NCBI RefSeq assembly: GCF_013401515.1
Contig: NZ_CP058532.1
Coordinates: 84,858-148,857 of the forward strand
Source: Halorarum halophilum
Lineage (GTDB): Archaea; Halobacteriota; Halobacteria; Halobacteriales; Haloferacaceae
Direction: 5' to 3'
Length of the DNA stretch: 64,000 nucleotides
Notes under the pieces: generated by a model
Database searches by the model: none
What the model was told of the DNA's origin: nothing
What the model saw: the letters and a program-made list of their open reading frames with translations, nothing else
Shown: positions 1 to 64,000 of the stretch, piece by piece
Layout: the number at the start of each line of letters is the position of its first letter
How positions within the stretch are numbered: the first letter of the stretch is position 1
Made by a program: the position numbers and the translations under genes

Positions 1-194
1 AGGCACTACACGTCGACGAGTTTCAGACGGCATGACTCCTACCCCCTGTGGCCACATTCGGATCGTTCGAGCCCTGTGCTCACCGTCTCACACGCGCGGA
101 TTCGGGCGTCTCATATTTGCCGGCTCGAACCCCCATTTCCACTCCGCGACCCGGCGCGGCAACCCGGTGATCGTCGGCGTTTCTCTCATGAGTC
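1..194. other. non-coding left flank of the early cassette array
   Basis: No credible gene is seen here. The stretch contains sequence words that recur in other spacers of this region: a pyrimidine-rich box beginning GACTCCTACCCC near 33 (compare 822 and 13359), a TTTCCACTCCG box near 137 (compare 777, 889 and 6424), and a GC-rich CCCGGCGCGG segment near 149. It ends at the first early promoter. Confidence 0.5.
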
Positions 195-258
195 ATGTTG
201 ATAAAGAAACACTTATACTCGCTTCCCTCCTATCATAGAATGAGGACCAAAATCCTCA
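195..258 (+). promoter_or_regulatory. early promoter 1 with start-site hairpin
   Basis: The motif TGTTGATAAAGAAACACTTA ends in TATA box CTTATAC at 212-218. Archaeal transcription should start near 240. A 6-bp stem TGAGGA (241-246)/TCCTCA (253-258) with loop CCAAAA lies at the predicted 5' end of the RNA. Here the hairpin seems to precede the real coding frame, which suggests that it is conserved as RNA structure and not for the peptide. Confidence 0.7.
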
Positions 259-270
259 CCCAACGGAACA

Positions 271-366
271 ATGGACTACGTGACCCACCTACGGCAACGG
301 AAAATGGCGCGAGCGCGAGACGAGTGTGTGTGGCCTTCGGACCTCAACGAGGACGACGAGCGATGA
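271..366 (+). CDS. 31-residue acidic-tailed small protein, hypothetical
   Basis: I do not recognise this gene. It runs from ATG 271 and overlaps the next gene as ATGA at 363-366. The product is basic at the N-terminus and ends in an acidic run (DLNEDDE), which is haloarchaeal in style. The alternative is that translation starts at ATG 240 inside the hairpin and reads in frame into the next protein. That reading gives a basic, low-quality N-terminal extension (MRTKILTQRN and on), so I prefer two genes. It is too short to be certain without proteomics. Confidence 0.45.
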   Translation: MDYVTHLRQRKMARARDECVWPSDLNEDDER

Positions 367-698
367 GCTTCACACCTACCCACGAGCTGGCGGAGCGCCT
401 CGCGGATCACCTTGCCCCCATCTCAAGCGACGAGGGGCAAGCGAAAATCGCGGACTCATCCCACGTCTACGAGGTGTGGGAGGACGGGGAAGTGACCCTC
501 ACCAAAGCGGGTCAATTCTTTCGGAAGCGGACGATGAAGCAGGCCCAAGAGCCGTGGCTCCCACGCAACCAACAACTCTGGGACGTGCCGGAGGGGAAGG
601 ACCACCAATCCTACGTGCTGCTGTCGAGGGAGGGACTCACGGTCATCAAAGAGTACATGGAGGAAGGCGACTTCGGGTATTGCTACCTCACGCCGTGA
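363..698 (+). CDS. 111-aa hypothetical early protein
   Basis: Function unknown. It is an acidic soluble protein starting MSFTPTHELAERL, with no membrane segment or cysteine motif. The start at 363 is chosen because it forms an ATGA overlap with the small gene before it and because the upstream extension reads as non-haloarchaeal. It ends 4 bases before a strong terminator-like hairpin, so the two-gene unit 271-698 behaves as one short early transcript from the promoter at 195. Confidence 0.75.
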   Translation: MSFTPTHELAERLADHLAPISSDEGQAKIADSSHVYEVWEDGEVTLTKAGQFFRKRTMKQAQEPWLPRNQQLWDVPEGKDHQSYVLLSREGLTVIKEYMEEGDFGYCYLTP

Positions 699-701
699 CC
701 T

Positions 702-747
702 AACACGGCTCACATGCCACCACGGACGGTGGCTCGTGTTACGCTTT
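702..747 (+). terminator. nested stem-loop terminator after first early unit
   Basis: Outer arms AACACG (702-707) and CGTGTT (735-740) enclose inner arms GCCACC (716-721) and GGTGGC (728-733). A TTTT run follows at 744-747. The inner arm carries the recurrent ACATGCCACCA word. The hairpin directly follows the stop codon at 698, as expected for a terminator or a 3'-end stabiliser. Confidence 0.6.
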
Positions 748-965
748 TCCGCACCGCCCCGCCGCTCGTGACCATTGCTTCCACTCCGATCGCGAGCTCG
801 ACGAGCATCGTCTCACCGCATGACCCCTACACTCGATGCGGATTTCGACCCTGTCTGCGGGTTGTGACCGGGCCCATATCCCCTGTTTCCGCTCCGCACC
901 CCGCGCGACACCGCTCGGCTATCCGGCACGCACGCCGCTAATCGCACGACGTGGCGGACATGAGT
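748..965. other. intergenic spacer with repeated early-region boxes, no gene seen
   Basis: The spacer carries words shared with other early spacers: CCGCCCCGCCG at about 758, TTCCACTCCGATCGCG at about 779, GACCCCTACACTCGATG at about 822, and TTTCCGCTCCGCACC at about 889. Translation of the 714-941 frame gives an Arg/Pro/Ser-rich product unlike the neighbours, so I treat it as non-coding. Confidence 0.5.
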
Positions 966-1032
966 TATGATGATAAAGAAACACTTATACTTGTATGCAT
1001 CCTATCAAGAAGTATGGAACCAAAAATTCCAT
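966..1032 (+). promoter_or_regulatory. early promoter 2 with start-codon hairpin
   Basis: ATGATAAAGAAACACTTATA carries TATA box CTTATAC at 984-990, 24-30 bases before ATG 1014. The start codon lies in a 6-bp stem ATGGAA (1014-1019)/TTCCAT (1027-1032) with loop CCAAAAA. Confidence 0.75.
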
Positions 1033-1274
1033 CCCGAGCGGAGAGCGACGGCAACGAGGCCACCGCGACTGTCGAGATAACGCTGGGCCACGTGGCCGAG
1101 TCGGGCGAGTTGGCCCTGGCGCTGGCCGAGAAGGCCCGCGAGCTGGAGGAGTGCGCGGAGACGGACGTCCCGAACCGCCAGCCAGTGCACGAGCTGCACG
1201 CGGCGATTTGCCGCGGGGCGAGCGAGGAGTTCCAGCGAGTGTACAGCGAATGGCGCGAGGAGCGGAGGGCCTGA
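1014..1274 (+). CDS. 86-aa hypothetical early protein
   Basis: Unknown function. It starts MEPKIPSRAE, the local version of the M-x-x-K-x-P-[TS] start seen at most early promoters, and continues as an acidic, mostly helical protein with Ala/Glu-rich segments. Start 1014 is fixed by the TATA spacing, which makes the transcript essentially leaderless. It is the first gene of a five-gene string (1014-1860) whose members touch or overlap. Confidence 0.75.
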   Translation: MEPKIPSRAESDGNEATATVEITLGHVAESGELALALAEKARELEECAETDVPNRQPVHELHAAICRGASEEFQRVYSEWREERRA

Positions 1275-1275
1275 G

Positions 1276-1437
1276 ATGTACGACCGAGACAGCCCTGTCG
1301 AGTGGACGGGGGAAGCGCACCTGGTGACGGTCTCGTGCGACGCTGGATGCGGGAAGTCGCTGACGGTAGCCGAGGAAGCCGCGGTCGACGGGCCAGTCAC
1401 GTGCAACGACTGCGAGCGGAAGGAGGAGCTGTACTGA
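1276..1437 (+). CDS. 53-aa zinc-ribbon-like small protein
   Basis: The sequence shows two cysteine pairs, CDAGC near residues 21-25 and CNDC near 43-46. This fits a mini zinc ribbon typical of small haloarchaeal regulators or adaptors; zinc binding is inferred. It starts one base after the preceding stop, and its own stop shares a base with the next ATG (TGATG at 1435-1439), which suggests translational coupling. The target is unknown. Confidence 0.7.
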   Translation: MYDRDSPVEWTGEAHLVTVSCDAGCGKSLTVAEEAAVDGPVTCNDCERKEELY

Positions 1438-1598
1438 TGGCGAGTTGCAATGCCGACCCGTTCTGCTCGGAAGAGGGGACGCGGGTCGTCGAGTTCGACC
1501 CGGCGCAGTGGGAGCACGACGAGCTCCGCATGTGCCCGCCCTGCGCGAAGGGTGTCGAGCGCCTCGATGGGGTCCGCCGGGTCCGGGTGATCGCATGA
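1437..1598 (+). CDS. 53-aa Cys-pair small protein
   Basis: The product has CNADPFC near residues 4-10 and CPPC near 33-36, so it can bind one zinc as a compact finger. The central stretch is acidic. It overlaps the previous stop by one base and the next gene by ATGA (1595-1598). Two consecutive four-cysteine mini-proteins in one early operon suggest nucleic-acid- or protein-binding host-takeover factors, but that is inference. Confidence 0.7.
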   Translation: MASCNADPFCSEEGTRVVEFDPAQWEHDELRMCPPCAKGVERLDGVRRVRVIA

Positions 1599-1786
1599 GG
1601 ACGTACGTCGGGTTCGAGGAGCCGCGCGAGGGAGAGCTGGTGTGGGACGAGGAAGTCGCGTACGCGATGGAGGGGCCGAGGGGGATGCGCCGGGCGAAGG
1701 CCGCGATCCGCGAGGCGCTCGATGATGGGGCCGTGATGGGAACGGTCGTGCTCGTCGACGGGAAGGTCGATGAGGTGCGCGTGTGA
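1595..1786 (+). CDS. 63-aa hypothetical early protein
   Basis: It starts at the ATGA overlap with the previous gene (MRTYVGFEEPREGELVW) and ends with a beta-rich segment. Its form suggests a small alpha/beta fold. I do not recognise a family. Its stop overlaps a GTG start of the next tiny gene (GTGA at 1783-1786). Confidence 0.7.
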   Translation: MRTYVGFEEPREGELVWDEEVAYAMEGPRGMRRAKAAIREALDDGAVMGTVVLVDGKVDEVRV

Positions 1787-1860
1787 TAACGATCGTCGTC
1801 GCCATGCTGGTGCTGGCATGCGGACTGAAGATGTTCACCGTGGCGGCCGAGGTGATGTAA
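1783..1860 (+). CDS. 25-aa single-span membrane micropeptide (GTG start)
   Basis: From GTG 1783 the frame encodes 25 residues, nearly all hydrophobic (MITIVVAMLVLACGLKMF and on), a single potential membrane helix with one Lys. GTGA overlap with the preceding gene supports translation by coupling. There is no other gene between it and the next promoter. A tiny membrane peptide could modulate a host membrane protein; nothing in the sequence tells which. Confidence 0.45.
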   Translation: MITIVVAMLVLACGLKMFTVAAEVM

Positions 1861-1974
1861 CCCGCCCGGCTCCCGCGTGCCGTGGCGCGGTTACCCGGTG
1901 AGATGCTTCATGTTGATAAAGATACACTTATACCTGCTTACACCAATCATCAATTATGGATTCAAAAAATCCAT
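1861..1974 (+). promoter_or_regulatory. GC-rich box, early promoter 3 and start-codon hairpin
   Basis: A GC-rich palindromic stretch (about 1864-1903) precedes TGTTGATAAAGATACACTTA with TATA box CTTATAC at 1927-1933. ATG 1956 opens the best hairpin of the series: ATGGATT (1956-1962)/AATCCAT (1968-1974), 7 bp with loop CAAAA. Confidence 0.75.
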
Positions 1975-2468
1975 CTGAGCGGGACGAGCGAGTCGACGTC
2001 GAAGTCGGTGACGTGTGGGTAGCGCGTCGCGACGACGTGAGCGAAGCCGAGAAGCTGTCGTTGTGCGACGACGCGCCGCTGCTGAAGTCGTTGTGGGAAG
2101 ACGAAGACGTCGTGCGACGAGCGTGTGAAGTCGGGCTGCGGGACGAAGAAGTCGGGCGAGCGACGAAGCCGCAGATGGAGTGCGTAGAGGGCGACGCGTG
2201 GGCGCAGATGTGGGTCGACGTCGTCGCCGTCGATGGGACGTGGGCGGGAAGCGTCGTCGTGACGATGTCGACGTCGTTGGAGCCGTGGGGCGGAGACGTG
2301 AGTGGGTGGGCGAGCGAGATGGGCGAAGTCGAAGCGGGAGGGCGAGAGTGGGTCGTGACGCGCGAGACGTTGAGTGAAGACGACGTGTGGGTAGCGACGG
2401 GCGAGTGGCAAAGAGAAGTGTTGAGCGAAGCCGGGCTGAGCGAGAGCGACGTGTTGGGCGACGAGTAG
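1956..2468 (+). CDS. 170-aa early protein, paralogue of the 4691 gene
   Basis: Function unknown. It is strongly acidic, Val/Trp/Glu-rich and made of irregular repeats built on the DNA word GACGTCG or GAAGTCG, so its base use differs from its neighbours. A segment near residues 42-64 (LKSLWEDEDVV, then GLRDEE) aligns with LKQMWRSDDVV and MLRDDEE in the protein at 4691-5182. The 3' flanks of the two genes also resemble each other (GCCGGGCCCCG at 2511 and 5231), so the cassette was duplicated as a unit. Low-complexity composition leaves some doubt about the coding frame. Confidence 0.65.
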   Translation: MDSKNPSERDERVDVEVGDVWVARRDDVSEAEKLSLCDDAPLLKSLWEDEDVVRRACEVGLRDEEVGRATKPQMECVEGDAWAQMWVDVVAVDGTWAGSVVVTMSTSLEPWGGDVSGWASEMGEVEAGGREWVVTRETLSEDDVWVATGEWQREVLSEAGLSESDVLGDE

Positions 2469-2540
2469 CGCGCGACGCGTCGTCGCCGCCGTCGTCGTGG
2501 GTCGGTTTAGGGCCGGGCCCCGTCGCCTTGCGGATCAGCG

Positions 2541-2569
2541 TACGTACGTACCGACGCGTGTGTACGTAC
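2541..2569. repeat. TACGTA palindromic iterons, site 1
   Basis: TACGTACGTA (2541-2550) and GTACGTAC (2562-2569) are self-complementary and lie between genes. The same words recur in intergenic positions at 5857-5884, 15755-15782 and 22827-22856, so a common protein-binding or structural role is likely. Confidence 0.55.
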
Positions 2570-2616
2570 GGACGACCGACGATCGCCCCGTTCACGGGCT
2601 GCTCTTGCCGGTCAGG

Positions 2617-2667
2617 GCATATTTACATTCGCTTGGCTCCAAGATAAAGTATGGCACGAAAAGGCCA
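2617..2667 (+). promoter_or_regulatory. early promoter 4 with start-codon hairpin
   Basis: This copy has a divergent upstream part but keeps a TATA box (CATATTTAC, 2619-2627) and the downstream spacing. The hairpin is TGGC (2652-2655)/GCCA (2664-2667). The G-to-C change in one arm is matched by C-to-G in the other, compared with the TGGGA/TCCCA copies. Confidence 0.65.
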
Positions 2668-2686
2668 CCCGACGGAGGAGCGGTGA
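2651..2686 (+). CDS. 11-residue leader peptide coupled to zinc-ribbon gene
   Basis: ATG 2651 reads only 11 codons (MARKGHPTEER) and then TGA at 2684-2686. The peptide matches the N-terminus MGQKSHPTDER of the 4367 gene. Here the early start module therefore drives a short upstream ORF whose stop overlaps GTG 2683 and lies just before ATG 2689 of the next gene. It may act only as a coupling device. Confidence 0.4.
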   Translation: MARKGHPTEER

Positions 2687-2688
2687 GC

Positions 2689-2967
2689 ATGCCGGTGAAG
2701 AGTGCGGTGTGTGGCGGCTGTGACAGAGCGACGCGGATCGCGTACGAGCTCGAGGGCCGGCGGCCGGGCGAGGAGAAGGAGATCGGGCCCGACGTCCGCT
2801 GGGAGTGCAAGTGCGGGACGACCGGCCGACTGTGGTACGACTGGGTCGAGAGCGAGTGGCGCATGTGGGAGGGCTGGCGCCTGGCCGAGCCGAGTTCCGT
2901 CCGGGATGTCCAGCGCAGAGACGTCGGTCGAGGAGTGAGCGCCAGGGCGGGCCACCCGCTCGGATAG
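2689..2967 (+). CDS. 92-aa zinc-ribbon protein
   Basis: Cysteines CGGC near residues 8-11 and CKC near 44-46 give a zinc-ribbon-like arrangement, followed by a Trp-rich segment (WYDWVESEWRMWEGW). It may be a small nucleic-acid-binding or adaptor protein; family unknown. The start could be GTG 2683 (overlapping the stop of the leader peptide) or ATG 2689; both are in frame. The C-terminal 25 residues are Arg/Gly-rich. Confidence 0.65.
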   Translation: MPVKSAVCGGCDRATRIAYELEGRRPGEEKEIGPDVRWECKCGTTGRLWYDWVESEWRMWEGWRLAEPSSVRDVQRRDVGRGVSARAGHPLG

Positions 2968-3019
2968 GCCGTTACCCCGCGCGGCGTGGCGCGGTATCCC
3001 GGCGCGATCGCTGCATGCA

Positions 3020-3087
3020 TCATGTTGATAAAGCAACACTTATTATCGTATCCAGAGTAGGATAAAATATGGGAACCAAAAATCCCA
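3020..3087 (+). promoter_or_regulatory. early promoter 5 with start-codon hairpin
   Basis: TGTTGATAAAGCAACACTTA with TATA-like ACTTATTATC at 3038-3047 is followed by ATG 3069. Hairpin TGGGA (3070-3074)/TCCCA (3083-3087), loop ACCAAAAA. Confidence 0.75.
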
Positions 3088-3407
3088 CCCGAGAGGAATA
3101 CAGCGAGCCGCCCATCGACCTGCGCCCCCGAATCACGCGGGGTCAGCACCTGCACCTCGAGGGCGCGGGCGAGGGAGTCGTGGATAGCGTCAACGTGGGC
3201 TACCCCCTCGAGCAGCGCGACGAGGGGATCGTCGTGAACCGTGAACAGCTGGTGACCCGCGTCGATATCGTGCGAGAGGGCGAGTGCATCGTCATGGGCC
3301 TCGCGGAACTCGAGGACCGCCTCGAGCGTGGCACCGTCGAAGTACTGACGTGGAGTGACCGCGATGCCGAGCTCCACGAGGCGTTCCTGCGAGGCGAGCT
3401 GCTGTAG
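3069..3407 (+). CDS. 112-aa hypothetical early protein
   Basis: Unknown function. It starts MGTKNPTREEYSEPP, the typical early start, then forms an acidic alpha/beta protein with a helical C-terminal third (AELEDRLERG and AELHEAFLRGELL). No motif is recognised. It is a single-gene unit: the next promoter lies 100 bases downstream, after the spacer box GTTCCGTTTTTCCGCCGCG, which could also serve as a T-rich terminator. Confidence 0.75.
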   Translation: MGTKNPTREEYSEPPIDLRPRITRGQHLHLEGAGEGVVDSVNVGYPLEQRDEGIVVNREQLVTRVDIVREGECIVMGLAELEDRLERGTVEVLTWSDRDAELHEAFLRGELL

Positions 3408-3469
3408 TCGCCCCGCGTTCCGTTTTTCCGCCGCGCCCCGTCGATCGCGACCCTTGTTTCCGGTACGCT

Positions 3470-3529
3470 TGTTATCAGAATCTTTATACTTGCATCCTGA
3501 GTAGGTTAAGATATGGGACAAAAAATCCC
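3470..3529 (+). promoter_or_regulatory. early promoter 6 with start-codon hairpin
   Basis: GTTATCAGAATCTTTATACT carries TATA box TTTATAC at 3483-3489. ATG 3513 is followed by hairpin GGGA (3515-3518)/TCCC (3526-3529), loop CAAAAAA. The upstream half (GTTATCAGAATC) is shared with promoter 7 and differs from promoters 1, 2, 3 and 5. Confidence 0.7.
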
Positions 3530-4319
3530 CACCCGAACGACGCGACGCCGATTCCTGGGAGGAGTCGGCGCTGGCCTGGCGGCGACGCTGGCGGGGAGCG
3601 TTCCCGCGGCGGCTGAGCCGGGACTGCTGGGAGTACCGCGTGGGAGGACGTGCGGATCGCCGACGGACGCCGACTCGCTGGAGCTGCGCGACGCCGAGCG
3701 TAGCACGAGCGAGTACGCCTGGAGCGAGCCGAAGCCGGGACGGACGAAGTTCGAGGTCGTGGTGTACCAGACGAGCGCGGTCGCCGAGACAGCAGCCGAA
3801 CAGGGCGTCCCGGAGAGCATGCCTATCGACCTCGTCCGCATGCACCTCGAGCTGGCGGAGCCGTACGCATTCCGCACGCGCCGCGGTGGGACGCTGGAGT
3901 ACGAGGAGCCTGGCGGGATGCACGAGACCTGGGACGACCTGTACGAGCAGGGTGTCCAGGACGTCGACGCGGATGGGGTGCTCGTCCTGACGGGCGACGT
4001 CGACCCGGAGCTCGCAGGACACGGCAAGCAGGGCCTCGGGGTGTCGGAAGCAGGACGCATTGCCGAGCTCAAGTGGCGCCGAATCGGGAAGGCGTACTCG
4101 CGCGGAGAGAATCAGCTCGTCACCGCCATGCACGAGGTCGGCCACGTGTTCGGGCTGGAGCACGACGACTACGAGTTCACGGAGCGGGAGACGTCGCGGG
4201 GCCTCGAGGAGTACTGGGCGACGGCGATGGTCCGGACTGACCTGGTGGAGGAGGCGTACGGGAAGCAAGCCCAGTTCAGCACGCGATCGCGCGGGAAACT
4301 GCTGGCCCGCCTCGACTGA
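3513..4319 (+). CDS. Tat-exported HExxHxxGxxH zinc metalloprotease
   Basis: The 268-aa protein begins with the early start MGQKIPTRT, then a twin-arginine signal (TRRRFLGG, residues about 10-17), a hydrophobic Ala/Gly/Leu stretch and a signal-peptidase-like AAAEPG end near 37. The mature part carries HEVGHVFGLEHD at residues 207-218: His207, Glu208 as catalytic base, His211 and His217, the zinc-binding pattern of metzincins such as matrixins and archaemetzincins. A Met-turn is not obvious. Export and proteolysis follow from the motifs; the substrate (S-layer, pili or a competitor's receptor) is guesswork. A secreted protease behind an early virus promoter is unusual. Confidence 0.8.
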   Translation: MGQKIPTRTTRRRFLGGVGAGLAATLAGSVPAAAEPGLLGVPRGRTCGSPTDADSLELRDAERSTSEYAWSEPKPGRTKFEVVVYQTSAVAETAAEQGVPESMPIDLVRMHLELAEPYAFRTRRGGTLEYEEPGGMHETWDDLYEQGVQDVDADGVLVLTGDVDPELAGHGKQGLGVSEAGRIAELKWRRIGKAYSRGENQLVTAMHEVGHVFGLEHDDYEFTERETSRGLEEYWATAMVRTDLVEEAYGKQAQFSTRSRGKLLARLD

Positions 4320-4322
4320 GGA

Positions 4323-4383
4323 ATGTTATCAGAATCTTTATATCTGCATACTGAGAAGATAGAAGTATGGGACAAAAATCCCA
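4323..4383 (+). promoter_or_regulatory. early promoter 7 with start-codon hairpin
   Basis: TGTTATCAGAATCTTTATAT with TATA box TTTATATC at 4337-4344; ATG 4367; hairpin TGGGA (4368-4372)/TCCCA (4379-4383), loop CAAAAA. It begins only 4 bases after the protease stop. Confidence 0.75.
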
Positions 4384-4561
4384 CCCAACGGACGAGCGGG
4401 TAGTCAAGGACTCGCTGTGGTACGACGAGGAGTACGAGGAGGTCGTGCGAGTCGTGAGCGTGAACCGAAACAGTGCGACAGTCGAGGGGCCGAGCGGGAT
4501 GAGCTGTGCCCCGTTCTCGTGCTTCGGCGAGTCGCTGCGGTACGAGGAGTTCGACGGGTAG
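4367..4561 (+). CDS. 64-aa hypothetical early protein
   Basis: It starts MGQKSHPTDER and continues as a small beta-rich acidic protein with two cysteines (SCAPFSC) near residues 46-52. The sequence VVRVVSVNRNSATVEGPSGM suggests a small SH3-like or OB-like barrel, but this is only an impression. It is a single-gene unit. Confidence 0.7.
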   Translation: MGQKSHPTDERVVKDSLWYDEEYEEVVRVVSVNRNSATVEGPSGMSCAPFSCFGESLRYEEFDG

Positions 4562-4640
4562 GCGGAGCAGTTCCGCTTTCGCGCAGCGCCCCGCCACCGA
4601 CCGCCCGGATCTCCATGCGACGCCCGGAGATTACCAGCAG

Positions 4641-4707
4641 TTACAGCAATCTGACATACCTTTATTATTGTACCCTGAGAAGTTCAAGATATGGGACCAA
4701 AATCCCA
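4641..4707 (+). promoter_or_regulatory. early promoter 8 with start-codon hairpin
   Basis: TATA-like TTTATTAT at 4661-4668 is followed by ATG 4691. Hairpin TGGGA (4692-4696)/TCCCA (4703-4707), loop CCAAAA. The downstream stretch CCCTGAGAAGTT is repeated at 7256-7267 before another start. Confidence 0.7.
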
Positions 4708-5182
4708 CCCAGACGGAGAAGAAGTAGAAGTGAGAGATGACGTCGTCGTCGCGTTGCAGTGCGATGAAGCGTCGTGGAAAATCAATTCAGAGCGCGATGA
4801 CGATGTCGTGATGAGCGAAGTCGAGAGCGCGGAGCCGCTGAAGCAGATGTGGAGAAGCGATGATGTCGTCGCCGCCGTCGTGTCGTTGATGCTGCGGGAT
4901 GACGAAGAAGCAGTGCGAGCGTGGGCGACCCAGTCTTTTGTGGAGGGTCCAGTCGAAGCGTTGGGTCGTGAAGTGAGTTGGGCGAGTGTGTGCGTGGATC
5001 TTGTTGACGACGCGGGCGAAGAAGATGCAGCCTGTGTCGCGGTGGTGCTGAAGCGCGAGTGGGAGGAGATGTGGGAAGCGCGCGGGAAGTCGGAGATGCC
5101 GGTGCCGAAGGAGCAAGTCGCTGTCGAAGATGTCGAGTGGAAGGGGGAAGTGTGGATGGTGGAGAGATGTGAAGTGATGTAG
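4691..5182 (+). CDS. 163-aa early protein, paralogue of the 1956 gene
   Basis: Unknown function. It is acidic, Val/Glu/Trp-rich and has odd base use, with many GATGTCG and GTCGTC words like its paralogue at 1956-2468. The shared core is LKQMWRSDDVV and MLRDDEE near residues 49-74. It starts MGPKSHPDGEE. The region after the stop shares the GCCGGGCCCCGCCG box with the paralogue. Confidence 0.65.
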   Translation: MGPKSHPDGEEVEVRDDVVVALQCDEASWKINSERDDDVVMSEVESAEPLKQMWRSDDVVAAVVSLMLRDDEEAVRAWATQSFVEGPVEALGREVSWASVCVDLVDDAGEEDAACVAVVLKREWEEMWEARGKSEMPVPKEQVAVEDVEWKGEVWMVERCEVM

Positions 5183-5279
5183 AGCGGGTAGCGTCGCCGT
5201 CGGGCGACGTTGTCGTGTGTCGGTTCAGCGCCGGGCCCCGCCGATCGCCGATGATCGTCACGTTCGTTTCCATGCCTAA

Positions 5280-5343
5280 CGCTGATAAAGAAACCTATAT
5301 ATCTGTCAGATGAGAAGTAAGAAGTATGGGACAAAAAATCCCA
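5280..5343 (+). promoter_or_regulatory. early promoter 9 with start-codon hairpin
   Basis: GCTGATAAAGAAACCTATAT carries TATA box CTATATATC at 5295-5303. ATG 5326; hairpin TGGGA (5327-5331)/TCCCA (5339-5343), loop CAAAAAA. Confidence 0.75.
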
Positions 5344-5565
5344 ACCCGAGCCGAGCTCGCCAAGAAACGCCGCAGCCTCGTGAACGAGTTCCCGTTCTCC
5401 GTGCCAGTCGAGAAGGAGCGCCGGATCGAGATGTCCGTGCCAGAGCGACAGCAGGAGAAGCTCGAGCAGATCGCCGCCGACCTGGAGCTCGAGATCGTGA
5501 ACATGCGCCCTGACGGGAAGTCGATGCAAGGCTACCGCGACCGATTCACGCTGGAGGTGCAGTAG
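5326..5565 (+). CDS. 79-aa hypothetical early protein
   Basis: Starts MGQKIPTRAELAKKRR. The rest is charged and helical (PERQQEKLEQIAADLELEI near residues 44-62), with a basic N-terminal third that might contact nucleic acid or an acidic partner. No family recognised. It is followed after 23 bases by the 5589 gene, probably in the same transcript. Confidence 0.75.
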   Translation: MGQKIPTRAELAKKRRSLVNEFPFSVPVEKERRIEMSVPERQQEKLEQIAADLELEIVNMRPDGKSMQGYRDRFTLEVQ

Positions 5566-5588
5566 GGCCTTCGCGGGCCCGTACCGCC

Positions 5589-5801
5589 ATGGAGTTGCAG
5601 TTCGATACCGTCGTCGACGATGGACGCGTGGATGAGTGTGAGGAGGTCGAACCGCGGCTGGGTGCGGATCGATCGTTCGAGACCGTGCGGACCGGGGGAC
5701 CGTCGTTTCACCTGATGCCCGATGGGACGCTGACGCTGGAGTCGGAGAGTGGGAACGTCGCTGTCCCGGAGTTCGGAACGAACGTGACCGTTCTGGACTG
5801 A
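5589..5801 (+). CDS. 70-aa acidic hypothetical protein
   Basis: A beta-rich acidic protein (MELQFDTVVDDGRVDECEE, then strands around LMPDGTLTLESE) with no membrane segment. It has no promoter of its own and depends on promoter 9. Function unknown. Confidence 0.7.
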   Translation: MELQFDTVVDDGRVDECEEVEPRLGADRSFETVRTGGPSFHLMPDGTLTLESESGNVAVPEFGTNVTVLD

Positions 5802-5856
5802 CCGGCTCTCGCCCGATACCCCGCGCGGCAAGTCGCTGCATCCCGGTAACGTGTGG

Positions 5857-5884
5857 GTACGTATGTACGTGTCAGTACGTACAG
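5857..5884. repeat. TACGTA palindromic iterons, site 2
   Basis: GTACGTATGTACGT (5857-5870) and AGTACGTAC (5874-5882) form the second cluster of TACGTA words, between the 5801 stop and promoter 10. A TGCCACCACA word follows at about 5911. Confidence 0.55.
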
Positions 5885-6004
5885 ATGCCCTGACCCCGAA
5901 CAGGAGTTCAGTGCCACCACAGCCGTCAGTCCACGCCACTATTCTGCACGTAATCAGCTATGCAATTCACAAACGCACGTCTCACGCTGTCTACGGGCCG
6001 ATTA

Positions 6005-6064
6005 CGACCAGAACCTATATATCTGCTACGTGACAAGATTAGGATGAGATGGAACAAAAATCCA
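6005..6064 (+). promoter_or_regulatory. early promoter 10 with start-codon hairpin
   Basis: GACCAGAACCTATATATCTG carries TATA box CTATATATC at 6015-6023, identical to promoter 9. ATG 6049; hairpin TGGA (6050-6053)/TCCA (6061-6064), loop ACAAAAA. Confidence 0.7.
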
Positions 6065-6174
6065 ACTCGAACGGCTTCGATATGGCGCGGTACAAGCAGC
6101 AGCTCGACGAGATCGTCGTCTCAGTCTCGCCGAACGGCGCGGCGGCGGAGCGGCTCGCGGAGGGCGAGTACTGA
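6049..6174 (+). CDS. 41-aa hypothetical early protein
   Basis: It starts MEQKSNSNGFDMARYKQQLD. An alternative ATG at 6044 reads MRWNKNPTRT, which resembles the other early N-termini, but that frame turns into Ser/Arg-rich sequence, so 6049 is preferred. The stop shares a base with the next ATG (TGATG at 6172-6176). Function unknown. Confidence 0.6.
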   Translation: MEQKSNSNGFDMARYKQQLDEIVVSVSPNGAAAERLAEGEY

Positions 6175-6344
6175 TGGAAGTCGAGTGCAAGCGAGCGGGC
6201 TGCACGAACAGTTTCGCGAGTAGCGTGGAGAACCAGGGACGCGGGTTCGACAAGTACTGCTCTTTCGAGTGCCGAGACGAAGCGATGCCGTCGCTCGAGG
6301 ACCTGCGCCACAGAGAGGAGAAGCGACGCTGGGGCGGGTACTGA
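6174..6344 (+). CDS. 56-aa four-cysteine zinc-finger-like protein
   Basis: Cysteine pairs C-x4-C near residues 5-10 (CKRAGC) and C-x3-C near 29-33 (CSFEC) look like a small treble-clef or zinc-finger domain, followed by a charged helix (SLEDLRHREEKRR). It is coupled to the preceding gene by a one-base overlap. Role unknown; it resembles the other mini zinc proteins of this early region only in size and cysteine content. Confidence 0.7.
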   Translation: MEVECKRAGCTNSFASSVENQGRGFDKYCSFECRDEAMPSLEDLRHREEKRRWGGY

Positions 6345-7242
6345 GACCAGCTGTAGCCGACACCGTTTTTCAAGTGTAGTGTCACGAGTTGACGGTTAAG
6401 CGCGCCGTATGCGCCGACTGACGTTTCCACTCCGACCGGTCCGCTGGAGCTCGGTGCTGGTGTCCGTCGATGGCGCGTGATGCTGGTGTCGATCGTCGCC
6501 GTTGCCGGTGCGCGATGTTGTCAGTTTCCATGCAGAGCCGGGTGGGTTTAATTGCACCCCCCTGATTGGAGCCCCTAAAAGAGCTTTTTGTGAGGTACGT
6601 CCGAGAACGACCTCAATTATAGGGCACACGTTGTCGAGAGGTGTGTACCGCTCACTATGCATTCTATCACTCTCTCACTGAACGCCTACTACCCCCCGTC
6701 CTTAGGACGAGGGTTTTCGGACGCGTTTAACTGACCTGTCCCGACTGGCCGGCCCTCCAGGTGTCGTCCGCCCATCCTGCGGTAGCACGATGGAAATCAT
6801 CCGTGCCCCCTGCAATAGGGTTTCTGACGAGGCCCTCGATCGGTATTGGAGAAGCTCCCGGTTGTCGACAGTTGTCCCGTCTCACGGGCTCCTCAGTACG
6901 GAGATCCCAATTACGGAGGCGACGGAAAATCGTCTCCACCCGGGCCTTCGCCCGGTGAGATACTTCGGTTATCCTATGGACCGTACAGGTCGCGTGGAGC
7001 GCACCCACGATAGTTTTGATTACCTATGCACCTGACTTGAAAGTATCGAACCCCCTCCCGATCAGCGCCCCACAACCCAGTTTCGTCAGGCTCCGCCAGG
7101 ATCAGCCCTCCTGTGACGCACACACCCGCTTTCAGGCTGTCGCCTGTGGTGGCATCTGATAGACTGAGTATATCGGTAGTCTGGTAGTAATAGAAATAAC
7201 CCATAGACCCGGATGAACCCTAATGACTACGAAATACGAAAA
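6345..7242. other. 900-base non-coding region with many inverted repeats
   Basis: I see no convincing gene on either strand; the 6396-6662 and 6727-7008 minus frames are low-acid and unlike the neighbours. Structure is abundant: CCCCGTCCTTAGGACGAGGG with flanking TTTT at about 6693-6716 (stem CGTCC/GGACG), CCGGGC-CTTC-GCCCGG near 6939, GGAG...CTCC near 6915-6937, and the word GTCGCCTGTGGTGGCAT at 7139-7155, which recurs at 13018. The first hairpin resembles ends of haloarchaeal IS200/IS605 elements, but no tnpA or tnpB is present. Confidence 0.5.
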
Positions 7243-7274
7243 CTATATCTCTTTACCCTGAGAAGTTACATATG
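7236..7274 (+). promoter_or_regulatory. promoter of the 7.3-7.9 kb operon
   Basis: TATA box CTATATCT at 7243-7250, followed by CCCTGAGAAGTTACAT and ATG 7272. It resembles promoters 8-10 but lacks the A-rich-loop hairpin at the start codon. Confidence 0.6.
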
Positions 7275-7319
7275 TCACTTCGACCCATGGCGTGGGACGG
7301 AGGTGACGTCAACGCATGA
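7272..7319 (+). CDS. 15-residue upstream ORF
   Basis: ATG 7272 lies 22-29 bases after a TATA box and reads MSLRPMAWDGGDVNA before TGA at 7317-7319, which overlaps the ATG of the next small ORF (ATGA). It is the first ORF on a leaderless transcript and may serve mainly to bring ribosomes to the genes that follow. Confidence 0.35.
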   Translation: MSLRPMAWDGGDVNA

Positions 7320-7408
7320 AGCGAACGGAGGACCGGCCGGCCTGGAGACCCGGCCAGCAAACGATAGACGAATCGACCGCAGTTCATTCTGGAGGCGATC
7401 GGCCGTGA
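7316..7408 (+). CDS. 30-residue small ORF, coupled
   Basis: Reads MKRTEDRPAWRPGQQTIDES and ends at TGA 7406-7408, overlapping the GTG start of the 98-residue gene (GTGA). Both ends overlap neighbours in the manner typical of this virus, which is the only support for coding. Confidence 0.4.
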   Translation: MKRTEDRPAWRPGQQTIDESTAVHSGGDRP

Positions 7409-7701
7409 CTCGGCTCGTTGCCCAGGATGTCTCGCGAGAGCAGGCGTACGATCTGCACCACGCAGCTACGCTCAACAGTCACCCGTACTCGAACTGGGTG
7501 AAGTACGAGTCAGAGTCCCTGTTCCGACGACTGGACTGGGGCGACTCAGGCGAGCTGAAGCTCGAAGAGCCCGAGCGATCCCGAGCGATCTCGATCGTCG
7601 AGGACAAGATCGCCCACGAGAACGACCAGCTCCACCCGAATCGGGTGGACGCCTGGGAGGACCTGCTCGACAAGCTGGAGAACGCGCAGGTGCCCCCGTG
7701 A
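7405..7701 (+). CDS. 98-aa hypothetical protein (GTG start)
   Basis: Starting at GTG 7405 the protein reads VTRLVAQDVSREQAYDLHHA. It is helical, acidic, with Asn/Glu-rich end segments and no cysteines. The upstream in-frame extension to 7213 lies across the promoter and is rejected. Its stop overlaps the next gene's GTG (GTGA at 7698-7701). Function unknown. Confidence 0.65.
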   Translation: MTRLVAQDVSREQAYDLHHAATLNSHPYSNWVKYESESLFRRLDWGDSGELKLEEPERSRAISIVEDKIAHENDQLHPNRVDAWEDLLDKLENAQVPP

Positions 7702-7877
7702 AGATCGAAGAGCGAGTCACCAGTGCCGGCCTCATTCGGCCCGACCGGTTCGAGGTAACCATCGAGGCCGACGGGAATGGTGACGGTGCCCGTGCCTGGG
7801 AGTCGACAATCCGTCTCAAGCGCGCGATCCAGAAGGAGCTCGAGGCGATCGCGGAGGACTCCTACTCCGAGATGTAG
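7698..7877 (+). CDS. 59-aa hypothetical protein (GTG start)
   Basis: From GTG 7698 the frame reads MKIEERVTSAGLIRPDRFEV and ends in a helix (RLKRAIQKELEAIAEDSYSE). It is a small alpha/beta protein of unknown function, last of the operon that starts at 7272; a 71-base gap follows. Confidence 0.6.
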   Translation: MKIEERVTSAGLIRPDRFEVTIEADGNGDGARAWESTIRLKRAIQKELEAIAEDSYSEM

Positions 7878-7948
7878 GAACTGTCACGATTAAACATGAT
7901 AAACAAAGGTAAGAAGTCTGACATGACCCCAAACGTTGGAGTGTTACG

Positions 7949-8434
7949 ATGACGCTCGCACAGAGCATGTCCGAGCTTCCGCAACAGCTCCAGGACTTGA
8001 AGAATGACAACCGGCTCGGACTGGTCAGCGTTCGTCCGGGTGGAGACGGTATCCTCCCGTACACGTCGGTCTCGCGGCTTCCGTTCGACACGGCGGCGCT
8101 GGAGATCCCGCACGAGGACCCGTACCTCACCGAGAATCCGGGCATCACGTTCGACCAGCTCCTCGCCGAGTACGGCTGTACGTCCACGACGGCGGGTGAG
8201 TGTACCTACGTCTTCCCGGTCGAGACGGACGACTCGCTCGAGCAGCGGGCGTTCGAAGATCTGGACGTGATCTACGGTCTCGCCGACGCCGGCTTGGTGG
8301 CAATGGCCATCGACGACGTTGACCGAGTCGAAGACGCGCTCACGGGAATCCGTGACCTGGCCGAGGAGTGGCACGATCCCGACTCGGACGCCTGGGAGAC
8401 CTACGACCAGGAGATTGACGGAGCGTCGCGATGA
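7949..8434 (+). CDS. 161-aa hypothetical protein
   Basis: Begins MTLAQSMSELPQQLQDLK. It is an acidic soluble protein with two separated cysteines near residues 75-85 (GCTSTTAGEC) and a helical C-terminus. The start is preceded by TTGGAGTGTTACG, with a GGAG element about 9 bases upstream. It opens a nine-gene run (7949-10676) in which nearly every stop overlaps the next start. Family not recognised. Confidence 0.75.
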   Translation: MTLAQSMSELPQQLQDLKNDNRLGLVSVRPGGDGILPYTSVSRLPFDTAALEIPHEDPYLTENPGITFDQLLAEYGCTSTTAGECTYVFPVETDDSLEQRAFEDLDVIYGLADAGLVAMAIDDVDRVEDALTGIRDLAEEWHDPDSDAWETYDQEIDGASR

Positions 8435-8625
8435 GTGACGATCCGATCACGGTCGACGTGAACGGCGAGGAGTACGCCGACGTTCGCATCGACGGAGAGC
8501 TGGCCGCATCGGTGGTGATCGTCGACGAGGACCAGGTGAAGGTTCGGCTGCACGACCCGCAGGTTTCGGGCGACACGATCGACGTGTGGTTCCTCGACCG
8601 CCCGCAGGAGGACGACGATGCCTGA
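8431..8625 (+). CDS. 64-aa acidic beta-rich protein
   Basis: MSDDPITVDVNGEEYADVRI: alternating hydrophobic residues predict a small beta barrel or sheet. It overlaps the previous gene by ATGA and the following ATG at 8618 by 8 bases. Function unknown. Confidence 0.75.
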   Translation: MSDDPITVDVNGEEYADVRIDGELAASVVIVDEDQVKVRLHDPQVSGDTIDVWFLDRPQEDDDA

Positions 8626-8779
8626 AACCTACGTCAGGGAGGAAGAACAGGAGATCGTCGTCAAGACCGATCCCGGCGGGGAGTTTCTCACGCTGGGACA
8701 GGCCAAGCGGTTCGCCGAGTCGATGCAGACGCGTATCGACTACCTCAGCCGGCTCAAGGAGGGTGAGCTCGATGTCTGA
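8618..8779 (+). CDS. 53-aa hypothetical protein
   Basis: MPETYVREEEQEIVVKTDPG, then a helix (LTLGQAKRFAESMQTRIDYL). It overlaps the 8431 gene at its start and the 8772 gene at its end, which supports translation. The layout of two short strands and one long helix resembles small adaptor or antitoxin-like proteins, but no family is identified. Confidence 0.65.
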   Translation: MPETYVREEEQEIVVKTDPGGEFLTLGQAKRFAESMQTRIDYLSRLKEGELDV

Positions 8780-9197
8780 GTGGACGGCAACGTACGACGT
8801 CGAGCTGAATCGGTACACCGACGCGGACGTGACGATTTGGTACCAGACGACTGTCGAGGCGCCACTCGAGTGCGACGACGACGTGCTCCACGAGATGGCG
8901 GTCGAGAAGGCACTTGAGGCCGAGCCGAATGTTCCGCCGTCAGAGTTGGAGCTGGCGTTCGTCGAGCGGACTGCGGTCGAGTCGGATGAACACCGGTTCG
9001 AGTTCACCGAGCGCGTGTCGTACCACGTTGGCGAGCAGGACCGACTTGGTCTCATGTTCGGTGTCACCGAACAAGACGGAGAGGTACGGTTCCTGGTGCT
9101 GGTCGACGAAGTGAACGGTGAGCACCAGGAGGGTGACACCGTCGACGAGGTGCCGTTCGACGCGATCTGTGAGATCGTGGAGGATGACGATGAGTGA
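8772..9197 (+). CDS. 141-aa hypothetical protein
   Basis: Starts MSEWTATYDVELNRYTDADV at the overlap with the previous gene. The N-terminal half has the alternating pattern of a beta domain and helix, and the end is strongly acidic (EIVEDDDE). No motif is recognised. The longer upstream reading to 8586 overlaps coding sequence in another frame and is rejected. Confidence 0.75.
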   Translation: MSEWTATYDVELNRYTDADVTIWYQTTVEAPLECDDDVLHEMAVEKALEAEPNVPPSELELAFVERTAVESDEHRFEFTERVSYHVGEQDRLGLMFGVTEQDGEVRFLVLVDEVNGEHQEGDTVDEVPFDAICEIVEDDDE

Positions 9198-9462
9198 GGC
9201 CGCTGAGACGGCGGCGTTCGACGCACTCCGCGAGATGTACGCAGAGGCGGAACCGTCGCTGGACTTCGACGACGTACTCGACAACCCGGAGGAGTACGGC
9301 GACGGCTGGTACTCAGAGCACTATCTCGACGGCGATCGCCAGCAGGAGATCGTGGAGAAACACTGCGATAAGCACCGCCTGCGGAGTGCAGAGCGGATGC
9401 AGGTTTCAATGACGGCCATCCTCAACTATGGCCCATCATCGGTGAAGGACAATGGAAGATGA
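9190..9462 (+). CDS. 90-aa hypothetical protein
   Basis: MSEAAETAAFDALREMYAEA, an acidic helical start followed by a His/Cys/Arg-containing segment (EKHCDKHRLRSAER) that might bind metal or nucleic acid. It overlaps both neighbours. Function unknown. Confidence 0.7.
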   Translation: MSEAAETAAFDALREMYAEAEPSLDFDDVLDNPEEYGDGWYSEHYLDGDRQQEIVEKHCDKHRLRSAERMQVSMTAILNYGPSSVKDNGR

Positions 9463-9733
9463 AGACCCGATCACGCTGGTCGAGCTCCTCAGCGCCGAGG
9501 AGGAGACCGAGTTCGTGATCTTCAACGATGGAACGGAGGTACAGGCATACGACACCTACGGGGAAGCGATCGACGCGGTCCTGGAGACGGTCGGCCTGGA
9601 GGTCGGCATCGTCCAGGGCGTCGACGGCGGGGCATCCCGCCCCGTGTACCTCTCGGCGGCTGGCGTGATCGAGACACTGCTCGAGAAGATCCCCGACGAC
9701 GCGAACACCGACGTGGAGGCTGTCGATGAGTGA
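9452..9733 (+). CDS. 93-aa hypothetical protein
   Basis: MEDEDPITLVELLSAEEETE, an acidic alpha/beta protein. The start lies 11 bases inside the previous gene and the end overlaps the next start by 8 bases. No recognised family. Confidence 0.7.
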   Translation: MEDEDPITLVELLSAEEETEFVIFNDGTEVQAYDTYGEAIDAVLETVGLEVGIVQGVDGGASRPVYLSAAGVIETLLEKIPDDANTDVEAVDE

Positions 9734-10025
9734 CGACGAACGCCAGCAGACAGACGATGAGAAGCTGGAGGCGGCTGGGCGGGTCTCTCGGAAGATCTTC
9801 ATCCAGCTGCTCAAGGCTCGCCAGTCGACTGACCGGGACTGGCCGACCGAGTCGAAGGCGATGGTCCGCGCGGCGGTCGCCGGAGGCTACCGGTTCACGG
9901 AGGACGAGCTCGAGAAACTCGCGGCGGTCGACGACGATCTGGTAGACGAGTACAATCGCATGGTGAAAGGGGAGACAATCAACTACGACGGCCCGACGCT
10001 CGAGGAGATGATGGACGATGAGTAA
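9726..10025 (+). CDS. 99-aa helical hypothetical protein
   Basis: MSDDERQQTDDEKLEAAGRV followed by mostly helical sequence ending EEMMDDE. The internal segment VSRKIFIQLLKARQ is amphipathic and basic, so contact with nucleic acid or a partner is possible. It overlaps both neighbours by 8 bases. Function unknown. Confidence 0.7.
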   Translation: MSDDERQQTDDEKLEAAGRVSRKIFIQLLKARQSTDRDWPTESKAMVRAAVAGGYRFTEDELEKLAAVDDDLVDEYNRMVKGETINYDGPTLEEMMDDE

Positions 10026-10368
10026 CGCTGCTCACACGCGGATGCGCGGTCAGGCGAAGCCGACCACGTCCCGGTTCAGCAAGGTCGAGCTCGATCTGGA
10101 GATCCCGATGGACGTCGCACTCGACGCGTACTTCGTGTTCCGTGAGTCCAAGAACCGCTGCTCGGACATCATGGCCGACGCGCTGTACTACGGCATCAAG
10201 GAGGCGAATCACGAGCGATCGGACGTCGTGAAGGTCGAGACGAACTACAACGATCGGGCCTGGAAGTCCTGGCTCGTGAAGATCTGTGGCGAGCGACCGT
10301 GGTGTGCCACCAACGACGAACAGATCGAGAACCTGGAGGCGCTCGCCGACTTCCTGGAGGGACTCTGA
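10018..10368 (+). CDS. 116-aa hypothetical protein
   Basis: Contains CSDIMADALYYGIKEAN near residues 48-64 and a C-terminal helix. The layout (beta strand VELDLEIPMDVALDAYF, then helices) resembles ribbon-helix-helix-type proteins, but the similarity is weak. Its stop overlaps the next ATG (TGATG at 10366-10370). Confidence 0.65.
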   Translation: MSNAAHTRMRGQAKPTTSRFSKVELDLEIPMDVALDAYFVFRESKNRCSDIMADALYYGIKEANHERSDVVKVETNYNDRAWKSWLVKICGERPWCATNDEQIENLEALADFLEGL

Positions 10369-10676
10369 TGGAGCGTCTCAACTCCGGGCATCTCCAATGG
10401 AACGTCGGTCGTGGTGAAGTCTGGGAGGCGGTCGGCGCCGTCCATCGGAACGCCAAGACTGACGATGAGCGGGAGCTCTGGGAGTGGATGGTCGCCGAGC
10501 TCTCGGATATCGACCCGCCACAGTTGAACTACCCGCAGCTGGACGATGACGGGCTGGAGCTTCTGATGAAGATCCTCGAGGCCGAGTGTGATGCGATCCA
10601 CGGCCAGTCGTACCCGTACCACTCGCTGAACAACGTTCGTCGGGAGATAGAGTACTTCCTGTCGGGAAATCCGTAG
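10368..10676 (+). CDS. 102-aa hypothetical protein
   Basis: MERLNSGHLQWNVGRGEVWE, Trp-rich at the start and helical afterwards, acidic overall. It ends the overlapping gene run that began at 7949. Function unknown. Confidence 0.7.
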   Translation: MERLNSGHLQWNVGRGEVWEAVGAVHRNAKTDDERELWEWMVAELSDIDPPQLNYPQLDDDGLELLMKILEAECDAIHGQSYPYHSLNNVRREIEYFLSGNP

Positions 10677-10732
10677 AGGACTCTGGCCGATGTCCATACT
10701 GCAATGGGAACCTGAATCGAGAAGGGACAGCC

Positions 10733-10831
10733 ATGGCCGCGAACGGCCCGATGGCGGCGCAGTACACGCTCGAGGGACATCTACTGTACGAGTGTCCGGA
10801 CGTGCCGGATGGATACCTGGAGTCCTACTGA
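10733..10831 (+). CDS. 32-residue possible small protein
   Basis: ATG 10733 reads MAANGPMAAQYTLEGHLLYE and stops at 10829. It fills the gap between two genes but has no overlap with either. An alternative frame from ATG 10690 gives an Arg-rich product and is less likely. Weakly supported. Confidence 0.35.
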   Translation: MAANGPMAAQYTLEGHLLYECPDVPDGYLESY

Positions 10832-10861
10832 GGGGAAAGGGTAATATCTCCGTGAGATGAA

Positions 10862-11248
10862 ATGTCAGATATGAGTTTCGAAAAATACGATGGGTCGAGC
10901 AGGGGCCGGAAGGTGACCCATCAGCCCGGCGTCAAGATGTGGGCGTCGGGCAAGATCGCCTTCAACGAGGCGGCCGTCGACGACTGGTTCGGCGATGCGG
11001 AGTACGTCGCGCTGTTCACCCACAGCACGGAACCGTGGGTCGGCTTCGCGGCGACGACCGAGGAGCACGCGGGCGAGACCAACGTGTACGTCCTGCACAC
11101 GACCGGGTCGTACACGGGCAAGCTCCTCCAGGTGAAGAAGCTGCTTCGCGATCTTGAATGCACGCGACCGGACGAGTCGCTCTCGCTCGACGCGGAGTTC
11201 GATGCTGAAGAAGGGATGGTGATCGTCGACTTCGACCCCCTCACCTGA
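10862..11248 (+). CDS. 128-aa hypothetical protein
   Basis: MSDMSFEKYDGSSRGRKVTH. The core (YVALFTHSTEPWVGFAATTE, then a second Tyr/Val-rich strand) suggests a small mixed sheet, and the C-terminus is acidic. A second ATG at 10871 (MSFEK) could be the true start. A weak TATA-like GGTAATAT lies near 10839. Function unknown. Confidence 0.7.
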   Translation: MSDMSFEKYDGSSRGRKVTHQPGVKMWASGKIAFNEAAVDDWFGDAEYVALFTHSTEPWVGFAATTEEHAGETNVYVLHTTGSYTGKLLQVKKLLRDLECTRPDESLSLDAEFDAEEGMVIVDFDPLT

Positions 11249-11254
11249 GCTGTG

Positions 11255-11340
11255 TCCCGTTGGAGTAGACGGTGTTCGATTCCCGTCCGGGATTTCAGCG
11301 TCCCCACGCCGGCGCTCTACAAACGAGGCGTGAACGGAGT
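11255..11340 (+). ncRNA. tRNA-like leader element, copy A
   Basis: A 5-bp outer stem TCCCG (11255-11259)/CGGGA (11288-11292) encloses linker TTGGAGTA and a T-arm-like hairpin GACGG (11268-11272)/CCGTC (11283-11287) whose loop holds TTCGATT. A second hairpin CACGCC (11305-11310)/GGCGTG (11327-11332) follows, then AACGGAGT and ATG 11349. Copies at 13713 and 27417 keep the architecture but have different, still complementary, stems. There is no D-arm or anticodon arm, so this is not a tRNA. Confidence 0.65.
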
Positions 11341-11348
11341 GTAACCCA

Positions 11349-11663
11349 ATGGAAGCGAAAGACATCGACGACATCCCCGACGAGTTGATCGAGAAGGTGA
11401 TCAACACGCAGGGGTTCCAGAAGATGGTAAAGTACAGCCAGCTGGCTGACAGCGTAGAAGTCCTGGAGGACGACGACTCGCTGTTCAACTCGCTGGTGAA
11501 GAACATCACGAGCAAGCACAAGAACGGGATCAGCGAAGAGTCGACCCGCGAGTTCTTCGCCCTGTTCGTCGAGGAAGTCCAGACGTTCACGGAGCCGCTG
11601 GTCGACGACGACGGCGGGGAGATCGACTCGGCCGAGCTCGAAGATCTCTACGTGGAGGAGTAA
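11349..11663 (+). CDS. 104-aa acidic helical protein behind structured leader
   Basis: MEAKDIDDIPDELIEKVINT. Largely helical and acidic, ending AELEDLYVEE. No family recognised. It has the tRNA-like leader element immediately upstream. Its stop shares a base with the next ATG (TAATG at 11661-11665). Confidence 0.7.
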   Translation: MEAKDIDDIPDELIEKVINTQGFQKMVKYSQLADSVEVLEDDDSLFNSLVKNITSKHKNGISEESTREFFALFVEEVQTFTEPLVDDDGGEIDSAELEDLYVEE

Positions 11664-12073
11664 TGGAGCTCGTCGTAACGGCCTACGGTCAGAGCCCGAA
11701 GCTGGTCACGAAGCCCGATTCACTCGTTCGTGACGGCTATGCCGCCGACGCCTGGGTGCTGTGTACGCAGCTGCTCGGCCAGCGCGACGATGAGATGCTC
11801 GTCCAGCTCAGGAACGATGAGGGCGACAACTGGCTGGTCGACGAGAAGGGGCTCAAGTCGGCGGTGCTCCAGCAAGACTGCGTCTACCTCACGGTCGGAC
11901 ACCGAACGGACAACGCGATCCTCGTCGACCAGTTCGGCGTCGGCACCCCGAGCGGTGTTTCGATGCGGTACCCGGTCGGCGATCTCTGGCTCCCGAAGAG
12001 TCAGATCACGATGTTCGAACCGAAAACACCCAGCACTGACTCAGACCGAGCAGGTGCCACCACAACCGAATGA
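11663..12073 (+). CDS. 136-aa hypothetical protein
   Basis: MELVVTAYGQSPKLVTKPDS, an alpha/beta protein with a Ser/Thr/Ala-rich acidic tail. A segment ending WLPKSQITMFEPK closes the folded part. Overlaps both neighbours (TAATG at the start, ATGA at the end). Function unknown. Confidence 0.7.
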   Translation: MELVVTAYGQSPKLVTKPDSLVRDGYAADAWVLCTQLLGQRDDEMLVQLRNDEGDNWLVDEKGLKSAVLQQDCVYLTVGHRTDNAILVDQFGVGTPSGVSMRYPVGDLWLPKSQITMFEPKTPSTDSDRAGATTTE

Positions 12074-12732
12074 CCCAGAATCCCACCCAGATGGAAGCAA
12101 CCGAGCCGATAGCCCGCGTCAACGAGCTCAATCTGACGCTCGACAAGCACGAACCAATGGAACAGCTGATGACCATGCTCGAGGCCGCTGGGATCGACGA
12201 TGATCAGATCGTCAGCGCCCACATCTCGATCGAGTTCGTCGATCAGAGTGGACTCCCGACCCTCGGCGAAGCCGACCAGCTCGATGGGATCGATACCAAA
12301 TCGCAGCACACGCGATACACGATCGACGACTTCGAAGCGGACATGGCGGACGTGGCCGACGACACCGATGCCAAGCAGTCGGAGACAGAACAACCGGAGC
12401 CGCAGGCGGAGGTCGCGTTGAACGTGGCTCCGTACGCCGACGTGCCGACGGTCGAATACGGCTCACAGCGGTACGCCATCCTGAAACACGCGGAGAAGCT
12501 GACTGACGAGGGTGAGTGGGCGATCCCGGGAGAGATCGCCGACCAGCTCGACATCCCGCACGCGTCGGTCAGTTCGTCGTTCGGCAAGTACGCCGACAAG
12601 GAGATCGTCGAACGTGCGGAACGAGAGGGAATGCAACAGCCCGCCTACAAGTACCAGATCACGCTTCTCGGTCGCGAGATGCTCCGCCGGTCGGAGTTCG
12701 CAGAAGAGCAGCGCCAGAACGAGGGTGAATGA
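12070..12732 (+). CDS. 220-aa winged-helix DNA-binding protein
   Basis: The C-terminal 90 residues form a probable winged helix: YAILKHAEKLTDEGEWAIPG, a second helix (EIADQLDIPHASVSSSFGKY) as turn and recognition helix, then the wing (ADKEIVERAE, YKYQITLLGREML). The N-terminal half is an acidic alpha/beta domain joined by a Glu/Gln/Pro linker. It is probably a virus transcription regulator. Its first codons, MTQNPTQM, and the DNA CAGAATCCCACCCAGA resemble the early start module, which may point to a shared origin. ATGA overlap with the previous gene. Confidence 0.7.
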   Translation: MTQNPTQMEATEPIARVNELNLTLDKHEPMEQLMTMLEAAGIDDDQIVSAHISIEFVDQSGLPTLGEADQLDGIDTKSQHTRYTIDDFEADMADVADDTDAKQSETEQPEPQAEVALNVAPYADVPTVEYGSQRYAILKHAEKLTDEGEWAIPGEIADQLDIPHASVSSSFGKYADKEIVERAEREGMQQPAYKYQITLLGREMLRRSEFAEEQRQNEGE

Positions 12733-13007
12733 CGAAACGAGCCGCACTCTCACCGGCACAGCTCGGGGCACTCACTCGGGGCGCACTGGTCGAGATCGAC
12801 GATGGGACGCGCCGGTCGGTCGAGCTCTACTGTGCGAGTTCGAACGCTGAGATCTGGACGCGTATCGCGACGGACGACGATGGGAACGAGTTTACTGTGC
12901 TCTCGTTTCCAGCGAGCGTCTGGCCCGACGTCTTGGAGGCGATCGGGGCGGACCCGGACCAGGACAAGCTCAAGATCGGCGGGATGATCTGGCTGTGCCA
13001 CCCGTAA
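12729..13007 (+). CDS. 92-aa hypothetical protein
   Basis: MTKRAALSPAQLGALTRGAL, then an alpha/beta protein with a cysteine near each end (YCASS, WLCHP). ATGA overlap with the winged-helix gene suggests joint expression. Function unknown. Confidence 0.7.
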   Translation: MTKRAALSPAQLGALTRGALVEIDDGTRRSVELYCASSNAEIWTRIATDDDGNEFTVLSFPASVWPDVLEAIGADPDQDKLKIGGMIWLCHP

Positions 13008-13017
13008 CGGAAGCAGG

Positions 13018-13105
13018 TCGCCTGTGGTGGCATGTTCGAGATAGGTCGGTATTAATAATTCTTACATAATTGCCCCTGTGTGGGTACAGGGCTGTGGGTA
13101 CAGCC
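13018..13105 (+). promoter_or_regulatory. TATA box and tandem hairpins upstream of the 13188 gene
   Basis: GTCGCCTGTGGTGGCAT at 13018-13034 repeats a word at 7139. TATA-like TATTAATAA at 13050-13058 would start RNA near 13075, at two perfect consecutive hairpins: CCCTGT (13074-13079)/ACAGGG (13086-13091) and GGCTGT (13090-13095)/ACAGCC (13100-13105). Both loops contain GGGT. Structured leaders starting near TSS recur at 23282, 31786, 36256 and 37531. Confidence 0.55.
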
Positions 13106-13187
13106 GTGGAGACCTGTCTGTGCGCGCTATCTGTTGAACCTTCGAAAGTTATAATGGTCTGTGGTGCTCTGTGTAAGATAGGCGAAT

Positions 13188-13325
13188 ATGCACCTTGACG
13201 ACTACCTCGTGAACACGATGGTCATCCGGCCACGGTCGTTCGATCTTCGGACGCACTACCAGCTGCTCGAGTTCGGCCGAGCCCACCACGAGGGCACCGT
13301 CACGGTCGTGGGCCTCGCATCGTAA
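13188..13325 (+). CDS. 45-aa hypothetical small protein
   Basis: ATG 13188 follows AGTTATAATGG (TATA near 13149), giving a leader of roughly a dozen bases. The product is MHLDDYLVNTMVIRPRSFDL and on, a small basic-to-neutral alpha/beta peptide with several His. It stands alone between two structured non-coding stretches. Function unknown. Confidence 0.55.
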   Translation: MHLDDYLVNTMVIRPRSFDLRTHYQLLEFGRAHHEGTVTVVGLAS

Positions 13326-13788
13326 CATCTGTCGCCTGTCGACCAGCTCTCGACGATATGACCCCTACCCTCGACGTGGAGACAATGACGAATCCGGAGG
13401 TTAGATATAACTATCCTTCACGAATCAACATTATTCCTGGCGTTTTTTGCCAATGGTCCCAAGTTAATGTCACCGTGCCTATCCTTTTAGGCATACTAAC
13501 TAAGTACTTAGCCTCCATGTGGTCATATACGGGGAGATTGACCGGCTGGTTAACATACCGGCTCAAGAACCCGTGCAACTGGGTAGCTGTAAGCGACCCC
13601 ACTCTGGGAAACGATCTGGGTACCTGGGGAGGTCTCAGATCAATCTCGCTTTCGGCTTTTGTAATCCAACTCTTGAATCCAACAGCCGTCGTTGTTGGAC
13701 AACACAACTCAACTCGCGAGACTGGTGTCTGTGACTCCTGTTCGATTCAGGACGCGAGCGTCACCCGTGTCTGGGTGAGGAATCTACG
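13326..13788 (+). ncRNA. long structured leader or ncRNA with tRNA-like element, copy C
   Basis: The stretch is AT-richer than its surroundings and has no gene. TATA box TTAGATATAA lies at 13401-13410. From about 13430 hairpins follow one another: TGGC/GCCA (13438-13452), TGCCTA/TAGGCA (13476-13493), TCCAACA/TGTTGGA (13678-13699). Then comes the tRNA-like element: CTCGCG (13713-13718)/CGCGAG (13753-13758) enclosing AGAC-TGGT-GTCT and a canonical T-arm TCCTG-TTCGATT-CAGGA (13736-13752). TCACCC/GGGTGA (13761-13778) ends 10 bases before ATG 13789. It may be a riboregulatory 5' leader or a processed RNA. Confidence 0.6.
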
Positions 13789-14196
13789 ATGGACGACGAA
13801 CAACCAACTACGCACGGGGTCGCCCCGGCACAAGAGCGGGAGTACAACGTCAAGATGCCGTCCGAGAAGATCGTCTACTTCGACAAGCTCAAAGACGAGA
13901 CGATCACGGTGCGCGACGTCGACGACGATGAAGACTTCGTCACGTATGCGGTCGAGAACGACGTCGAGAGCATGCACACCGAGCCGATGCAGCAGTTCCT
14001 GGCGTACCTGGCCGCCGGGCGCTTCGTGAAGCTGGGAGACCGGCGTCAGCCCCACGGCGTGACCACCACGAACGAAGACATCGCGAACGTCTTCGCCGAA
14101 GCGTACGGGTACGACCCGCGCGACTTCCGGCCGCTCGAGCTCGCGCGGTTCCTGCTGAGCGAACGCCTCGATGAGACCATCGGACTGGATGAGTAA
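13789..14196 (+). CDS. 135-aa hypothetical protein behind structured leader
   Basis: MDDEQPTTHGVAPAQEREYN. An acidic alpha/beta protein with a helical C-terminal part (ELARFLLSERLDETIGL). No family recognised. The long structured leader directly upstream suggests post-transcriptional control. Its end overlaps the next gene by 8 bases. Confidence 0.7.
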   Translation: MDDEQPTTHGVAPAQEREYNVKMPSEKIVYFDKLKDETITVRDVDDDEDFVTYAVENDVESMHTEPMQQFLAYLAAGRFVKLGDRRQPHGVTTTNEDIANVFAEAYGYDPRDFRPLELARFLLSERLDETIGLDE

Positions 14197-14389
14197 GACG
14201 ATCATCGGCTTCGACCAGTTCGAAGTCCCGGACGACGACCGGTGGCACCACATGGAGGTGACCATGTCAGGGACGACGATCGAGGGGATCGTCTTCGACG
14301 GCGACATCATGTACGCGACCCAGGAGTATATGGAGGGCCGAGACGACCTGGACGGTATCGATGATGGGCGGGCCCCACAGCTCGGGTGA
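14189..14389 (+). CDS. 66-aa hypothetical protein
   Basis: MSKTIIGFDQFEVPDDDRWH, beta-rich and acidic, overlapping both neighbours. Function unknown. Confidence 0.65.
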   Translation: MSKTIIGFDQFEVPDDDRWHHMEVTMSGTTIEGIVFDGDIMYATQEYMEGRDDLDGIDDGRAPQLG

Positions 14390-14636
14390 TCACATCGCCT
14401 GGTACGAGTACGACGTTCCCGGTCCCGACGGGTCGGTGATCGTTGCCCGTGGTGACATCCTTCGCGAACGTACGTTGTTCGGCCACAGTGTCACGTGGGT
14501 CATTGAATCGATAGATAGCGAGAGCTTAATCCTCTCTCGCGGTGCGACACGTCGAAAGGTTGAACATAACGTGGTGCGTACTGGATTCAACGATGGACTC
14601 GTCGTCGTCGGGGGACCAGATACACACGCCGAGTAG
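14361..14636 (+). CDS. 91-aa hypothetical protein
   Basis: Starts at ATG 14361 or 14364 within the end of the previous gene. It has a beta-rich pattern (IAWYEYDVPGPDGSVIVARG). No recognised family. The next gene begins inside its last 44 bases. Confidence 0.65.
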   Translation: MMGGPHSSGDHIAWYEYDVPGPDGSVIVARGDILRERTLFGHSVTWVIESIDSESLILSRGATRRKVEHNVVRTGFNDGLVVVGGPDTHAE

Positions 14637-15009
14637 CACCGCCAGCGATATCTCGCTGACCGTCACTACGGACGCGGGAACGTCGACGCACGCTATCGAG
14701 AGCGTCCGGCTTACCCTCTCGCGCGGGTGTACACTCACTGAACACCGCGAGCTCGAGGATGCTGTGATCCGATGGGTCGTCGACGAGATCCACCGTGTAG
14801 ACGGATCGGTGATCGGCTATACGTTCAAGGTAGAGGAGGGAGAGCACCGGGAGTACTTCGATGCTGACATAGTAGATGAACTGATGGATGAGCGCGTCCT
14901 CAGAATGGAACGCTCGGAGATTAGCAAGGCGTGGACCGCCACAGACTCGACGTCGTCTGGCACTTTCACGTCGAACGTTCCCGTCTCGATCGGCTTCAAT
15001 CGTACTTAA
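14593..15009 (+). CDS. 138-aa hypothetical protein
   Basis: MDSSSSGDQIHTPSSTASDI: a Ser/Thr-rich N-terminus, then an alpha/beta domain. It starts 43 bases inside the previous gene, unusual for this virus, so ATG 14593 is a best guess. It is the last gene before the packaging module. Function unknown. Confidence 0.6.
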   Translation: MDSSSSGDQIHTPSSTASDISLTVTTDAGTSTHAIESVRLTLSRGCTLTEHRELEDAVIRWVVDEIHRVDGSVIGYTFKVEEGEHREYFDADIVDELMDERVLRMERSEISKAWTATDSTSSGTFTSNVPVSIGFNRT

Positions 15010-15055
15010 GGGCACCGGAACACTTTTCTGATAGAACAGCCCAATTATCAATTGA

Positions 15056-15730
15056 ATGAGTAGTGGTCGCCGTCCGGACATCGACAGATCTCCCTTCCGC
15101 GATGAGATCCGGATGCTCCTCAAGAACAAGGGCCGGTCGCACGACCCGACGTACGACGAGCTCCGTGAGCAGATCCTGGAGCGGTACGGCGAGGAGTTCA
15201 CCGTCCGCCAGCTTCGCGACTACATGAACAAGGAGATCCTCCCCGAGGAGATGATGCCCGCGAAAGAGGCACAACAGGAACTGGAGAAGCGACGCGAGAC
15301 GATCGATATCGCCGCGAAGCGCCAGGACCTCGTTGAACTTCAGGAGTCGCGGCTCGGCAAGGCCGTCGAGACTGAAGAGCAGATGGGCGGCATGCTCCTC
15401 GACCAGGTGAACGAGCAGATCGTCCTCAAGGACAAACTGCTGGAATCGCTCTCGAAGGACTACGAACGACTTGGCGTCCTCCAGTCCACGAGCCAGATCG
15501 ACATCGACGTCAACCAGGTGCAGGCTGACCCGTTCAGCAAGATGCTCGCCGAATCGCTCGAGATCGAGCTCGCAGACCCCAGCGACGACGAACACTCGGA
15601 CTACCGTGACGACGACGACATCCGCAATCTGGCGGAGTCGGACGACGAGTACGACGAGGGCGAAGAAGAGGACGCCTGGATGGACAAAGACCCCGACGAG
15701 ATCACCTTCGACGACCTCCCGGACGAGTAG
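15056..15730 (+). CDS. terS: probable terminase small subunit
   Basis: The 224-aa protein sits 97 bases before the large terminase. The N-terminal 60 residues contain an HTH-like helical segment (PTYDELREQILERYGEEFTV, then RQLRDYMNKE) suitable for binding the packaging site. Residues about 75-150 form a long charged helix, probably a coiled coil for oligomerisation, and the last 50 residues are an extremely acidic tail that may bind the large subunit. Assignment rests on position and layout, since small subunits diverge quickly. It would recognise viral DNA and recruit TerL. Confidence 0.65.
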   Translation: MSSGRRPDIDRSPFRDEIRMLLKNKGRSHDPTYDELREQILERYGEEFTVRQLRDYMNKEILPEEMMPAKEAQQELEKRRETIDIAAKRQDLVELQESRLGKAVETEEQMGGMLLDQVNEQIVLKDKLLESLSKDYERLGVLQSTSQIDIDVNQVQADPFSKMLAESLEIELADPSDDEHSDYRDDDDIRNLAESDDEYDEGEEEDAWMDKDPDEITFDDLPDE

Positions 15731-15754
15731 ACCTGTGCCACCACACTCGTCTGC

Positions 15755-15782
15755 ACGTACATATCCGTACGTACGTACGTAC
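15755..15782. repeat. TACGTA palindromic iterons, site 3
   Basis: ACGTAC (15755-15760) and GTACGTACGTACGTAC (15767-15782) lie between terS and terL, just after a GTGCCACCACA word. Position next to the packaging genes makes a packaging or regulatory site possible. Confidence 0.55.
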
Positions 15783-15827
15783 GCCCTCTGACACCCCCGG
15801 CCCGCCCCCGCTACCCAGCCCCTCCCC

Positions 15828-17459
15828 ATGACGCAAGCAGACATACTGAACGCCAAAGCCGGTCGGTTTGGCAACGTCCCCGGTGCCGCCTCTCGTGCTC
15901 GGATGTCCGAGTTGGTCGAGGGCAAAGGCGCGATCGACCTTCGAAACTACAAGCCGCATTTCACAGCCGGGATCGCTGACCCGGTCGAGGCGCACAAGAC
16001 GTTCGAGAACTGGTGTTGCCGGGTCAAAGACCAGTTGATCGAAGCGTCCGGCATCACACTCCGGCCGTACCAGAAGGAGTTCTCCGACCGCATCGTCAAG
16101 AGCGTCGTCCGCAAGGACGGACAGACGTTCTTCGCTGAGTGGGCTCGTCAGTCAGGGAAGACGGAGACGCTCGCGTCGACGGCGTATGCGATCTCCGTCC
16201 TGTTCGCTCCCATCCGCATCGGGATTTTCGGCCCGAAGCAGCGTCAGGCCGAGATCATGTGGGACCGCGTCAAGGAACGGTACAACCAGCGGCTCCTTGA
16301 CGGGCTCGGGCTCGAGATCGAGACGTACGGCGGGAACACGTTCAAATTGTCGTCCGGTTCTGTGGTCCAGGCAATCACCGCGGGCTCAGGGAACATTGAG
16401 GGGGAGACGTTCGACCTGATCCTGATCGACGAGACGCAGAAGATCAGCCGGCGGATGCTGCTTGCCGAGATCTGGCCGATGGGCGCTGAGACGAACGCAA
16501 CGAAGTGCTGTATCGGCACGCCGCACTTCCAGGACTGCTGGTTCCGCGAGCAGCTCGAACGGCTCAAGGGAACGCCGTTCTGCATGATCTACGACTGGCG
16601 GACGCCCGCGAAGTACTCGAAGAACTACCGGCGCTCGATCGCGAGACAGCTCGAGCAGATGAGCCCAGAGTCCGACGAGTTCCGGACCCAGTACGAGCTC
16701 GAGTGGATTCTGGAGGCCGGGATGTTCATCACGTACGAGGACTGGCGGCGGATGAACCCACCGCCGCTGATGGCACCCTACGTCACCAAGGATGACTTGC
16801 ACCGGGATGGGTCCCTTCAGGACAAGTGGCAAATCCGCGCCGGACTGGACCTCGCGAAGACGCAGGACTCGACCGTACTGACGGTCACGGGCAAGTACTT
16901 CGGTTCGTGGGACCCGTACCACGACAACTTCAGCACCGAGACGATCGTGCTCCTGGACATCGTGGAGATGCAGAACGTCGAGTATCCCGACCAGATGGAC
17001 GTGATCAAAGCGGAACTCGACCGATGGGGAGCGGACGTCGTCGGGGTGGACTCGAACGGCGTGGGTGACCCGATGACGGACATGCTCAAGCGGGAGCTGA
17101 GCCAGCACGTCGAAGGTATCAAGTTCAGCTCGTCGTCGAAGCACGACCTGTACAAGCACGTCGAGCGGAAGATCAAGGTCGAGGAGGAGTGGGACTACTG
17201 CGACTTCGTGATCCCGAAGCAGATCCACGAGTACGAGCACCTGGAGGTACCCATGCGGAAGATGGAGCAGCAGTGGCTCGAGCTGATCAAGGATTACAAC
17301 GGGTCGCGGATGAAGGTCGAGGCGAAGGAGGGCGGGCACGACGACTTCCCGGACTCGGCCGCGCTCGCCATGTGGGTCCAGGACGCCGACTACAACATCG
17401 ACCAGAAGCACATGACGTCGCCGACCCCGGTGCTCGGTTCGTTCAACGTCGGCTACTGA
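15828..17459 (+). CDS. terL: terminase large subunit
   Basis: The 543-aa DNA-packaging motor shows an N-terminal ATPase with Walker A ARQSGKT (residues 106-112), Walker B DLILIDE (196-202) and a coupling motif after TKCCIGTPHF (226-235). The C-terminal RNase H-like nuclease has its acidic residues in GLDLAKTQDST (about 340-350), VVGVDSNG (about 404-411) and HDDFPDS (about 505-512). It would cut and translocate viral DNA into the capsid through the portal encoded 230 bases downstream. Length and motif order are normal for tailed viruses. The start follows a short leader containing no TATA box, so it is probably co-transcribed with terS. Confidence 0.95.
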   Translation: MTQADILNAKAGRFGNVPGAASRARMSELVEGKGAIDLRNYKPHFTAGIADPVEAHKTFENWCCRVKDQLIEASGITLRPYQKEFSDRIVKSVVRKDGQTFFAEWARQSGKTETLASTAYAISVLFAPIRIGIFGPKQRQAEIMWDRVKERYNQRLLDGLGLEIETYGGNTFKLSSGSVVQAITAGSGNIEGETFDLILIDETQKISRRMLLAEIWPMGAETNATKCCIGTPHFQDCWFREQLERLKGTPFCMIYDWRTPAKYSKNYRRSIARQLEQMSPESDEFRTQYELEWILEAGMFITYEDWRRMNPPPLMAPYVTKDDLHRDGSLQDKWQIRAGLDLAKTQDSTVLTVTGKYFGSWDPYHDNFSTETIVLLDIVEMQNVEYPDQMDVIKAELDRWGADVVGVDSNGVGDPMTDMLKRELSQHVEGIKFSSSSKHDLYKHVERKIKVEEEWDYCDFVIPKQIHEYEHLEVPMRKMEQQWLELIKDYNGSRMKVEAKEGGHDDFPDSAALAMWVQDADYNIDQKHMTSPTPVLGSFNVGY

Positions 17460-17478
17460 GTCGCCCCCGAATATACCA

Positions 17479-17541
17479 CAAAACTGGTATTACCAATTCA
17501 TCAATACACTTAAGCGTTGGTAGTACCAGATTTGTGATATG
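17479..17541 (+). promoter_or_regulatory. promoter with late-type box before 17539 gene
   Basis: CAAAACTGGTATTACC (17479-17494) resembles the late motif GAAAACTGGTATATA. A second TATA-like CACTTAAG lies at 17507-17514, about 27 bases before ATG 17539. The arms CTGGTATTACCA (17484-17495) and TGGTAGTACCAG (17518-17529) are mutually complementary. Confidence 0.5.
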
Positions 17542-17670
17542 GGAACTTCGGTAGAGACTGGCGCAGTCACGCAGCGCCCTGAAGACCTCCGGCAAGACGG
17601 CCAGTGCGTTCGCTGTGGTGCCGAGGTCGAGGCGGCTGATGACGAACACGAGTGCGACGACCACGAGTAG
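17539..17670 (+). CDS. 43-aa zinc-finger-like small protein
   Basis: MGTSVETGAVTQRPEDLRQD, then CVRC (residues 23-26) and a distal HEC (37-39) followed by H42, giving a four-ligand Cys/His site. The size and the C-x2-C, H/C pattern suit a mini zinc finger. It lies between terL and portal. Function unknown. Confidence 0.65.
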   Translation: MGTSVETGAVTQRPEDLRQDGQCVRCGAEVEAADDEHECDDHE

Positions 17671-17686
17671 GTAGGAGATCACGTGA

Positions 17687-19417
17687 ATGAGTGAGTCAGA
17701 GACACCCCCAGACGAGAGCTCGGACGGGGTCGAGATAACCGCGGAAGTCGATTCAGTCGACTCGACCAGTGCGACGGTCGCCAGATCAGCCTCGCTCGCC
17801 GAGGTCGTCTCCGAGCCGCGTGAAATCCTCGAGAAGCAAAAGTTCGAGACAGACTTCGATCTGTACGAGCGGCTGCTCGAAATCGACCCGGAGCTCGCAG
17901 GAACTGTTCGTGCACAGGCACAGATGGCGTCCGGTTTCCACCTGACGCACCCCACCACTGAGGGTGATCAGGAGGAGCCGACTGAAGACGACGCTGAGGC
18001 GCTCAAGGACTGTCAACAGATGGTCCAGGACCTCGACCTCGACCTTTCGCAGCCGTCGATGTTCAAGTACATGATCGCCATGGGGAACGACGTCTCCAAG
18101 ATCGTCTACAAGGACGGGACCGGGATTACCGGCCTCCAGTCACTTCCCCTTCGGTCGCTCACGATCATCGACGAGAAGACGAAGCCTGAGATAGAGCGTG
18201 CGTTCGCGGCCGCGAAGAAGGAGGCCAAGACCGCGGACGCCGACGACGAAATCGATCTCACCACGTACACGGACAACATCCCGGACGCAGTCGTCCAGTC
18301 GGCCGACTACTACCTGCTCAACGAGGGCACGGAGGATATGAAGACGATCGAGGCGTGGAAGATCCTTCACCTCGGGACCGAGCGCCGTGGCAACTGGTTC
18401 ACGGACAAGTTCGGTCGGAAGACGTACGGTGTGTGGGGCGCTCCCCGCATCGAGCCGACCAAGTTCGCACTTCAGGCGAAGCACAACACGCTCACGAACA
18501 AGGTCGCGATGGACGACTCCCTGATCGCCCGGGAGATCTACCACATCGACGTCGCCACGCTGTTCGGTCACATCAGCAACGACGACCTGCGTGAAGATAA
18601 GGCCAAGAAGTACGCGTCCGACCTGAAGGAGACGCTCGAGGGCATGAAGCCCGACGAGAAGCCGATCCTTCCGAACGAAGTGACCGTCGACGTTCAGGGC
18701 CCCGAGGGGAAGGCGAAAGAACACGGCGACTTCCTCGACCTGATGAACGATTCCATCATGCACGCGCTCACGTTCAACGTGAGTGGCGTCGGGCGCGACG
18801 CTGGTGGGCCCTACATTGGGAACCGCCCGGCGAAGGACTCCTCGCTCAACAACGTTCGTCACCTTCGCGAGACGATGGGGCGTCAGCTCCGCAAGCTGTT
18901 CCGGATGCACCTCCTGCTCAAGCACCCCGAGTGGCGGGCGGAGATGCCCGATAAGGAGGACATCTCGACGTGGAAGCTCCGCGACGACATCGTTCTCCCG
19001 ACGGTCGAGTGGTCGAATCTGGAAGATGGCGACGTTGAACGGATCGTCAACTCCGCGACGAAGGCGTACGAAGCGAAGCTCATTACCCGGAACGAAGGCC
19101 GGGAAATGATCGGACTCGACCCGGTCCCGGACGAGCAGCTCGACCGGATGTTCCAGGACCAGCGGATGAACATGGAGATCCAGGACGAGTTCAACCGCCG
19201 CCAGCAGGAACGCCAGCAGGAGAACGAGCCCGACGAGACCGATGACGACTCTGATGAGGACGAAGCCAGTCTCGCTCGGGTCGCAAGCACTCGCCCGGAA
19301 GAAGCGAGCACGCGCCGGGGTGATCAGCTCAACGGGCCGTTCCGCGATGACCTGGTGGTGGCACTCGACGATGCCGTGACGAAACTGACCGCGACGCTGA
19401 GCCAGGAGGACACCTAA
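17687..19417 (+). CDS. portal protein
   Basis: The 576-aa protein follows the large terminase, as portals do, and has the expected make-up. The acidic disordered N-terminus (residues 1-40) is followed by FETDFDLYERLLEIDPELAG, as in the clip/wing entry of phage portals. An alpha/beta body carries ILHLGTERRGNWFTDKFGRK near 223-242, typical of the region leading to the portal stem. A long C-terminal helical part (EEQ-rich near 500-520) ends in a Thr/Ser/acidic tail. Twelve copies would form the DNA gateway and dock terminase and neck proteins. Identification is by position and general resemblance. Confidence 0.8.
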   Translation: MSESETPPDESSDGVEITAEVDSVDSTSATVARSASLAEVVSEPREILEKQKFETDFDLYERLLEIDPELAGTVRAQAQMASGFHLTHPTTEGDQEEPTEDDAEALKDCQQMVQDLDLDLSQPSMFKYMIAMGNDVSKIVYKDGTGITGLQSLPLRSLTIIDEKTKPEIERAFAAAKKEAKTADADDEIDLTTYTDNIPDAVVQSADYYLLNEGTEDMKTIEAWKILHLGTERRGNWFTDKFGRKTYGVWGAPRIEPTKFALQAKHNTLTNKVAMDDSLIAREIYHIDVATLFGHISNDDLREDKAKKYASDLKETLEGMKPDEKPILPNEVTVDVQGPEGKAKEHGDFLDLMNDSIMHALTFNVSGVGRDAGGPYIGNRPAKDSSLNNVRHLRETMGRQLRKLFRMHLLLKHPEWRAEMPDKEDISTWKLRDDIVLPTVEWSNLEDGDVERIVNSATKAYEAKLITRNEGREMIGLDPVPDEQLDRMFQDQRMNMEIQDEFNRRQQERQQENEPDETDDDSDEDEASLARVASTRPEEASTRRGDQLNGPFRDDLVVALDDAVTKLTATLSQEDT

Positions 19418-19418
19418 G

Positions 19419-20291
19419 ATGGCGCTGGAAGATCGGCTCGAGGACCACCTCGACGAACTACGAGCAACGCACGAAGAGCAGATCGACGAGTACGTTCGCG
19501 CGGCCTACGACGAAGGGCTGTACCACGAAGCAGTCTGGCTTCGGAACCTCGGCGCTCAGCTGTCGAACCCGACGCCCGACCCCGATGGCGCACTCGAGCG
19601 CATCCGCTACCGGACGCAGGCTCGCGTCGAATGGTACGATGAGGCGCTCCGGACGGCTGTCCTCGACAACGTCGACTCGGACGATGAGAGCGCCTACGAG
19701 ACGCTCGCGTCCCTGTACGACGATGGGCTCACTGTCGACCGACGTGGAGAGTCGGAGGAGATCAAGTGGGTGAACCCGGACGGATCTGCGGTGCTCCAGG
19801 ACCGCGAGGTGTTCTACCTGCTGACCGTCACGCCCGAGACGTACTACGACTGGGCGACGGCGATCGCGGTCATCGAGGCACGGAACGTCGGCCGTGTCGC
19901 GATTCAGCTGGAGTGCGAGGAAGTCATGGGCCACGTATGGGTCGACCCGCTCGACGAGTCGACGACGCCCATGGCCGCCCGACTCCACGGCGAAACGTAC
20001 GGACGCGACGGCGTTCCGTTCTACCCACCCGTGACGGAGCACGGTCGGTCACGCGTGTGGCCACTGTTCCAGGCGGGGTCGGGCCCGGCCGAACAGCTCC
20101 CCAGTGTAGATGAGCTCGTGGACCAGCGCGAACGCTGGTTCGTGAACTACTCGCGGATGCAGAAGGGTGAGCTCCTCTCGGACGACTGGGCGGACGAGCC
20201 AGTCGACCTCTCCGAGCACAACGTGGAGTTCATCTACCGACAGTTGCTCCCGCGCAACCTCGACCAATACCTCCCCAGCCATGCCGAATAA
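19419..20291 (+). CDS. probable head morphogenesis or minor head protein
   Basis: The 290-aa protein starts one base after the portal stop. It is acidic with long N-terminal helices (LEDHLDELRATHEEQIDEYV) and a mixed C-terminal half. Its position after portal is where Mu gpF/SPP1 gp7-like minor head proteins stand, but I see no conserved motif of that family, so the role is inferred from order. Its last 11 bases overlap the next gene. Confidence 0.5.
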   Translation: MALEDRLEDHLDELRATHEEQIDEYVRAAYDEGLYHEAVWLRNLGAQLSNPTPDPDGALERIRYRTQARVEWYDEALRTAVLDNVDSDDESAYETLASLYDDGLTVDRRGESEEIKWVNPDGSAVLQDREVFYLLTVTPETYYDWATAIAVIEARNVGRVAIQLECEEVMGHVWVDPLDESTTPMAARLHGETYGRDGVPFYPPVTEHGRSRVWPLFQAGSGPAEQLPSVDELVDQRERWFVNYSRMQKGELLSDDWADEPVDLSEHNVEFIYRQLLPRNLDQYLPSHAE

Positions 20292-20544
20292 ACCACTCGC
20301 AGACTGGCAAAAGATCATCATCATGGCCGCCGCGCCGTACCGCGGCAACCGCTCGGTCGCGAAGAAAGCCGAGTGCTCCGTGTGGGCCGTCCGGAAGTAC
20401 CGCAATCAGATGAAAGACGAAGGCCGCTCACTCGACGTGGGTGTCACCGACGAGTACGGTGACCCGCTCGTGAGCGAGGCGGCAATGGCGATCCTCGACG
20501 ACGTCGTCGCGGACGGACTCAGCCAGGACCGGGGGCGCATCTGA
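20281..20544 (+). CDS. 87-aa helix-turn-helix protein
   Basis: Residues about 20-45 (YRGNRSVAKKAECSVWAVRK) look like a helix-turn-helix with AKKAECSVWAVRKY as turn and recognition helix, as in small terminase or sigma-like domains. An acidic helical tail follows. It overlaps the preceding gene and the next ATG (TGATG at 20542). It may be a second DNA-recognition subunit or a regulator. Confidence 0.6.
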   Translation: MPNKPLADWQKIIIMAAAPYRGNRSVAKKAECSVWAVRKYRNQMKDEGRSLDVGVTDEYGDPLVSEAAMAILDDVVADGLSQDRGRI

Positions 20545-20762
20545 TGGCACCTCGGATGAAGGATGTCGCAAGTGTCGTCCTGGTCGGCGCCCTGACTGCG
20601 GTCTGGCTCCACCAGACGCTCACTCCCGGCGTCGAAGTCGACTTCGCCGTCAAGACGCTGGTCCTCACGTTCGCCATGGCCGGCGGAATCACCCTGTTCG
20701 GGAAAGGGACGGTGCAGGCGGCTCGCGAGTTCGTCGGAAACGGGTCCTCGAACGACGAATGA
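20544..20762 (+). CDS. two-TM holin-like membrane protein
   Basis: The 72-aa protein has a basic N-terminus (MAPRMKD), TM1 at about 8-28 (VASVVLVGALTAVWLHQTLT) and TM2 at about 36-53 (AVKTLVLTFAMAGGITLFGK), with an acidic/Asn tail. Size and topology match small holins, and it overlaps the next gene, a C39-like protease. A role in membrane permeabilisation at lysis is inferred; other small membrane proteins look the same. Confidence 0.55.
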   Translation: MAPRMKDVASVVLVGALTAVWLHQTLTPGVEVDFAVKTLVLTFAMAGGITLFGKGTVQAAREFVGNGSSNDE

Positions 20763-21166
20763 ACCACGTCCCCCAGGAGAGCTGGAACGACTGCGCTCCG
20801 GCGTGTTTGGCGATGGTGACCGATCTCCCGCTCGCGACCGTCAGGGATGAAGTATCGGTTCCAACGTCGCACGCAGAGATCCACGGATTCCTGCTTCGCC
20901 ACACGAACGGGTCCCGCCTGATTACGATTCTGGACCCGCTCCCCGTCGGCGAGCTCCGTGATCATGCTGACCTGTTCGCCGACGACCGACCGTTCGATGA
21001 GCGAACCCTGATCCTGACCGTCGAATCGCCGAACCCCGAAGTGGAGTGGCACGCGGTCGTCGTCCACGAAGGTGAGCTCATGGACCCACAGCTGTACTGG
21101 GAGGAGCTCAGCGAGATCGACGACGTCCTCTGCACGTGGGGATTCGAAGTCGACCTGCGCGAGTAG
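20759..21166 (+). CDS. C39-like cysteine protease
   Basis: The N-terminus VPQESWNDCAPACLAMV places Gln6 before Cys12, the oxyanion-hole Gln and nucleophile Cys of papain-like C39 peptidases (usual form Q-x5-C-G-P-A). The second part has WHAVVVHEGELMDP near residues 90-103, supplying the His and the Asp-Pro seen in C39 enzymes. At 135 residues it is a bare domain, without signal peptide or ABC-transporter parts. Overlap with the holin-like gene (ATGA) suggests joint action. Since archaea lack murein, a protease that damages the protein S-layer or processes a virion protein would be plausible. Confidence 0.6.
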   Translation: MNHVPQESWNDCAPACLAMVTDLPLATVRDEVSVPTSHAEIHGFLLRHTNGSRLITILDPLPVGELRDHADLFADDRPFDERTLILTVESPNPEVEWHAVVVHEGELMDPQLYWEELSEIDDVLCTWGFEVDLRE

Positions 21167-21244
21167 CTATTACCTGTCACTGATACGTTCAAGTCCGACT
21201 GGCTTACAGGTACCCTTATGGTTGTGTAAGCTATCTGTTTATTC

Positions 21245-22300
21245 ATGCAGGCTGTTATAGATGCGACGGGCAACGTGTCCTCGCTGTCCCCGATCAACGA
21301 CCGGCGGTCGCACTTCACCCTCCCCGTGGCTGGAAAGACCGTGATCGAACACGTCGTCGACACTCTCGTCGAGATCGGCGTCGAACGAATCGCCATCGTC
21401 ACTGACGAGGATTCACTCCGGACCGTCTTCGGCGCAGAACGCGGTGTCGACCGGCTCGCAACCGAAGACGTCGAGCTGTGTTTCGTCAAGCACTACTACG
21501 TCGACCGAGCCGCGAAGACGAACGGACTCGCCAGTGACTCGGGGTTCCTCTGGGTCCGCGGCGACATCCTGTACGACCAGGAGTCGCTCGCCGAGCTCGC
21601 CGAACACGACGCGGCGATCGGTCACGTGAACCTCCCGACAGCCGGTGTTCACGGACGCCTCGAGTTCAACGGTGACCGCGTCCGCGCTCGGCCTGGGGAT
21701 ATCGAACACTCGGGAGCGCACATGGCGTACGCGTACAAGTTCCCGGCTGAGGCTCACGAGTGGGACTACGGCATCGACCCCATGACGATCGAGCTCGCAG
21801 ACACGCACAGCCCGGAGGCGGTGCTCGTCGACTGGACGCCGATCACGAACCCGAACGACTACCTGGAGGCGAACCTCGCGTTCGCCGCTCGCCAGGAGGG
21901 TGGCGACATCGTCTGGGCGGAGTCCAGCCTCGACGAGGGGCTCGCTCAGAACTGCGTCATCACGGGCCCGTGTGTGATCGGGGAGGACGTGACCATCGAA
22001 CCCGGGGCGATCGTCGAATCATCCGTCATCCTCGACGGTGCCACCATCGGGGCTGGCTCGTACGTCGGCCACTCGGTGATCGGCGAGGGGGCAACGGTCG
22101 AGCAGAACGTCACCACGAACACGCGAGCGGCCAGTGGCGAGACGATCGTCGCTGAGTTCGACGGTGAGCGGATCGACACGGGGCGGACTGAGTTCGGCGC
22201 GATCGTCGGTCCGGGCGCGACGGTCCAGGCGGGCGTCACCATCCGCCGAGGGACGACGGTCGACACTGGGCTCACTGTCGATCCCGGCGAGACGGTCTGA
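21245..22300 (+). CDS. nucleotidyltransferase-like plus left-handed beta-helix protein
   Basis: The 351-aa protein is built like archaeal sugar-nucleotide pyrophosphorylases. An N-terminal Rossmann domain (residues 1-205) has LPVAGKTVIEHVVDTLVEIG, and a C-terminal hexapeptide-repeat beta helix (about 235-351) has CVITGPCVIGEDVTIEPGAI-type repeats. The nucleotide-binding signature is degenerate: where the family has G-x-G-T-R-L-x-P, this protein has GNVSSLSP. It may therefore be inactive, altered in substrate, or a structural protein. Position between lysis-like and membrane genes gives no clear clue. The start has a TATA-like sequence about 30 bases upstream. Confidence 0.65.
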   Translation: MQAVIDATGNVSSLSPINDRRSHFTLPVAGKTVIEHVVDTLVEIGVERIAIVTDEDSLRTVFGAERGVDRLATEDVELCFVKHYYVDRAAKTNGLASDSGFLWVRGDILYDQESLAELAEHDAAIGHVNLPTAGVHGRLEFNGDRVRARPGDIEHSGAHMAYAYKFPAEAHEWDYGIDPMTIELADTHSPEAVLVDWTPITNPNDYLEANLAFAARQEGGDIVWAESSLDEGLAQNCVITGPCVIGEDVTIEPGAIVESSVILDGATIGAGSYVGHSVIGEGATVEQNVTTNTRAASGETIVAEFDGERIDTGRTEFGAIVGPGATVQAGVTIRRGTTVDTGLTVDPGETV

Positions 22301-22304
22301 ACTG

Positions 22305-22454
22305 ATGGGACGCGACCTACTCTTGTTCGCAGCCGGCTACGCGCTGGTCGCAGTCGCGTTCTACCAGACGCCAGTGGGAATGCTCCTCGCGGCGCTGTAT
22401 GGGGCTGGCGCGTTCGCCTGTGTCAGTGTGTGGGTCCAGTATCGGGAAAACTGA
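22305..22454 (+). CDS. 49-aa two-TM membrane protein
   Basis: MGRDLLLFAAGYALVAVAFY, then GMLLAALYGAGAFACVSVWV: two hydrophobic segments at about 4-21 and 25-42 with a charged end (QYREN). It follows the nucleotidyltransferase-like gene after 4 bases. It could be a holin-class or accessory membrane protein. Confidence 0.6.
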   Translation: MGRDLLLFAAGYALVAVAFYQTPVGMLLAALYGAGAFACVSVWVQYREN

Positions 22455-22487
22455 TATAACCTATTTGATACGTATCGCCTGATAGTG
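22446..22487 (+). promoter_or_regulatory. late-type promoter variant before 22485 gene
   Basis: GAAAACTGATATAA (22446-22459) resembles the late motif. It is followed by CCTGATAGTGT, also seen as CAGATAGTGT after the promoters at 48373 and 51155. The predicted start is near the GTG at 22485. Confidence 0.55.
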
Positions 22488-22799
22488 TACGTCGAACACC
22501 TGTCTCCCGGCTACTGGGTGACGGAACTCGACGTCGTGGAGTGGGACGACGAATACGCGGTGATGGACACCGCCGACCACGCCGCGCTCGCCGAGTTCGT
22601 CTATGGATGCAGTAACCACCCGCTCCTCGTGAAGGAACACCGGAACACGAACGTCCACCTCCCGGTGTACCCCGAGAGCTCGATCCCGGAGGGGACGATC
22701 GTCGTCCCAGCAGAGAAACCAGCGTTCGAATCCTCCCGCGAGATCGTCCTCATCGTGAAGGAGAACTTCGCCAAGAAGCTGTTCAGGCTGATGGGCTAA
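22485..22799 (+). CDS. 104-aa hypothetical protein (GTG start)
   Basis: GTG 22485 lies about 27 bases from the TATA element. The protein reads MYVEHLSPGYWVTELDVVEW; it has mixed strands, an acidic first half and a basic C-terminal helix (VKENFAKKLFRLMG). No family recognised. It ends shortly before the large TACGTA palindrome. Confidence 0.65.
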   Translation: MYVEHLSPGYWVTELDVVEWDDEYAVMDTADHAALAEFVYGCSNHPLLVKEHRNTNVHLPVYPESSIPEGTIVVPAEKPAFESSREIVLIVKENFAKKLFRLMG

Positions 22800-22826
22800 T
22801 CGGGACTGACCCCTTCCGAACCCCTG

Positions 22827-22856
22827 TATGTACGTACATACGCGTATGTACGTACG
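22827..22856. repeat. 26-bp perfect palindrome made of TACGTA words, site 4
   Basis: The stretch 22830-22855 is perfectly self-complementary around a central CGCG (arms GTACGTACATA and TATGTACGTAC). The left arm itself contains the 14-bp palindrome TATGTACGTACATA (22827-22840). It could bind a dimeric protein, form a cruciform, or fold into an RNA hairpin at the end of the head operon. Confidence 0.65.
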
Positions 22857-23218
22857 TGCAAAAAGTTTTGAATACCGACAGGCCCGCTGTAGAGGTTCAG
22901 ACACTACCAGGGCCTCGACGACCCACTTCTGACGCCATAACCCCCACCCTACACGGGGGTAACATGCCCTTCCACGCGTTTCGCCCGAAATTGGCCCATA
23001 CACGAGCGCCTCAAGCCTCCTACCTCCTGAATACGCAATGTTGAGCGAACCTTCGACGTTACCCGAGAGGTTTCCTCCCACGAACCATTCATCTCGGATG
23101 GCCCAGAGTATTCTTCATGACACATTCTCACTCATGCCACCACCAGCGTTTCTTCAGGTATTCTATGAAGGCCATCCGAATAATAGGCTTGCAAGGTCGC
23201 CCACGTAACTGGGTTTTT
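22857..23218 (+). ncRNA. non-coding region with long-range stem and terminator
   Basis: No credible gene. CCCCCACCCTACACGGGGG (about 22943) is followed by AACATGCCCTTCC, closely matched by ACCCCTACCCTCTACGGG and AACATGTCCTTCC at about 48251-48283. A 9-bp perfect pair CGGATGGCC (23095-23103)/GGCCATCCG (23170-23178) encloses 66 bases, including CATGCCACCA at 23133. CCCA-CGTAAC-TGGG then TTTTT (23200-23218) is a good terminator. Together this could be an untranslated RNA of about 300 bases. Confidence 0.45.
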
Positions 23219-23250
23219 CTTGTATAAGAAATCTGATGTAGATGGAAATA

Positions 23251-23327
23251 CTTAATAACGCTTACAGTTTACATTAGAATACCCACAGCTACCCAGTGGG
23301 CCCCGCGCTTGACGCGCGGAACGGAGT
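23251..23327 (+). promoter_or_regulatory. promoter and two-hairpin leader of the SPFH operon
   Basis: TATA box CTTAATAA (23251-23258) puts the RNA start near 23278. Two perfect hairpins follow: CCCAC (23282-23286)/GTGGG (23296-23300) with loop AGCTACCCA, and CCGCGC (23303-23308)/GCGCGG (23314-23319). GGAACGGAGT (23318-23327) precedes the first ATG, as at 31818 and 37545. Confidence 0.6.
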
Positions 23328-23332
23328 AATCA

Positions 23333-23374
23333 ATGAAAGGAGATCGACACGGTTCGGAACGGAGGTACCGCTAA
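23333..23374 (+). CDS. 13-residue basic upstream ORF
   Basis: ATG 23333 reads MKGDRHGSERRYR and its TAA (23372-23374) shares a base with the SPFH start (TAATG). It contains GGAACGGAGG, a second copy of the leader word and a possible Shine-Dalgarno for the main gene. Confidence 0.4.
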   Translation: MKGDRHGSERRYR

Positions 23375-24231
23375 TGGAGACGTTCGACGTTCTGCGAGGA
23401 GGGTTCACGATTCTGGTCGTGATCGGCCTGGTTGTATCGGCGGTCGGCGCCGCCTCGATCGAAACTGTCGACGAGGGTCACGTGAAAGTGGTCAAGTACA
23501 AAGGTGAAGCCCGCGGGACGTTCACGCCCGGCGACTGGTACTTCATCAATCCAGCCACCCAGAGCACGGTCAGTATCAACACTCGGCCACAGAAGATGAC
23601 GTTCTCGGACCAACCGGGTGAGGGTGAGAAAAACCGGGACGATTCGATCAAAGTGATCACGCACGACGACGTTCGTGTCCCGGTCAATCTGCAAGTCACG
23701 TACAAGGTCACCGATGCTCGCCAGTTCTACGAGACCTGGCAAACACACGAAAACTTCCGTGCTCGTGTCCTCTACCCCGGCGTCGAGGACGGCGTGCTCG
23801 AAGTCGGTGGTGGCACTGAGTCGACTGTGATCGCAACTGACGAAGGGCGATCCGTGATGCGCAAAGCAGCCTTCGATGAGCTCCAGGAGCGAGCCGAAGG
23901 AACGGGTGCCGTGATCATGTCGGTGTCGATCAAGAAGGTCAACCTTCCGAGCGACATCACCCACGCAGCGGCCCAGGCCCAGGCGATGGAGCAGCAGAAG
24001 GTCGCCAAGCAGAAGGAGATCGAGATCGCCGAGCTCGAAGCCGAGCGGAAGCTGATCGAAGCCCGTGGTGACAAGGAAGCGGCGCTCGAGCGCGCCGAGG
24101 CGTACCAGCACGAGGGCGTGATCGAGGCGATGTACATCGAGAAGCTCGATGAGACGGACACGGTCTACATCCCCGTTGGCGCTGACGGCCTCCCAACGCA
24201 CCTCGACGTGAACACAGACGAGGACGAGTAA
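23374..24231 (+). CDS. SPFH/prohibitin-domain membrane protein
   Basis: The 285-aa protein has an N-terminal membrane span (residues about 9-30, GGFTILVVIGLVVSAVGAAS), an SPFH domain (about 35-205: GHVKVVKYKGEARGTFTPGD, DDVRVPVNLQVTYKV) and a long Ala/Glu/Lys coiled coil (about 207-255). This is the layout of stomatin/prohibitin proteins, which form ring or cage scaffolds on membranes. The coiled coil followed by the small TM/coiled-coil protein 24235-24402 suggests that the two form a complex. Possible roles are membrane microdomains for replication or assembly, or protection from superinfection. Start 23374 is preferred over 23296, since the upstream frame lies in the structured leader. Confidence 0.85.
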   Translation: METFDVLRGGFTILVVIGLVVSAVGAASIETVDEGHVKVVKYKGEARGTFTPGDWYFINPATQSTVSINTRPQKMTFSDQPGEGEKNRDDSIKVITHDDVRVPVNLQVTYKVTDARQFYETWQTHENFRARVLYPGVEDGVLEVGGGTESTVIATDEGRSVMRKAAFDELQERAEGTGAVIMSVSIKKVNLPSDITHAAAQAQAMEQQKVAKQKEIEIAELEAERKLIEARGDKEAALERAEAYQHEGVIEAMYIEKLDETDTVYIPVGADGLPTHLDVNTDEDE

Positions 24232-24234
24232 GTC

Positions 24235-24402
24235 ATGTCCGCGTTCGTCTACGTTGGCCTGATCCTGTTCTGGGTCTCGCTGCTGATCGTCGGTGTCGTG
24301 CTGTACCGACACATGAACCAGCGGGCTGAGAACCGCCACGAACAGACCATGAAGAAGCTCGAAAACCAGGAGAAGCTGTTCGAGCACGAGGACGAGCTAT
24401 GA
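24235..24402 (+). CDS. 55-aa TM plus coiled-coil protein
   Basis: One N-terminal TM helix (FVYVGLILFWVSLLIVGVVL, residues 4-23), then a charged amphipathic helix (AENRHEQTMKKLENQEKLFE). It begins 4 bases after the SPFH stop and overlaps thyX by ATGA. It probably sits in the membrane beside the SPFH protein. Confidence 0.7.
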   Translation: MSAFVYVGLILFWVSLLIVGVVLYRHMNQRAENRHEQTMKKLENQEKLFEHEDEL

Positions 24403-25316
24403 GCTCGGTGAGTGTCGGTCGAATCGACGACCGGTACACGCCCGAAGAGCTCGTCTGCGTCGGCGCACGCAACGACTACCGCGACGAGGGCGTCCTCGAG
24501 TACGAGTACGCCGAGATCATGGACGGCGCGTCCTGCAATCTCGACCACCTGTACGACGAGGCATCCGACGCCGGCCAGGTCGTGCTCGTCGACGACTCGA
24601 TCCCACCAAAGGCGGAGGGTGTCGTCGAGAAGCGTGAGAAGAATGGCGAGGACGAGTACGAGACGCACCGCTACTGGGTCTCTGACTCGGGCGTGCGGAC
24701 GCGAGCTCGCCAGAAGACGCTCCTCGACCACCTGATGCAGGGTGGGCACTGGGGCCCGTTCGAACACCCGGCGTGTACGATCGCGATCGAGGGGATCTCG
24801 CGAACGGCGATGGCCCAGCTCCGGACGCACCGGCACTTCACGTTCGACGTGATGTCGCTCCGGTACGTCCGCGTCGACACGGGCGAGCTCCTGGAGACGC
24901 TGGACTTCGAACACGACCCCAAGCCGTTCGAGGACCTGTTCGAGTACCCGGAGGCGTTCACCGCCGACGAGGTGGCAACGCGCCACGGCGTCGAGAAGGT
25001 CGAAGCCACCGCAGAGATGCGCCTCCGCGCAGTGAACCACGCCTACAGCCAGGCGGCGGACGTCTACAACGAGCTCGTCGACTGGAAGGTGCCGCAGGAG
25101 GAAGCACGGAAGATCCTCCCGATGGCGACGAAGGTGAACATGGTCGTGAGCGGGAACGCTCGCGCCTGGATGCACCTGATCAATATCCGCGGGAAAGCGA
25201 ACGTGCAGGGAGAAGCCCGCGAGATCGTGGACGGCTGCTTCAACGAGTGCAAGCAGTGGATGCCGTACACGTTCACTCGATACGACGAGATGCTCCCGAT
25301 GCCGCTCACACCATAA
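24399..25316 (+). CDS. thyX: flavin-dependent thymidylate synthase
   Basis: The 305-aa ThyX makes dTMP from dUMP with methylene-tetrahydrofolate and FAD. The segment HPACTIAIEGISRTAMAQLR leads into the signature, which here reads THRHFTFDVMSLRY (residues about 142-155) where the family has R-H-R-x-x-S-x-N-E-x-S-x-R-Y. The distal FAD/dUMP motif NARAWMHLINIRGKANVQGE (about 249-268) is well kept. Ser/Arg/Tyr of the signature are present, but the first Arg is Thr and Asn-Glu is Asp-Val, so catalysis should be checked. With NrdJ it would supply DNA precursors. Confidence 0.85.
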   Translation: MSSVSVGRIDDRYTPEELVCVGARNDYRDEGVLEYEYAEIMDGASCNLDHLYDEASDAGQVVLVDDSIPPKAEGVVEKREKNGEDEYETHRYWVSDSGVRTRARQKTLLDHLMQGGHWGPFEHPACTIAIEGISRTAMAQLRTHRHFTFDVMSLRYVRVDTGELLETLDFEHDPKPFEDLFEYPEAFTADEVATRHGVEKVEATAEMRLRAVNHAYSQAADVYNELVDWKVPQEEARKILPMATKVNMVVSGNARAWMHLINIRGKANVQGEAREIVDGCFNECKQWMPYTFTRYDEMLPMPLTP

Positions 25317-25332
25317 CGGAGACACGAAACCA

Positions 25333-25803
25333 ATGAGTAACACAGCAACTGACGCAACGATCGACAGCAGAGACGACATCCCGGACCGCGACGAGCTCGT
25401 CGAGCTTCGCCGCAACCAGGGACTCACGAATGAAGACATCGCGGAGCGCCACATCACGGAGTTCAGCCCCCGTCAGATCGGGATCTTCGCATCGATGTAC
25501 GGTATCAAGAAGGGCTGGAAGGACGCGGAGTATCTCCGCGAACAGATCGAGAACGGGGTGACCGTCGAAGAGCTGGCCGAGCAGTGGCCCGTCACCGAGA
25601 ACACGGTCCGCAACTGGCTCCGCGAGTACGACATCGACGAGAACCCGCTCCCGGACGCGTTCACCGACGCGATCGAGGCGCTCGAAGCCCTCCAGGACGC
25701 AGCCGAGGAATACGGTGGGGACGACCTGAAGCGCAACTACGACGAGTACGTCGAGATCGCCAACCAGCTCCAGGACGACTTCGACGACTGGAAGAACGCA
25801 TGA
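25333..25803 (+). CDS. 156-aa helix-turn-helix protein
   Basis: Two successive HTH-like segments can be seen: LVELRRNQGLTNEDIAERHI (residues about 22-41) and YLREQIENGVTVEELAEQWP followed by VTENTVRNWLREYDI (about 67-100). An acidic helical tail follows (DDFDDWKNA). It looks like a transcription regulator or a terminase-small-like DNA binder. The neighbouring ThyX gene ends 16 bases upstream. Confidence 0.7.
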   Translation: MSNTATDATIDSRDDIPDRDELVELRRNQGLTNEDIAERHITEFSPRQIGIFASMYGIKKGWKDAEYLREQIENGVTVEELAEQWPVTENTVRNWLREYDIDENPLPDAFTDAIEALEALQDAAEEYGGDDLKRNYDEYVEIANQLQDDFDDWKNA

Positions 25804-25964
25804 GCGACCCGCAGTACGAGATCCGTGTGGACGACGACCGCTCGTGGACGACGAACAGCGAGTTCGCCGAGTACGATGCGACGCACTTCGTCGCGGGGGC
25901 GCTACTGGGCGGTGCCGAGCACGTGACGATCCGCCAGGTCGAGGGCTTCGACGACGATGAGTGA
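25800..25964 (+). CDS. 54-aa hypothetical protein
   Basis: MSDPQYEIRVDDDRSWTTNS, small beta-alpha-beta layout with a hydrophobic helix (ATHFVAGALLGGAEHVTIRQ). Overlaps both neighbours (ATGA at 25800; 8 bases at the end). Function unknown. Confidence 0.7.
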   Translation: MSDPQYEIRVDDDRSWTTNSEFAEYDATHFVAGALLGGAEHVTIRQVEGFDDDE

Positions 25965-26259
25965 GGACGAACCCGAGCCGTCGATCCTCGCGAAGGCGGA
26001 CGAGACGGTCGGTCAACGCGCCAGGGAGTACGGCCCGCCCACGGAGAACTTCCAGGTGATCGCGGACATGTGGTCTGGCTACCTGGGCATCGAGATCACG
26101 GCGTACGACTACAGCCAGATGATGCAGCTCGCCAAGATCGGGCGGACGAAGACGGGGTCGCCTGACCGCGACACCCACCTCGATCAGGCCGGCTACGCCC
26201 AGTGTACGGACCTGGTGTACCAGGACGGGTCGCGCCCTTCGCCACCGCAGTTCGGCTAA
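25957..26259 (+). CDS. 100-aa DUF6378-like phage protein
   Basis: The pattern REYGPPTENFQVIADMWSGY, then YDYSQMMQLAKIGRTKTG and LDQAGYAQC matches a small helical family common in phages (I recall it as DUF6378) with conserved Asn-Phe, Met-Met, Lys-x-x-Arg and Asp-x-x-Gly-Tyr. These proteins have a layout close to all-alpha nucleotide pyrophosphatase-like folds, and their biochemical role is not established. The family name is from memory. Confidence 0.6.
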   Translation: MSEDEPEPSILAKADETVGQRAREYGPPTENFQVIADMWSGYLGIEITAYDYSQMMQLAKIGRTKTGSPDRDTHLDQAGYAQCTDLVYQDGSRPSPPQFG

Positions 26260-26374
26260 GGGCGAACCCCTCACGTTTCATACACATACGAATGCGGCCA
26301 CGAATCATACACCGAAGAGGCGGAGCCTCACGGTTTCGAGAACAGTATAGAGTCTGACTTATCAGCTAAAAGAA

Positions 26375-26417
26375 ACTTATATAATCGCTCCCTGTCAACT
26401 ATAGGTAAAGAAAAATG
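26375..26417 (+). promoter_or_regulatory. promoter of the 26415 operon
   Basis: AAACTTATATAATC holds a strong TATA box (CTTATATAA, near 26378-26386), about 30 bases before ATG 26415. The transcript should begin near ATAGGTAAAG, a short leader. Confidence 0.7.
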
Positions 26418-27395
26418 TCCACCCAAACTTCCGTCGTGGAGAACAGCAAGCGCCACTGGGCGCTCCTCTGTCTCGCGCTCTATCAGGACGCGAACGGAGA
26501 CGGCGCGACGACCAGAGAACTGTACGATGCCGCCGAGGGCGTGTTCGATGACGCCAAGGACGTTTCGTACACGTGCCGCGATCTGTTCGACGAACGCGGC
26601 ATCGTCGAGCGAGAGCCCGACCCGAACACGCACAGAGCGTACCGGTACTACCTCAACGAACAGGGCTGGGGCGCGCTCAAGAGAGCGGGTGAGCCGACGC
26701 AGACGGCCGATGGCCAACCCATCGGTCGGGGCGTCGTTTCACTCCCGGCGAAGCCGCCAGCCGTCAAAGCACCGACTACGAAACAGACGATCGACGTCGC
26801 GATCGATGAGACCGGAGAAGATCCCGGCCCGTTCGCTTCGGCCAAAGCCCGTCGACGCTACTTCGCCGAGAAGCGGGACGAAGATTATATCGAGTGGCTG
26901 GAATCCGAGTGGCGACCGGAGAACACGGTCGACGACGGTGACGACCAGTCAGAGTCGGTGACTGACGAGCTCGACGAAGCGATCGCACTCAACAAGCGAG
27001 CGGACGCTGGCGGTGAGATCCAGTTTGAAGGGCTCGACGAGATGATGAACGACGTCCTCGGCCAGGATGACTCCGACGAGCTGCGCGACCTTCCCGAGAC
27101 GATCGATCTCTCGCCCGACTGGGACTGGCTCGGCACCCAGCTCGTCAAGCTCGGCTTCGTCGGGTTGGCTCGTGAAGCGTTCGAGGGCAAGCTCTCGCCG
27201 ACGATCGTCCACAACGACATCCTGGATACGATCTACAAGCACGCGAACGATCCGGACGTCGACCTGGACTTGGAAGCGCCCACCGACGGCGCCCTGACGC
27301 TGGTCGAGTCCGCTCCCGACCCGGAGGAGGTCGCCCAGTTCAAGCAGGCACTCGGCATCGACACCGAGTCCAGCGACACTGCGACCGCATCCTGA
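26415..27395 (+). CDS. 326-aa winged-helix N-terminal protein
   Basis: Residues 1-95 form a probable winged helix: HWALLCLALYQDANGDGATT, TRELYDAAEGVFDDAKDVSY, TCRDLFDERGIVERE and a strand RAYRYYLNEQGWGAL. The middle is acidic, and the C-terminal 120 residues are a separate helical acidic domain (DEMMNDVLGQDDSDELRDLP and WLGTQLVKLGFVGLAREAFE). It is probably a DNA-binding regulator with a viral effector domain. It leads a long overlapping operon (26415-31700). Confidence 0.65.
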   Translation: MSTQTSVVENSKRHWALLCLALYQDANGDGATTRELYDAAEGVFDDAKDVSYTCRDLFDERGIVEREPDPNTHRAYRYYLNEQGWGALKRAGEPTQTADGQPIGRGVVSLPAKPPAVKAPTTKQTIDVAIDETGEDPGPFASAKARRRYFAEKRDEDYIEWLESEWRPENTVDDGDDQSESVTDELDEAIALNKRADAGGEIQFEGLDEMMNDVLGQDDSDELRDLPETIDLSPDWDWLGTQLVKLGFVGLAREAFEGKLSPTIVHNDILDTIYKHANDPDVDLDLEAPTDGALTLVESAPDPEEVAQFKQALGIDTESSDTATAS

Positions 27396-27416
27396 CATGC
27401 CACCAGCAACAGCTGA

Positions 27417-27492
27417 CCCACTTGGACTTCGCCGGGGTTCGACTCCTCGGGTGGGCGTGCGCTCCCCACAGGCGCCTACCAAATGCTGTGGG
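27417..27492 (+). ncRNA. tRNA-like leader element, copy B
   Basis: Outer stem CCCAC (27417-27421)/GTGGG (27451-27455), linker TTGGACTTCG, and a canonical T-arm CCGGGG-TTCGACT-CCTCGG (27432-27450). A second hairpin CCCACAG (27465-27471)/CTGTGGG (27486-27492) has loop GCGCCTACCAAATG, close to the loop GGCGCTCTACAAACGA of copy A. ATG 27506 follows after 13 bases. The element lies just after a stop codon and an ACATGCCACCA word. Confidence 0.65.
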
Positions 27493-27505
27493 ATGGACGA
27501 AAGAA

Positions 27506-27706
27506 ATGCAAGCAGCTACCCAAACTGACTCCCCAGAGCCCGTCGCGCTCGACGAGGAAGATGAGTTGTCCATCCGTGAAATGGACGATGCGGATCTCGT
27601 CGTCGAGTACGCCCGGGCTCACCAACGAATCGAGAACGAATTAGAACGGATGGATAGTCTGTTCGAAGAACTACGCTTCCGCTCGAAACACGGAGACCGC
27701 CCATGA
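27506..27706 (+). CDS. 66-aa acidic coiled-coil-like protein behind structured leader
   Basis: MQAATQTDSPEPVALDEEDE, then one long helix (VVEYARAHQRIENELERMDS). Start 27506 is chosen because the upstream in-frame codons fall within the tRNA-like element. It overlaps the next gene by ATGA. Function unknown. Confidence 0.7.
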   Translation: MQAATQTDSPEPVALDEEDELSIREMDDADLVVEYARAHQRIENELERMDSLFEELRFRSKHGDRP

Positions 27707-28128
27707 CGGTGCGGTCGCTCACGATCGACGGATTCGGGCACGATGATGGCGAGCCGGTCCTTCGCGTGTCGGCTGTAACGGACGCTGATCCGTGGGGCCG
27801 ATTCGACCTACAGTACATGGTCCTCCCCGCGTCGGCGCTCGATGACGCGCTCCTCCCCCGCGGAGAGCCGGACGAGCAGTTCGACCCCGGACAACCGGTG
27901 TTCGTCGTCCGTGATCGGCGAGAGATCCGTGCCGTGTGGGAGTACGACGCGCCACTGGCCGAGTGGATGGATGCGGTGATCGACGCCCGCGGCTACCGGT
28001 GCGTGATCGAGTACAACCCGCGAGAGGGCGACCAGTTGACGTCGGTCGCCGGTCATACCGTTCGGCTCCGGTCGAACGACGTGAGCGCCTTTCGCCAGAT
28101 GCGGTCCATCCTGGGGGCCGAGTCATGA
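27703..28128 (+). CDS. 141-aa hypothetical protein
   Basis: MTVRSLTIDGFGHDDGEPVL. Mostly beta strands separated by acidic loops, with a hydrophobic middle (WMDAVIDARGYRCVIEY). No motif recognised. ATGA overlaps at both ends. Confidence 0.7.
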   Translation: MTVRSLTIDGFGHDDGEPVLRVSAVTDADPWGRFDLQYMVLPASALDDALLPRGEPDEQFDPGQPVFVVRDRREIRAVWEYDAPLAEWMDAVIDARGYRCVIEYNPREGDQLTSVAGHTVRLRSNDVSAFRQMRSILGAES

Positions 28129-28394
28129 TCGACCCGAACTTCCTGTTCGTCCTGGACGACGACAGTGAGGTGTTCGAAGACGGGTACGGTCACCAGCCCG
28201 CCAGCCGAGTCGCGGTGGCCAGCTACTACTCGGACTTCTGGTTCCCGAGCAACAGTCACCCCCGGACGTACCCGACGTACAAGGCGACGGGCGCGAACGG
28301 CCAGGTGTACATCCGAGAGAAGGACGTGCAGTACATCGTCGAGCTCACGAGTGACGAGTTCCGCCCGCTCGATGGCGACGGAGTAGAGGCATGA
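28125..28394 (+). CDS. 89-aa hypothetical protein
   Basis: MIDPNFLFVLDDDSEVFEDG, Tyr- and Ser-rich beta-type sequence (VASYYSDFWFPSNSHPRTYP). Overlaps both neighbours. Function unknown. Confidence 0.7.
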   Translation: MIDPNFLFVLDDDSEVFEDGYGHQPASRVAVASYYSDFWFPSNSHPRTYPTYKATGANGQVYIREKDVQYIVELTSDEFRPLDGDGVEA

Positions 28395-28918
28395 CCGACG
28401 AGTTCGTTCCTGTCCGCCGCGAGGTCGCCGTACGCGCCGCGAGAGAGCTCGGAGAGACGGCCGAGTACTGTGACTCGTCTGAGCAGATGGAGCGCATAGC
28501 GCAGCTGCTGGAGGCCGTAGAATCGATTCAGCGGTCACTCGATGGTGACCATGAGGGGAAGCTCAGTCACCCCGACCAGGAGACGTGCGTTCGCGAAGAG
28601 GCGTTCCTGGACCGAGACTCGGTTATCGAGGAGATGGACGGCGTGGGCTGGTACGTCACTCGCTCGTGCCCAGTGTGCAATCGGTGCTTCGTATACGTCT
28701 ACGAGTTCGAGGGCATCTTCGACACTGACGAGCAGGAGTACGTCGACCACCAGACGTACCACGAGTACGGTCTCGGCGACATGGACTGGGACACGGACGA
28801 GGGGTACTACGGCGACTTGGATTACTCCATCCCGGCCACCGACAACGCACGATTCGAGCGCGTGTACATCATGGACCGCATTCTGAACGAGCACGACGAG
28901 CTCGTGAGGTCGATATGA
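28391..28918 (+). CDS. 175-aa protein with Cys/His site
   Basis: An N-terminal helical region is followed by CPVCNRCF near residues 95-102 and a Tyr/Asp-rich acidic C-terminal half with HQTYHEY near 118-124. Cys and His together could form a zinc site. Family not recognised. ATGA overlaps at both ends. Confidence 0.7.
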   Translation: MTDEFVPVRREVAVRAARELGETAEYCDSSEQMERIAQLLEAVESIQRSLDGDHEGKLSHPDQETCVREEAFLDRDSVIEEMDGVGWYVTRSCPVCNRCFVYVYEFEGIFDTDEQEYVDHQTYHEYGLGDMDWDTDEGYYGDLDYSIPATDNARFERVYIMDRILNEHDELVRSI

Positions 28919-29397
28919 GCATCGACTTCTCTCACCAGGAAGCCGAGGTGGAGCGTCTCACCGCTCGCGGCGAGGAGATCGGCGTGGAGTGGTCGCCGAG
29001 ACTCAGCAAGTGGTCGCTCATTCCTCCGGAGTGGATTTTCGACTACGCAGAACACGTAGTAGACGTACCACACGGGAAAGACGCGTATATCCAGCCGATC
29101 GTCCGCTGGAACTACAACCGGGGTAAAGACTGGATGGTGTACGATGGTCGGTGGTATCTCAAGATTCGGTACGCCGCGAACGTCGCGTCGGTCTGGAGGT
29201 ACCTTCACCGCCAACTCGCAACTCTGGGCCCTCTCACGTACATCGCGAGCGGGACTACACCCAACATACGGTCGCAGTCCCCGGGCACGCCTCTCAAGCC
29301 ACCTACGACTGAGTATCACTTCGAATGGGCACACCGAGACGATAACCACGAGGGGATCACGGTAAACACGCTCTCGATCGCGCCGATGGAGGAGTAG
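28915..29397 (+). CDS. 160-aa hypothetical protein
   Basis: MSIDFSHQEAEVERLTARGE. Unlike the neighbours it has many Trp and basic residues (VRWNYNRGKDWMVYDGRWYL, near residues 63-82) and a Pro/Ser-rich tail. It could bind nucleic acid; no family identified. It is followed directly by the first TGT-like gene. Confidence 0.65.
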   Translation: MSIDFSHQEAEVERLTARGEEIGVEWSPRLSKWSLIPPEWIFDYAEHVVDVPHGKDAYIQPIVRWNYNRGKDWMVYDGRWYLKIRYAANVASVWRYLHRQLATLGPLTYIASGTTPNIRSQSPGTPLKPPTTEYHFEWAHRDDNHEGITVNTLSIAPMEE

Positions 29398-29398
29398 G

Positions 29399-30451
29399 AT
29401 GGCCGTCGACGACGTGCCGGATGCGAACGCGGCCACTCCGGATGAACGCCTCGAACGGGCGATCTACGACCAGGAGCTCGACGCTCGCGAGGACATCATC
29501 GAAGCGTGCCCCATCGACATCTACGTCTCGTCGATCAACCCGTACTGGGGCTACCCACACAAGCTCATGTCGTACTACGAGACGCGGCCTGGCGTCCGTG
29601 ATTCGACTCGCCAGGTGATCATCGACTCGGGCAAGCGCAAGATCGGCAACATGAGCGAGATCAAGCAAGCGGCTCGCGACATGCATGCCCATCAGATGAT
29701 TCCGCCGGACCCGACGCCGTACACCGACGGGTACGATGAGCTCACGCCAGAATCGCACGCTGAAGAGCTGGCCGAGCACTACTGGGACTGGTACACAGAC
29801 GACATCGACACGCGGTTGTTGATGCCGATTCACCCGCCGTTCACTCACTTCGTCGACGAGCTCCGTCACTGGGACCCAGGGCGTATCCTCGGCTTCGAAG
29901 ACGACCCGTACTTCGACTACCCGAAGACGGCGGCCGAAGAAGAACGGTACCTCGCTGGCGTAGAGCACTTCTCGCTGACGTACGACCTGATCGATGCGGT
30001 CGATGGGGTAGCTGTTGGCGGGCTCTTGAGCCTGGGCGTCCACGAGCAGATTGCGGCGCTGAAAGCCGTCCGGAACGCGGTCGGCCCCGACAGCCACGTT
30101 CACGCACTCTCCCCGACGCCACGCCCGGAGATGCTCCTGTTCTTACGCAAGAACCCGGGAGTGATCGACTCGTTCGATCTCTCGACGCCCGAGACGGCAC
30201 CTGGTGGGAACAAGCTCCCGGACGTTCGGTTCTACCCGCAGATCGAATATCTGTTCCCGCCAGCCCATGCCAACATCACGCCGATCCGTGGCGTGGCCTC
30301 GACGATGATCGCCCTCCTGCTCAACTTCTGGCTGAGCCCGTGGGTGAAAGAGGAGGCGCTGATGGAGATGCTCGACGAGCACTACGAGTGGGTCGAGCCA
30401 GAACCGGATGGACAGACCGATCTCGACGGGTTCGACAATGGGGACGACTGA
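29399..30451 (+). CDS. TGT/DpdA-like protein 1
   Basis: The 350-aa protein has features of the tRNA-guanine transglycosylase superfamily TIM barrel: QVIIDSGKRKIGN (residues about 72-84), VAVGGLLSLGVHEQIAALKA (about 204-223), and FDLSTPETAPGGNKLPD. The family exchanges a guanine for a 7-deazaguanine base; DpdA members act on phage DNA. Only part of the usual catalytic set is apparent, and no zinc site is seen. The following gene encodes a second, zinc-containing relative, so this may be a partner subunit. The gene overlaps that one by 14 bases. Confidence 0.65.
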   Translation: MAVDDVPDANAATPDERLERAIYDQELDAREDIIEACPIDIYVSSINPYWGYPHKLMSYYETRPGVRDSTRQVIIDSGKRKIGNMSEIKQAARDMHAHQMIPPDPTPYTDGYDELTPESHAEELAEHYWDWYTDDIDTRLLMPIHPPFTHFVDELRHWDPGRILGFEDDPYFDYPKTAAEEERYLAGVEHFSLTYDLIDAVDGVAVGGLLSLGVHEQIAALKAVRNAVGPDSHVHALSPTPRPEMLLFLRKNPGVIDSFDLSTPETAPGGNKLPDVRFYPQIEYLFPPAHANITPIRGVASTMIALLLNFWLSPWVKEEALMEMLDEHYEWVEPEPDGQTDLDGFDNGDD

Positions 30452-31700
30452 CGCTCGCCCGGCCCTCCCGGTCGACGATCGGCCTGAGCCGAGTCGAGAG
30501 CCCGACCCGGCCGCGGTGACTCGCTTCTGGATGGGTGAGAGTAAGCCGTGGGTCGTCCTCGAACGACTTGCAGGGACGCGACTGACCGCGGGCGACGTTC
30601 TCTCCGAACACGACTACTACTCGGATGCGTACCAGTGTCTCCTCGAGTACGAGCAGGAGTGTGACGTTGACGAGTGTGTCCACGAGATCGGCGGCCGGTG
30701 TGCCACGTGTGGAACGCTCCGCATCGTCATGGACCCGATCGAAGAGCCGCTTTGTTTGGAGTGTGGCGAGCTCCTGTTCCGCGACGTCTACCAGCGGACG
30801 CTCGAGGAGTTCGTTCGGGAGACGCTGGCGTTCGATATGTTCTGGGGCGTCTCCTCCGGCGCCCAGCGAAAGGCGATCCGTGTCCTCTCACATGGGTTCG
30901 ACGAACGCGAGCCGGACGAGCTGGCGGTCATGCTGAACTACGCGACGAAGAACAACCAGTTGCTCACCCCGAAGGGGCTCGAACTACTGCTGAACGTCGA
31001 CGCCATGTTCATCGACTCGGGTGGCTACTCGTTCTTCGAATCCAAGGGCGAGTACACGACAAGCGACGAAGCCTACCTGCGATACGTCGCTCGCGCCCAG
31101 CCCGACTACTTCGCCCTGCGAGACTACCCGTGTGAGCCGGACATCTTGGATGAACGGGACACGACCGTCACATGCCACCAACAGCTCACGACCGAGAAGG
31201 CCCAGATCCTCCTGGAGTTGATGGACGAGTTCGAGATTCAGGCGATGCCGGTCGCGGTCGTCCAGGGCTGGGCTCCCTCGGACTACCAGGACCATCTGCG
31301 CCAGCTGTACCGTGCAGGTGTCCTCGATCAGGTGGAGTACATCGGCATCGGAACGCTCTGCTGTCGAGAAGACGTTGGTCAGATCGCGACGATCGTCAAG
31401 GCCGTCCGTGATAGCGTTGGCCCGGACTTCAAGATCCACGGCTTTGGCGTCAAGCGAGAGGCGTTAGAGCGACCGGACGTCGTCGAGAATCTGGACTCGG
31501 CGGACACACTCGCGTATTCGATGAAACCGATGTACGATTCCATCGCGACTGGTGGCATCGTCTCGAACACCTGGAAACACGAGGCGCGTGGGTTCCTGGA
31601 CTACTACGCGACCGTCCACCACTCACTCAACATGATCGAGGCGGGCGAGGCGGACGATGATGTCGTCGCACAACAGACGTTCTCCTCCTATGGGGACTGA
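30438..31700 (+). CDS. dpdA: TGT/DpdA-like protein 2, zinc-containing
   Basis: The 420-aa protein has an N-terminal domain with CATC and CLEC (residues about 87-90 and 108-111), a likely zinc ribbon. It is followed by a TGT-like barrel: MFIDSGGYSFFESKGEYTTS (about 192-211), FALRDYPCEPDI (about 226-237), a central strand AMPVAVVQGW and YIGIGTLCCREDVGQIATIV (about 295-314). These correspond to the substrate-binding Asp, the nucleophile region and the Gly-rich loop of DpdA proteins. I infer insertion of a 7-deazaguanine (from host preQ0) into viral DNA to resist host nucleases. No preQ0-synthesis gene is in the window; haloarchaea have their own for archaeosine. The start is set by overlap with the previous gene. 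Confidence 0.75.
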   Translation: MGTTDARPALPVDDRPEPSREPDPAAVTRFWMGESKPWVVLERLAGTRLTAGDVLSEHDYYSDAYQCLLEYEQECDVDECVHEIGGRCATCGTLRIVMDPIEEPLCLECGELLFRDVYQRTLEEFVRETLAFDMFWGVSSGAQRKAIRVLSHGFDEREPDELAVMLNYATKNNQLLTPKGLELLLNVDAMFIDSGGYSFFESKGEYTTSDEAYLRYVARAQPDYFALRDYPCEPDILDERDTTVTCHQQLTTEKAQILLELMDEFEIQAMPVAVVQGWAPSDYQDHLRQLYRAGVLDQVEYIGIGTLCCREDVGQIATIVKAVRDSVGPDFKIHGFGVKREALERPDVVENLDSADTLAYSMKPMYDSIATGGIVSNTWKHEARGFLDYYATVHHSLNMIEAGEADDDVVAQQTFSSYGD

Positions 31701-31757
31701 TACAAACGAGGGACACCCGGCCCAGTCTTGCGATTTAGATAGGTAAGAAAACAGAAA

Positions 31758-31830
31758 CTTATTTACTCTCACCCTGCTTACTAATAGGTACCACTCAGCG
31801 TGGAACCTGGGTGATGTGGAACGGAGTTCC
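31758..31830 (+). promoter_or_regulatory. promoter and structured leader of the 31832 operon
   Basis: TATA-like CTTATTTA at 31758-31765 predicts an RNA start near AGGTACC (31786). A nested stem, AGGT/ACCT (31786-31789 with 31805-31808) and CCAC/GTGG (31791-31794 with 31800-31803), is followed by GGAACGGAGT (31818-31827) and ATG 31832. Confidence 0.6.
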
Positions 31831-31831
31831 T

Positions 31832-32965
31832 ATGGAGAGAGAAGGACCAGATACGTACGACGAGCCCGGTCACGACCGGGCAACAGGTATCGACGATCCG
31901 GTGACTGACGCCGAGTATGGCGATCAGGGTTACCGGCCGGAAGACGACATCGACCCGAGCGAGGGCGACCCGTTCGAGTACTCAATGGAGGATGAGTACG
32001 CGGTCGACGCCGATGAGTTCGGTCCCGGAAACGAGAACTACGGAACGTACTGTGCCGACGATCACGAGCACGCGGCTCGCCAGGCGCAGGACGAGCACCC
32101 GGACGAGGACCTGAGTAGCGTGTACGTCACGCACGTCGAGACGGGTGAGGCCAAGCGCGTCGAGCTCGGCTCGTCTGATGAGGATGACGGAATGTTGGGT
32201 GACGAGTTCGTCGAGAACCTCGAGCAGAACGCAGAAGACCCGCTTCTGGAGCTCCTCGACGAGGCACCCGAGTCGAACGTGACGCTGACCACGTGCGAGG
32301 CGTACATGGAGGCGCACGACGACCAGTGGACGCTCCTCTCGGTCACGGACGAGGGTGATAGCCTGTTCTACCTGCGCGACACCGAGCAGGCGTTCAGCAA
32401 CGTGCTCAACGCCGCCCGCGCGCTCGCCGAGTACAACCAGTACCCGAAGGAGCGCGTCGGGATCGTGACCGTCACGCTCGCTGTCCCGTACCTTCAGGCG
32501 CGGAACGACGAGCGAGAAGACGAAGAGTCGATCGTCCGAAGCACGGTGATCGATCAGCTCGACGGAGGCGTTCACCCGTCGATCGTCACTGATTTCAGCA
32601 TCGTCGAACGCGTCGACGGGGTTGAGTTCGATGCGGAGGATATCGAGGGAAACTCGTTCGACGTCCGGACCGCCCTCGACGCGATCCACCGATCCCCGGA
32701 GCCGTCTGGTGCGGGTGGGGATGGGCCTTCGCTGGCCCCTGAGCCCCAGGACTCGGTCCCGGACATGCTCGACATCGTCACCTGGCATGATGGCTCCAGC
32801 GCCCGCAAGGGTGAGGTCGTCTCGATCGATCTCGACGGAGGTGAGCCCACCGTCATGGTCGACGACTACTACACGAAGGCCAGTGACAGGGTGCTGGTCA
32901 GCGACATCGAAGACATCGAAACGCCAGAGTACAAAGAGACGCCCGACCACGAGGTGTTCAACTGA
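31832..32965 (+). CDS. 377-aa acidic hypothetical protein
   Basis: The first 115 residues are very acidic and probably disordered (DDIDPSEGDPFEYSMEDEYA). The middle is alpha/beta with a helical stretch (ALAEYNQYPKERVGIVTVTL), and the C-terminal 70 residues form a beta-rich domain (DIVTWHDGSSARKGEVVSID), perhaps SH3- or Tudor-like. No family recognised. Start 31832 is chosen because the in-frame ATGs at 31811-31814 precede the GGAACGGAGT element. Confidence 0.65.
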   Translation: MEREGPDTYDEPGHDRATGIDDPVTDAEYGDQGYRPEDDIDPSEGDPFEYSMEDEYAVDADEFGPGNENYGTYCADDHEHAARQAQDEHPDEDLSSVYVTHVETGEAKRVELGSSDEDDGMLGDEFVENLEQNAEDPLLELLDEAPESNVTLTTCEAYMEAHDDQWTLLSVTDEGDSLFYLRDTEQAFSNVLNAARALAEYNQYPKERVGIVTVTLAVPYLQARNDEREDEESIVRSTVIDQLDGGVHPSIVTDFSIVERVDGVEFDAEDIEGNSFDVRTALDAIHRSPEPSGAGGDGPSLAPEPQDSVPDMLDIVTWHDGSSARKGEVVSIDLDGGEPTVMVDDYYTKASDRVLVSDIEDIETPEYKETPDHEVFN

Positions 32966-33345
32966 TGGGGTTGCTCGTTCGGCTCTGGCACTCGGTGACG
33001 GGCTCTTCGGGGTCTGACTCCCACTCCTCGAAGGCTGACCAGCAGAGCTCGGAGCCCGAGACGGACTCCCCGCCGGAACCAACGATGGTCAGGACGCCCG
33101 ACGTGGGCGATATCGTCACTGGTGAGACGGAACAGGGACAGGTCGAGGCGATCGTCGAGCGGATCGACTACCCCGACGCGGGCGCTCCGATCGTCTACAT
33201 CGACGAATACCCGTACGCACTCCCGCTCGACAACTTCACCAGTGTTCACACGCCGGGCGAGAAGACCCTCCCCGAGCATGCTGTGTTCGGAACTGACCCA
33301 CCGGAGCACCCGGTGTTCGAACCCGACGATGAGGTACCGGCATGA
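32965..33345 (+). CDS. 126-aa hypothetical protein
   Basis: A short amphipathic N-terminus (MGLLVRLWHSVTG), a Ser/Glu/Pro linker (residues 14-40), then a beta-rich C-terminal domain (VGDIVTGETEQGQVEAIVER) similar in style to the end of the preceding protein. The first residues could insert at a membrane. One-base overlap with the preceding stop (TGATG). Confidence 0.65.
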   Translation: MGLLVRLWHSVTGSSGSDSHSSKADQQSSEPETDSPPEPTMVRTPDVGDIVTGETEQGQVEAIVERIDYPDAGAPIVYIDEYPYALPLDNFTSVHTPGEKTLPEHAVFGTDPPEHPVFEPDDEVPA

Positions 33346-33668
33346 GCAACGTCATCCAGCGAGTCGAGCGTCGGGAGGTCGACGACTGGGGGTTCATCGT
33401 TGGCTTCAGCCACGCGTTGTACGGGGCGCTCACGCCCGACGGGAAGATTATCGCCTTCATCGGGTGGTGGCAATCCACGTATGCGACGCAGGCGCACTTG
33501 GCGACTGTTCGTGGAATCGCGGATGAGGAATACCGAGGGCGACCGCAACTCGACGGTGACACGGTCGTCGTCAACACGGCCTCGAGCCAGGTTCCAGAAG
33601 TGCTCCCGCCGTCCATGTACGAGTTCGCAACTCACGAGACAGCCGCGGCTCACGGGGTGGTGGCATAA
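33342..33668 (+). CDS. 108-aa hypothetical protein
   Basis: MSNVIQRVERREVDDWGFIV. Hydrophobic and aromatic core (ALTPDGKIIAFIGWWQSTYA) with acidic loops; no obvious membrane topology. Overlaps both neighbours. Function unknown. Confidence 0.65.
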   Translation: MSNVIQRVERREVDDWGFIVGFSHALYGALTPDGKIIAFIGWWQSTYATQAHLATVRGIADEEYRGRPQLDGDTVVVNTASSQVPEVLPPSMYEFATHETAAAHGVVA

Positions 33669-33988
33669 TGGGGTCTGTCGAGTTCGGTGAAGTCGAGTCG
33701 GTCAACGACGCCGCAGACAAGCAACCCGACGACACGGTCGACCACGTCCCTGACAACATGGCGCCGCACTTCGCTGGCGCGTACAAGAAGGGCGCACTGG
33801 CTCGCCGTGCTGGAGAGAGTAAGACGGCGAACCCGTACGACGCCCGGTACAACCCGAACTCGTGTATGGGCGGAGAGTGGGGTCACGTCTGGTCGAACGC
33901 CTGGCGACTCGGCTACAAGAACGAGAGCCGGAAGGAGGACGGCGACCGACTGATCGGCTACAACAAAGCATGGAAGATGGGGCGCTGA
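33668..33988 (+). CDS. 106-aa RMF/CrpP-like protein
   Basis: The centre reads FAGAYKKGALARRAGESKTA, NPYDARYNPNSCMGG, then WSNAWRLGYKNE. The spacing A-Y-x-x-G-x-x-A-x-x-x-G, N-P-Y and W-x-x-G-[WY] is that of ribosome modulation factor and CrpP-like short proteins. An archaeal virus homologue might bind the ribosome or nucleic acid; this is inference from pattern only. TGATG and TAATG one-base overlaps join it to both neighbours. Confidence 0.5.
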   Translation: MGSVEFGEVESVNDAADKQPDDTVDHVPDNMAPHFAGAYKKGALARRAGESKTANPYDARYNPNSCMGGEWGHVWSNAWRLGYKNESRKEDGDRLIGYNKAWKMGR

Positions 33989-34191
33989 TGGCGTCGGCTG
34001 ATTCGGTCCCTGACTCCCACCCTCCGGAGGCCGACACCGAGGATTCGGAGGCCGTGCCGGACGAGCTCAAGTGCTACAACTTCGACGCGTGCGGAAACGC
34101 GACTCCAGGCCCGTCTAACGGGTCGTGTGACGAGTGTATCGACGAGGCTCGCACCCGTGGACGGGGTCACGAGCTGGGATCGGACGAGTAA
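33988..34191 (+). CDS. 67-aa Cys-pair zinc-finger-like protein
   Basis: The N-terminal half is acidic and disordered; the C-terminal half has CYNFDAC (residues about 29-35) and CDEC (47-50), a four-cysteine site as in small zinc ribbons. Start 33988 shares a base with the preceding stop. Function unknown. Confidence 0.65.
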   Translation: MASADSVPDSHPPEADTEDSEAVPDELKCYNFDACGNATPGPSNGSCDECIDEARTRGRGHELGSDE

Positions 34192-34332
34192 CCATGACAC
34201 ACATTGAACAGCGGCCCTCACCGCCGGGGCGGGGTGCAACAGCCACGCGAACTGAATCGACTGAACTGTGCTGGTCGCTCACGCGATCGGCCCGAACTGA
34301 ATCGAATCCCTGTACCAAGGTGAAAAACACAT
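34192..34332. promoter_or_regulatory. spacer with direct repeat upstream of 34333 gene
   Basis: CGAACTGAATCGA is repeated exactly at 34248-34260 and 34293-34305, 45 bases apart, just before AAAAACACATATGG at the next start. It may be an operator. No TATA box is clear and no gene is seen. Confidence 0.4.
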
Positions 34333-34785
34333 ATGGCGCAACACACTCGCCCGTATCCCTACGTAGAGTCTCGCCGGAACAAACAGCTCATGGCCCTGCA
34401 CGAGAAGGGGCCGCTACTCGGAGACGAGCTCCCGAACGGCGCACGATTTACCCCGCAGGCCCGCCGGTACGTCGGTGGACTGCACCCGCCCTGGGGTCGG
34501 GGCCAGTCGGTATGGTACCTCTGGGGCGACGAGCGAGCCGCAATGAAGCGGTTCGTTCAACAGTACGAAGACGAGATACGGGAGACAATGGATGCGAAGA
34601 ACAACGCGCTATCGACGCGGCTCGACGACGCGCTCTGGCGGATGCTCTGCGAAGAGTTCTTCTGGCTGGTATCGACCGAAGACGAGCGAACGGAGATAGC
34701 GAAGCAACAACGAAAGACCAGATCCAAGCAGATCCAGGACGAGATCGACGCGGAAGCCGACGAGGTGGAGGAAGTCGATGTCTGA
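34333..34785 (+). CDS. 150-aa hypothetical protein
   Basis: MAQHTRPYPYVESRRNKQLM. The N-terminal half has a mixed, Arg-rich pattern (TPQARRYVGGLHPPWGRGQS) that might contact nucleic acid. The C-terminal third is a charged coiled-coil-like helix (KQQRKTRSKQIQDEIDAEAD). Overlaps the next gene by 8 bases. Function unknown. Confidence 0.65.
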   Translation: MAQHTRPYPYVESRRNKQLMALHEKGPLLGDELPNGARFTPQARRYVGGLHPPWGRGQSVWYLWGDERAAMKRFVQQYEDEIRETMDAKNNALSTRLDDALWRMLCEEFFWLVSTEDERTEIAKQQRKTRSKQIQDEIDAEADEVEEVDV

Positions 34786-35206
34786 CGACGATGCGGAGGT
34801 CGAGTTCGACGACTCGCTCGACCCTGGGAACCGAACGGTGTACTTCGAACGAAGTCAAGACGACGAGAAGGAGTACCCGGACACGTACCGGAAGGCATCC
34901 GTCACGGAGTTGGCATCGGGACGGGAAGTACTCAGAGTCGGTCTCACTGCGCGGCAACTCCAGGGATGGGCCGATACGCTCGGGGCAAAGCTCTCGGATG
35001 ATCGGCGTCGGGTCGGTGAGGATCTTGCGACGGTCGACGAGGTGTACGTGCTGTACCTCACGCGTGATGGTGCACACGTCGAATCGAAGGGTGTCGCGTT
35101 CACGTTCAACGCGGCGAAGAAGGCGCAAGCCCGCCTGAGAGACGACCTGGAGATGCCGTGGTCTGAGGAGATCGAGATCGAGACGATCCCGTTCTTCACT
35201 GACTGA
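34778..35206 (+). CDS. 142-aa hypothetical protein
   Basis: MSDDDAEVEFDDSLDPGNRT. An acidic start, then an alpha/beta domain (VYVLYLTRDGAHVESKGVAF) with a basic helix (FNAAKKAQARLRDDL). No recognised family. Confidence 0.65.
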   Translation: MSDDDAEVEFDDSLDPGNRTVYFERSQDDEKEYPDTYRKASVTELASGREVLRVGLTARQLQGWADTLGAKLSDDRRRVGEDLATVDEVYVLYLTRDGAHVESKGVAFTFNAAKKAQARLRDDLEMPWSEEIEIETIPFFTD

Positions 35207-35270
35207 CCACGGTGCCCGACCTTGCAGTAGATCAGTCAGCATACTAATCAATTGTGATTCATTCTAAATA

Positions 35271-35336
35271 CGGGTGACACCTACCCTGTATCTATATGTC
35301 TGTATAGTGTAATCGACGGGTGACCGACACCTAATG
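35271..35336 (+). promoter_or_regulatory. Bat-like gene promoter with repeated operator
   Basis: CGGGTGACACCTA (35271-35283) and CGGGTGACCGACACCTA (35317-35333) flank the TATA box TCTATATG (35291-35298). The second copy abuts ATG 35334. This arrangement suggests binding by a dimer and autoregulation. Confidence 0.55.
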
Positions 35337-36005
35337 ACATTAATTGCCGAATTTACGATGACGACGCCGTTGCTCCGAGAGGCGGGACAAATGTCATCAG
35401 GGACGCGTGTGACGTTCGAGGACTTCGCGATCAATACGAACTCGGTCGGGGATGCGCGTGAAACGGTGATATTCTGGGGAGAAGGGGAGAATCTCAACAG
35501 CTTCGAAGAGGGGCTCCGCTCGAACGGGTACATCGAAAGTTACGAGATCCTCGCTGATGTGCCACCCGACCATCGACTGTATCGAGTGACGTTCACGCCG
35601 GAAGCGATGTGTCTCTCATCGTATGCGCTCGTCATGAAGCACAATCTCGTCTTTACCGATGTTCACGGAGAGAACGGGACGATCCACGCCAGGGCACGTG
35701 TGCATGACCGCGATCGACTCAAGGGATTTCTCGCAGATATGGGCGACATCCCCGAGCTCACGATCGAAGTAGATGGGCTCTACGACGAAGTAGCAAACGC
35801 GGACACGTACACGAGTGGCCGGTTCAAGATCTCACCTGCACAGCGGAAGGCGTTGGAACTCGCCCTCGATACCGGGTACTTCGAAGAGCCTCGAGAGACG
35901 ACGCTCGAGGAGCTCGGAGATGAGCTGGGCGTCTCCGAAGGGGCGGTGGGTGGTCGCATTCGTCGTGGAGTACGGGCGCTCGTCGAGTATTATCTAAAAC
36001 AGTAA
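35334..36005 (+). CDS. Bat-type HTH_10 transcription regulator
   Basis: The 223-aa protein ends in an HTH_10 domain typical of haloarchaeal bacterio-opsin activator-like regulators: KISPAQRKALELALDTGYFE (residues about 163-182), PRETTLEELGDELGVSEGAV, GGRIRRGVRALVEYYL. The N-terminal 155 residues match the usual Bat-type sensor-like part in size. Host-derived regulators of this family are common in haloarchaea and rarer in their viruses. It would bind DNA near the duplicated CGGGTGAC elements in its own promoter and perhaps switch viral or host genes. An in-frame ATG at 35358 is an alternative start. Confidence 0.85.
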   Translation: MTLIAEFTMTTPLLREAGQMSSGTRVTFEDFAINTNSVGDARETVIFWGEGENLNSFEEGLRSNGYIESYEILADVPPDHRLYRVTFTPEAMCLSSYALVMKHNLVFTDVHGENGTIHARARVHDRDRLKGFLADMGDIPELTIEVDGLYDEVANADTYTSGRFKISPAQRKALELALDTGYFEEPRETTLEELGDELGVSEGAVGGRIRRGVRALVEYYLKQ

Positions 36006-36255
36006 TTGGGCCGATACGGTATTTAAAAGCTCTAACAGTAGAGGCCCAGGTTTAGTGTCTCACTGAGAGTGTGTTTACTCGGAAACGTGTCTCTGCACCA
36101 GAGCGTCCGGTTTGGTGTGAGGTCGGGGTAGAGATATCCCTCGGCGTGTATGTCCAGAATTTCTATGGGACATCGAAAATCACGAAGACGGTAGTGTGAA
36201 TTTCAATATAAGACTTCATACATATCCGAAGGTTTAACTTCTATTCGCGTATAGG
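36006..36255. other. non-coding stretch, possible small RNA
   Basis: No gene is seen. TATA-like GTATTTAAAAG (about 36017) is followed by small hairpins: TCTC-ACT-GAGA (about 36056-36066), CTCT-GCACC-AGAG (about 36091-36103) and GTCC...GGAC (about 36149-36168). A second TATA-like GGTTTAAC at about 36230 serves the next gene. Confidence 0.4.
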
Positions 36256-36300
36256 TACCACTACCCCTTCAGATAGGGGTCGTTGCCCTACCCAGGCAAC
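36230..36300 (+). promoter_or_regulatory. promoter and tandem-hairpin leader of 36321 gene
   Basis: After the TATA-like GGTTTAAC the RNA should start near AGGTACC (36253). Two perfect 6-bp hairpins follow: ACCCCT (36263-36268)/AGGGGT (36275-36280) and GTTGCC (36282-36287)/GGCAAC (36295-36300) with loop CTACCCA. ATG 36321 lies 20 bases further. Confidence 0.6.
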
Positions 36301-36320
36301 AGCTACCCACACCTCCCCAG

Positions 36321-36698
36321 ATGTCGACCGCCCCCGATGCACGACCGGTGTCACCGGTCCGTGCAGAGACGAAACCGCTGGTCCGCCCCACCGCCATCGC
36401 TGGCGATAGTGAGTACGTGGTCCAGTTCGAGATCGATCGTTCGGTTAGCTCGCACTCAGCGATTCAGGAGCGAGCTCGAACGATCTGGTCATCCCCTGAG
36501 GCGCTTCGCAACGACAGGTTCAGCGAGCGCCTCATCGCGTCCGAGTCGGGAGTAATCGATGGGATTTGTGGTGGCGTCCTCCGGCACTCGCCCGAGCAGA
36601 CGCTGTGGTGCGATAAGTACCGCGGTGTCCACCTCCTCGCAGGAGCATGGGCTGGATACGTCGAGGGATGCCAGCGTCACCACATCGAAGAACCATGA
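36321..36698 (+). CDS. 125-aa hypothetical protein
   Basis: MSTAPDARPVSPVRAETKPL. A disordered N-terminus, then helical sequence with Cys/His residues (IDGICGGVLRHSPEQTLWCD, VEGCQRHHIEE). Function unknown. Overlaps the next gene by ATGA. Confidence 0.65.
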   Translation: MSTAPDARPVSPVRAETKPLVRPTAIAGDSEYVVQFEIDRSVSSHSAIQERARTIWSSPEALRNDRFSERLIASESGVIDGICGGVLRHSPEQTLWCDKYRGVHLLAGAWAGYVEGCQRHHIEEP

Positions 36699-37138
36699 AC
36701 ACCGAACCCAACGACATACTCGAAGAACAGAAGGAGATGTTCACCGCCAAGAACGACGACTACCGCGACACCTGGATCGTGTCGGGGATGGCGCTCTCGG
36801 CGCTGCACAGCGAGCCGGTCACGCTCGAAACAGACATCGACCACATCGTGAACGGGAACGTTCACCGCCTGCTCGACAAGATCCTCCGCGGCTACAGCAC
36901 CGCGGTCATCAACGACGACGTGAACTTCGAAGCGGCCGTGGACTCGTTCCGCGACGCGGCCACCTACGCGGCGATGATCGCGTCCGCGCTCGAAGGAGAA
37001 CCGACGACTCGCCTCCAGACCGCCTACGACAACGCGCTGGGAGAAACGCCCGGCGTCCGCGAAGAGACGGTCAAGATCACGGCGCACGACGAAGCGTCGA
37101 CCAATGGAACGGCATCGGACACGGAGGCGGAACAATGA
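36695..37138 (+). CDS. DUF1599-like nucleotide-associated protein
   Basis: The 147-aa protein carries EEQKEMFTAKNDDYRDTWIV (residues about 8-27), IVNGNVHRLLDKILRGYSTA (about 52-71), and FEAAVDSFRDAATYAAMI. This is the K-N-x-D-Y, R-L-x-D-K-x-x-R, D-x-x-x-D-A-A-x-Y-A pattern of the DUF1599 or nucleotide-modification-associated family, related to all-alpha NTP pyrophosphatases. A role in nucleotide-pool or modified-base metabolism would fit the nearby NrdJ, ThyX and DpdA-like genes. Family assignment is from motif memory. Confidence 0.65.
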   Translation: MNTEPNDILEEQKEMFTAKNDDYRDTWIVSGMALSALHSEPVTLETDIDHIVNGNVHRLLDKILRGYSTAVINDDVNFEAAVDSFRDAATYAAMIASALEGEPTTRLQTAYDNALGETPGVREETVKITAHDEASTNGTASDTEAEQ

Positions 37139-37476
37139 GCTGGGAGACCGCGTTCGACGACCGCTACCAGGAGATGGCCTGGGTCGTCGCCGACCAGCAG
37201 GAGATGCTCCCCGAGTACACCGGCCAGAACGACTACCAGCTCCAGCTCGACGCGATCCGGGCGGGGACGCTCGACCTGTCGGCTGCGATCCGCGGCGTCG
37301 GTCGCCACGACGAGGACGCGCTCGGGACGGAACTCGCCCGCCTGCTCGTCGCCGTCCACCAGCTCTCGGTCTCCCTCGATGTCAGCCCGTGGGAGTACTA
37401 CCGAGATGAGCAGAAAAACAACATGAACAAAACGGGCGTAACGGCCGCCAGCGGGTCTCTCGGCAACGACCAGTAA
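37135..37476 (+). CDS. 113-aa helical hypothetical protein
   Basis: MSWETAFDDRYQEMAWVVAD. Helical, with a hydrophobic helix LARLLVAVHQLSVSLDVSPW near residues 65-84 and a Asn/Gly/Ser tail. It overlaps the DUF1599-like gene (ATGA) and probably works with it. No family recognised. Confidence 0.65.
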   Translation: MSWETAFDDRYQEMAWVVADQQEMLPEYTGQNDYQLQLDAIRAGTLDLSAAIRGVGRHDEDALGTELARLLVAVHQLSVSLDVSPWEYYRDEQKNNMNKTGVTAASGSLGNDQ

Positions 37477-37503
37477 AACCGCAAGCAGGCGGCTACGTAT
37501 AGA

Positions 37504-37575
37504 CTTATAACCCTTCGTCGATTACTCACAAGGTACCCACTCCTGGAACGGAGTGTATCAGATTAGCCGAATATG
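37504..37575 (+). promoter_or_regulatory. nrdJ promoter and leader
   Basis: TATA box CTTATAA (37504-37510) predicts an RNA start near AGGTACCC (37531). A hairpin ACTCC (37539-37543)/GGAGT (37550-37554) contains the leader word GGAACGGAGT (37545-37554). ATG 37573 lies 18 bases beyond it. Confidence 0.65.
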
Positions 37576-40569
37576 AGCAAACCAGACATGAGTGTGCGCC
37601 TCCCCAAGAAGCGAACGAACGGTGCCACCCTCGCCGACAACCTAACCGAGAACGCCTACGACCGAATCATCCCGCCACGCTATCTCAAGAAAGACGCAGA
37701 CGGGAACCTCCTCGAAGAGACCGAAGATCTGTTCGAACGCGTCGCCAAGAACATCGCCGTCGCCGAAGCCGTCTACACGGCTGACGACGTCCAGATCCAG
37801 CCAAAGCACATCAAGCCCGACCACCCCCGACGCGCCGACATCGTCGACGACGTGTTCGGCTGTGGTGACGGATGCCCGCTCGACGAGTCCGTCCCCCTCA
37901 CCGAAGAGAACGCCAAATGGGTCGACTACGATGCCCTCATCGACGGTCTCCCGGATGCCACCACAAAGGTCGTCGAAGGGATGCAAACCCAGTTCCAGAT
38001 CCTGATGGAACAGCTGGACTTCGTTCCGAACAGCCCGACGCTCGCGAACGCCGGCGACGAGCTCCAGCAGCTCAGCGCCTGCTTCGTCATGAGCCCGCAG
38101 GACGATCTCGATGACATCCACAACACGCTCACGGACGCGGCGCTGACGTTCCAGTCCGGCGGCGGCGTTGGCTACGCGTTCTCGTACCTGCGCCCGTACG
38201 GTGACACGGTCGGCTCGACTGGTGGCATCGCCTCTGGTCCGCTGACGTTCATGCGGACGTACGACCAGATGTGCCAGACGATCGCCCAGGGCGGCATGCG
38301 CCGTGGGGCGCAGATGGGCGTCATGCGCGTGACTCACCCCGACGTCATCTTCTTCATCCACAGCAAGAACAAGGACGTCAGTCTGGCCCAGGCGCTCCGC
38401 CTGGACGACCCGAAGGACTACACGAACACCTCCTACGGCGAGGCACTCGCGGAAGCACGCCAGATCCTCGACCGGTTCACCACCGACGACGGCCAGATCG
38501 ACCCGCACCTCCGGAACGCGGTCGAAGCACAGCTCGCCAACTTCAACATCAGCGTCACCGTGACGGACGAGTTCATGGAGGCCGTCAAGAACGACGACAT
38601 CCACACGTTCATCAACCCGCGCACGGGCGAGCCGCACATCGCGACCGCAGAGACCGAGGAGATGTACGGGTGGTTCGATCTCGACGAGTACGTCACCGTG
38701 GGCGAACCGCTCGCGATCCCCGCCCGGGAGATCTGGGAAGACATCATCGAAGGCGCTCACGAGAACGGCGAGCCGGGCGTCCTGTTCATCGATGCTGCGA
38801 ACCACGACCACTCGTTTCCGACCGAGTCGACGCCGACGTGGAACGGGGATGCAGACCCGTTCGAGATGTCCACCACGAACCCGTGTGGCGAGCAGTGGCT
38901 CATGGAGAACGAGGCGTGCAACCTCGGTCACATCAACCTCAGCACGATCGTCGACGAAGACGCCCTCGACTGGCGCGAGTGGGTGGACGACGAGTACCCC
39001 TTCGGCATGTCGGACGACGCCGAAGAGCTCCGGCTGGCGATCCGTGACTTCCTCGACGACGCGATCGACTGGGGCGAGCTCAACTCACGCGTGGAGCTCG
39101 GAACGCGGTTCCTCGACAACGTCGTCACCATGTCGGCGTTCCCCACCCCCGAGATCGAAGAGACGGTCCGGAAGAACCGCAAGATCGGCCTCGGCGTCAT
39201 GGGGCTGGCTCAGCTGTTCGTCCAGCTCGGGACCAAGTACGGCTCCGACACGTCGAACGAGGTTACCCGTCAGGTGATGCGCCACATCAACCAGCGGTCG
39301 AAGAAGGCGAGCCGTGACCTCGCTCGTGACCGGGGCGCGTTCGAGAACTGGCGGCACAGTAAGTACGCTGACGTGGCGAACCACGCCGACTGGTTCGAAC
39401 GCCAGACCGGGGAGAGCGCCGGCGACTGGTACGACGAAGGCGGCTACCCGATTCGCAATCACAACACGACGACGATCGCGCCCACGGGGACGACCGGGAT
39501 GATCGGTAACACCAGCGGCGGCTGTGAACCCATCTACCAAGTCGCGTACAAGAAGAACGTCAGTCAGGACATCCAGGGAGACGAGCAGCTCGTCGAGTTC
39601 GACGACTACTTCCTGCGCGTGCTCGAGGCGAACGACATCGACGTCGAGGCGGCCAAGCAGGAGGCGCTCGACCAGATGAACGCAAACGAGTTCGAGGGTG
39701 TCCAGTCGCTCGAGACGGTTCCAGACGCGATCGGCGAGCTATTCGTCACCACGGACATGCTCACCGGGAAGGAGCACGCTGCGATCCAGTGTGCCGCCCA
39801 GGAGGGAGTCGACTCGGCCATCTCGAAGACGGTCAACTTCCCGAACGACGCCACGCGAGAAGACGTCGCCGAGGTGTACGAGTACCTCTGGGAGAACGGT
39901 GCCAAGGGCGGAACCGTCTACCGTGACGGCTCGCGCTCGAAGCAGGTGCTCTCGACTCGCGCGGATCACGGCATGGGAGCCGACACGAGTGATCTCTCGC
40001 GCGAGGAGGCCGAAGAGCTGATCGATGAGATCGCGGACGAACACGGCATCCCGCTCGTCCCGAGTACGGTCAATGCCGACGGTGAGGCGGTCGCTGAACC
40101 GAGGGACCCCGGCAAGGTGCTGGAGGCTCGGCGAGAACGCATCAAGACCGGGTACGGACAGATGTACGTCAACATCGGCTTCGACGAGGAAGGACGCCCG
40201 GTCGAGACGATCTGCAACATCGGGAAGTCGGGCGGGTTCACCAACTCGATGGTCGAGGCGATCGGCAAGTTGTCCTCGCTCGCGCTCCAGGCTGGTGTCC
40301 CAGCCGAGGAAGTGATCGAGAAGCTGGACGGGATCAGCTCACCGGACATCGCGTTCGACGACGGCGAGCAGATCGCCTCCCTTCCCGACGGGATCGCGGC
40401 GGCGCTCCAGCGGGCGATCGAGTCCCGCCAGGATGCAACGCTCCAGATCAACGCGTACGATGACCACAATCCGAACGATCAGTCGTGTGCCGACTGTGGC
40501 GCGGCGGTCGTCATGATCGGTGGCTGTCCAGCCTGTGCAGAAGAGTGCGGCTGGTCGAAGTGCGGGTAA
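37573..40569 (+). CDS. nrdJ: adenosylcobalamin-dependent (class II) ribonucleotide reductase
   Basis: The 998-aa protein reduces ribonucleotides to deoxyribonucleotides. An N-terminal domain leads to LSACFV with Cys170 of the redox pair, FQSGGGVGYAFSYLRPYGD, and the active-site TNPCGEQ (Asn436, radical Cys438, Glu440), with TTIAPTGTTGMIGNTSGG (about 634-651) as the conserved phosphate-binding region. A C-terminal Cys-rich tail (CADCGAAVVMIGGCPACAEE) re-reduces the active site or binds zinc. The absence of a separate small subunit gene and the length point to the B12-dependent class used by haloarchaea. No intein is visible. It feeds viral DNA synthesis together with ThyX. Confidence 0.9.
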   Translation: MSKPDMSVRLPKKRTNGATLADNLTENAYDRIIPPRYLKKDADGNLLEETEDLFERVAKNIAVAEAVYTADDVQIQPKHIKPDHPRRADIVDDVFGCGDGCPLDESVPLTEENAKWVDYDALIDGLPDATTKVVEGMQTQFQILMEQLDFVPNSPTLANAGDELQQLSACFVMSPQDDLDDIHNTLTDAALTFQSGGGVGYAFSYLRPYGDTVGSTGGIASGPLTFMRTYDQMCQTIAQGGMRRGAQMGVMRVTHPDVIFFIHSKNKDVSLAQALRLDDPKDYTNTSYGEALAEARQILDRFTTDDGQIDPHLRNAVEAQLANFNISVTVTDEFMEAVKNDDIHTFINPRTGEPHIATAETEEMYGWFDLDEYVTVGEPLAIPAREIWEDIIEGAHENGEPGVLFIDAANHDHSFPTESTPTWNGDADPFEMSTTNPCGEQWLMENEACNLGHINLSTIVDEDALDWREWVDDEYPFGMSDDAEELRLAIRDFLDDAIDWGELNSRVELGTRFLDNVVTMSAFPTPEIEETVRKNRKIGLGVMGLAQLFVQLGTKYGSDTSNEVTRQVMRHINQRSKKASRDLARDRGAFENWRHSKYADVANHADWFERQTGESAGDWYDEGGYPIRNHNTTTIAPTGTTGMIGNTSGGCEPIYQVAYKKNVSQDIQGDEQLVEFDDYFLRVLEANDIDVEAAKQEALDQMNANEFEGVQSLETVPDAIGELFVTTDMLTGKEHAAIQCAAQEGVDSAISKTVNFPNDATREDVAEVYEYLWENGAKGGTVYRDGSRSKQVLSTRADHGMGADTSDLSREEAEELIDEIADEHGIPLVPSTVNADGEAVAEPRDPGKVLEARRERIKTGYGQMYVNIGFDEEGRPVETICNIGKSGGFTNSMVEAIGKLSSLALQAGVPAEEVIEKLDGISSPDIAFDDGEQIASLPDGIAAALQRAIESRQDATLQINAYDDHNPNDQSCADCGAAVVMIGGCPACAEECGWSKCG

Positions 40570-40692
40570 TCAGGTAGATCGACCACCTGCTGTTTTTGGC
40601 ACTGCTTGCGAATCGATGCAGGGGGAGTGGTAAGCTACAAAACACGTAAATACTGATAGTACCAACTTTCTGATAACCTCCCCGGGTATCTC
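40570..40692 (+). promoter_or_regulatory. T-rich terminator and promoter between nrdJ and 40693
   Basis: CTGCTGTTTTTGG follows the nrdJ stop and may end its transcript. Upstream of ATG 40693, GTAAATACTGATAGTACC (about 40646-40663) resembles the late-type element, and a GGTATCTC run precedes the start. The spacing is not ideal for a TATA box. Confidence 0.4.
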
Positions 40693-41502
40693 ATGGAAAA
40701 GGAGACTGCGGAAGTGTCGTCGACCACCAACTGGCTGCACCCGCAGCTCCGAAGCGCAGGTCTCGACATCTACGACATCGAAGGGTACAGTCTGGACGAA
40801 GACACCGAGTCGGTCGAGCTCCTGATCGACAGAGTCCGCGTCGACGACGTTCGCGGCTACAACCCAGGGCGTGTCTGGCGCGAGTACCAGGGAATGGCTG
40901 ACGACGACGAGGTTCACGCCAAGCACATGCTCGCACGACGGGCCGACTGTGACTACACGGTCGCGTTGTACGACGACGAGCGCGTTCGGGTGTACTTCAT
41001 TTCCGAACACACGGCCAAGCCCCTGACGGACGAGCTCACGTTCCCTGAGTTCGGCGTGTGGGTGTTCTCGCACAATTCGACCACGGAGCTGAGCAAGGAG
41101 TTCATCCACGACGAGCAGTTCCCCAGCCTGGACGCGGCCCTCCGTGCGAACGGGACGCCGTGGCCGCCGAACCTCGACGGGTTCTGGTACGACGGTGATC
41201 GGGTGCGGTGCCTGATCGAGTACCAGACGACGAACGTCACGTCGCCCGCGAACCACTCGAACAATCGCTACTTCTCGGAGGATCTCGGTCGGTGGAAACA
41301 CCTGTGGGGAATGGCGGAGGCGCTGGACCTTCCCCTGGTGATCGTGGTGTGGTCACCGAACGACCAGTACGCGGATGAGGTAAAGGTGAAGCTCGTCCAT
41401 GACGTTCAGTTCGTCGGTCGGGAGCGTGGTCTCTCGTATGCGGATGTGAAGCTCCTGGATGCAGACTCCGTCGCAGAACACCTCGCTGAGCTCGTCGACT
41501 GA
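40693..41502 (+). CDS. 269-aa protein, possible PD-(D/E)XK-like fold
   Basis: An acidic alpha/beta protein. The segment NLDGFWYDGDRVRCLIEYQTT (from Asn158 on), with Asp and a later Glu-x-Gln, followed by helix WKHLWGMAEALDLPLVIVVW, recalls the core of PD-(D/E)XK nuclease-like domains. Gln replaces the usual Lys and the match is weak. It would fit a DNA-processing role. It ends tail to tail with the minus-strand kinase, with no spare base between the stops. Confidence 0.45.
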   Translation: MEKETAEVSSTTNWLHPQLRSAGLDIYDIEGYSLDEDTESVELLIDRVRVDDVRGYNPGRVWREYQGMADDDEVHAKHMLARRADCDYTVALYDDERVRVYFISEHTAKPLTDELTFPEFGVWVFSHNSTTELSKEFIHDEQFPSLDAALRANGTPWPPNLDGFWYDGDRVRCLIEYQTTNVTSPANHSNNRYFSEDLGRWKHLWGMAEALDLPLVIVVWSPNDQYADEVKVKLVHDVQFVGRERGLSYADVKLLDADSVAEHLAELVD

Positions 41503-42057
41503 TCAGTACGTCAGTTCCCAGGCGATCCAGACGATCTCGTTTGCGAGCTCGGCCAGTCCCCTGTTGTTGTGAACGATCGCGTCGGCACGGTCGAAGTACT
41601 CGCCCATGCCTGCATTGTGTTCACGGTCGGTCCGTTCTTCGAGTTTCTGGGCGGCGACGTCGTGGTCTTCGTACCCTTCCCCCCTCCCTGTACGGGCTGC
41701 AAACCACTCTACACGGGATTCGTCGGGGGCCGCGACCCACACAACGACGGTCTCAACGCCTAATTCGGCCTCCAGGTACTCGAGTTCGGCGGGATTCCTC
41801 GTTCCTTCCAGGACTACGAGTTCGTGGTCGTCGAGGAGATCTTCGAGGTGGTCGGCACAGGCGACGGCGACTCCGTGTGGGCCGTGTTCGTCTCGGAGTT
41901 GCTGGGCGTAGTCCCACACTTCGTCTTCGGTGGTCCAGTTCACGGTGTCGCGGAGGACGTCGCCCATGCCGACGACGGGCCAGTCGGCGTCTGCGAGGAT
42001 CGAGGCGGCGGTGCTCTTTCCGCTGGCGGGGTATCCTGTGAGGGCTAATACTGTCAT
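41503..42057 (-). CDS. P-loop kinase, archaeal dephospho-CoA-kinase-like (UPF0200 type)
   Basis: The only minus-strand gene in the window. The 184-aa protein starts MTVLALTGYPASGKSTAASI with Walker A GYPASGKST (residues 8-16), followed by VVGMGDVLRDT (28-38). The middle VVLEGTRNPAELEYLEAELG and the C-terminal RADAIVHNNRGLAELANEIV match archaeal adenylate-kinase-like UPF0200 proteins, some of which are dephospho-CoA kinases. A role as a nucleotide or CoA-precursor kinase is inferred. Reading against the operon suggests independent acquisition and expression; I see no clear TATA box in the short upstream stretch on the minus strand. Confidence 0.75.
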   Translation of the reverse strand: MTVLALTGYPASGKSTAASILADADWPVVGMGDVLRDTVNWTTEDEVWDYAQQLRDEHGPHGVAVACADHLEDLLDDHELVVLEGTRNPAELEYLEAELGVETVVVWVAAPDESRVEWFAARTGRGEGYEDHDVAAQKLEERTDREHNAGMGEYFDRADAIVHNNRGLAELANEIVWIAWELTY

Positions 42058-42105
42058 ACTGATACATCATCTGTCTGTTAGCATGTAGGTTCCGGTAGAA
42101 CACGG

Positions 42106-42116
42106 ACATGCCACCA
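42106..42116. repeat. ACATGCCACCA box
   Basis: The word ACATGCCACCA occurs here between divergent genes and also at 712, 27395, 45701 and 51103 in intergenic or 3'-end positions (inside a gene at 31170). Shorter forms are at 15736 and 23133, with reverse forms at 7146 and 13025. Function unknown. Confidence 0.45.
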
Positions 42117-42154
42117 GTATCGGCTGTTCTCGAAGGATGCCATAGAACATTTGG

Positions 42155-42194
42155 GAAAACTGGTATATATGTCTCTGCGTGTTCGATTCATTGA
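42155..42194 (+). promoter_or_regulatory. late promoter of the capsid operon
   Basis: GAAAACTGGTATATA (42155-42169) with TATA box TATATAT predicts a transcript start near 42190, close to ATG 42194. The same 15-base motif stands before the sheath gene (48373-48387) and the tape-measure gene (51155-51169). Confidence 0.75.
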
Positions 42195-42976
42195 TGGGTG
42201 ACCCACAGACCGCCGAAATCCTTCTCGACACCCCCGAGGTAGTCGTGGAGTCGGCTGCTGAGGATGGGACCAGGAGCGTGAAGCTCGTTGGTACCATGTT
42301 CGCAGACGGTCTCAACGCTAATGCCTGGGGCCTTACCGAGAAGGGTGCCAAGGCGATCGCGTCCTCACTGGAGGGTGCAGATCTGACGGCTGGTCATCCT
42401 GACGTTGTTGGCTATGGATTCACGAGATCCATCCACGACGGACCCGGCAAACCCATCGGCACGGTCGCCAGTACCGGTGTTCAGTACTTCGAAGGTGCGA
42501 TGATGGCTGCGTCCGGTGGAGGCTACTCCGCCGAGTACGAAGCTGAAGTAACCTCCCCGGCATACGCCGAGGACTTCGAACAGGGACTGATGATCGGTGG
42601 CGACTACGGCGTTAGCATCGGGATTACCGCTGCTGACGAGGATGCCATCTGTTCCATCGATGGCGAAAACTTCGCGGAGTGCAAGCACTACCGCGGAGAG
42701 GAAGTTGACGGCAAGATCGCCGGTCCCCTCTACGATGCTGGAGAAGCCGACCACCTCGCGGTGGTCTACGTTCCAGCGTGGGAAGAGGCGGACGCTGAGG
42801 TCAACGCGAACGCAGCGATGCTCGCATCGTCTGCGGACGAGTTCTTCGGCCAACCATTCGATGAGAAGCACCAGCAAGCAGACGCGATAGCCGACGAGCA
42901 CGGCGATGACGCCGGCGACGATCGGTACCAGGTCATGGTCACACCTGACCCGGATTTCACGTTACAACTACCATGA
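42194..42976 (+). CDS. prohead maturation protease
   Basis: The 260-aa protein stands directly before the scaffold-like and capsid genes. The core contains AGHPDVVGYGFTR with the candidate catalytic His near residue 66, GTVASTGVQYFEGAMM, and FEQGLMIGGDYGVSIGITA, a run ending in Ser-Ile-Gly that matches the nucleophile region of phage prohead serine proteases. The C-terminal third is acidic and may help assembly. It would cleave scaffold and capsid precursors. Start 42194 suits the late TATA box; a GTG at 42179 is less likely. It overlaps the scaffold gene by 4 bases. Confidence 0.75.
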   Translation: MGDPQTAEILLDTPEVVVESAAEDGTRSVKLVGTMFADGLNANAWGLTEKGAKAIASSLEGADLTAGHPDVVGYGFTRSIHDGPGKPIGTVASTGVQYFEGAMMAASGGGYSAEYEAEVTSPAYAEDFEQGLMIGGDYGVSIGITAADEDAICSIDGENFAECKHYRGEEVDGKIAGPLYDAGEADHLAVVYVPAWEEADAEVNANAAMLASSADEFFGQPFDEKHQQADAIADEHGDDAGDDRYQVMVTPDPDFTLQLP

Positions 42977-43638
42977 GCGACGACAACCCCAGCCAGCACA
43001 CGGTCGCGCTCGCCGACCTCTCCGTTCAGAAGATCCGGTCTGAGAACGAGCAGGTCGCCGAGGAGCTCGCCCGTCTGGAGGGCCGCGTCGAGACGCTCGA
43101 GTCCGAGAAGGCCGAGGCGGAAGCCACGGTCACTCAGCTCGAGGAGACTGTCGACAGCTTCGACGACGAGAAGCAGGCGGCACTCGACGACCAAGCGGCC
43201 GAGTACAGTGAAGAAATCGACGAGCTCAACGAAGAGCTCGAAGCCAAGACCGAGATCATCAACGAGATCCGTGAGGCCGAGCGCGCAGAGGCGCTGGGCC
43301 GACTCCGCGAGGCATACGCCGCCGCGACGGGTGCCGAGGATGAGGAGGTCGACGAGAAGCTCGCCGAGTTCGAGGAGGCTCCCAAGGCCACCGTCGAAGC
43401 GGCCACCGAGGGCTACGAGGTCGCAGCAGAGCGATCCGCCCAGGCCGCAGAGCAGGCGTCCGGCGTCGAGTCCGAAGAAGAGGATCTCGGCGGCACCGCT
43501 GAGAACGCCTCGGCGGACACGACCGAAGACCGGAAGGCCGAGATCGCCCGCGAGATGGGTGTTCTCGACCAGCTCGAAGCAGCTGAGAACCTGAAGCCGC
43601 AGGGCTTCGAGGTCAACCCAGAGGGGGTACAGCAGTAA
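42973..43638 (+). CDS. scaffold-like coiled-coil protein
   Basis: The 221-aa protein is mostly a long coiled coil (residues about 20-155, Glu/Ala/Leu heptads such as RLEGRVETLESEKAEAEATV), followed by an acidic/Ala linker and a C-terminal segment AEIAREMGVLDQLEAAENLK that may bind capsid protein. Position between protease and decoration/capsid genes and the coiled-coil make-up indicate the assembly scaffold. Confidence 0.75.
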   Translation: MSDDNPSQHTVALADLSVQKIRSENEQVAEELARLEGRVETLESEKAEAEATVTQLEETVDSFDDEKQAALDDQAAEYSEEIDELNEELEAKTEIINEIREAERAEALGRLREAYAAATGAEDEEVDEKLAEFEEAPKATVEAATEGYEVAAERSAQAAEQASGVESEEEDLGGTAENASADTTEDRKAEIAREMGVLDQLEAAENLKPQGFEVNPEGVQQ

Positions 43639-43639
43639 G

Positions 43640-44083
43640 ATGTCCCGAGTAGCAGAAGTGGGCGACAACCTCAAGTTCACGGCCGACGGCGCTGTCGGCT
43701 TCGACTCTGAGGGGTACGTCCTGGTCCCCGGCGACGACGGCGACCGCCACGTCAAGAAGGCGGCCGCCGGCACTGGCACCACTACCGCCTTCATGGGCGT
43801 GAACCACAAGTCGACGTACAACTACGACGGCACCCAGGTTCTCACCGGCCAGCCGGTCGGCGTGATCCAGGACGGCGTCGCGAACGTCCTCGCGATGGGC
43901 GGCGTCGACTACAACCAGGGTGACACCCTGTACTTCCCGACGACCGGGGAGGACGCTGGTGTCGCCTCGACGTCGGACAACACGAACACCGAAGTCGGCA
44001 CCGTGGTCGAAGGCCACGACGACTCGGGCGGGTCTGCGAGTGACCCGGTTCTCCTGAAGGTCCGCGTGGACGGGAGGGTCTAA
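43640..44083 (+). CDS. capsid decoration or cement protein
   Basis: The 147-aa beta-rich, Gly/Thr/Asp-rich protein (FTADGAVGFDSEGYVLVPGD, TAFMGVNHKSTYNYDGTQVL, VDYNQGDTLYFPTTGEDAGV) sits just before the major capsid gene, as cement proteins do. It has the trimer-barrel style of lambda gpD/DUF2190-like proteins. It probably stabilises the expanded head at high salt. Confidence 0.7.
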   Translation: MSRVAEVGDNLKFTADGAVGFDSEGYVLVPGDDGDRHVKKAAAGTGTTTAFMGVNHKSTYNYDGTQVLTGQPVGVIQDGVANVLAMGGVDYNQGDTLYFPTTGEDAGVASTSDNTNTEVGTVVEGHDDSGGSASDPVLLKVRVDGRV

Positions 44084-44085
44084 TC

Positions 44086-45030
44086 ATGGCTAACGACACT
44101 ATCGAGAACATCGCCTCCTTTGGCGAGACGACGGAAGACGACGTACTTCGCCGTGAAGTCGTCCGCGAACTGCTCTACAAGCAGGCGGGCAACCTCAGCG
44201 TCGGAACGCAGCTGGTCGACACGACGACGTTCAACATGCTGGACGTCAAGTTCGACTACCCCGGCGAGATGTCGGCGGAATACCCGGTCGCACAGGACAC
44301 CACGGTCGATCGCCAGAAGATCACGTGGAACGAGTTCGACATGTCCCTCCAGCAGGGTGAGGGTCGGTACTTCATCGCCGACTCCGCGAAGCTCCGGGGC
44401 ATGGGCGACCTCCAGCAGCGGTTCACCCAGCAGCGACAGGGTGAGGCGCTCGCCCGCCGGAAGGACGAGAACATCCTCGAGACGCTCCTCGGTGGCGCGC
44501 CCTCCTCGAACGACGACACCCAGGCGGGTGGCGACGAGTGGGACACGGCCAACGCGGACATCGTCGAGGAGATGACCGGCATGTGGACCGACATCCTCAC
44601 GAACGCGCCGATCAACAACGCGAACATCGGCAACTTCTCGGTCGTCCTCCCGATCGAGATCTGGGCCGAGCTCAACCAGGTCGAGCTCATCAACAACGTC
44701 CAGCAGCAGCTCCGTGAGTACCTCGGCTCCACGTTCGGGTTCAGCATCTACCCGACGAAGCTGGGTCTCCACGAGGATGACCAGGTCAACCTCCAGGACG
44801 AGGCGATCATGATGATCCCCGGCGACGAGACCGCCATCCACGGCGTCCTCAGCGACGAGGCCGCGAACTCGGCTGGCGTCCCGCTCGTCGAGCAGGAACG
44901 CATCGCCGGCCGCGGTGAGGAGTACATCGTGAGCCAGTGGTTCAACACCGCGATCGTCGAGCACGAGGGTGCCGGCTCCGGTGAGAGCCCGCGCATCGCC
45001 GTCCGCCGGAACATCAACAGCAACCAGTAA
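44086..45030 (+). CDS. major capsid protein (HK97 fold)
   Basis: The 314-aa protein follows protease, scaffold and decoration genes. It has an N-arm (residues about 1-45, DDVLRREVVRELLYKQAGNL), a P-domain-like helix rich in Gln/Arg (MGDLQQRFTQQRQGEALARR) and an A-domain part (VVLPIEIWAELNQVELINNV, YIVSQWFNTAIVEHEGAG). It is probably cleaved at its N-terminus by the upstream protease. Codon use is highly biased, as for an abundant protein. Confidence 0.85.
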   Translation: MANDTIENIASFGETTEDDVLRREVVRELLYKQAGNLSVGTQLVDTTTFNMLDVKFDYPGEMSAEYPVAQDTTVDRQKITWNEFDMSLQQGEGRYFIADSAKLRGMGDLQQRFTQQRQGEALARRKDENILETLLGGAPSSNDDTQAGGDEWDTANADIVEEMTGMWTDILTNAPINNANIGNFSVVLPIEIWAELNQVELINNVQQQLREYLGSTFGFSIYPTKLGLHEDDQVNLQDEAIMMIPGDETAIHGVLSDEAANSAGVPLVEQERIAGRGEEYIVSQWFNTAIVEHEGAGSGESPRIAVRRNINSNQ

Positions 45031-45158
45031 TCGGACTGGTCCACCTGCTGAGTTCCAATGAACAACACAGTCAACGCCGTTGAAACGGTCACCGGGGTTG
45101 ACGCACTCCCCCACGAGGTGGGGTCGATTCGGCTGGGCTAACACCAGCCTACGTTCCC
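45031..45158 (+). promoter_or_regulatory. structured intergenic region after major capsid gene
   Basis: Three perfect small hairpins lie in 75 bases: CCGT-TGAA-ACGG (45077-45088), CCCCAC-GAG-GTGGGG (45109-45123) and GGCTGG-GCTAACA-CCAGCC (45131-45149), then ATG 45159. They may limit transcription past the abundant capsid message or stabilise its 3' end. They recall the hairpin leaders upstream of several other genes in the window. Confidence 0.55.
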
Positions 45159-45701
45159 ATGATCGATTTTATCGAAGATTACGACACGCTCACCGTGGAC
45201 GAGGTCGTCGAGCGGCTCGATGACAGGACCGCCGACGAGCTCACCACGCTCAGAGAGTACGAAGAACAGCACAAGGGGAGGGTGACACTACTGGAAGTCA
45301 TCGATGAACAACTCGAACCCGCAGACCCCGACGGAGACGCCGACGACGCGGACTCCGATGGAGGTCGCACGACTGATAGAGCAGAAGCAACGCCTCCGGC
45401 CAGGAGCGTCAGTGAGCCGGTCGACGAAGACGACACTGGAGTCGCTGAGTCGAGTACGGGAGCTGAACCAGCGGACGACGAACGTCGCGACGACGGTCGC
45501 CGAGCTGAAACAGAGCCTGAGCCAGCAATGACCACGAACGGACCCGACTTCGGCGACGAAGTGACGGTCCGGTACCACGGCGCCGGTCGTGGATACGTCG
45601 GCGGCGAGTGGTTCGATGGTGGCCGCGAAGAACGCACCATCACCTACTCCAGCCGAGTCGAGTCAGCGATCGACGACGGCACGTTGGTCCTCACAGACTG
45701 A
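45159..45701 (+). CDS. 180-aa head-associated protein, paralogue of the 45729 gene
   Basis: The N-terminal 50 residues (DYDTLTVDEVVERLDDRTAD, ELTTLREYEEQHKGRVTLLE) form a helix-extension-helix unit also found in the next gene. An acidic linker of about 70 residues and a C-terminal beta domain (DFGDEVTVRYHGAGRGYVGG) follow. Position after the major capsid gene suggests a head-completion or capsid-associated protein. The linker region also holds an out-of-frame 75-codon ORF (45304-45531) that I consider accidental. Confidence 0.65.
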   Translation: MIDFIEDYDTLTVDEVVERLDDRTADELTTLREYEEQHKGRVTLLEVIDEQLEPADPDGDADDADSDGGRTTDRAEATPPARSVSEPVDEDDTGVAESSTGAEPADDERRDDGRRAETEPEPAMTTNGPDFGDEVTVRYHGAGRGYVGGEWFDGGREERTITYSSRVESAIDDGTLVLTD

Positions 45702-45728
45702 CATGCCACCACACACAGGAGACACCAC

Positions 45729-46367
45729 ATGAACGACTGTCCAATCGACGACTACGACCAAATGACCGTCGGCGAAGTAGAGTCAGCTATCAGCCCGTAC
45801 ACGAACGGACTCGAACAGCTCTCCGACTCTGACATCGTCGAACGGCTCGAACTGGTCACCGCGGTGCTCGAATACGAACAAGCGAACAAAGACCGGAAGA
45901 CGGCAACCGGGGCTATCACGGACGTTCGTGACGGGCTTCGTGCCGAAGCACGACCACGTGGCCTACTCACCCAGGACGAAGCTGACGCTGAAGCGGCGAC
46001 TGAAGACGCAGACGAAGGCGATGACAACGCTGCTGACGATGCTGATGATGGTGATGAAGATCTCGCTTCTGGGGATGCGGCTGACGCCGACGATGATTCG
46101 GCTGAAGCTGAAGAATCGGCGGAGCCGGAAGACGAAGAACCCGTAGACCGCGGGCTCGGCCCGATGGAAGAGCGCGATCAGGAAGCGAAGCACCTCTCGT
46201 TCAGCGGGAACGATGGTCGCGACCGCATCCTCGTTCGCAACCCGGGACGAACGTCTGCGAACATCGCTGGCTTCGGCTTCCAGCCGGGTGAAGTGAAGGA
46301 CCTCGTCGTCGACGACAAGCTCCGCAAGGCGATCCGGCGCAACAAGCTCCAGGTCGTGAAGGGGTAG
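45729..46367 (+). CDS. 212-aa head-associated protein
   Basis: The N-terminus (DDYDQMTVGEVESAISPYTN, LVTAVLEYEQANKDRKTATG) repeats the helix-extension-helix unit of the previous protein. A very acidic Asp/Ala/Glu linker (residues about 78-145) is followed by a C-terminal beta domain (DRILVRNPGRTSANIAGFGF, QPGEVKDLVVDDKLRKAIRR). Two such proteins beside the capsid gene suggest virion components that meet the capsid surface or the portal. Confidence 0.65.
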   Translation: MNDCPIDDYDQMTVGEVESAISPYTNGLEQLSDSDIVERLELVTAVLEYEQANKDRKTATGAITDVRDGLRAEARPRGLLTQDEADAEAATEDADEGDDNAADDADDGDEDLASGDAADADDDSAEAEESAEPEDEEPVDRGLGPMEERDQEAKHLSFSGNDGRDRILVRNPGRTSANIAGFGFQPGEVKDLVVDDKLRKAIRRNKLQVVKG

Positions 46368-46373
46368 GCTCCG

Positions 46374-46757
46374 ATGCCAGTCGCAGTGAGTGACGTTCGG
46401 ACGGCGCTCAACGAGCTCGACGAGGACGCGATCCCTGACTCCGTCATCACGCAGAAGATCGAGCAGGCGGAGACGATCGTCGAAGGCCACGGTGTGAAGA
46501 GCACCGACGACCAGTTCGACTACGCTGTCACGCAGACGGCGGCGTACATGGCGTTCACGGCCAGCCCGCCGATGGAGCAGAAGCGAGTCCTCGATGCCAG
46601 CTCGTCGTGGAACGTCGACGCGTACATCGAGAACCTCAAGTGGCAAATGGACCTCGCGTTAGAGTCCGCTGGCGGCGCGACTGGTGGCACCTCTGCGGGA
46701 ATCGTCGGGAACACGGAAGGGGTCATCAGAGAAGCTGACGACCTGGTTTGGGACTGA
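46374..46757 (+). CDS. head-tail connector (adaptor) protein
   Basis: The 127-aa helical protein starts MPVAVSDVRTALNELDEDAI with VITQKIEQAETIVEGHGVKS and a helical middle (FDYAVTQTAAYMAFTASPPM). This is the arrangement of HK97 gp6/SPP1 gp15-like connector proteins, and it has the right place downstream of the capsid genes. It would form a ring beneath the portal. Confidence 0.65.
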   Translation: MPVAVSDVRTALNELDEDAIPDSVITQKIEQAETIVEGHGVKSTDDQFDYAVTQTAAYMAFTASPPMEQKRVLDASSSWNVDAYIENLKWQMDLALESAGGATGGTSAGIVGNTEGVIREADDLVWD

Positions 46758-46801
46758 TTTTACCAAACCTGGTATGAAGTACGTGGGTCGTACCGTCCTC
46801 T

Positions 46802-47236
46802 ATGGTTAGTTCAGTCCGAGACATCAACCGTATCCCGGAAGCGATCATTGTCTTGGACGAAGCCCAGGAGCAGTACCTCGAACACCTCGGGAAGGCCATG
46901 CTCGAGCAGATCGATCAGGGCTTCGACAAGGGAACGGACGCACTGGGACAGCCGTGGGCTGAGCTCGACGCTGAAACAGTCGCCCGGAAGGGACACAGCG
47001 ACGTGCTGATCGATAGCGGTGACTTCCGCGATTCGTTCACCTATCAAGTCGACGAGCGTCGGAACGCGGTTGCGGTCGGCTCGAACTCGCCGCTGATCGA
47101 ATACCACGAGTTCGGAACACAGGACATGCCGCGTCGCCCGATCCTCCAGCCAGCGTCGACGTGGGCTGAACAGAAGTTGATCGTCCCGCTCGGAAAGGAG
47201 GTCATCGGTAACGCGCTCGACGGGGTGACGTTCTGA
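46802..47236 (+). CDS. virion morphogenesis / tail completion protein (Mu gpG / P2 gpS-like)
   Basis: The 144-aa protein has the family hallmarks: helix EQYLEHLGKAMLEQIDQGFD, GQPWAELDAETVARKGHSDV, LIDSGDFRDSFTYQVDERR, then VGSNSPLIEYHEFGTQDMPR and RPILQPAS at the end. The I-L-x-x-[ST]-G-x-x-x-x-S, Y-x-x-x-H-x-[FY]-G and P-x-R-P motifs are typical. It would complete the neck or tail terminator. One-base overlap with the next gene (TGATG). Confidence 0.8.
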   Translation: MVSSVRDINRIPEAIIVLDEAQEQYLEHLGKAMLEQIDQGFDKGTDALGQPWAELDAETVARKGHSDVLIDSGDFRDSFTYQVDERRNAVAVGSNSPLIEYHEFGTQDMPRRPILQPASTWAEQKLIVPLGKEVIGNALDGVTF

Positions 47237-47586
47237 TGCCGGATTTCAACGTCTCGGACGCGATCATGAACGACGGCCGCTGGCGGACGACTGTCACCGT
47301 CACGCCCCGTGGGACGGTCTCGAACACGGGTGGGTACGCGACCGAAACGGATGGCGCGACGGTACAGGTCGAGGCGGTCATTCGGCCAGCGGACGTCTCT
47401 CGGTACGCAGTCATTGCCGAAGGACTCTCGAACGGGGCCGACTACGTCATGTTCGTCAGAGACGACGCCCAGGTCTCGTCTGGCGACCAGCTCGACTACC
47501 GGGGGACCACCTACGAGGTCCGCGGGCTGGAGCTCGACCCGTACGACGGACTGGCCGTCTTCGAACTCGCCGAGGAGCTGAGCTAA
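47236..47586 (+). CDS. neck or head-completion protein, minor
   Basis: The 116-aa beta-rich protein (WRTTVTVTPRGTVSNTGGYA, VQVEAVIRPADVSRYAVIAE, GDQLDYRGTTYEVRGLELDP) fits the small-barrel head-tail joining proteins (HK97 gp7/SPP1 gp16-like) usually encoded here. Identification is by position and predicted fold. Confidence 0.6.
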   Translation: MPDFNVSDAIMNDGRWRTTVTVTPRGTVSNTGGYATETDGATVQVEAVIRPADVSRYAVIAEGLSNGADYVMFVRDDAQVSSGDQLDYRGTTYEVRGLELDPYDGLAVFELAEELS

Positions 47587-47587
47587 G

Positions 47588-48220
47588 ATGTTAACCCACG
47601 CGGAACAGCAGCGAATCTATAACTCGGTACCCACGTCGTTCTCGGTTGACTGGGCCGGTCAGCAGTACGACTACGACAACATCCCGATCTGGTGGGCCGA
47701 TCAGTCACACGATATCGAGCTCCCGGAGATCGTCCTCGGCTGGAACGTCCAAGGCGTCGAGAAGGACGATGAGCAATCGCTCAATCAGGTCACCGAGTAC
47801 GAGCCTAACGAGAACGACTCCACGGTCGACATCACGAAAGGCGTGCGGGTCTACGACGAGATGTACGTCGAGTTCTCGGTCGAGGCCGATCTCGATTCGA
47901 ACGGTGTCCCCGCGGCGATTCGGTCGAACGAGTTCGGCGGTGTGCTCCTGGACCACTTCCGGTTCGTGTTCGATCAGAACAGTGAGGGGGCGAACGGCGA
48001 ACGTCCGGTCGTCGCCAGGGTGACTGGCGAACCCAGCGTCGTGCCGTCTCGTGTGGACGGCGATCGGCGGCGCCGTGCTCAGTTCCAGGTTCGATTCCAC
48101 TACATGGACACGCACGTCGATACCGTCGACGCCGCCGACGAAGTGCAGTGGACGGTGGAGCTCGATCAGAACGACGATGGAAGCGTCGATTCGTCGAGTT
48201 CGTTCTCGAGCGGCCAATAA
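47588..48220 (+). CDS. tail terminator-like or neck protein
   Basis: The 210-aa protein follows the connector genes and precedes the sheath. It has an alpha/beta pattern with a long edge strand (VYDEMYVEFSVEADLDSNGV) and Ser/Asp-rich tail. Tail terminators (for example P2 gpR or lambda gpU) occupy this place, but this one is longer and I see no defining motif. Confidence 0.5.
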   Translation: MLTHAEQQRIYNSVPTSFSVDWAGQQYDYDNIPIWWADQSHDIELPEIVLGWNVQGVEKDDEQSLNQVTEYEPNENDSTVDITKGVRVYDEMYVEFSVEADLDSNGVPAAIRSNEFGGVLLDHFRFVFDQNSEGANGERPVVARVTGEPSVVPSRVDGDRRRRAQFQVRFHYMDTHVDTVDAADEVQWTVELDQNDDGSVDSSSSFSSGQ

Positions 48221-48419
48221 CCGCCTGTAGACGGCTTCCTGAGCACAAAACCCCTACCCTCTACGGGCTGAACATGTCCTTCCGCGGGGTTCCATATCTG
48301 ACGAACGTGTATTATGCCCTTATGATGGGTTTCGCGGGCACCTCCGGCGAGTCTACGGGGTAGAACATTCGTGAAAACTGGTATATAGGCAAGATAGTGT
48401 TTTCTCTGATGAACCGCTA
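48221..48419 (+). promoter_or_regulatory. late promoter and leader of the sheath operon
   Basis: The late motif GAAAACTGGTATATA is at 48373-48387, followed by CAAGATAGTG. Further up, ACCCCTACCCTCTACGGG at 48251 with AACATGTCCTTCC resembles a box near 22942. A three-codon ORF (ATG 48409, MNR) overlaps the sheath start as TAATG. Confidence 0.7.
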
Positions 48420-49775
48420 ATGCCAACCAGTGTAGTTGACATCACCCTGTCTTCCTCCACCGGAGCGACGGCGAAGGAGACCTACAACGACATCGTCGTT
48501 ATCGGTCACTCCACGTCCGCTCCCACGCCAGGGTATGCCACCGCCAAACGGTACACGTCCGCTGACGACGTAGAATCCGACCACGGCGCGAACTCTGACG
48601 TCCACACCGCCTCAGAAGCCCTCGCGGAGATGGGCGTCCAGGAGTGGCGCGTCATCGTGGCGGATGAACAGACCGTCTCCGACGAAGTCGTCGGCAACTC
48701 AGACTCGAGTGCTGTCGACTTCGGTACGGTGACGAACTTCCCGATGCATGACGACGACTCAGCCGTCACCATCACCCTCGACGGGACGGACCAGACGGTC
48801 GAGTTCCGCACGGACTCGGACCTGAGCTCTGCGAACCCTGCATCGGGGACCGCCTACGTGAACACCGACACCGGCGAGATCAAGACCGGAGACACCACGA
48901 GTGGGTCCGGCGCCGGAATCGAGGTCGACTACACGTACCTCGACTGGGGCCCCGTCAAGACCGAGCTCGAACCGCTCGGAATCGACCTCGCGATCATGGC
49001 CGATACGCAGTTCGGCCGCGCCGGGATCGGCAACCTCGACGAGCTCCAGAGCTGGGCGTCTGCGAACGACGCCGCAGTCGTCGCCGCCTCCGTCAACGGA
49101 GACAACGAGGCATCGGAATCAGATGCGATGGACATCGCCCACGAAGTCGCCGCCTACGTCTCAAGCGGTGACCTGATGCAGGTCGCCCACAAGAGCGGCG
49201 ACGACGTCGCGGCGACCATCGCCGGACAGCTCGGCGTCAACGAAGCCTGGTTCGACCCGTTCTGGGACGGCGACGGCTACCCGTTCTCGACGGGCTACTA
49301 CTCCCGCGCGAACGTCGGCGACCCCTCCTCGAAGGGAACGTTCGAAGGTGGCGACGCCTCGAACGGCGAGGGTGCGACCAACGTGGTCATCAACGTCGAC
49401 GGGACGAAGGTCCTCTCCAACTCGCTGACCACGGCCGGCGCGTCCTCGAACTACCAGTTCTTCGACGTCGCCCGGACGGAATCGTTCGTCGCGAGTGAGG
49501 TCGAAAACGCGCTCACGTCGCTCCGACTGTCCACTGACCAGATCCCGTACACCGAGCAGGGACGCTCGGCGATCATCGGGGCGATCCGAGGCCAGCTCCA
49601 GGAGTACGTCTCCGGCCAGGGTGCGCCGCTGTCCGACCTGGACATCACGGCGCCGACGATCGACCAGATCAGTGACTCGGACAAGGCGAACCGCGTGTTC
49701 CCGAACATCAACGTGACCGGCACGCTCGCCGGCAACGTCCACGAGTTCGGTGTCAAGCTGAACGTGAAGGTCTAA
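48420..49775 (+). CDS. contractile tail sheath protein
   Basis: The 451-aa protein has a Ser/Thr-rich N-terminus (VVDITLSSSTGATAKETYND), a central part with VIGHSTSAPTPGYATAKRYT and Asp-rich loops, and a C-terminal domain ending GTLAGNVHEFGVKLNVKV that would make the handshake with neighbouring subunits. Size, position directly before the tube protein and the C-terminal strand pattern fit sheath proteins of myoviruses. Contraction would drive the tube through the S-layer and membrane. Confidence 0.85.
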   Translation: MPTSVVDITLSSSTGATAKETYNDIVVIGHSTSAPTPGYATAKRYTSADDVESDHGANSDVHTASEALAEMGVQEWRVIVADEQTVSDEVVGNSDSSAVDFGTVTNFPMHDDDSAVTITLDGTDQTVEFRTDSDLSSANPASGTAYVNTDTGEIKTGDTTSGSGAGIEVDYTYLDWGPVKTELEPLGIDLAIMADTQFGRAGIGNLDELQSWASANDAAVVAASVNGDNEASESDAMDIAHEVAAYVSSGDLMQVAHKSGDDVAATIAGQLGVNEAWFDPFWDGDGYPFSTGYYSRANVGDPSSKGTFEGGDASNGEGATNVVINVDGTKVLSNSLTTAGASSNYQFFDVARTESFVASEVENALTSLRLSTDQIPYTEQGRSAIIGAIRGQLQEYVSGQGAPLSDLDITAPTIDQISDSDKANRVFPNINVTGTLAGNVHEFGVKLNVKV

Positions 49776-49790
49776 AGGGGGTGAAATAAT

Positions 49791-50180
49791 ATGTCAAAAT
49801 CCGAATACGACGCACGTGAAGTATCGATCATGGTCAACGGCGTAGCGATCGCCGACCTGGACTCGTTCGGCTACGACCAGAGCAAGGCCCACGAACTCCA
49901 GCGGACCCTCGATGAGGGCTCCATCTGGGTCAAGGGCACCGGTGAGTTCACCGGCACCGTGGTGATGAAGGCGACGTCCGACAACATCCCCGACGTCGAG
50001 GACCTGTTCCAGAACGACGAGGTCTTCGACATCACCATCCAGTACGCGAGTACTGAACCCCGTAACGAGAGCATCTTCACCCGGGCGATGCTCCTCGACT
50101 GGGGGCCGTCCGACTACGAGCTCGATGGGCTCCCGACGTTCGAGGGGTCCTGGGAAGCTGACGAGGTCGCGCACAGCTAA
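49791..50180 (+). CDS. tail tube protein
   Basis: The 129-aa beta-rich protein (VSIMVNGVAIADLDSFGYDQ, FTGTVVMKATSDNIPDVEDL, FDITIQYASTEPRNESIFTR) follows the sheath gene after 15 bases. Small tubes of this size stack as hexameric rings inside the sheath. It is assigned by order, size and strand pattern. Confidence 0.85.
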   Translation: MSKSEYDAREVSIMVNGVAIADLDSFGYDQSKAHELQRTLDEGSIWVKGTGEFTGTVVMKATSDNIPDVEDLFQNDEVFDITIQYASTEPRNESIFTRAMLLDWGPSDYELDGLPTFEGSWEADEVAHS

Positions 50181-50197
50181 ACCTCTCAGCAAAACGG

Positions 50198-50229
50198 TTA
50201 TTACTACACGCTCAGTAATCTGATATATG
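50198..50229 (+). promoter_or_regulatory. promoter before tail-assembly chaperone
   Basis: GGTTATTAC (50198-50206), about 25 bases before ATG 50227, can serve as a TATA box; CTGATATATG overlaps the start. It could allow separate dosing of the chaperone from the sheath/tube message. Confidence 0.45.
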
Positions 50230-50805
50230 ACAGACGCTGACAAGTCTGGAGACGATGTCATGGACACGCGAGATGTTACCGATCTCAGCCATGACGAAAC
50301 CGAAGACGCGGTCGACGACCTTCTCGGGATTCCACACGACCAGCGCCCAGAACGCAATCTGGACCGCGACGATGACGGAGAAACGCAACTCCGGCCCGAG
50401 GTCGAAGCCCACATGGAAGCCGCCCGCGAACGCGAGGAAGCCCAGACCGAGGACAGCACCGAAGTGACCGTCAGCTCGCTCGACGAGCCCGACGAGTGGG
50501 AGAACTTCGACTTCGACGCACAGGAATGGACGCTCGACGACGCCCGTGGCCCAGAGATCCGTGAAGTTCGCGGCATGAAGTTCCTGTTCGATGAACCCGA
50601 AGACGACGATGAGATCCTCAACGCGCTCGAAGTCGCCGACGGTGGCGACCGCTGGGACCAGATGTTCGCATTCGTCGGTCTCGTCGTCCAGAAGCCCGAC
50701 GTGACGCGAGAGCGGTGGGACGGGATGGGCTTCGCCGCCCGGCTCTCGCTCGGCTCCCAGGCGGCTGACTACCTGGGGCTCGACGAGGGTTTTCTCGACG
50801 AGTAG
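50227..50805 (+). CDS. tail assembly chaperone (short form)
   Basis: The 192-aa acidic protein (MTDADKSGDDVMDTRDVTDL) lies between the tube and tape-measure genes, the place of gpG-like chaperones that coat the tape measure during tail growth. The C-terminal half is helical (GDRWDQMFAFVGLVVQKPDV, WDGMGFAARLSLGSQAADYL). Near its end the heptamer GGGTTTT (50787-50793, in frame as G-GGT-TTT) precedes the stop by 9 bases, an ideal -1 slippery sequence. Confidence 0.8.
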   Translation: MTDADKSGDDVMDTRDVTDLSHDETEDAVDDLLGIPHDQRPERNLDRDDDGETQLRPEVEAHMEAAREREEAQTEDSTEVTVSSLDEPDEWENFDFDAQEWTLDDARGPEIREVRGMKFLFDEPEDDDEILNALEVADGGDRWDQMFAFVGLVVQKPDVTRERWDGMGFAARLSLGSQAADYLGLDEGFLDE

Positions 50806-51098
50806 GAGGCTGGGCGCAGTCGCCTGCTGGTCGCATCACCGTCAGTATCGCCCTCAGATTCAACTGGCCGATCGAACGCGTCGCGGCGTGGCCGTGGCGC
50901 CGGAAGATGGCCTACGCACTCGCGATCGGCGCAGTCGAGAACGCGGACAACGCGACGTCCGAGCTCCCGACTGTCGACGCGAACTCGCTCCCTGCTGGCG
51001 CGTCAGCCCCCACATCGACGCACGTCCCATCCGGGCGTGACGTCCACCCCTCCGTCGCGAAACACGGCAACATCGTCCATATCGAGAACGGCAACTAA
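50787..51098 (+). CDS. -1 frameshift extension of tail assembly chaperone
   Basis: The -1 frame is open from 50769 to the stop at 51096-51098. A one-base slip at GGGTTTT (50787-50793) would read on as SRRVGGWAQSPAGRITVSIA through MAYALAIGAVENADNATSEL to a polar tail, giving a long form of about 290 residues, the gpGT-type partner. A small hairpin GGCG-CAGT-CGCC (50813-50824) lies 20 bases downstream and could stimulate slippage. An independent start at ATG 50907 is possible, but the coding style upstream favours frameshifting. Confidence 0.7.
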   Translation, partial: GFSRRVGGWAQSPAGRITVSIALRFNWPIERVAAWPWRRKMAYALAIGAVENADNATSELPTVDANSLPAGASAPTSTHVPSGRDVHPSVAKHGNIVHIENGN

Positions 51099-51102
51099 CC
51101 GG

Positions 51103-51124
51103 ACATGCCACCACCAACGGTGGC
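51103..51124 (+). terminator. hairpin with ACATGCCACCA box
   Basis: GCCACC (51107-51112)/GGTGGC (51119-51124), loop ACCAAC, just after the frameshifted stop at 51098. The following stretch is pyrimidine-rich (CTTCTCCTTCTTG). It is the same hairpin arms as in the terminator at 716-733. Confidence 0.5.
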
Positions 51125-51154
51125 GCCCGCCGTGCCCGCTTCTCCTTCTTGCCT

Positions 51155-51265
51155 GAAAACTGGTATATACGCCAGATAGTGTTCGTACAGATGAATGGCG
51201 GAGTTCGTACGCCATGGCCGCCCGGCTATCGGTGATGATCGTCTGGAATCCCGGGGTGAGTAGCC
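51155..51265 (+). promoter_or_regulatory. late promoter and leader of tape-measure operon
   Basis: GAAAACTGGTATATA (51155-51169), then CCAGATAGTGT. The transcript should start near 51190. The leader includes ATG 51191, a 14-codon ORF (MNGGVRTPWPPGYR) ending 30 bases before ATG 51266. Confidence 0.7.
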
Positions 51266-54253
51266 ATGGTGTTCCAGCAAATCCGTCATCTGTTCATTAC
51301 ACTCGACGCAACCGACAAAGCAACGCGGAAACTCAAGCAGGTCGATCGGACCACTGACGATCTCTCACGGACGCAAGTCCAGGCGGCTGAGAACACCCGG
51401 AAGTTCCGGCGCCGGCTGGTCGCTGCGGGATTCGGTGCGGCGATCCTCACCGGCGTGATGGCGCGCATGGTGACCCAGACCGCTGAGGTCGACCGGACGT
51501 TCGCCCGTATCTCGGGGACCAGCGGTGCAACCGCCGAGGAGATGGCGAAGATCACGGGTGAAGCCGAGAAGATCGGCGCCGAGATGCCCGTGCTCATGTC
51601 CGATGCGGCTCAGTCGTTCGAGCAACTCAGCTACGCTGGCTTCACGGTCGAAGAGCAGCTGGCGGCCGCGAACGATGTGACCGAGCTCGCAATCGCCGGG
51701 AACATCGAAATGGCGCAGGCCGCGCGTGTTGCAGCCACGACGATCCGAGCATTCGGGCTCGAGGCCGATGAGGTCTCACAGGTTACGAATACGATGGCGG
51801 CGACGTTCACTAACTCCGCCTTCACGATCGAGCAACTCGCCCAGTCGCTCGAGTACGTGCAGAACTCGGCTGCACAGGCCGGTCAGAGTATCAATGAAGT
51901 CGTCGCCGCACTCGGGACGCTCGCCGACGTCGGGCTCAGCGGCACGAAAGCCGGGACATCTCTCGAACGGATGTTTACTCGGCTCGCCAAGCAGAACGGT
52001 GAGACGGAGGACGCCATGGCCCAGCTGGGGCTGACGATGGACGATATCACCGACAAGAACGGTGATTTCCTCGAGCTGAGCGTCATCGTCCAGCTCCTGA
52101 ACCAGCGCGTCGACGCACTTGGCGTCGGTGGGGCTGAGACGCTCAAGATCATGCAAGAGCTCTTCGGCGCTCGTGGTGGTCGTGCTGGAGCGGCACTCAC
52201 GAACAACATCGACAAGTTCCTCGTGAAGATCGGCGACAACGCCCGTGCGGAGATCCACGCGACGATGGCGATGCTCAACGAGATGAACGAGACTGAGCTT
52301 GCTCGGACGAACGAGGTGCTCAACATGATCGTCTCCGACTTCGAGAACATTTCGTTCAGCATCGGTGCTGCGAGCTCGACACAGGACGTCCTCGCCCAAC
52401 TCGTTACGGCGGCCGAAGTCGTCGACGAAGCGGATCTCGCGAACGCCGTCGGAATGGCCTTTGATGGCATCTCCGGACGGACGGCGGAGATCCTCGCTGC
52501 TGACGTCGCTGCACTCCAGGAGATTCAGGCACAGGCCGACTCGCTCTCCGATACCGCACTCCAGCAACGCGTCCAGACTGAGTTCGGTCTCGACCAGGAC
52601 GGTGCGGCGCAGATGGCACAGGCGATCAGAGCAGGAGAAGGGACCGCACACCTCGCGTCGTCGATCGAGGACATGACGATCTCGGCGGAACTGGCCCAGA
52701 AGCAGGTCGAGTCCCTCTGGGGCGAGATTGAATACCTCCAGGGCTCCGTCGAATCGCTCGTCCTCAAGATGGTCGCTGGTGCGAAGCCGGCACTGGACGT
52801 GTTCTTCGCGGGTGCGAAGGGACTGCTCGACGTGCTCAATTCGAACCGCGCAGTGGTTGCCGGTCTCGGGCTGGGCCTGTCCCTCCTGACGGCATCGCTC
52901 CTCGTCCTCACCGCTGTGTACGCAAAGCTGGCGATCTCATCTCACCTGACTACGATCGAGTTCTGGAACCAGACGGGCGCGTCATCCGCTGCAACTGCGG
53001 CGACGAGAGTTCAGACTGGTGCGACGAATCTCCTCACCGCGGCGAAGAACGGTGTCTTCGTCGCAACGGTGCGAGAGACCGCGGCGACGTACGCAAACGC
53101 GGCCTCGAAGTGGGCGAACGAGATGGCGACGCTCGCTCTCGTTGCAGCGAACGTCCTCCTCGGACGACAGAACGCGTTCCTGGCGATGCAGCAACTGAGC
53201 TTCAACAACACGCAGCGCCTGTCGACGATCCTGAAGACCAAGAGCGCACTCGCGTCGTACGGCCTCGCAGCCGCGGAGTTCATGGTCGCTGGGGCAAGTG
53301 CGCTCGCCGCCGGTGCGGTTGGGTTGCTCAGCGGCGCCTGGGTTGTGTTCCTCGCGCTCCCGCTGATCGGCCAGCTGGCGATTATCGCCGGCCTCCTGCT
53401 CGCGCTCCTGCTCACGGTCGGGGAGATCACGGGCAAGTTCATCGGCTGGACGAGCGCGGCCGATCAGACGAGCGGTGTACTGGGAAGCATCGGCGATACG
53501 ATCAACTGGCTGCTCACCCCCGTGTACATGCTCATCGACGGCATCATGTGGGTGCTGGGGCTCCTCGTCGAGCTCGCAGACATTGCGATCATGGCGTACT
53601 TCAACGCCCTCGCGGACACGATCCTCTGGCTGGTCGCCCGGTTCATGGACCTGTACCACTGGTACGAACAGCTGGGCACGACCGGGAAGGTCCTCCTCGG
53701 CATCCTGTTGCCGATCCTTCCGATCATGTACGCGCTCGGGAAGGCGATGGATGCCGCTGGTCGAGCCACCGACAGGCTCGGCGACAGCTGGGAGGAGTTC
53801 AAGGAGAACGTCGGGGAGGGCTGGGCGGCCTTCGGGCTCATGATCGGCGACGAGATCCGGACCGTCCTCACCTGGCTCGACAGAGGGCGCAACGGCTTCG
53901 ACTCGTTCGCGGCCGACGTGAACCAGACGATCGGCTGGATCGCGAGCCTCGTCAGTATGGGGACGGCGATGCTGGACGCGGTGTTCAGTGGCAACTTCAA
54001 ACAGGCACAGACGCTGGCCAATGACCTCCAGTCCACGTTCGCAATGGGGCCTGGCGTCGGTGCGGCGGCTGGCCTGAGTACGGGCTCCAGCTCGTCGAGT
54101 GTCTCCCAGCAGAACCAGATGAGCGTCATCTTCCAGGGTGAAGTCCACGACGTCCAGAAGGTCGAAGAACAGGTCCGGAGAGGCGTCAAGGAGGCGTCGG
54201 ACGAAGCGAAGCAGTCGATCGCGGACTCGCTGGGCATGGCGAGCGACTCATAA
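51266..54253 (+). CDS. tape measure protein
   Basis: The 995-aa protein has the length and make-up of tail tape measures. The N-terminal 70 residues are basic and helical. A conserved phage minor-tail domain follows at about 75-320 (FARISGTSGATAEEMAKITG, AIAGNIEMAQAARVAATTIR, SINEVVAALGTLADVGLSGT, AGTSLERMFTRLAKQNGETE). Hydrophobic segments lie near 530-552 and 680-790 and could enter the host membrane, and the C-terminus is helical. By the usual 0.15 nm per residue it would specify a tail of about 150 nm. Processing is possible but not visible. Confidence 0.9.
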   Translation: MVFQQIRHLFITLDATDKATRKLKQVDRTTDDLSRTQVQAAENTRKFRRRLVAAGFGAAILTGVMARMVTQTAEVDRTFARISGTSGATAEEMAKITGEAEKIGAEMPVLMSDAAQSFEQLSYAGFTVEEQLAAANDVTELAIAGNIEMAQAARVAATTIRAFGLEADEVSQVTNTMAATFTNSAFTIEQLAQSLEYVQNSAAQAGQSINEVVAALGTLADVGLSGTKAGTSLERMFTRLAKQNGETEDAMAQLGLTMDDITDKNGDFLELSVIVQLLNQRVDALGVGGAETLKIMQELFGARGGRAGAALTNNIDKFLVKIGDNARAEIHATMAMLNEMNETELARTNEVLNMIVSDFENISFSIGAASSTQDVLAQLVTAAEVVDEADLANAVGMAFDGISGRTAEILAADVAALQEIQAQADSLSDTALQQRVQTEFGLDQDGAAQMAQAIRAGEGTAHLASSIEDMTISAELAQKQVESLWGEIEYLQGSVESLVLKMVAGAKPALDVFFAGAKGLLDVLNSNRAVVAGLGLGLSLLTASLLVLTAVYAKLAISSHLTTIEFWNQTGASSAATAATRVQTGATNLLTAAKNGVFVATVRETAATYANAASKWANEMATLALVAANVLLGRQNAFLAMQQLSFNNTQRLSTILKTKSALASYGLAAAEFMVAGASALAAGAVGLLSGAWVVFLALPLIGQLAIIAGLLLALLLTVGEITGKFIGWTSAADQTSGVLGSIGDTINWLLTPVYMLIDGIMWVLGLLVELADIAIMAYFNALADTILWLVARFMDLYHWYEQLGTTGKVLLGILLPILPIMYALGKAMDAAGRATDRLGDSWEEFKENVGEGWAAFGLMIGDEIRTVLTWLDRGRNGFDSFAADVNQTIGWIASLVSMGTAMLDAVFSGNFKQAQTLANDLQSTFAMGPGVGAAAGLSTGSSSSSVSQQNQMSVIFQGEVHDVQKVEEQVRRGVKEASDEAKQSIADSLGMASDS

Positions 54254-54268
54254 TCCACAGAGAGACCA

Positions 54269-54832
54269 ATGGCATTACTATTCCCAATCAGGTCAGGCGG
54301 CGGTGGCGAGCGAACGCCCATCAAGATCGGGCCGACGTATCTCGACGGCGTCGTCGGCGTCTCCGAACGCGGTGGGATGAACGCCCCGACAAAGCGAACG
54401 GAGGTGGGGTATTCGTACACCTCGAAGGTTCGCGCCGAGCCTGTCTCGGTCTCGATCGAAGCGTATGTCGAGCCAACGACGTACGGTCAGCTGACCGATC
54501 TTCGCGACGCCGATCGGCCCGTCCCGGTCACGGTCGGGTTCGTCTCACTCGGCGCGTCGAAAGTCGACGACATCCGAGTCGAGCAGACAGCCACGCGAAC
54601 GTCTCACTACAAGGTGACCATCGACGTCACGCAGGTCCACGAAGCGAAGTCCGGGACTGCAACGCTTGTCATCGATGCCTCGAGCGGTGATAGCGGGTCA
54701 GGCTCAACGCACGCTGGCTCGGCCGCGCTCAAGGAACCGACGCTGGTCCGCTCACAGGATAAAGCAACGTCCGGCGGGCCCGGTGGAGACCACCCGAAGA
54801 CCGACCAGGTCATGAGCTGGCTGGGGTTCTGA
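54269..54832 (+). CDS. baseplate or tail-tube-tip protein
   Basis: The 187-aa protein follows the tape measure. The N-terminus (PIKIGPTYLDGVVGVSERGG) and the strands AEPVSVSIEAYVEPTTYGQL and DDIRVEQTATRTSHYKVTID resemble small baseplate proteins of Mu/P2-like tails (XkdN/P-type region). The tail of the protein is Gly/Ser/Thr-rich. Assignment by position. Confidence 0.6.
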   Translation: MALLFPIRSGGGGERTPIKIGPTYLDGVVGVSERGGMNAPTKRTEVGYSYTSKVRAEPVSVSIEAYVEPTTYGQLTDLRDADRPVPVTVGFVSLGASKVDDIRVEQTATRTSHYKVTIDVTQVHEAKSGTATLVIDASSGDSGSGSTHAGSAALKEPTLVRSQDKATSGGPGGDHPKTDQVMSWLGF

Positions 54833-54835
54833 TCC

Positions 54836-55174
54836 ATGGCTATCGAAATCGTCCCGATCGACGAAGAGCACGCCAGCACGAAGCAGCCGATCCATCTCGA
54901 GGTATCGGGCCTCGATGCCTGGCCGACGCACCGCTTCCGCGTAACGCTCGACTGGAACCCGGTCATGGAGCGGTGGATCATCGAGATCACGCACCTGAAC
55001 ACCGACGCGGTTGTGCATACGGGCGCAGCCACCCTATATCAGCCGATGAGTGTCGACGGCTACGTCGATTTCATGTTCCTCGACCCGTCGAATCAGGCGG
55101 AGAAGATCACGCCACAGAACATCGGGAACAACGTCGTCCTCGGGGTGTTCCGCGGTGAAGAGGTGGACGCCTGA
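54836..55174 (+). CDS. small baseplate-associated protein
   Basis: The 112-aa beta-rich protein (MAIEIVPIDEEHASTKQPIH, FRVTLDWNPVMERWIIEITH) sits between baseplate genes and overlaps the hub gene by one base (TGATG). It may bridge tube and hub; no motif seen. Confidence 0.55.
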   Translation: MAIEIVPIDEEHASTKQPIHLEVSGLDAWPTHRFRVTLDWNPVMERWIIEITHLNTDAVVHTGAATLYQPMSVDGYVDFMFLDPSNQAEKITPQNIGNNVVLGVFRGEEVDA

Positions 55175-56013
55175 TGGTCTGGAACCAGTATCGTCGCATC
55201 GACGCTGGCGCGATCTCGGTCGAAGAGCTCGACATGAGTATCGAGATCACCTCGGCGGAAAACGCCGGGACGGAGTTCGACGTGAGCATCTGGAACCTCA
55301 CGGAATCGACGTGGAGAGGCGTCTCGGAAGGCGACGAATGTCGTGTCGTCCTCGGCTGGGAGGATGGCGATCGAAAGAGCGTCGTCCACGGAGAAGTCAA
55401 AAAGAAATCCAAAACGCCTGATAAGACCGATACACGTTTCCGTCTCAAAGGAGTCGATACGACTGACGAGTCCGTCAAGCGGTCGTTCTCCCGGACGTTT
55501 AGCGGGAAGCGGCCGGACCAGATCGCTCACGCAATCGCCGGTCAGATCGGACTCACGACAGGAGAGATTGAACCCGTGGTGAATGGACGTATCGACGACA
55601 ACTGGGTCGTCACCAGTGACCGCCCTGCACGCTACTGGCTCGACGAGCTCGTCCGCGAAGCCGAAGCACGCTCGGAGTACGCCTGGGAGTGGTTCGTCGA
55701 CACGGGCAAGTTCTACTTCGTCCAGAAAGACGGACGGAAGGAGGATACGATCGTCCTCTCGTATGAGAACACCCTGCTGTCGATCGGCGAAGCATCCGGG
55801 TCGACGGATGCGGAAGAACCAGGACTCGACTTCACGGCGATGTGTGAACCACTGCTCAGACGCGGTGGTGCAGTCATCGTCGACACGGACGACTACAGCG
55901 GCGCGTACAAGCTAACCGAGTACACCTACCGGTCGGATACGACCACTGGCGAACACGAGGTCAGCGGCCACCTCGCCCCGCTCGGGGTCAACTACAGGGT
56001 TGAATCATCATGA
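55174..56013 (+). CDS. baseplate hub protein (gpD-like)
   Basis: The 279-aa protein starts with a tube-like domain (VEELDMSIEITSAENAGTEF, residues 15-34; EFDVSIWNLTESTWRGVSEG) and goes on with FSGKRPDQIAHAIAGQIGLT and YAWEWFVDTGKFYFVQKDGR, the two-barrel/helix order of P2 gpD and XkdQ-like hub proteins. It would form the trimeric ring that holds the spike. Overlaps the spike gene by ATGA. Confidence 0.75.
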   Translation: MVWNQYRRIDAGAISVEELDMSIEITSAENAGTEFDVSIWNLTESTWRGVSEGDECRVVLGWEDGDRKSVVHGEVKKKSKTPDKTDTRFRLKGVDTTDESVKRSFSRTFSGKRPDQIAHAIAGQIGLTTGEIEPVVNGRIDDNWVVTSDRPARYWLDELVREAEARSEYAWEWFVDTGKFYFVQKDGRKEDTIVLSYENTLLSIGEASGSTDAEEPGLDFTAMCEPLLRRGGAVIVDTDDYSGAYKLTEYTYRSDTTTGEHEVSGHLAPLGVNYRVESS

Positions 56014-56732
56014 CGACGAACATCCCCGCCCTCATCCGTGAGTACATCCAGGACGAGCTTCGCGGCGTCTACACGGTCTCGATGGTCGTCCTCGAATCGG
56101 TCGACATGGACGCCATGCGGTGTACGGTGTCGCTGAAACGTGACCAGGACGTCATCGTCGACAACGTCCCGATCGCATCGACGTTCGCTCGGAGTGACGG
56201 CTACGGGATCGTCGTCCCGGTCGAACCCGGCGAGACGGAAGGGTTCATCCTCCACGTGAAGGAACCGCTCGAGGACCTGATCGTCGACAGCGGTCACCAG
56301 GAGATCACCCAGCAGCGCCAGTTCTCCCCCGTCGACGCTGTGTTCTTCCCGACCATCTGGAACGCGAACGACACCACGCCGGCCCAGAACGTCGGCGATT
56401 ACGAACAGGGCGAGTACCTCCTGGCACACCCGTCAGACTCGCTCATTCGCGTGAAGCCAGACGGCCGGGTCATCATCGAAGACTCGAATGGCCAGACCTG
56501 GACGATGGATGCCACCACCAACGAGACCAGGTTCGAACACCCGTCTGGACCGACGCTCACGATCAAGAACGGCGAGATCGATATCGAAGCGACCCAGGTG
56601 AAGATCGGTGATCTGGCCCAGGCGGTCGCCGTCGCTGTCCAGCAACACACGCACAACCTACGCCGGTGTGATGGGTCGACCGTCGATACCGACGAACCGA
56701 ACGAAGACGGAACAGACACGCTGATCTCGTAA
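56010..56732 (+). CDS. baseplate spike protein (gpV/gp45-like)
   Basis: The 240-aa protein has an N-terminal helix and OB-fold (residues about 8-100: LRGVYTVSMVVLESVDMDAM, GIVVPVEPGETEGFILHVKE) followed by a repetitive beta part typical of spike shafts (VKPDGRVIIEDSNGQTWTMD, TLTIKNGEIDIEATQVKIGD). It ends with VQQHTHNLRRCDGST, where the H-x-H pair may bind a metal at the tip. It would pierce the cell envelope after sheath contraction. Confidence 0.8.
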   Translation: MTTNIPALIREYIQDELRGVYTVSMVVLESVDMDAMRCTVSLKRDQDVIVDNVPIASTFARSDGYGIVVPVEPGETEGFILHVKEPLEDLIVDSGHQEITQQRQFSPVDAVFFPTIWNANDTTPAQNVGDYEQGEYLLAHPSDSLIRVKPDGRVIIEDSNGQTWTMDATTNETRFEHPSGPTLTIKNGEIDIEATQVKIGDLAQAVAVAVQQHTHNLRRCDGSTVDTDEPNEDGTDTLIS

Positions 56733-56735
56733 CCA

Positions 56736-59700
56736 ATGCCGACGCCAAACCACGATCTCGACGCGCCCGCCGCCGCCTCTACGAGCTGGAAGAAGAACTT
56801 CAACTACATCGACGTCCACCTGATGCTCCAGGGGACGAAGGCGAACCGGCCAGCCGCCGGCACGTCCGACCGCCTCTATCTCGCGACCGACGAGGGAATT
56901 ATCTACCGCGACACGGGGGCTGGCTGGACGAACGTCCTCGACGAAGCTACGACATCAGCAATCGGGTACACGGACGACACACTCCTCACGTGGGGTGACG
57001 ACGACGACTTCGCAACCCAGTTCGCGTCGGCAAACAACCAGTGGGAGCTCATCGACCAGACTGGGACATCATCAGAGCTCATCGCACACGTTCCGGCTGG
57101 TGGGAGCTTCACCCTCGACCGCGGGCTCGACCTGAACGGCCAGGATCTCGCAGACGGAGCAACGACTATCTGGAACGCCAGTGCCGGGTACATCCCGTCC
57201 GCACGGGTTCAGGGCCTCGATACCCACACCTCCGACGCCTCGGCTCACCACACCAAGTACAGTGACGCTGAAGCAGTCAGTGCCATCAACAGCGAGAGCT
57301 CGCTTACGGTCGACATCACGGGTGATGCAGATACCGTCGACGGGTACCACGCCAGCGATTTCTCAACGTCGGCACACACGCACTCACACGGTGACCTGAC
57401 CGGGATCGGCGTCGACGACCACCACATTCGATACGCCGACGAAGAAGCCCAGGACGCAATCGGGACGATCATCGATGGCTCGCTCTCGTACGTCGATTCC
57501 CCGGCCTCGCTCGGTGTGGCCAGTGGCGGTATTACGAGTACGCATATTGCACCCGACGCAGTCGGATCGAGCGAGCTCGTCAACGACTCGGTGACGGTCA
57601 CGGCTGGGACGCTCCTCACGGGTGGCGGTCTCGTCGCTCTTGGTGGCACAGTCTCGCTGGATGTCGATGAGGGGAGTATCGATCACGGGTCGATCAGCGG
57701 GATTGGTGACGACGACCACACGCAGTACGTTCCGACGGACGCGAGTCGGGGCTTCACGAATCCCGTCTCCGGGATCGACCCATCCACGTCGTCGGATCTG
57801 GCGACGAAGAGCTACGTCGACTCGATCGCGCAAGGTATCGAGTACCGTGAGTCCGTCCTCGATACGCTGAACACGCCGCCGGGAACGCCTTCAACGGGGG
57901 ATAGATACCTGGTCGGAAGCGCCCCGTCCGGCGATTGGAGTGGGCACGCTGACGAGCTCGCCGAGTACGATGGGTCGGGCTGGACGTTCGAGACGCCGAA
58001 CGAAGGCTGGGCGGTGTTCGTCGAGGACGTCGACATGCTGCTGGTGTTCAACGCGACGAGTTGGGTGTCGTTCGGCTCGACGCTCGACCACGGTGCGCTC
58101 CAGGGGCTCGGGGACGACGACCACACGCAGTACCTCCTGGCGAGTGGGGCCAGATCGATGGCTGGATCGCTCAACATGGGGTCGAACGCGATCACGAACG
58201 TCTCCACGGTCGACGGTGTAGACGTCTCGGCGCACGCAGGCAACGCGAGTGCTCACCACGCCAAGTACACAGACACCGAAGCAGTCGCAGCTGTGAACGC
58301 GGAGACAACGCTGTCTGTGGACATCAGCGGTGACGCTGACACGGTGGATGGCCAGCATGCGTCCGCGTTCGCAACCGCCGGGCACGTTCACGCTCACGGC
58401 GACCTGACGGGCATCGGTTCGTCCGATCACCACGCCCGGTACGCTGATGAAGAGGCGCGGGATGCTGTCGGGTCAATTCTCTCGGCGGACTTCAACTACG
58501 ATGATGTCGCGAACACGATCGACCTTTCCCCACACACGGGTGATTCTGGGGCCCACCACGCCCGCTACGCGGACGAGGAGGCACAGGACGCAGTTGGGTC
58601 CATGGTCGATGGGACGCTGGTCTACGACGACGCTACGCCCTCTCTCGGGGTCGCAGACAACTCCATCACAATCACCCACCTCGCGTTCGATCCGGCTACT
58701 CAGGCGGAACTCTCGAGCCACACCGGGGATTCAACCAACCCTCACTCGGTAACGGTGTCGCAGATCGGCGCGATCCCGGATAGTACGGATGCCGTCACCA
58801 GTACGCACATCGCTGCGAACAGCGTCGGAACGTCAGAGCTCTCGTTCGACCCGACGACGCAGTCCGAGTTCGATACGCACACTGGAAGCGCCTCTGCTCA
58901 CCACGCGAAGTACACGGATACAGAAGCCGTCAGTGCCGTCGAGAGTGAAGTCGGTCTCACGTTCGCTGGCGGGCTGACGATCAACGGAACGTTTGAGACG
59001 TCGGGTGGTGGGCAATTCGGGTCCGGGATTTCGCTGGACGGGACCAATCCGCCAGGTGCGAACAAGATCGAAGGGGCTGGCGGCACGCTCAACTTAGATC
59101 GATCGGCCTCGGTTGCGGTCGAACACTCGGGGACGGCGTTCTCGTTCGACGTGGTCGACACGGGGAACGCGAATACGTTGCTCACCGTCGATGGTGGTGG
59201 GACAGTCGATACGCCGGATGCGACGCTCTTCGAGCAAGGAAGCCGTGTTGCAACGCGCACGTGGGCGAATAGCAATTTCGCAGCCAGCGGGCACGCTCAC
59301 GCCCACGCCGATCTGACGGGCATCTCGTCCAGTGACCACCACACGCGATATGCCGATGCAGAAGCAGTCGCCGCGGTCAACGCAGAAACCTCGCTCTCAG
59401 TAGACATCACGGGCGATGCTGATACACTGGATGGAGTCCAGTTGGCGGCAATCGATTGGACCAACGTCGCCATGTCCCAGAGCGATGTGAGTGTCTCCGA
59501 TCTCGGGCCAGCTGACACCAACTTTGATCTGAATGGAAACGACATCGTCAGTTCGAATTCGTTCTCGATCAACCAAGGAGGGAATCAGCGTGTTCACTTC
59601 GGTATCGACACCACGATCAATAATACAGACCTCCAATTGGGTCCTGGAGTCGACCTAAAGTCGGGAACGACGATCCTGTGGGACGAGGCGGCTGGCCATA

Positions 59701-62297
59701 TCCCATCGGCCAGAGTACAGGGGCTCGACACTCACACGAGTGACGCATCGGCACACCACACGCGGCCGACAGCCGGGAATGGGTTGTCCGATACGACAGA
59801 TACGTTCAGTGTCGACGAGAGCTATGACTTCACGTTCTCCTCGGAGATCGATTTCAGTGGCGGGCTCGCACTGGGAGCGGCGCTCAATGCCGCCAGTAAT
59901 TCGATCAACAGCGTTGGGACGCTCAACGTCTCGGATATCACCTCGAACAACGGAACGGGGCCAATCACCGTCGCCGATGTGGGGTTCGAGTATGCAGACG
60001 ACCTCAAGGTGTTCTACGGGACGGATAGCGACTTCTCGATCGCGTATGATTCGGTCGAAGACGAGCTCGTCGTTCACGACGAGACGACCGGGATCGACCT
60101 GATCCGACAGCCGAAGGCCGGGCCTACGCAGTTCATCCAGGGAATCGAGTCGGGAACGATCGAAACGCCCGAAGACACGAACATCCAGATCATCAATACG
60201 CCAGTCACGTCGAACGTGGTTGGCGGGACGCTTGTCGGGCACACGCTCTCCGTGAACAGCCAGACGGCGCTGGCGCTGCGTGGAACGGCTGACGGTGGGG
60301 GCGGTCTCAGTGACGGTCCATACGCTGAGCTCGGCGGCGATCTCCGCGCAACTGATGGAGAGGTGATCTGGGACGAAGTGAGTAGCCACATCCCGCAGGG
60401 ACGACTCCAGAATGACACGGTCACAGTCGCTGGCAACGTTGTCGCGCTGGGCGGGAGCACGAGCGTCGCCCACAGTGACCTCACGGGTATTGGCTCGGCT
60501 GACCACCACGCTCGATACACCGATTCGGAGGCGCTCGCGGCGGTCAACGCTGACGCTGATCACGGGTCGACGGCCCAGCACGATTACTTCACCACCGAGA
60601 ACGCCCAGGATGCGATCGGGACCATCGTCGACGGCACGCTGTCGTATGATGATGCAACGCCGTCGCTCGGGGTGGCGGCCTCGTCGATCACGACATCCCA
60701 CCTTGCGTTCGACCCAGCAACGCAGGCCGAGCTGAACACGCACGAAGGGGACTCGTCAGCGCACCACACTCGGTACGCCGATAGTGAGGCTGTCGCCGCG
60801 GTCAATGCAGAGACGACGCTTTCGGTCGATATCTCAGGGGACGCTGACACCCTGGATGGCGTTCACCTCGCAGGGATCGACTGGGGGAACACGGCACTCG
60901 ACCAGAGTGAGGTAAACGTCTCTCACCTTGGAGCTGCTGACGCGAACCTCAACATGAACGGGAAGCAGCTCACTGGGGTCAGCCAGCTCAAGTTCACGGA
61001 CCGGGCGGCTGATACGAACGCCTGGTACCTCGAGGAAGATACAACCTCTGGCGCCCTCATGGTTCGAGAAGACCGCTCGTCGGGGACCTTCACGGCGTTC
61101 AAATTCTCCAGCGGATACCACTTCGAAACGCTCGTCGGAGAAATCCGTGAACAGGGAAATCGCGTCGCGACTCGGACGTGGACGAACAGCAACTTCGCGA
61201 CGAATGGGCACGGCCACGCACACGCCGATCTGACGGGGATTGGCGCATCTGACCACCACACCCGATATGCTGACAGCGAGGCGGTGGCGGCCGTGAATGC
61301 AGAAGCATCACTCACTGTCGACATCACTGGTGACGCCGACACGCTCGACGGCGTCCACCTGGCCTCGATAGACTGGGCTGATGTCGCGATGGCCCAATCG
61401 GACGTGAACGTTTCCCACCTCGGGTCGGCAAACGCGACCCTGGACATGAACGGGAATGACGTCAGCAACGTCGAACAGCTCTCGTTCATCGAAGCAGGCA
61501 ACATCGTCGCGAACGTCGACGAGTCGCACGGTCCCGGAGCGCCCGGGGCGGTCTTCGATGTGACTATCGTCGACAGTGGTGCCGCCGATAACATCCAGTG
61601 GATGCGCGATGCAGGCTCGGCGAGGGCGTTCATGGTGTACAACACCGCCTCGGGATTGGGTGGCGTGTTCACCGTCACTGACACTGGCAACACAACCATT
61701 GCTGGGTCGCTTACGGTTGAGAGCGACATCACTGATGGGCTGGCGACGATCTGGGATGCATCGGCGCACCACGTCCCCTCCTCCAGCGTTCAGGGGCTCA
61801 ATTCCCACACCGGGGATTCGTCGGCGCACCACGCGAAGTACACAGACACGGAGGCTGTCGCTGCTGTGAATGCTGAGACCACGCTGTCGGTGAACATCTC
61901 CGGCGATGCCGATACGCTGGATGGCGTCCACCTCGCCAACATCGACTGGGCTGACGTCGCCATGGCTCAGAGCGATGTGAACGTCTCCGACCTGGGGACA
62001 GCAGATGCGACTCTGGATATGGGGAACAACGACATCACCAGCATCAACGGGTTCGTCTTCCAAGATCCTGGGCCAGATGGAAGCGTTCGCTGGTCGAACT
62101 GGCAACTGTACGAAGCCCCGAACGACCTGTCGAACGTGGCGGGCAACTTCCAGATCGTCAACAACGGAACGCGAGTAGTGACGGTCGAAGACGGGACGGG
62201 TCAGCTCGAAGCCACGGGCGGGTACAAGGCCGGCGACTTCGAGATCGTCGAGAACAGCGAGCGGAACAGTCTGGACTTCAACTACACGGGGTCCTGA
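56736..62297 (+). CDS. long repetitive tail fibre
   Basis: The 1853-aa protein has an N-terminal attachment segment and then about eight copies of a unit such as SAHHAKYTDTEAVAAVNAET, TLSVDISGDADTVDG, interleaved with H-x-H-bearing shaft repeats (GHVHAHGDLTGIGSSDHHAR). Such repeats with HxH are known from trimeric phage fibres that coordinate metal. Linkers carry short conserved phrases (DWADVAMAQSDVNVSDLG) that recur four times, so the gene can recombine internally. The C-terminal 60 residues differ and may attach the next protein or bind a receptor. It would determine adsorption. Confidence 0.85.
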   Translation: MPTPNHDLDAPAAASTSWKKNFNYIDVHLMLQGTKANRPAAGTSDRLYLATDEGIIYRDTGAGWTNVLDEATTSAIGYTDDTLLTWGDDDDFATQFASANNQWELIDQTGTSSELIAHVPAGGSFTLDRGLDLNGQDLADGATTIWNASAGYIPSARVQGLDTHTSDASAHHTKYSDAEAVSAINSESSLTVDITGDADTVDGYHASDFSTSAHTHSHGDLTGIGVDDHHIRYADEEAQDAIGTIIDGSLSYVDSPASLGVASGGITSTHIAPDAVGSSELVNDSVTVTAGTLLTGGGLVALGGTVSLDVDEGSIDHGSISGIGDDDHTQYVPTDASRGFTNPVSGIDPSTSSDLATKSYVDSIAQGIEYRESVLDTLNTPPGTPSTGDRYLVGSAPSGDWSGHADELAEYDGSGWTFETPNEGWAVFVEDVDMLLVFNATSWVSFGSTLDHGALQGLGDDDHTQYLLASGARSMAGSLNMGSNAITNVSTVDGVDVSAHAGNASAHHAKYTDTEAVAAVNAETTLSVDISGDADTVDGQHASAFATAGHVHAHGDLTGIGSSDHHARYADEEARDAVGSILSADFNYDDVANTIDLSPHTGDSGAHHARYADEEAQDAVGSMVDGTLVYDDATPSLGVADNSITITHLAFDPATQAELSSHTGDSTNPHSVTVSQIGAIPDSTDAVTSTHIAANSVGTSELSFDPTTQSEFDTHTGSASAHHAKYTDTEAVSAVESEVGLTFAGGLTINGTFETSGGGQFGSGISLDGTNPPGANKIEGAGGTLNLDRSASVAVEHSGTAFSFDVVDTGNANTLLTVDGGGTVDTPDATLFEQGSRVATRTWANSNFAASGHAHAHADLTGISSSDHHTRYADAEAVAAVNAETSLSVDITGDADTLDGVQLAAIDWTNVAMSQSDVSVSDLGPADTNFDLNGNDIVSSNSFSINQGGNQRVHFGIDTTINNTDLQLGPGVDLKSGTTILWDEAAGHIPSARVQGLDTHTSDASAHHTRPTAGNGLSDTTDTFSVDESYDFTFSSEIDFSGGLALGAALNAASNSINSVGTLNVSDITSNNGTGPITVADVGFEYADDLKVFYGTDSDFSIAYDSVEDELVVHDETTGIDLIRQPKAGPTQFIQGIESGTIETPEDTNIQIINTPVTSNVVGGTLVGHTLSVNSQTALALRGTADGGGGLSDGPYAELGGDLRATDGEVIWDEVSSHIPQGRLQNDTVTVAGNVVALGGSTSVAHSDLTGIGSADHHARYTDSEALAAVNADADHGSTAQHDYFTTENAQDAIGTIVDGTLSYDDATPSLGVAASSITTSHLAFDPATQAELNTHEGDSSAHHTRYADSEAVAAVNAETTLSVDISGDADTLDGVHLAGIDWGNTALDQSEVNVSHLGAADANLNMNGKQLTGVSQLKFTDRAADTNAWYLEEDTTSGALMVREDRSSGTFTAFKFSSGYHFETLVGEIREQGNRVATRTWTNSNFATNGHGHAHADLTGIGASDHHTRYADSEAVAAVNAEASLTVDITGDADTLDGVHLASIDWADVAMAQSDVNVSHLGSANATLDMNGNDVSNVEQLSFIEAGNIVANVDESHGPGAPGAVFDVTIVDSGAADNIQWMRDAGSARAFMVYNTASGLGGVFTVTDTGNTTIAGSLTVESDITDGLATIWDASAHHVPSSSVQGLNSHTGDSSAHHAKYTDTEAVAAVNAETTLSVNISGDADTLDGVHLANIDWADVAMAQSDVNVSDLGTADATLDMGNNDITSINGFVFQDPGPDGSVRWSNWQLYEAPNDLSNVAGNFQIVNNGTRVVTVEDGTGQLEATGGYKAGDFEIVENSERNSLDFNYTGS

Positions 62298-62299
62298 TC

Positions 62300-64000
62300 A
62301 TGAGCCTGATCGCCCACTACCAGTTCGAAGGAGACGCGACGGATAGCTACGGGACGTACAACGGGATCGAACACGGCTCGCCGTCGTACGCAGACGGAAA
62401 GGTCGGGCAATGTCTCGATCTCACGGGGAACACTGGGGACATGGGCGTCGAGCTTGTTCAATGGGCTGATGCCGAACAACTCCGTGACGCAGGAGGGTTC
62501 TCGCTCTGGTTCAACTCGACAACGACAACGGGTGACAGTGGTGCACGGGTTATCTCCTGGGACCATTCAGACCACCCGACCGTCCTGGTAGATCAAAGTC
62601 AGAGTGGTGGGCAAGACGTGAACACGGTGCTGAACGATCCACGTCCAGGCTGGATCGGTGTGTCGTTGGCCGAAAACGATTGGCACCACGTTGCCCTCTC
62701 ATGGGATGCTGATGGCGGAGCATGGTTCCTGATGCTCGACGGCACTGTCGTAACGTCCGGAGAGGATTACGCGGTCACGAGCACCGCACCACGACCGATC
62801 GTCATCGGCGGGAATACTGAGCTCGACGGTGACATCTCGGGTGACCCGTTCGTTGGGTACATTGATGAGGCCCGCTTGTTCGACCACGGGCTCTCGGTTG
62901 CTGAGGCGAAAGAGCTCAGTCTGGCGAAGGTCGGCCACTGGAAGCTCAACGGCTCTGCGACCGACTGCTCCGGCTACGGCAACCACGGGACGGTCGAAGA
63001 CGGAAGTGCCACCAGTAACACGATTCTCAATTCCCAGTGCCACGAGTGGACCGGCGATGGGACTGGGGCGATTCGCATCCCGAACGCTCCATCGCTCCAG
63101 ACGGATCAGGACATGACACTCGCGTACTGGATTCACCCGACTGATATCGGGACGGAGCGACAGAACCCGTTCGATAAAGCGTACGGTGGTGAATTGACGA
63201 TCACGCTCGAGACCAACGGGAACCTGAACCACTACCACGGAGATGCAGGAGACGAAGGTCAGAACTACGTCAGTCCGTCGCCCGCGTACACACTCTCACA
63301 GGATGAGTGGACGCACGTCATCTACACGCGGGATATCTCGACCAACACGGTCGAGTACTACATCAACGGCGAGCACGACGTCACGCGAACGTACAATAGT
63401 GCGATTCAACCCTCGAAGTCGACCGACGACATCCTCCTTGGGAACGGCTATACGTCGCAGCTCCACGGGCGACTGGCCGATGTTCGCCTCCACGCATCGT
63501 ACCTCGACGACCCTGCTGATGCGGCGTACATCTACGAGAACAGAGCCAGTCTCGACAACATCGGCGGGCTATCCGCCCACGAGCTCATCGAGACGCCCCA
63601 GCGCCGGGGTGCGGACTCGGCCGAGTACTTCGTGCCGATCAGTAACTGTCTCATCTCGGCGTACGAAGACGACACGACGGTCTACCTGAACGGGGCTGTC
63701 GAAACGACGCTCGACGCCCAGGACACGTACAACGTCAGCTGTAGCCCTGGAGATATCGTCGCTGCGGATAAGCCAATCACGTCAGGCGAAGATCGACCAG
63801 GTGTCCCGCTCGGCTGGTCGGGGACGCGGTTTGCGTGGAGGAACGACCGGTACCCGCCGATCAACATGTACATCTACGCGCCGTATGCCGATGCGACAGT
63901 TGATATCTACGACTGCTCAGTCAGTGCCACCACAGCCGATCGGACGGTTACGGTGTCGCAGGGGACCCACGTCGTAGAGGCAACGACGGATACGAACAAT
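62300..64000 (+). CDS. LamG-domain adhesin, 3' end outside window
   Basis: An open frame from ATG 62300 reaches the window end (567 codons seen). Two tandem laminin-G/concanavalin-A-like lectin domains are visible: MSLIAHYQFEGDATDSYGTY with NDWHHVALSWDADGGAWFLM and PFVGYIDEARLFDHGLS (residues about 1-200), and KVGHWKLNGSATDCSGYGNH with DEWTHVIYTRDISTNTVEYY and LHGRLADVRLHASYLDD (about 210-410). A further beta domain follows. Such domains bind sugars, so this is probably the receptor-binding protein at the fibre tip, acting on the glycosylated S-layer. It starts 2 bases after the fibre stop. Confidence 0.8.
   Translation, partial: MSLIAHYQFEGDATDSYGTYNGIEHGSPSYADGKVGQCLDLTGNTGDMGVELVQWADAEQLRDAGGFSLWFNSTTTTGDSGARVISWDHSDHPTVLVDQSQSGGQDVNTVLNDPRPGWIGVSLAENDWHHVALSWDADGGAWFLMLDGTVVTSGEDYAVTSTAPRPIVIGGNTELDGDISGDPFVGYIDEARLFDHGLSVAEAKELSLAKVGHWKLNGSATDCSGYGNHGTVEDGSATSNTILNSQCHEWTGDGTGAIRIPNAPSLQTDQDMTLAYWIHPTDIGTERQNPFDKAYGGELTITLETNGNLNHYHGDAGDEGQNYVSPSPAYTLSQDEWTHVIYTRDISTNTVEYYINGEHDVTRTYNSAIQPSKSTDDILLGNGYTSQLHGRLADVRLHASYLDDPADAAYIYENRASLDNIGGLSAHELIETPQRRGADSAEYFVPISNCLISAYEDDTTVYLNGAVETTLDAQDTYNVSCSPGDIVAADKPITSGEDRPGVPLGWSGTRFAWRNDRYPPINMYIYAPYADATVDIYDCSVSATTADRTVTVSQGTHVVEATTDTNN

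Follow-up and report, generated by a model that had tools for sequence, protein, structure and literature searches.

The tRNA-processing enzyme tRNase Z cuts a tRNA after the 12 base pairs of the acceptor and T stems plus the discriminator base, that is, 13 nt past the T-loop. The closest described relative of the structures reported here is the t-element of Haloferax volcanii, a tRNA-like structure located before 5S rRNA and cut by tRNase Z (PMC3296008, PMC4326828; the underlying work is Holzle 2008 and 2012, as cited in PMC4326828, PMC3296008, and PMC7714728). PMC4326828 describes t-elements as RNase P substrates as well and reports that a pair of them set an engineered crRNA free in vivo. 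In mitochondrial tRNA punctuation (PMC9181182), tRNA-processing enzymes cut at tRNAs or tRNA-like structures and so free mRNAs or their ends. Haloviruses of the HF1 group carry a partial tRNA that acts as attP; this integration site matches a host tRNA (PMC8707807, PMC7230728).

Three t-Element-like Structures in a Haloarchaeal Tailed Virus

The window, i.e., the whole stretch of 64,000 nt analysed here, covers positions 84858 to 148857 of contig C4 and reaches the end of this contig (148,857 bp, in a haloarchaeal genome of 4.28 Mb and 4 contigs). It carries tailed-virus genes coding for a terminase (at 15828), a portal, a tail sheath, a thymidylate synthase, and a ribonucleotide reductase, while its tape measure resembles that of phiH. 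Megablast of window positions 1–25000 against phages gave no match, and an alignment search of genome contigs with the terminase found no relatives.

Elements A, B, and C (Table 1) lie on the strand of the window genes. As originally predicted, three copies of an acceptor stem plus T-arm precede start codons and are followed by a later hairpin. All have the t-element layout: an acceptor placed on a T-stem, a 7-nt TTCRANY loop, and no anticodon arm. The acceptor of A, TCCCG/CGGGA (11255–11259 and 11288–11292), encloses a linker with TTGG and a T-loop TTCGATT at 11275–11281, whose T-stem has a one-base bulge. B has the acceptor CTCGCG/CGCGAG, the T-arm TCCTG[TTCGATT]CAGGA (T-loop at 13741–13747), and a mini D-arm, the 4-bp hairpin AGAC-TGGT-GTCT at 13719–13730. 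In C, the acceptor CCCAC/GTGGG is followed by the linker TTGGACTTCG and the T-arm CCGGGG[TTCGACT]CCTCGG, with the T-loop at 27438–27444. The stems of the three copies are thus all different yet complementary, as had been claimed. The words TTGGA, TCCCCAC, GCGC, and CTAC, which the original prediction gave as shared, recur in the copies at 11255 and 27417 and not in the one at 13713. Its statement that both the D-arm and the anticodon arm are absent holds in full for the latter only, given the mini D-arm of B and the GG kept in every linker (in B as TGGT, in A and C as TTGG).

The likeness to the 5S t-element extends to the 5-bp acceptor, the short GG-linker, the mostly 6-bp T-stem, the 7-nt T-loop, the lack of an anticodon arm, and the T at the predicted cut. 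In contrast to it, the window copies precede virus protein genes, a hairpin or candidate pseudoknot replaces the 5S past the predicted cut, the stems differ from CCGAC/GTCGG, and B has its mini D-arm. Herpesvirus tRNA-like RNAs and mascRNA are viral and cellular tRNA mimics cut by RNase P and RNase Z, but they are eukaryotic and yield small RNAs, not separate cistrons. Unlike the mitochondrial system (PMC9181182), the one proposed here is archaeal, employs tRNA mimics instead of tRNAs, and is used by viruses.

A scan of the element-adjacent genes with Pfam and PHROGs assigned no function, bar one weak match to a transcription regulator for the window ORF at 12070–12732. The region 5′ of element B (13008–13712) has, over about 700 nt, few ORFs and several small hairpins.

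Table 1. Coordinates in the window of the t-elements, predicted cuts, downstream structures, and following genes.
Feature	Position	Strand	Basis or description
t-element A	11255..11292	+	Sequence, fold, orthologues at L006:6484 and L008:4962
t-element B	13713..13758	+	Sequence, geometry, orthologues at L006:8446 and L008:6969
t-element C	27417..27455	+	5S-only model R1, model R2
Predicted tRNase Z cut of A	11294..11295	+	tRNA geometry; next base T
Predicted tRNase Z cut of B	13760..13761	+	tRNA geometry; next base T
Predicted tRNase Z cut of C	27457..27458	+	tRNA geometry; next base T
Structure after cut A	11295..11332	+	Hairpin CACGCC/GGCGTG, loop GGCGC..CTAC.AAA; candidate H-type pseudoknot
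Hairpin after cut B	13761..13778	+	TCACCC/GGGTGA, starts at predicted cut; also in L006 and L008
Structure after cut C	27458..27492	+	TGCGC, hairpin CCCACA/TGTGGG, loop GGCGCCTACCAAATGC; candidate pseudoknot
Gene 3′ of A	11349..11663	+	104 aa; without family match
Gene 3′ of B	13789..14196	+	135 aa; kept in related viruses
Gene 3′ of C	27506..27706	+	66 aa; without blast match to the relatives' 83-aa gene at the same place

Predicted Cuts and Downstream Structures

From the predicted cuts to the ATG there are 54 nt for A, 28 nt for B, and 48 nt for C. T follows the predicted cut at all 15 sites of the window group (A–F in three viruses; the T fraction of the window is 0.167), at 5 of 6 sites in isolated viruses, and at 22 of 22 host sites, although at the model-found sites (E, isolates, hosts) this T is partly built in, because the covariance models R1 and R2 described below include a T column. 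An equal count past the T-loop leads in many 5S leaders to UUAAGGCGG, where mature 5S rRNA starts. Against an expectation of 2.7, 11 of the 12 distinct viral sites show a stem of 5 bp or more starting 0–2 nt past the predicted cut (nominal P 2e-7, with the 0–2 nt range picked after inspection). T and stem thus both stand at a fixed spacing from the viral T-loop. Among the host sites collected by eye, 11 of 22 have such a stem (4.8 expected), which is therefore not universal. An H-type pseudoknot with an A-rich loop could arise in A, C, and their orthologues if GCGC paired with another GCGC, or a variant of it, as a second stem. An automatic pseudoknot search lists this form in the relatives' A and C and does not give it as the best form in those of the window; energy folds do not settle the question.

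This phasing bears on which side of the element matters. A functional RNase P cut on the 5′ side, in place of tRNase Z, would mean that the elements mainly set the 3′ ends of upstream mRNAs. It would agree with the published description of t-elements as substrates of both enzymes (PMC4326828) and with elements that may start soon after the upstream stop codon (7 nt past it in A, 22 nt in C, 2 nt past that of gp62 in virus HFTV1). We nevertheless hold it to be improbable, since both the T and the stem are phased on the 3′ side.

Orthologous Sites in Related Viruses

Querying with the terminase identified three IMG/VR contigs whose protein is 82–85% identical. They amount to two lineages in effect, because the matches of two of them (L006 and L007) to the window are the same. 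A and B are present in L006 and L008, and C in L013 and L014, which are further stretches of the L006/L008 lineages, all at matching places. The relatives have additional sites: D before the thymidylate synthase gene, and E and F before genes of 101 aa and 49 aa. C4 has F too, at L002:17068 upstream of the window. A look for D and E in the window's virus did not reveal them on C4; single elements are therefore dispensable. At the place of E on C4 (L002, about 9000–9100), where no t-element was seen, the downstream piece ACTGGCCCACCCGAA remains.

Double compensatory changes between orthologues affect 5 of 11 pairs in A, 3 in B, 3 in C, and 2 in E. In stems set by hand, 1 of 121 cells is unpaired. 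The pair-change count covers A, B, C, and E, with F and HF2 skipped and the bulged T of the window's A omitted. Because the viral-only MAFFT alignment (A3) put the acceptor stems in wrong places, it did not serve for model building. C is followed in the window by a gene of 66 aa and in the relatives by one of 83 aa; blast finds no match between the two. Since the element is kept while the next gene differs, the RNA and not the gene is conserved.

Two elements with 7-bp acceptors and linkers containing ACTGGTG were observed on the minus strand of another IMG/VR contig (3300032038_000123, L011; positions 827–872 and 21–69). They do not lie directly before ORFs, and a third candidate near 150–200 has the T-loop TGCAACT. 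This contig is AT-rich and presumably encodes a pseudomurein endopeptidase-like protein; we take it to be perhaps from a methanogen virus.

The 5S Leader and Covariance Models

Of 30 5S loci taken from the genomes of the host and its relatives, 26 have the t-element layout. These leaders have the acceptor CCGAC/GTCGG or variants, usually a GG-linker, and a T-stem of 5–6 bp; in most loci the T-loop is TTCGATT or TTCGACT. Two bases and then T come after the element. The window's genus and three others have ATCGTTC or ATCATTC in the 5S T-loop (L016, L022, L028, L032, L034, L039), while the virus keeps TTCGAYT.

The first model, R1, was built from 24 haloarchaeal 5S leaders only (22 distinct rows) and holds no viral sequence; 98.8% of the cells in its alignment are paired, and 9 of 11 pairs changed on both sides. 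Six loci stand outside this alignment (L026, L030, L037, L041, L043, L046), of which L026 and L037 also show the element and L043 has no leader sequence. R2 has 39 rows from 5S leaders, host mRNA leaders, and isolated viruses, none of them from the window's virus group (98.8% paired, 9 of 11 pairs doubly changed). Alignment A4 omits the 5S leaders L032, L034, L039, L040, and L044, the host site L124, and some isolate sites. The linker GG is near-invariant (at least 90%) across the family alignments A2 and A4.

Among the 150 of 6193 first-look candidates that were scored in the 4.28-Mb host genome, R1 places the host's own 5S leader first (54.4 bits) and C second (37.1 bits, E 5e-5). Within the window, C is first with R1 (37.1 bits, E 7e-7), B fifth (E 0.17), and A 27th (E 3.7). 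With R2, C is again first (39.3 bits), followed by B in third (E 0.17) and A in sixth place (E 0.75). R1 gives the orthologues of A 24.8 and 21.5 bits and those of B 19.2 and 11.6 bits (the latter in L006). The R2 scores in the relatives are 47.2 and 39.2 bits for C, 40.6 for E in L057, 26.2 and 24.2 for A, and 18.7 for B in L008. Neither B in L006 nor E in L058 is in the R2 listing, which has F as a T-arm fragment only. A and B are assigned less certainly than C because their model scores alone are below significance, with orthologues supporting both. Covariance searching, the test put forward with the original prediction, found further copies in haloviruses and chromosomes.

Chance Folds and tRNA Remnants

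A strict scan for unbulged geometry (score at least 10) finds two sites in the window, B and C. On 60 dinucleotide shuffles, both strands included, the mean is 0.017 sites per window. A is missed because of its T-stem bulge; a looser, bulge-tolerant scan returns seven sites, namely A, B, C, and four that are chance-like. TTCGA words in GC-rich DNA might yield such folds by chance, an idea to which these four look-alikes and the weakness of A alone in the models lend something. We give it hardly any credence in view of the shuffles and of the orthologues, positions, and model matches, which all speak against it. Chance is very unlikely for C and B, and for A the case against it rests on the orthologues.

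The virus group also carries tRNA genes: 31 are found within one 13-kb stretch of C4 upstream of the window (in L003, C4:44858–64857), and the related contigs G041 and G042 have 16 and 9 in the stretches scanned. Such large arrays resemble that of HGTV-1. In the window, ARAGORN finds no tRNA and Rfam no family at gathering scores; the former result, together with the absent anticodon arm, rules out that the elements are tRNA genes, and the latter that they belong to a known Rfam family. DNA searches of the own genome with A return nothing but itself at E 0.001, and those with B and C give, apart from themselves, weak partial matches only, at E 0.18 or worse. No identity to a host tRNA 3′ end appears in these searches, and a tRNA fragment used for integration was rejected. 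Like the HF1-group attP, the elements are tRNA-like sequences within a halovirus; unlike it (PMC8707807, PMC7230728), they match no host tRNA found and they recur before genes.

We consider it very improbable that the elements are remnants of tRNAs, either genes in decay or attP-like fragments that stem from integration or from the tRNA cluster of the virus. The array on C4 and the tRNA-like attP reported for HF2 (PMC8707807) would provide a source. However, own-genome matches are weak and partial or confined to the element itself, the stems covary across relatives, and the best of the 31 tRNA genes of C4 reaches 17.8 bits with R1 (19.6 with R2), compared to 37.1 for C with R1.

Elements in Isolated Haloviruses

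Searched with R1, 10 of 18 whole halovirus records have full-length matches at E < 1e-3: HF2, HSTV-2, HRTV-13, HRTV-26, HCTV-8, HCTV-9, HSTV-3, HRTV-11, HRTV-25, and HFTV1. Nothing convincing was found with this model in the other eight (HVTV-1, HCTV-1, HHTV-1, phiH, HATV-2, BJ1, HGTV-1, HATV-3), where the best score in the tRNA-rich HGTV-1 is 16.7 bits. Of ten element places checked against annotation, seven are intergenic (two in HF2 and one each in HRTV-26, HSTV-2, HSTV-3, HRTV-25, and HFTV1) and three overlap an annotated small CDS (HSTV-2 45514, HRTV-26 73186, HSTV-3 72597). The overlap is with the CDS start, that of gp120, in both HRTV-26 and HSTV-3. Their gp120 starts may be annotated too far upstream, since the start annotated for the HF2 counterpart lies past the element. 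The predicted cut in HFTV1, with nt 35099 as the expected 5′ end, falls between gp62 and the PCNA gene gp63 and would leave 12 nt to the PCNA start codon; gp62–gp65 are reported as one early gene cluster (PMC12542753).

HF2 offers published transcript data (PMC8707807). Very long transcripts stand there against Northern bands of 0.5–9 kb, with processing as one suggested explanation; this discrepancy fits processing of viral RNA. Primer extension gave a 5′ end at T-4384, which in the HF2 sequence (AF222060) lies inside the element at about 4375–4416, 32 nt 5′ of the predicted cut. If 4384 is a start site, the transcript has no 5′ strand of the acceptor stem. This end within the element is the strongest contrary datum.

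Elements in Haloarchaeal Chromosomes

In 24 genomes, with at most 150 candidates scored per genome, R1 gives 36 matches at E 1e-3: 20 next to 5S, copy C itself, and 15 others. Ten of these 15 have an ORF of 50 aa or more starting 4–30 nt after their end, 13 have one within 130 nt, and two have none nearby. In 8 of the 16 non-5S matches, the element would lie within some same-strand ORF of at least 100 aa if this ORF were read from its first possible start. The proteins that follow ten of the 15 others carry an RRxxL signal at the N-terminus.

A separate set of 23 matches collected by eye, one of which turned out to be 5S, presents a similar picture. Ten of its downstream proteins were scanned with each of two libraries, nine being common to both. 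The SipW-dependent signal peptide (TIGR04088) is over cut-off in two proteins, DUF1102 in four, and camelysin in one, while TafE-like or other Taf fimbrial families are hit in six, all under curated cut-offs. T-elements were observed directly before secreted fibre-type genes (L089–L108, L120–L127), sometimes several per cluster, and in genome G006 three elements 1.6–1.9 kb apart alternate with two fibre-type genes. In 60 genomes of the phylum, R2 (E 1e-4, strict filters) detects elements in 8 of 10 haloarchaea and in none of the 50 others.

Proposed Function

The host genome encodes a tRNase Z (347.6 bits). This enzyme would cut the long viral RNA at the t-elements, whereby the downstream gene would gain a short leader opening with a stem and the upstream RNA a tRNA-like 3′ end. 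On the comparative evidence, host tRNase Z probably cuts polycistronic RNA after the mimics and so frees downstream genes as short-leader mRNAs. Among the roles suggested in the original prediction, that of RNase Z, with its predicted cleavage, is the one we favour, based on the match to the 5S t-element and on downstream structure phased on the predicted cut.

The elements might instead act uncut, as cis-regulatory leaders bound by a protein that recognises the T-arm or elbow (a tRNA-modifying enzyme or a regulator), with the hairpin or pseudoknot switching translation. The T-loop consensus and near-invariant linker GG, as in the tRNA elbow, would suit such binding, as would the loop GGCGC..CTAC.AAA and possible H-type pseudoknot common to A and C; the HF2 5′ end at 4384 (PMC8707807) also misses the predicted cut. 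We find uncut leaders unlikely, though less so than the RNase P alternative. Their layout is that of 5S leaders, for which tRNase Z cutting is published (as cited above), the stems start at the predicted cut, and the downstream structure varies (a simple hairpin in B, a possible pseudoknot in A and C) while its spacing is kept.

Returning to cleavage by tRNase Z, we lean, with less assurance than for the cut itself, towards an operon-punctuation code that haloarchaea and their tailed viruses would share. Cleavage by tRNase Z at anticodon-less tRNA mimics between genes would make near-leaderless mRNAs that start with a hairpin out of internal cistrons; viruses would use the mimics before replication and other genes, and hosts in operons for secreted fibres. 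T-elements themselves are already known. Our literature search found none described in halovirus mRNAs or before host fibre genes, with Holzle 2012 (Biochimie 94:940), which may list host examples, standing outside it. The tRNase Z reading predicts exact 5′ ends, and RNA-seq of HFTV1 infection is published (PMC12542753). The elements bear on the splitting of long polycistronic RNAs in archaea and in their viruses. If true, a tRNA mimic on which an ordinary tRNA enzyme acts would be a simple and portable solution common to virus and host.
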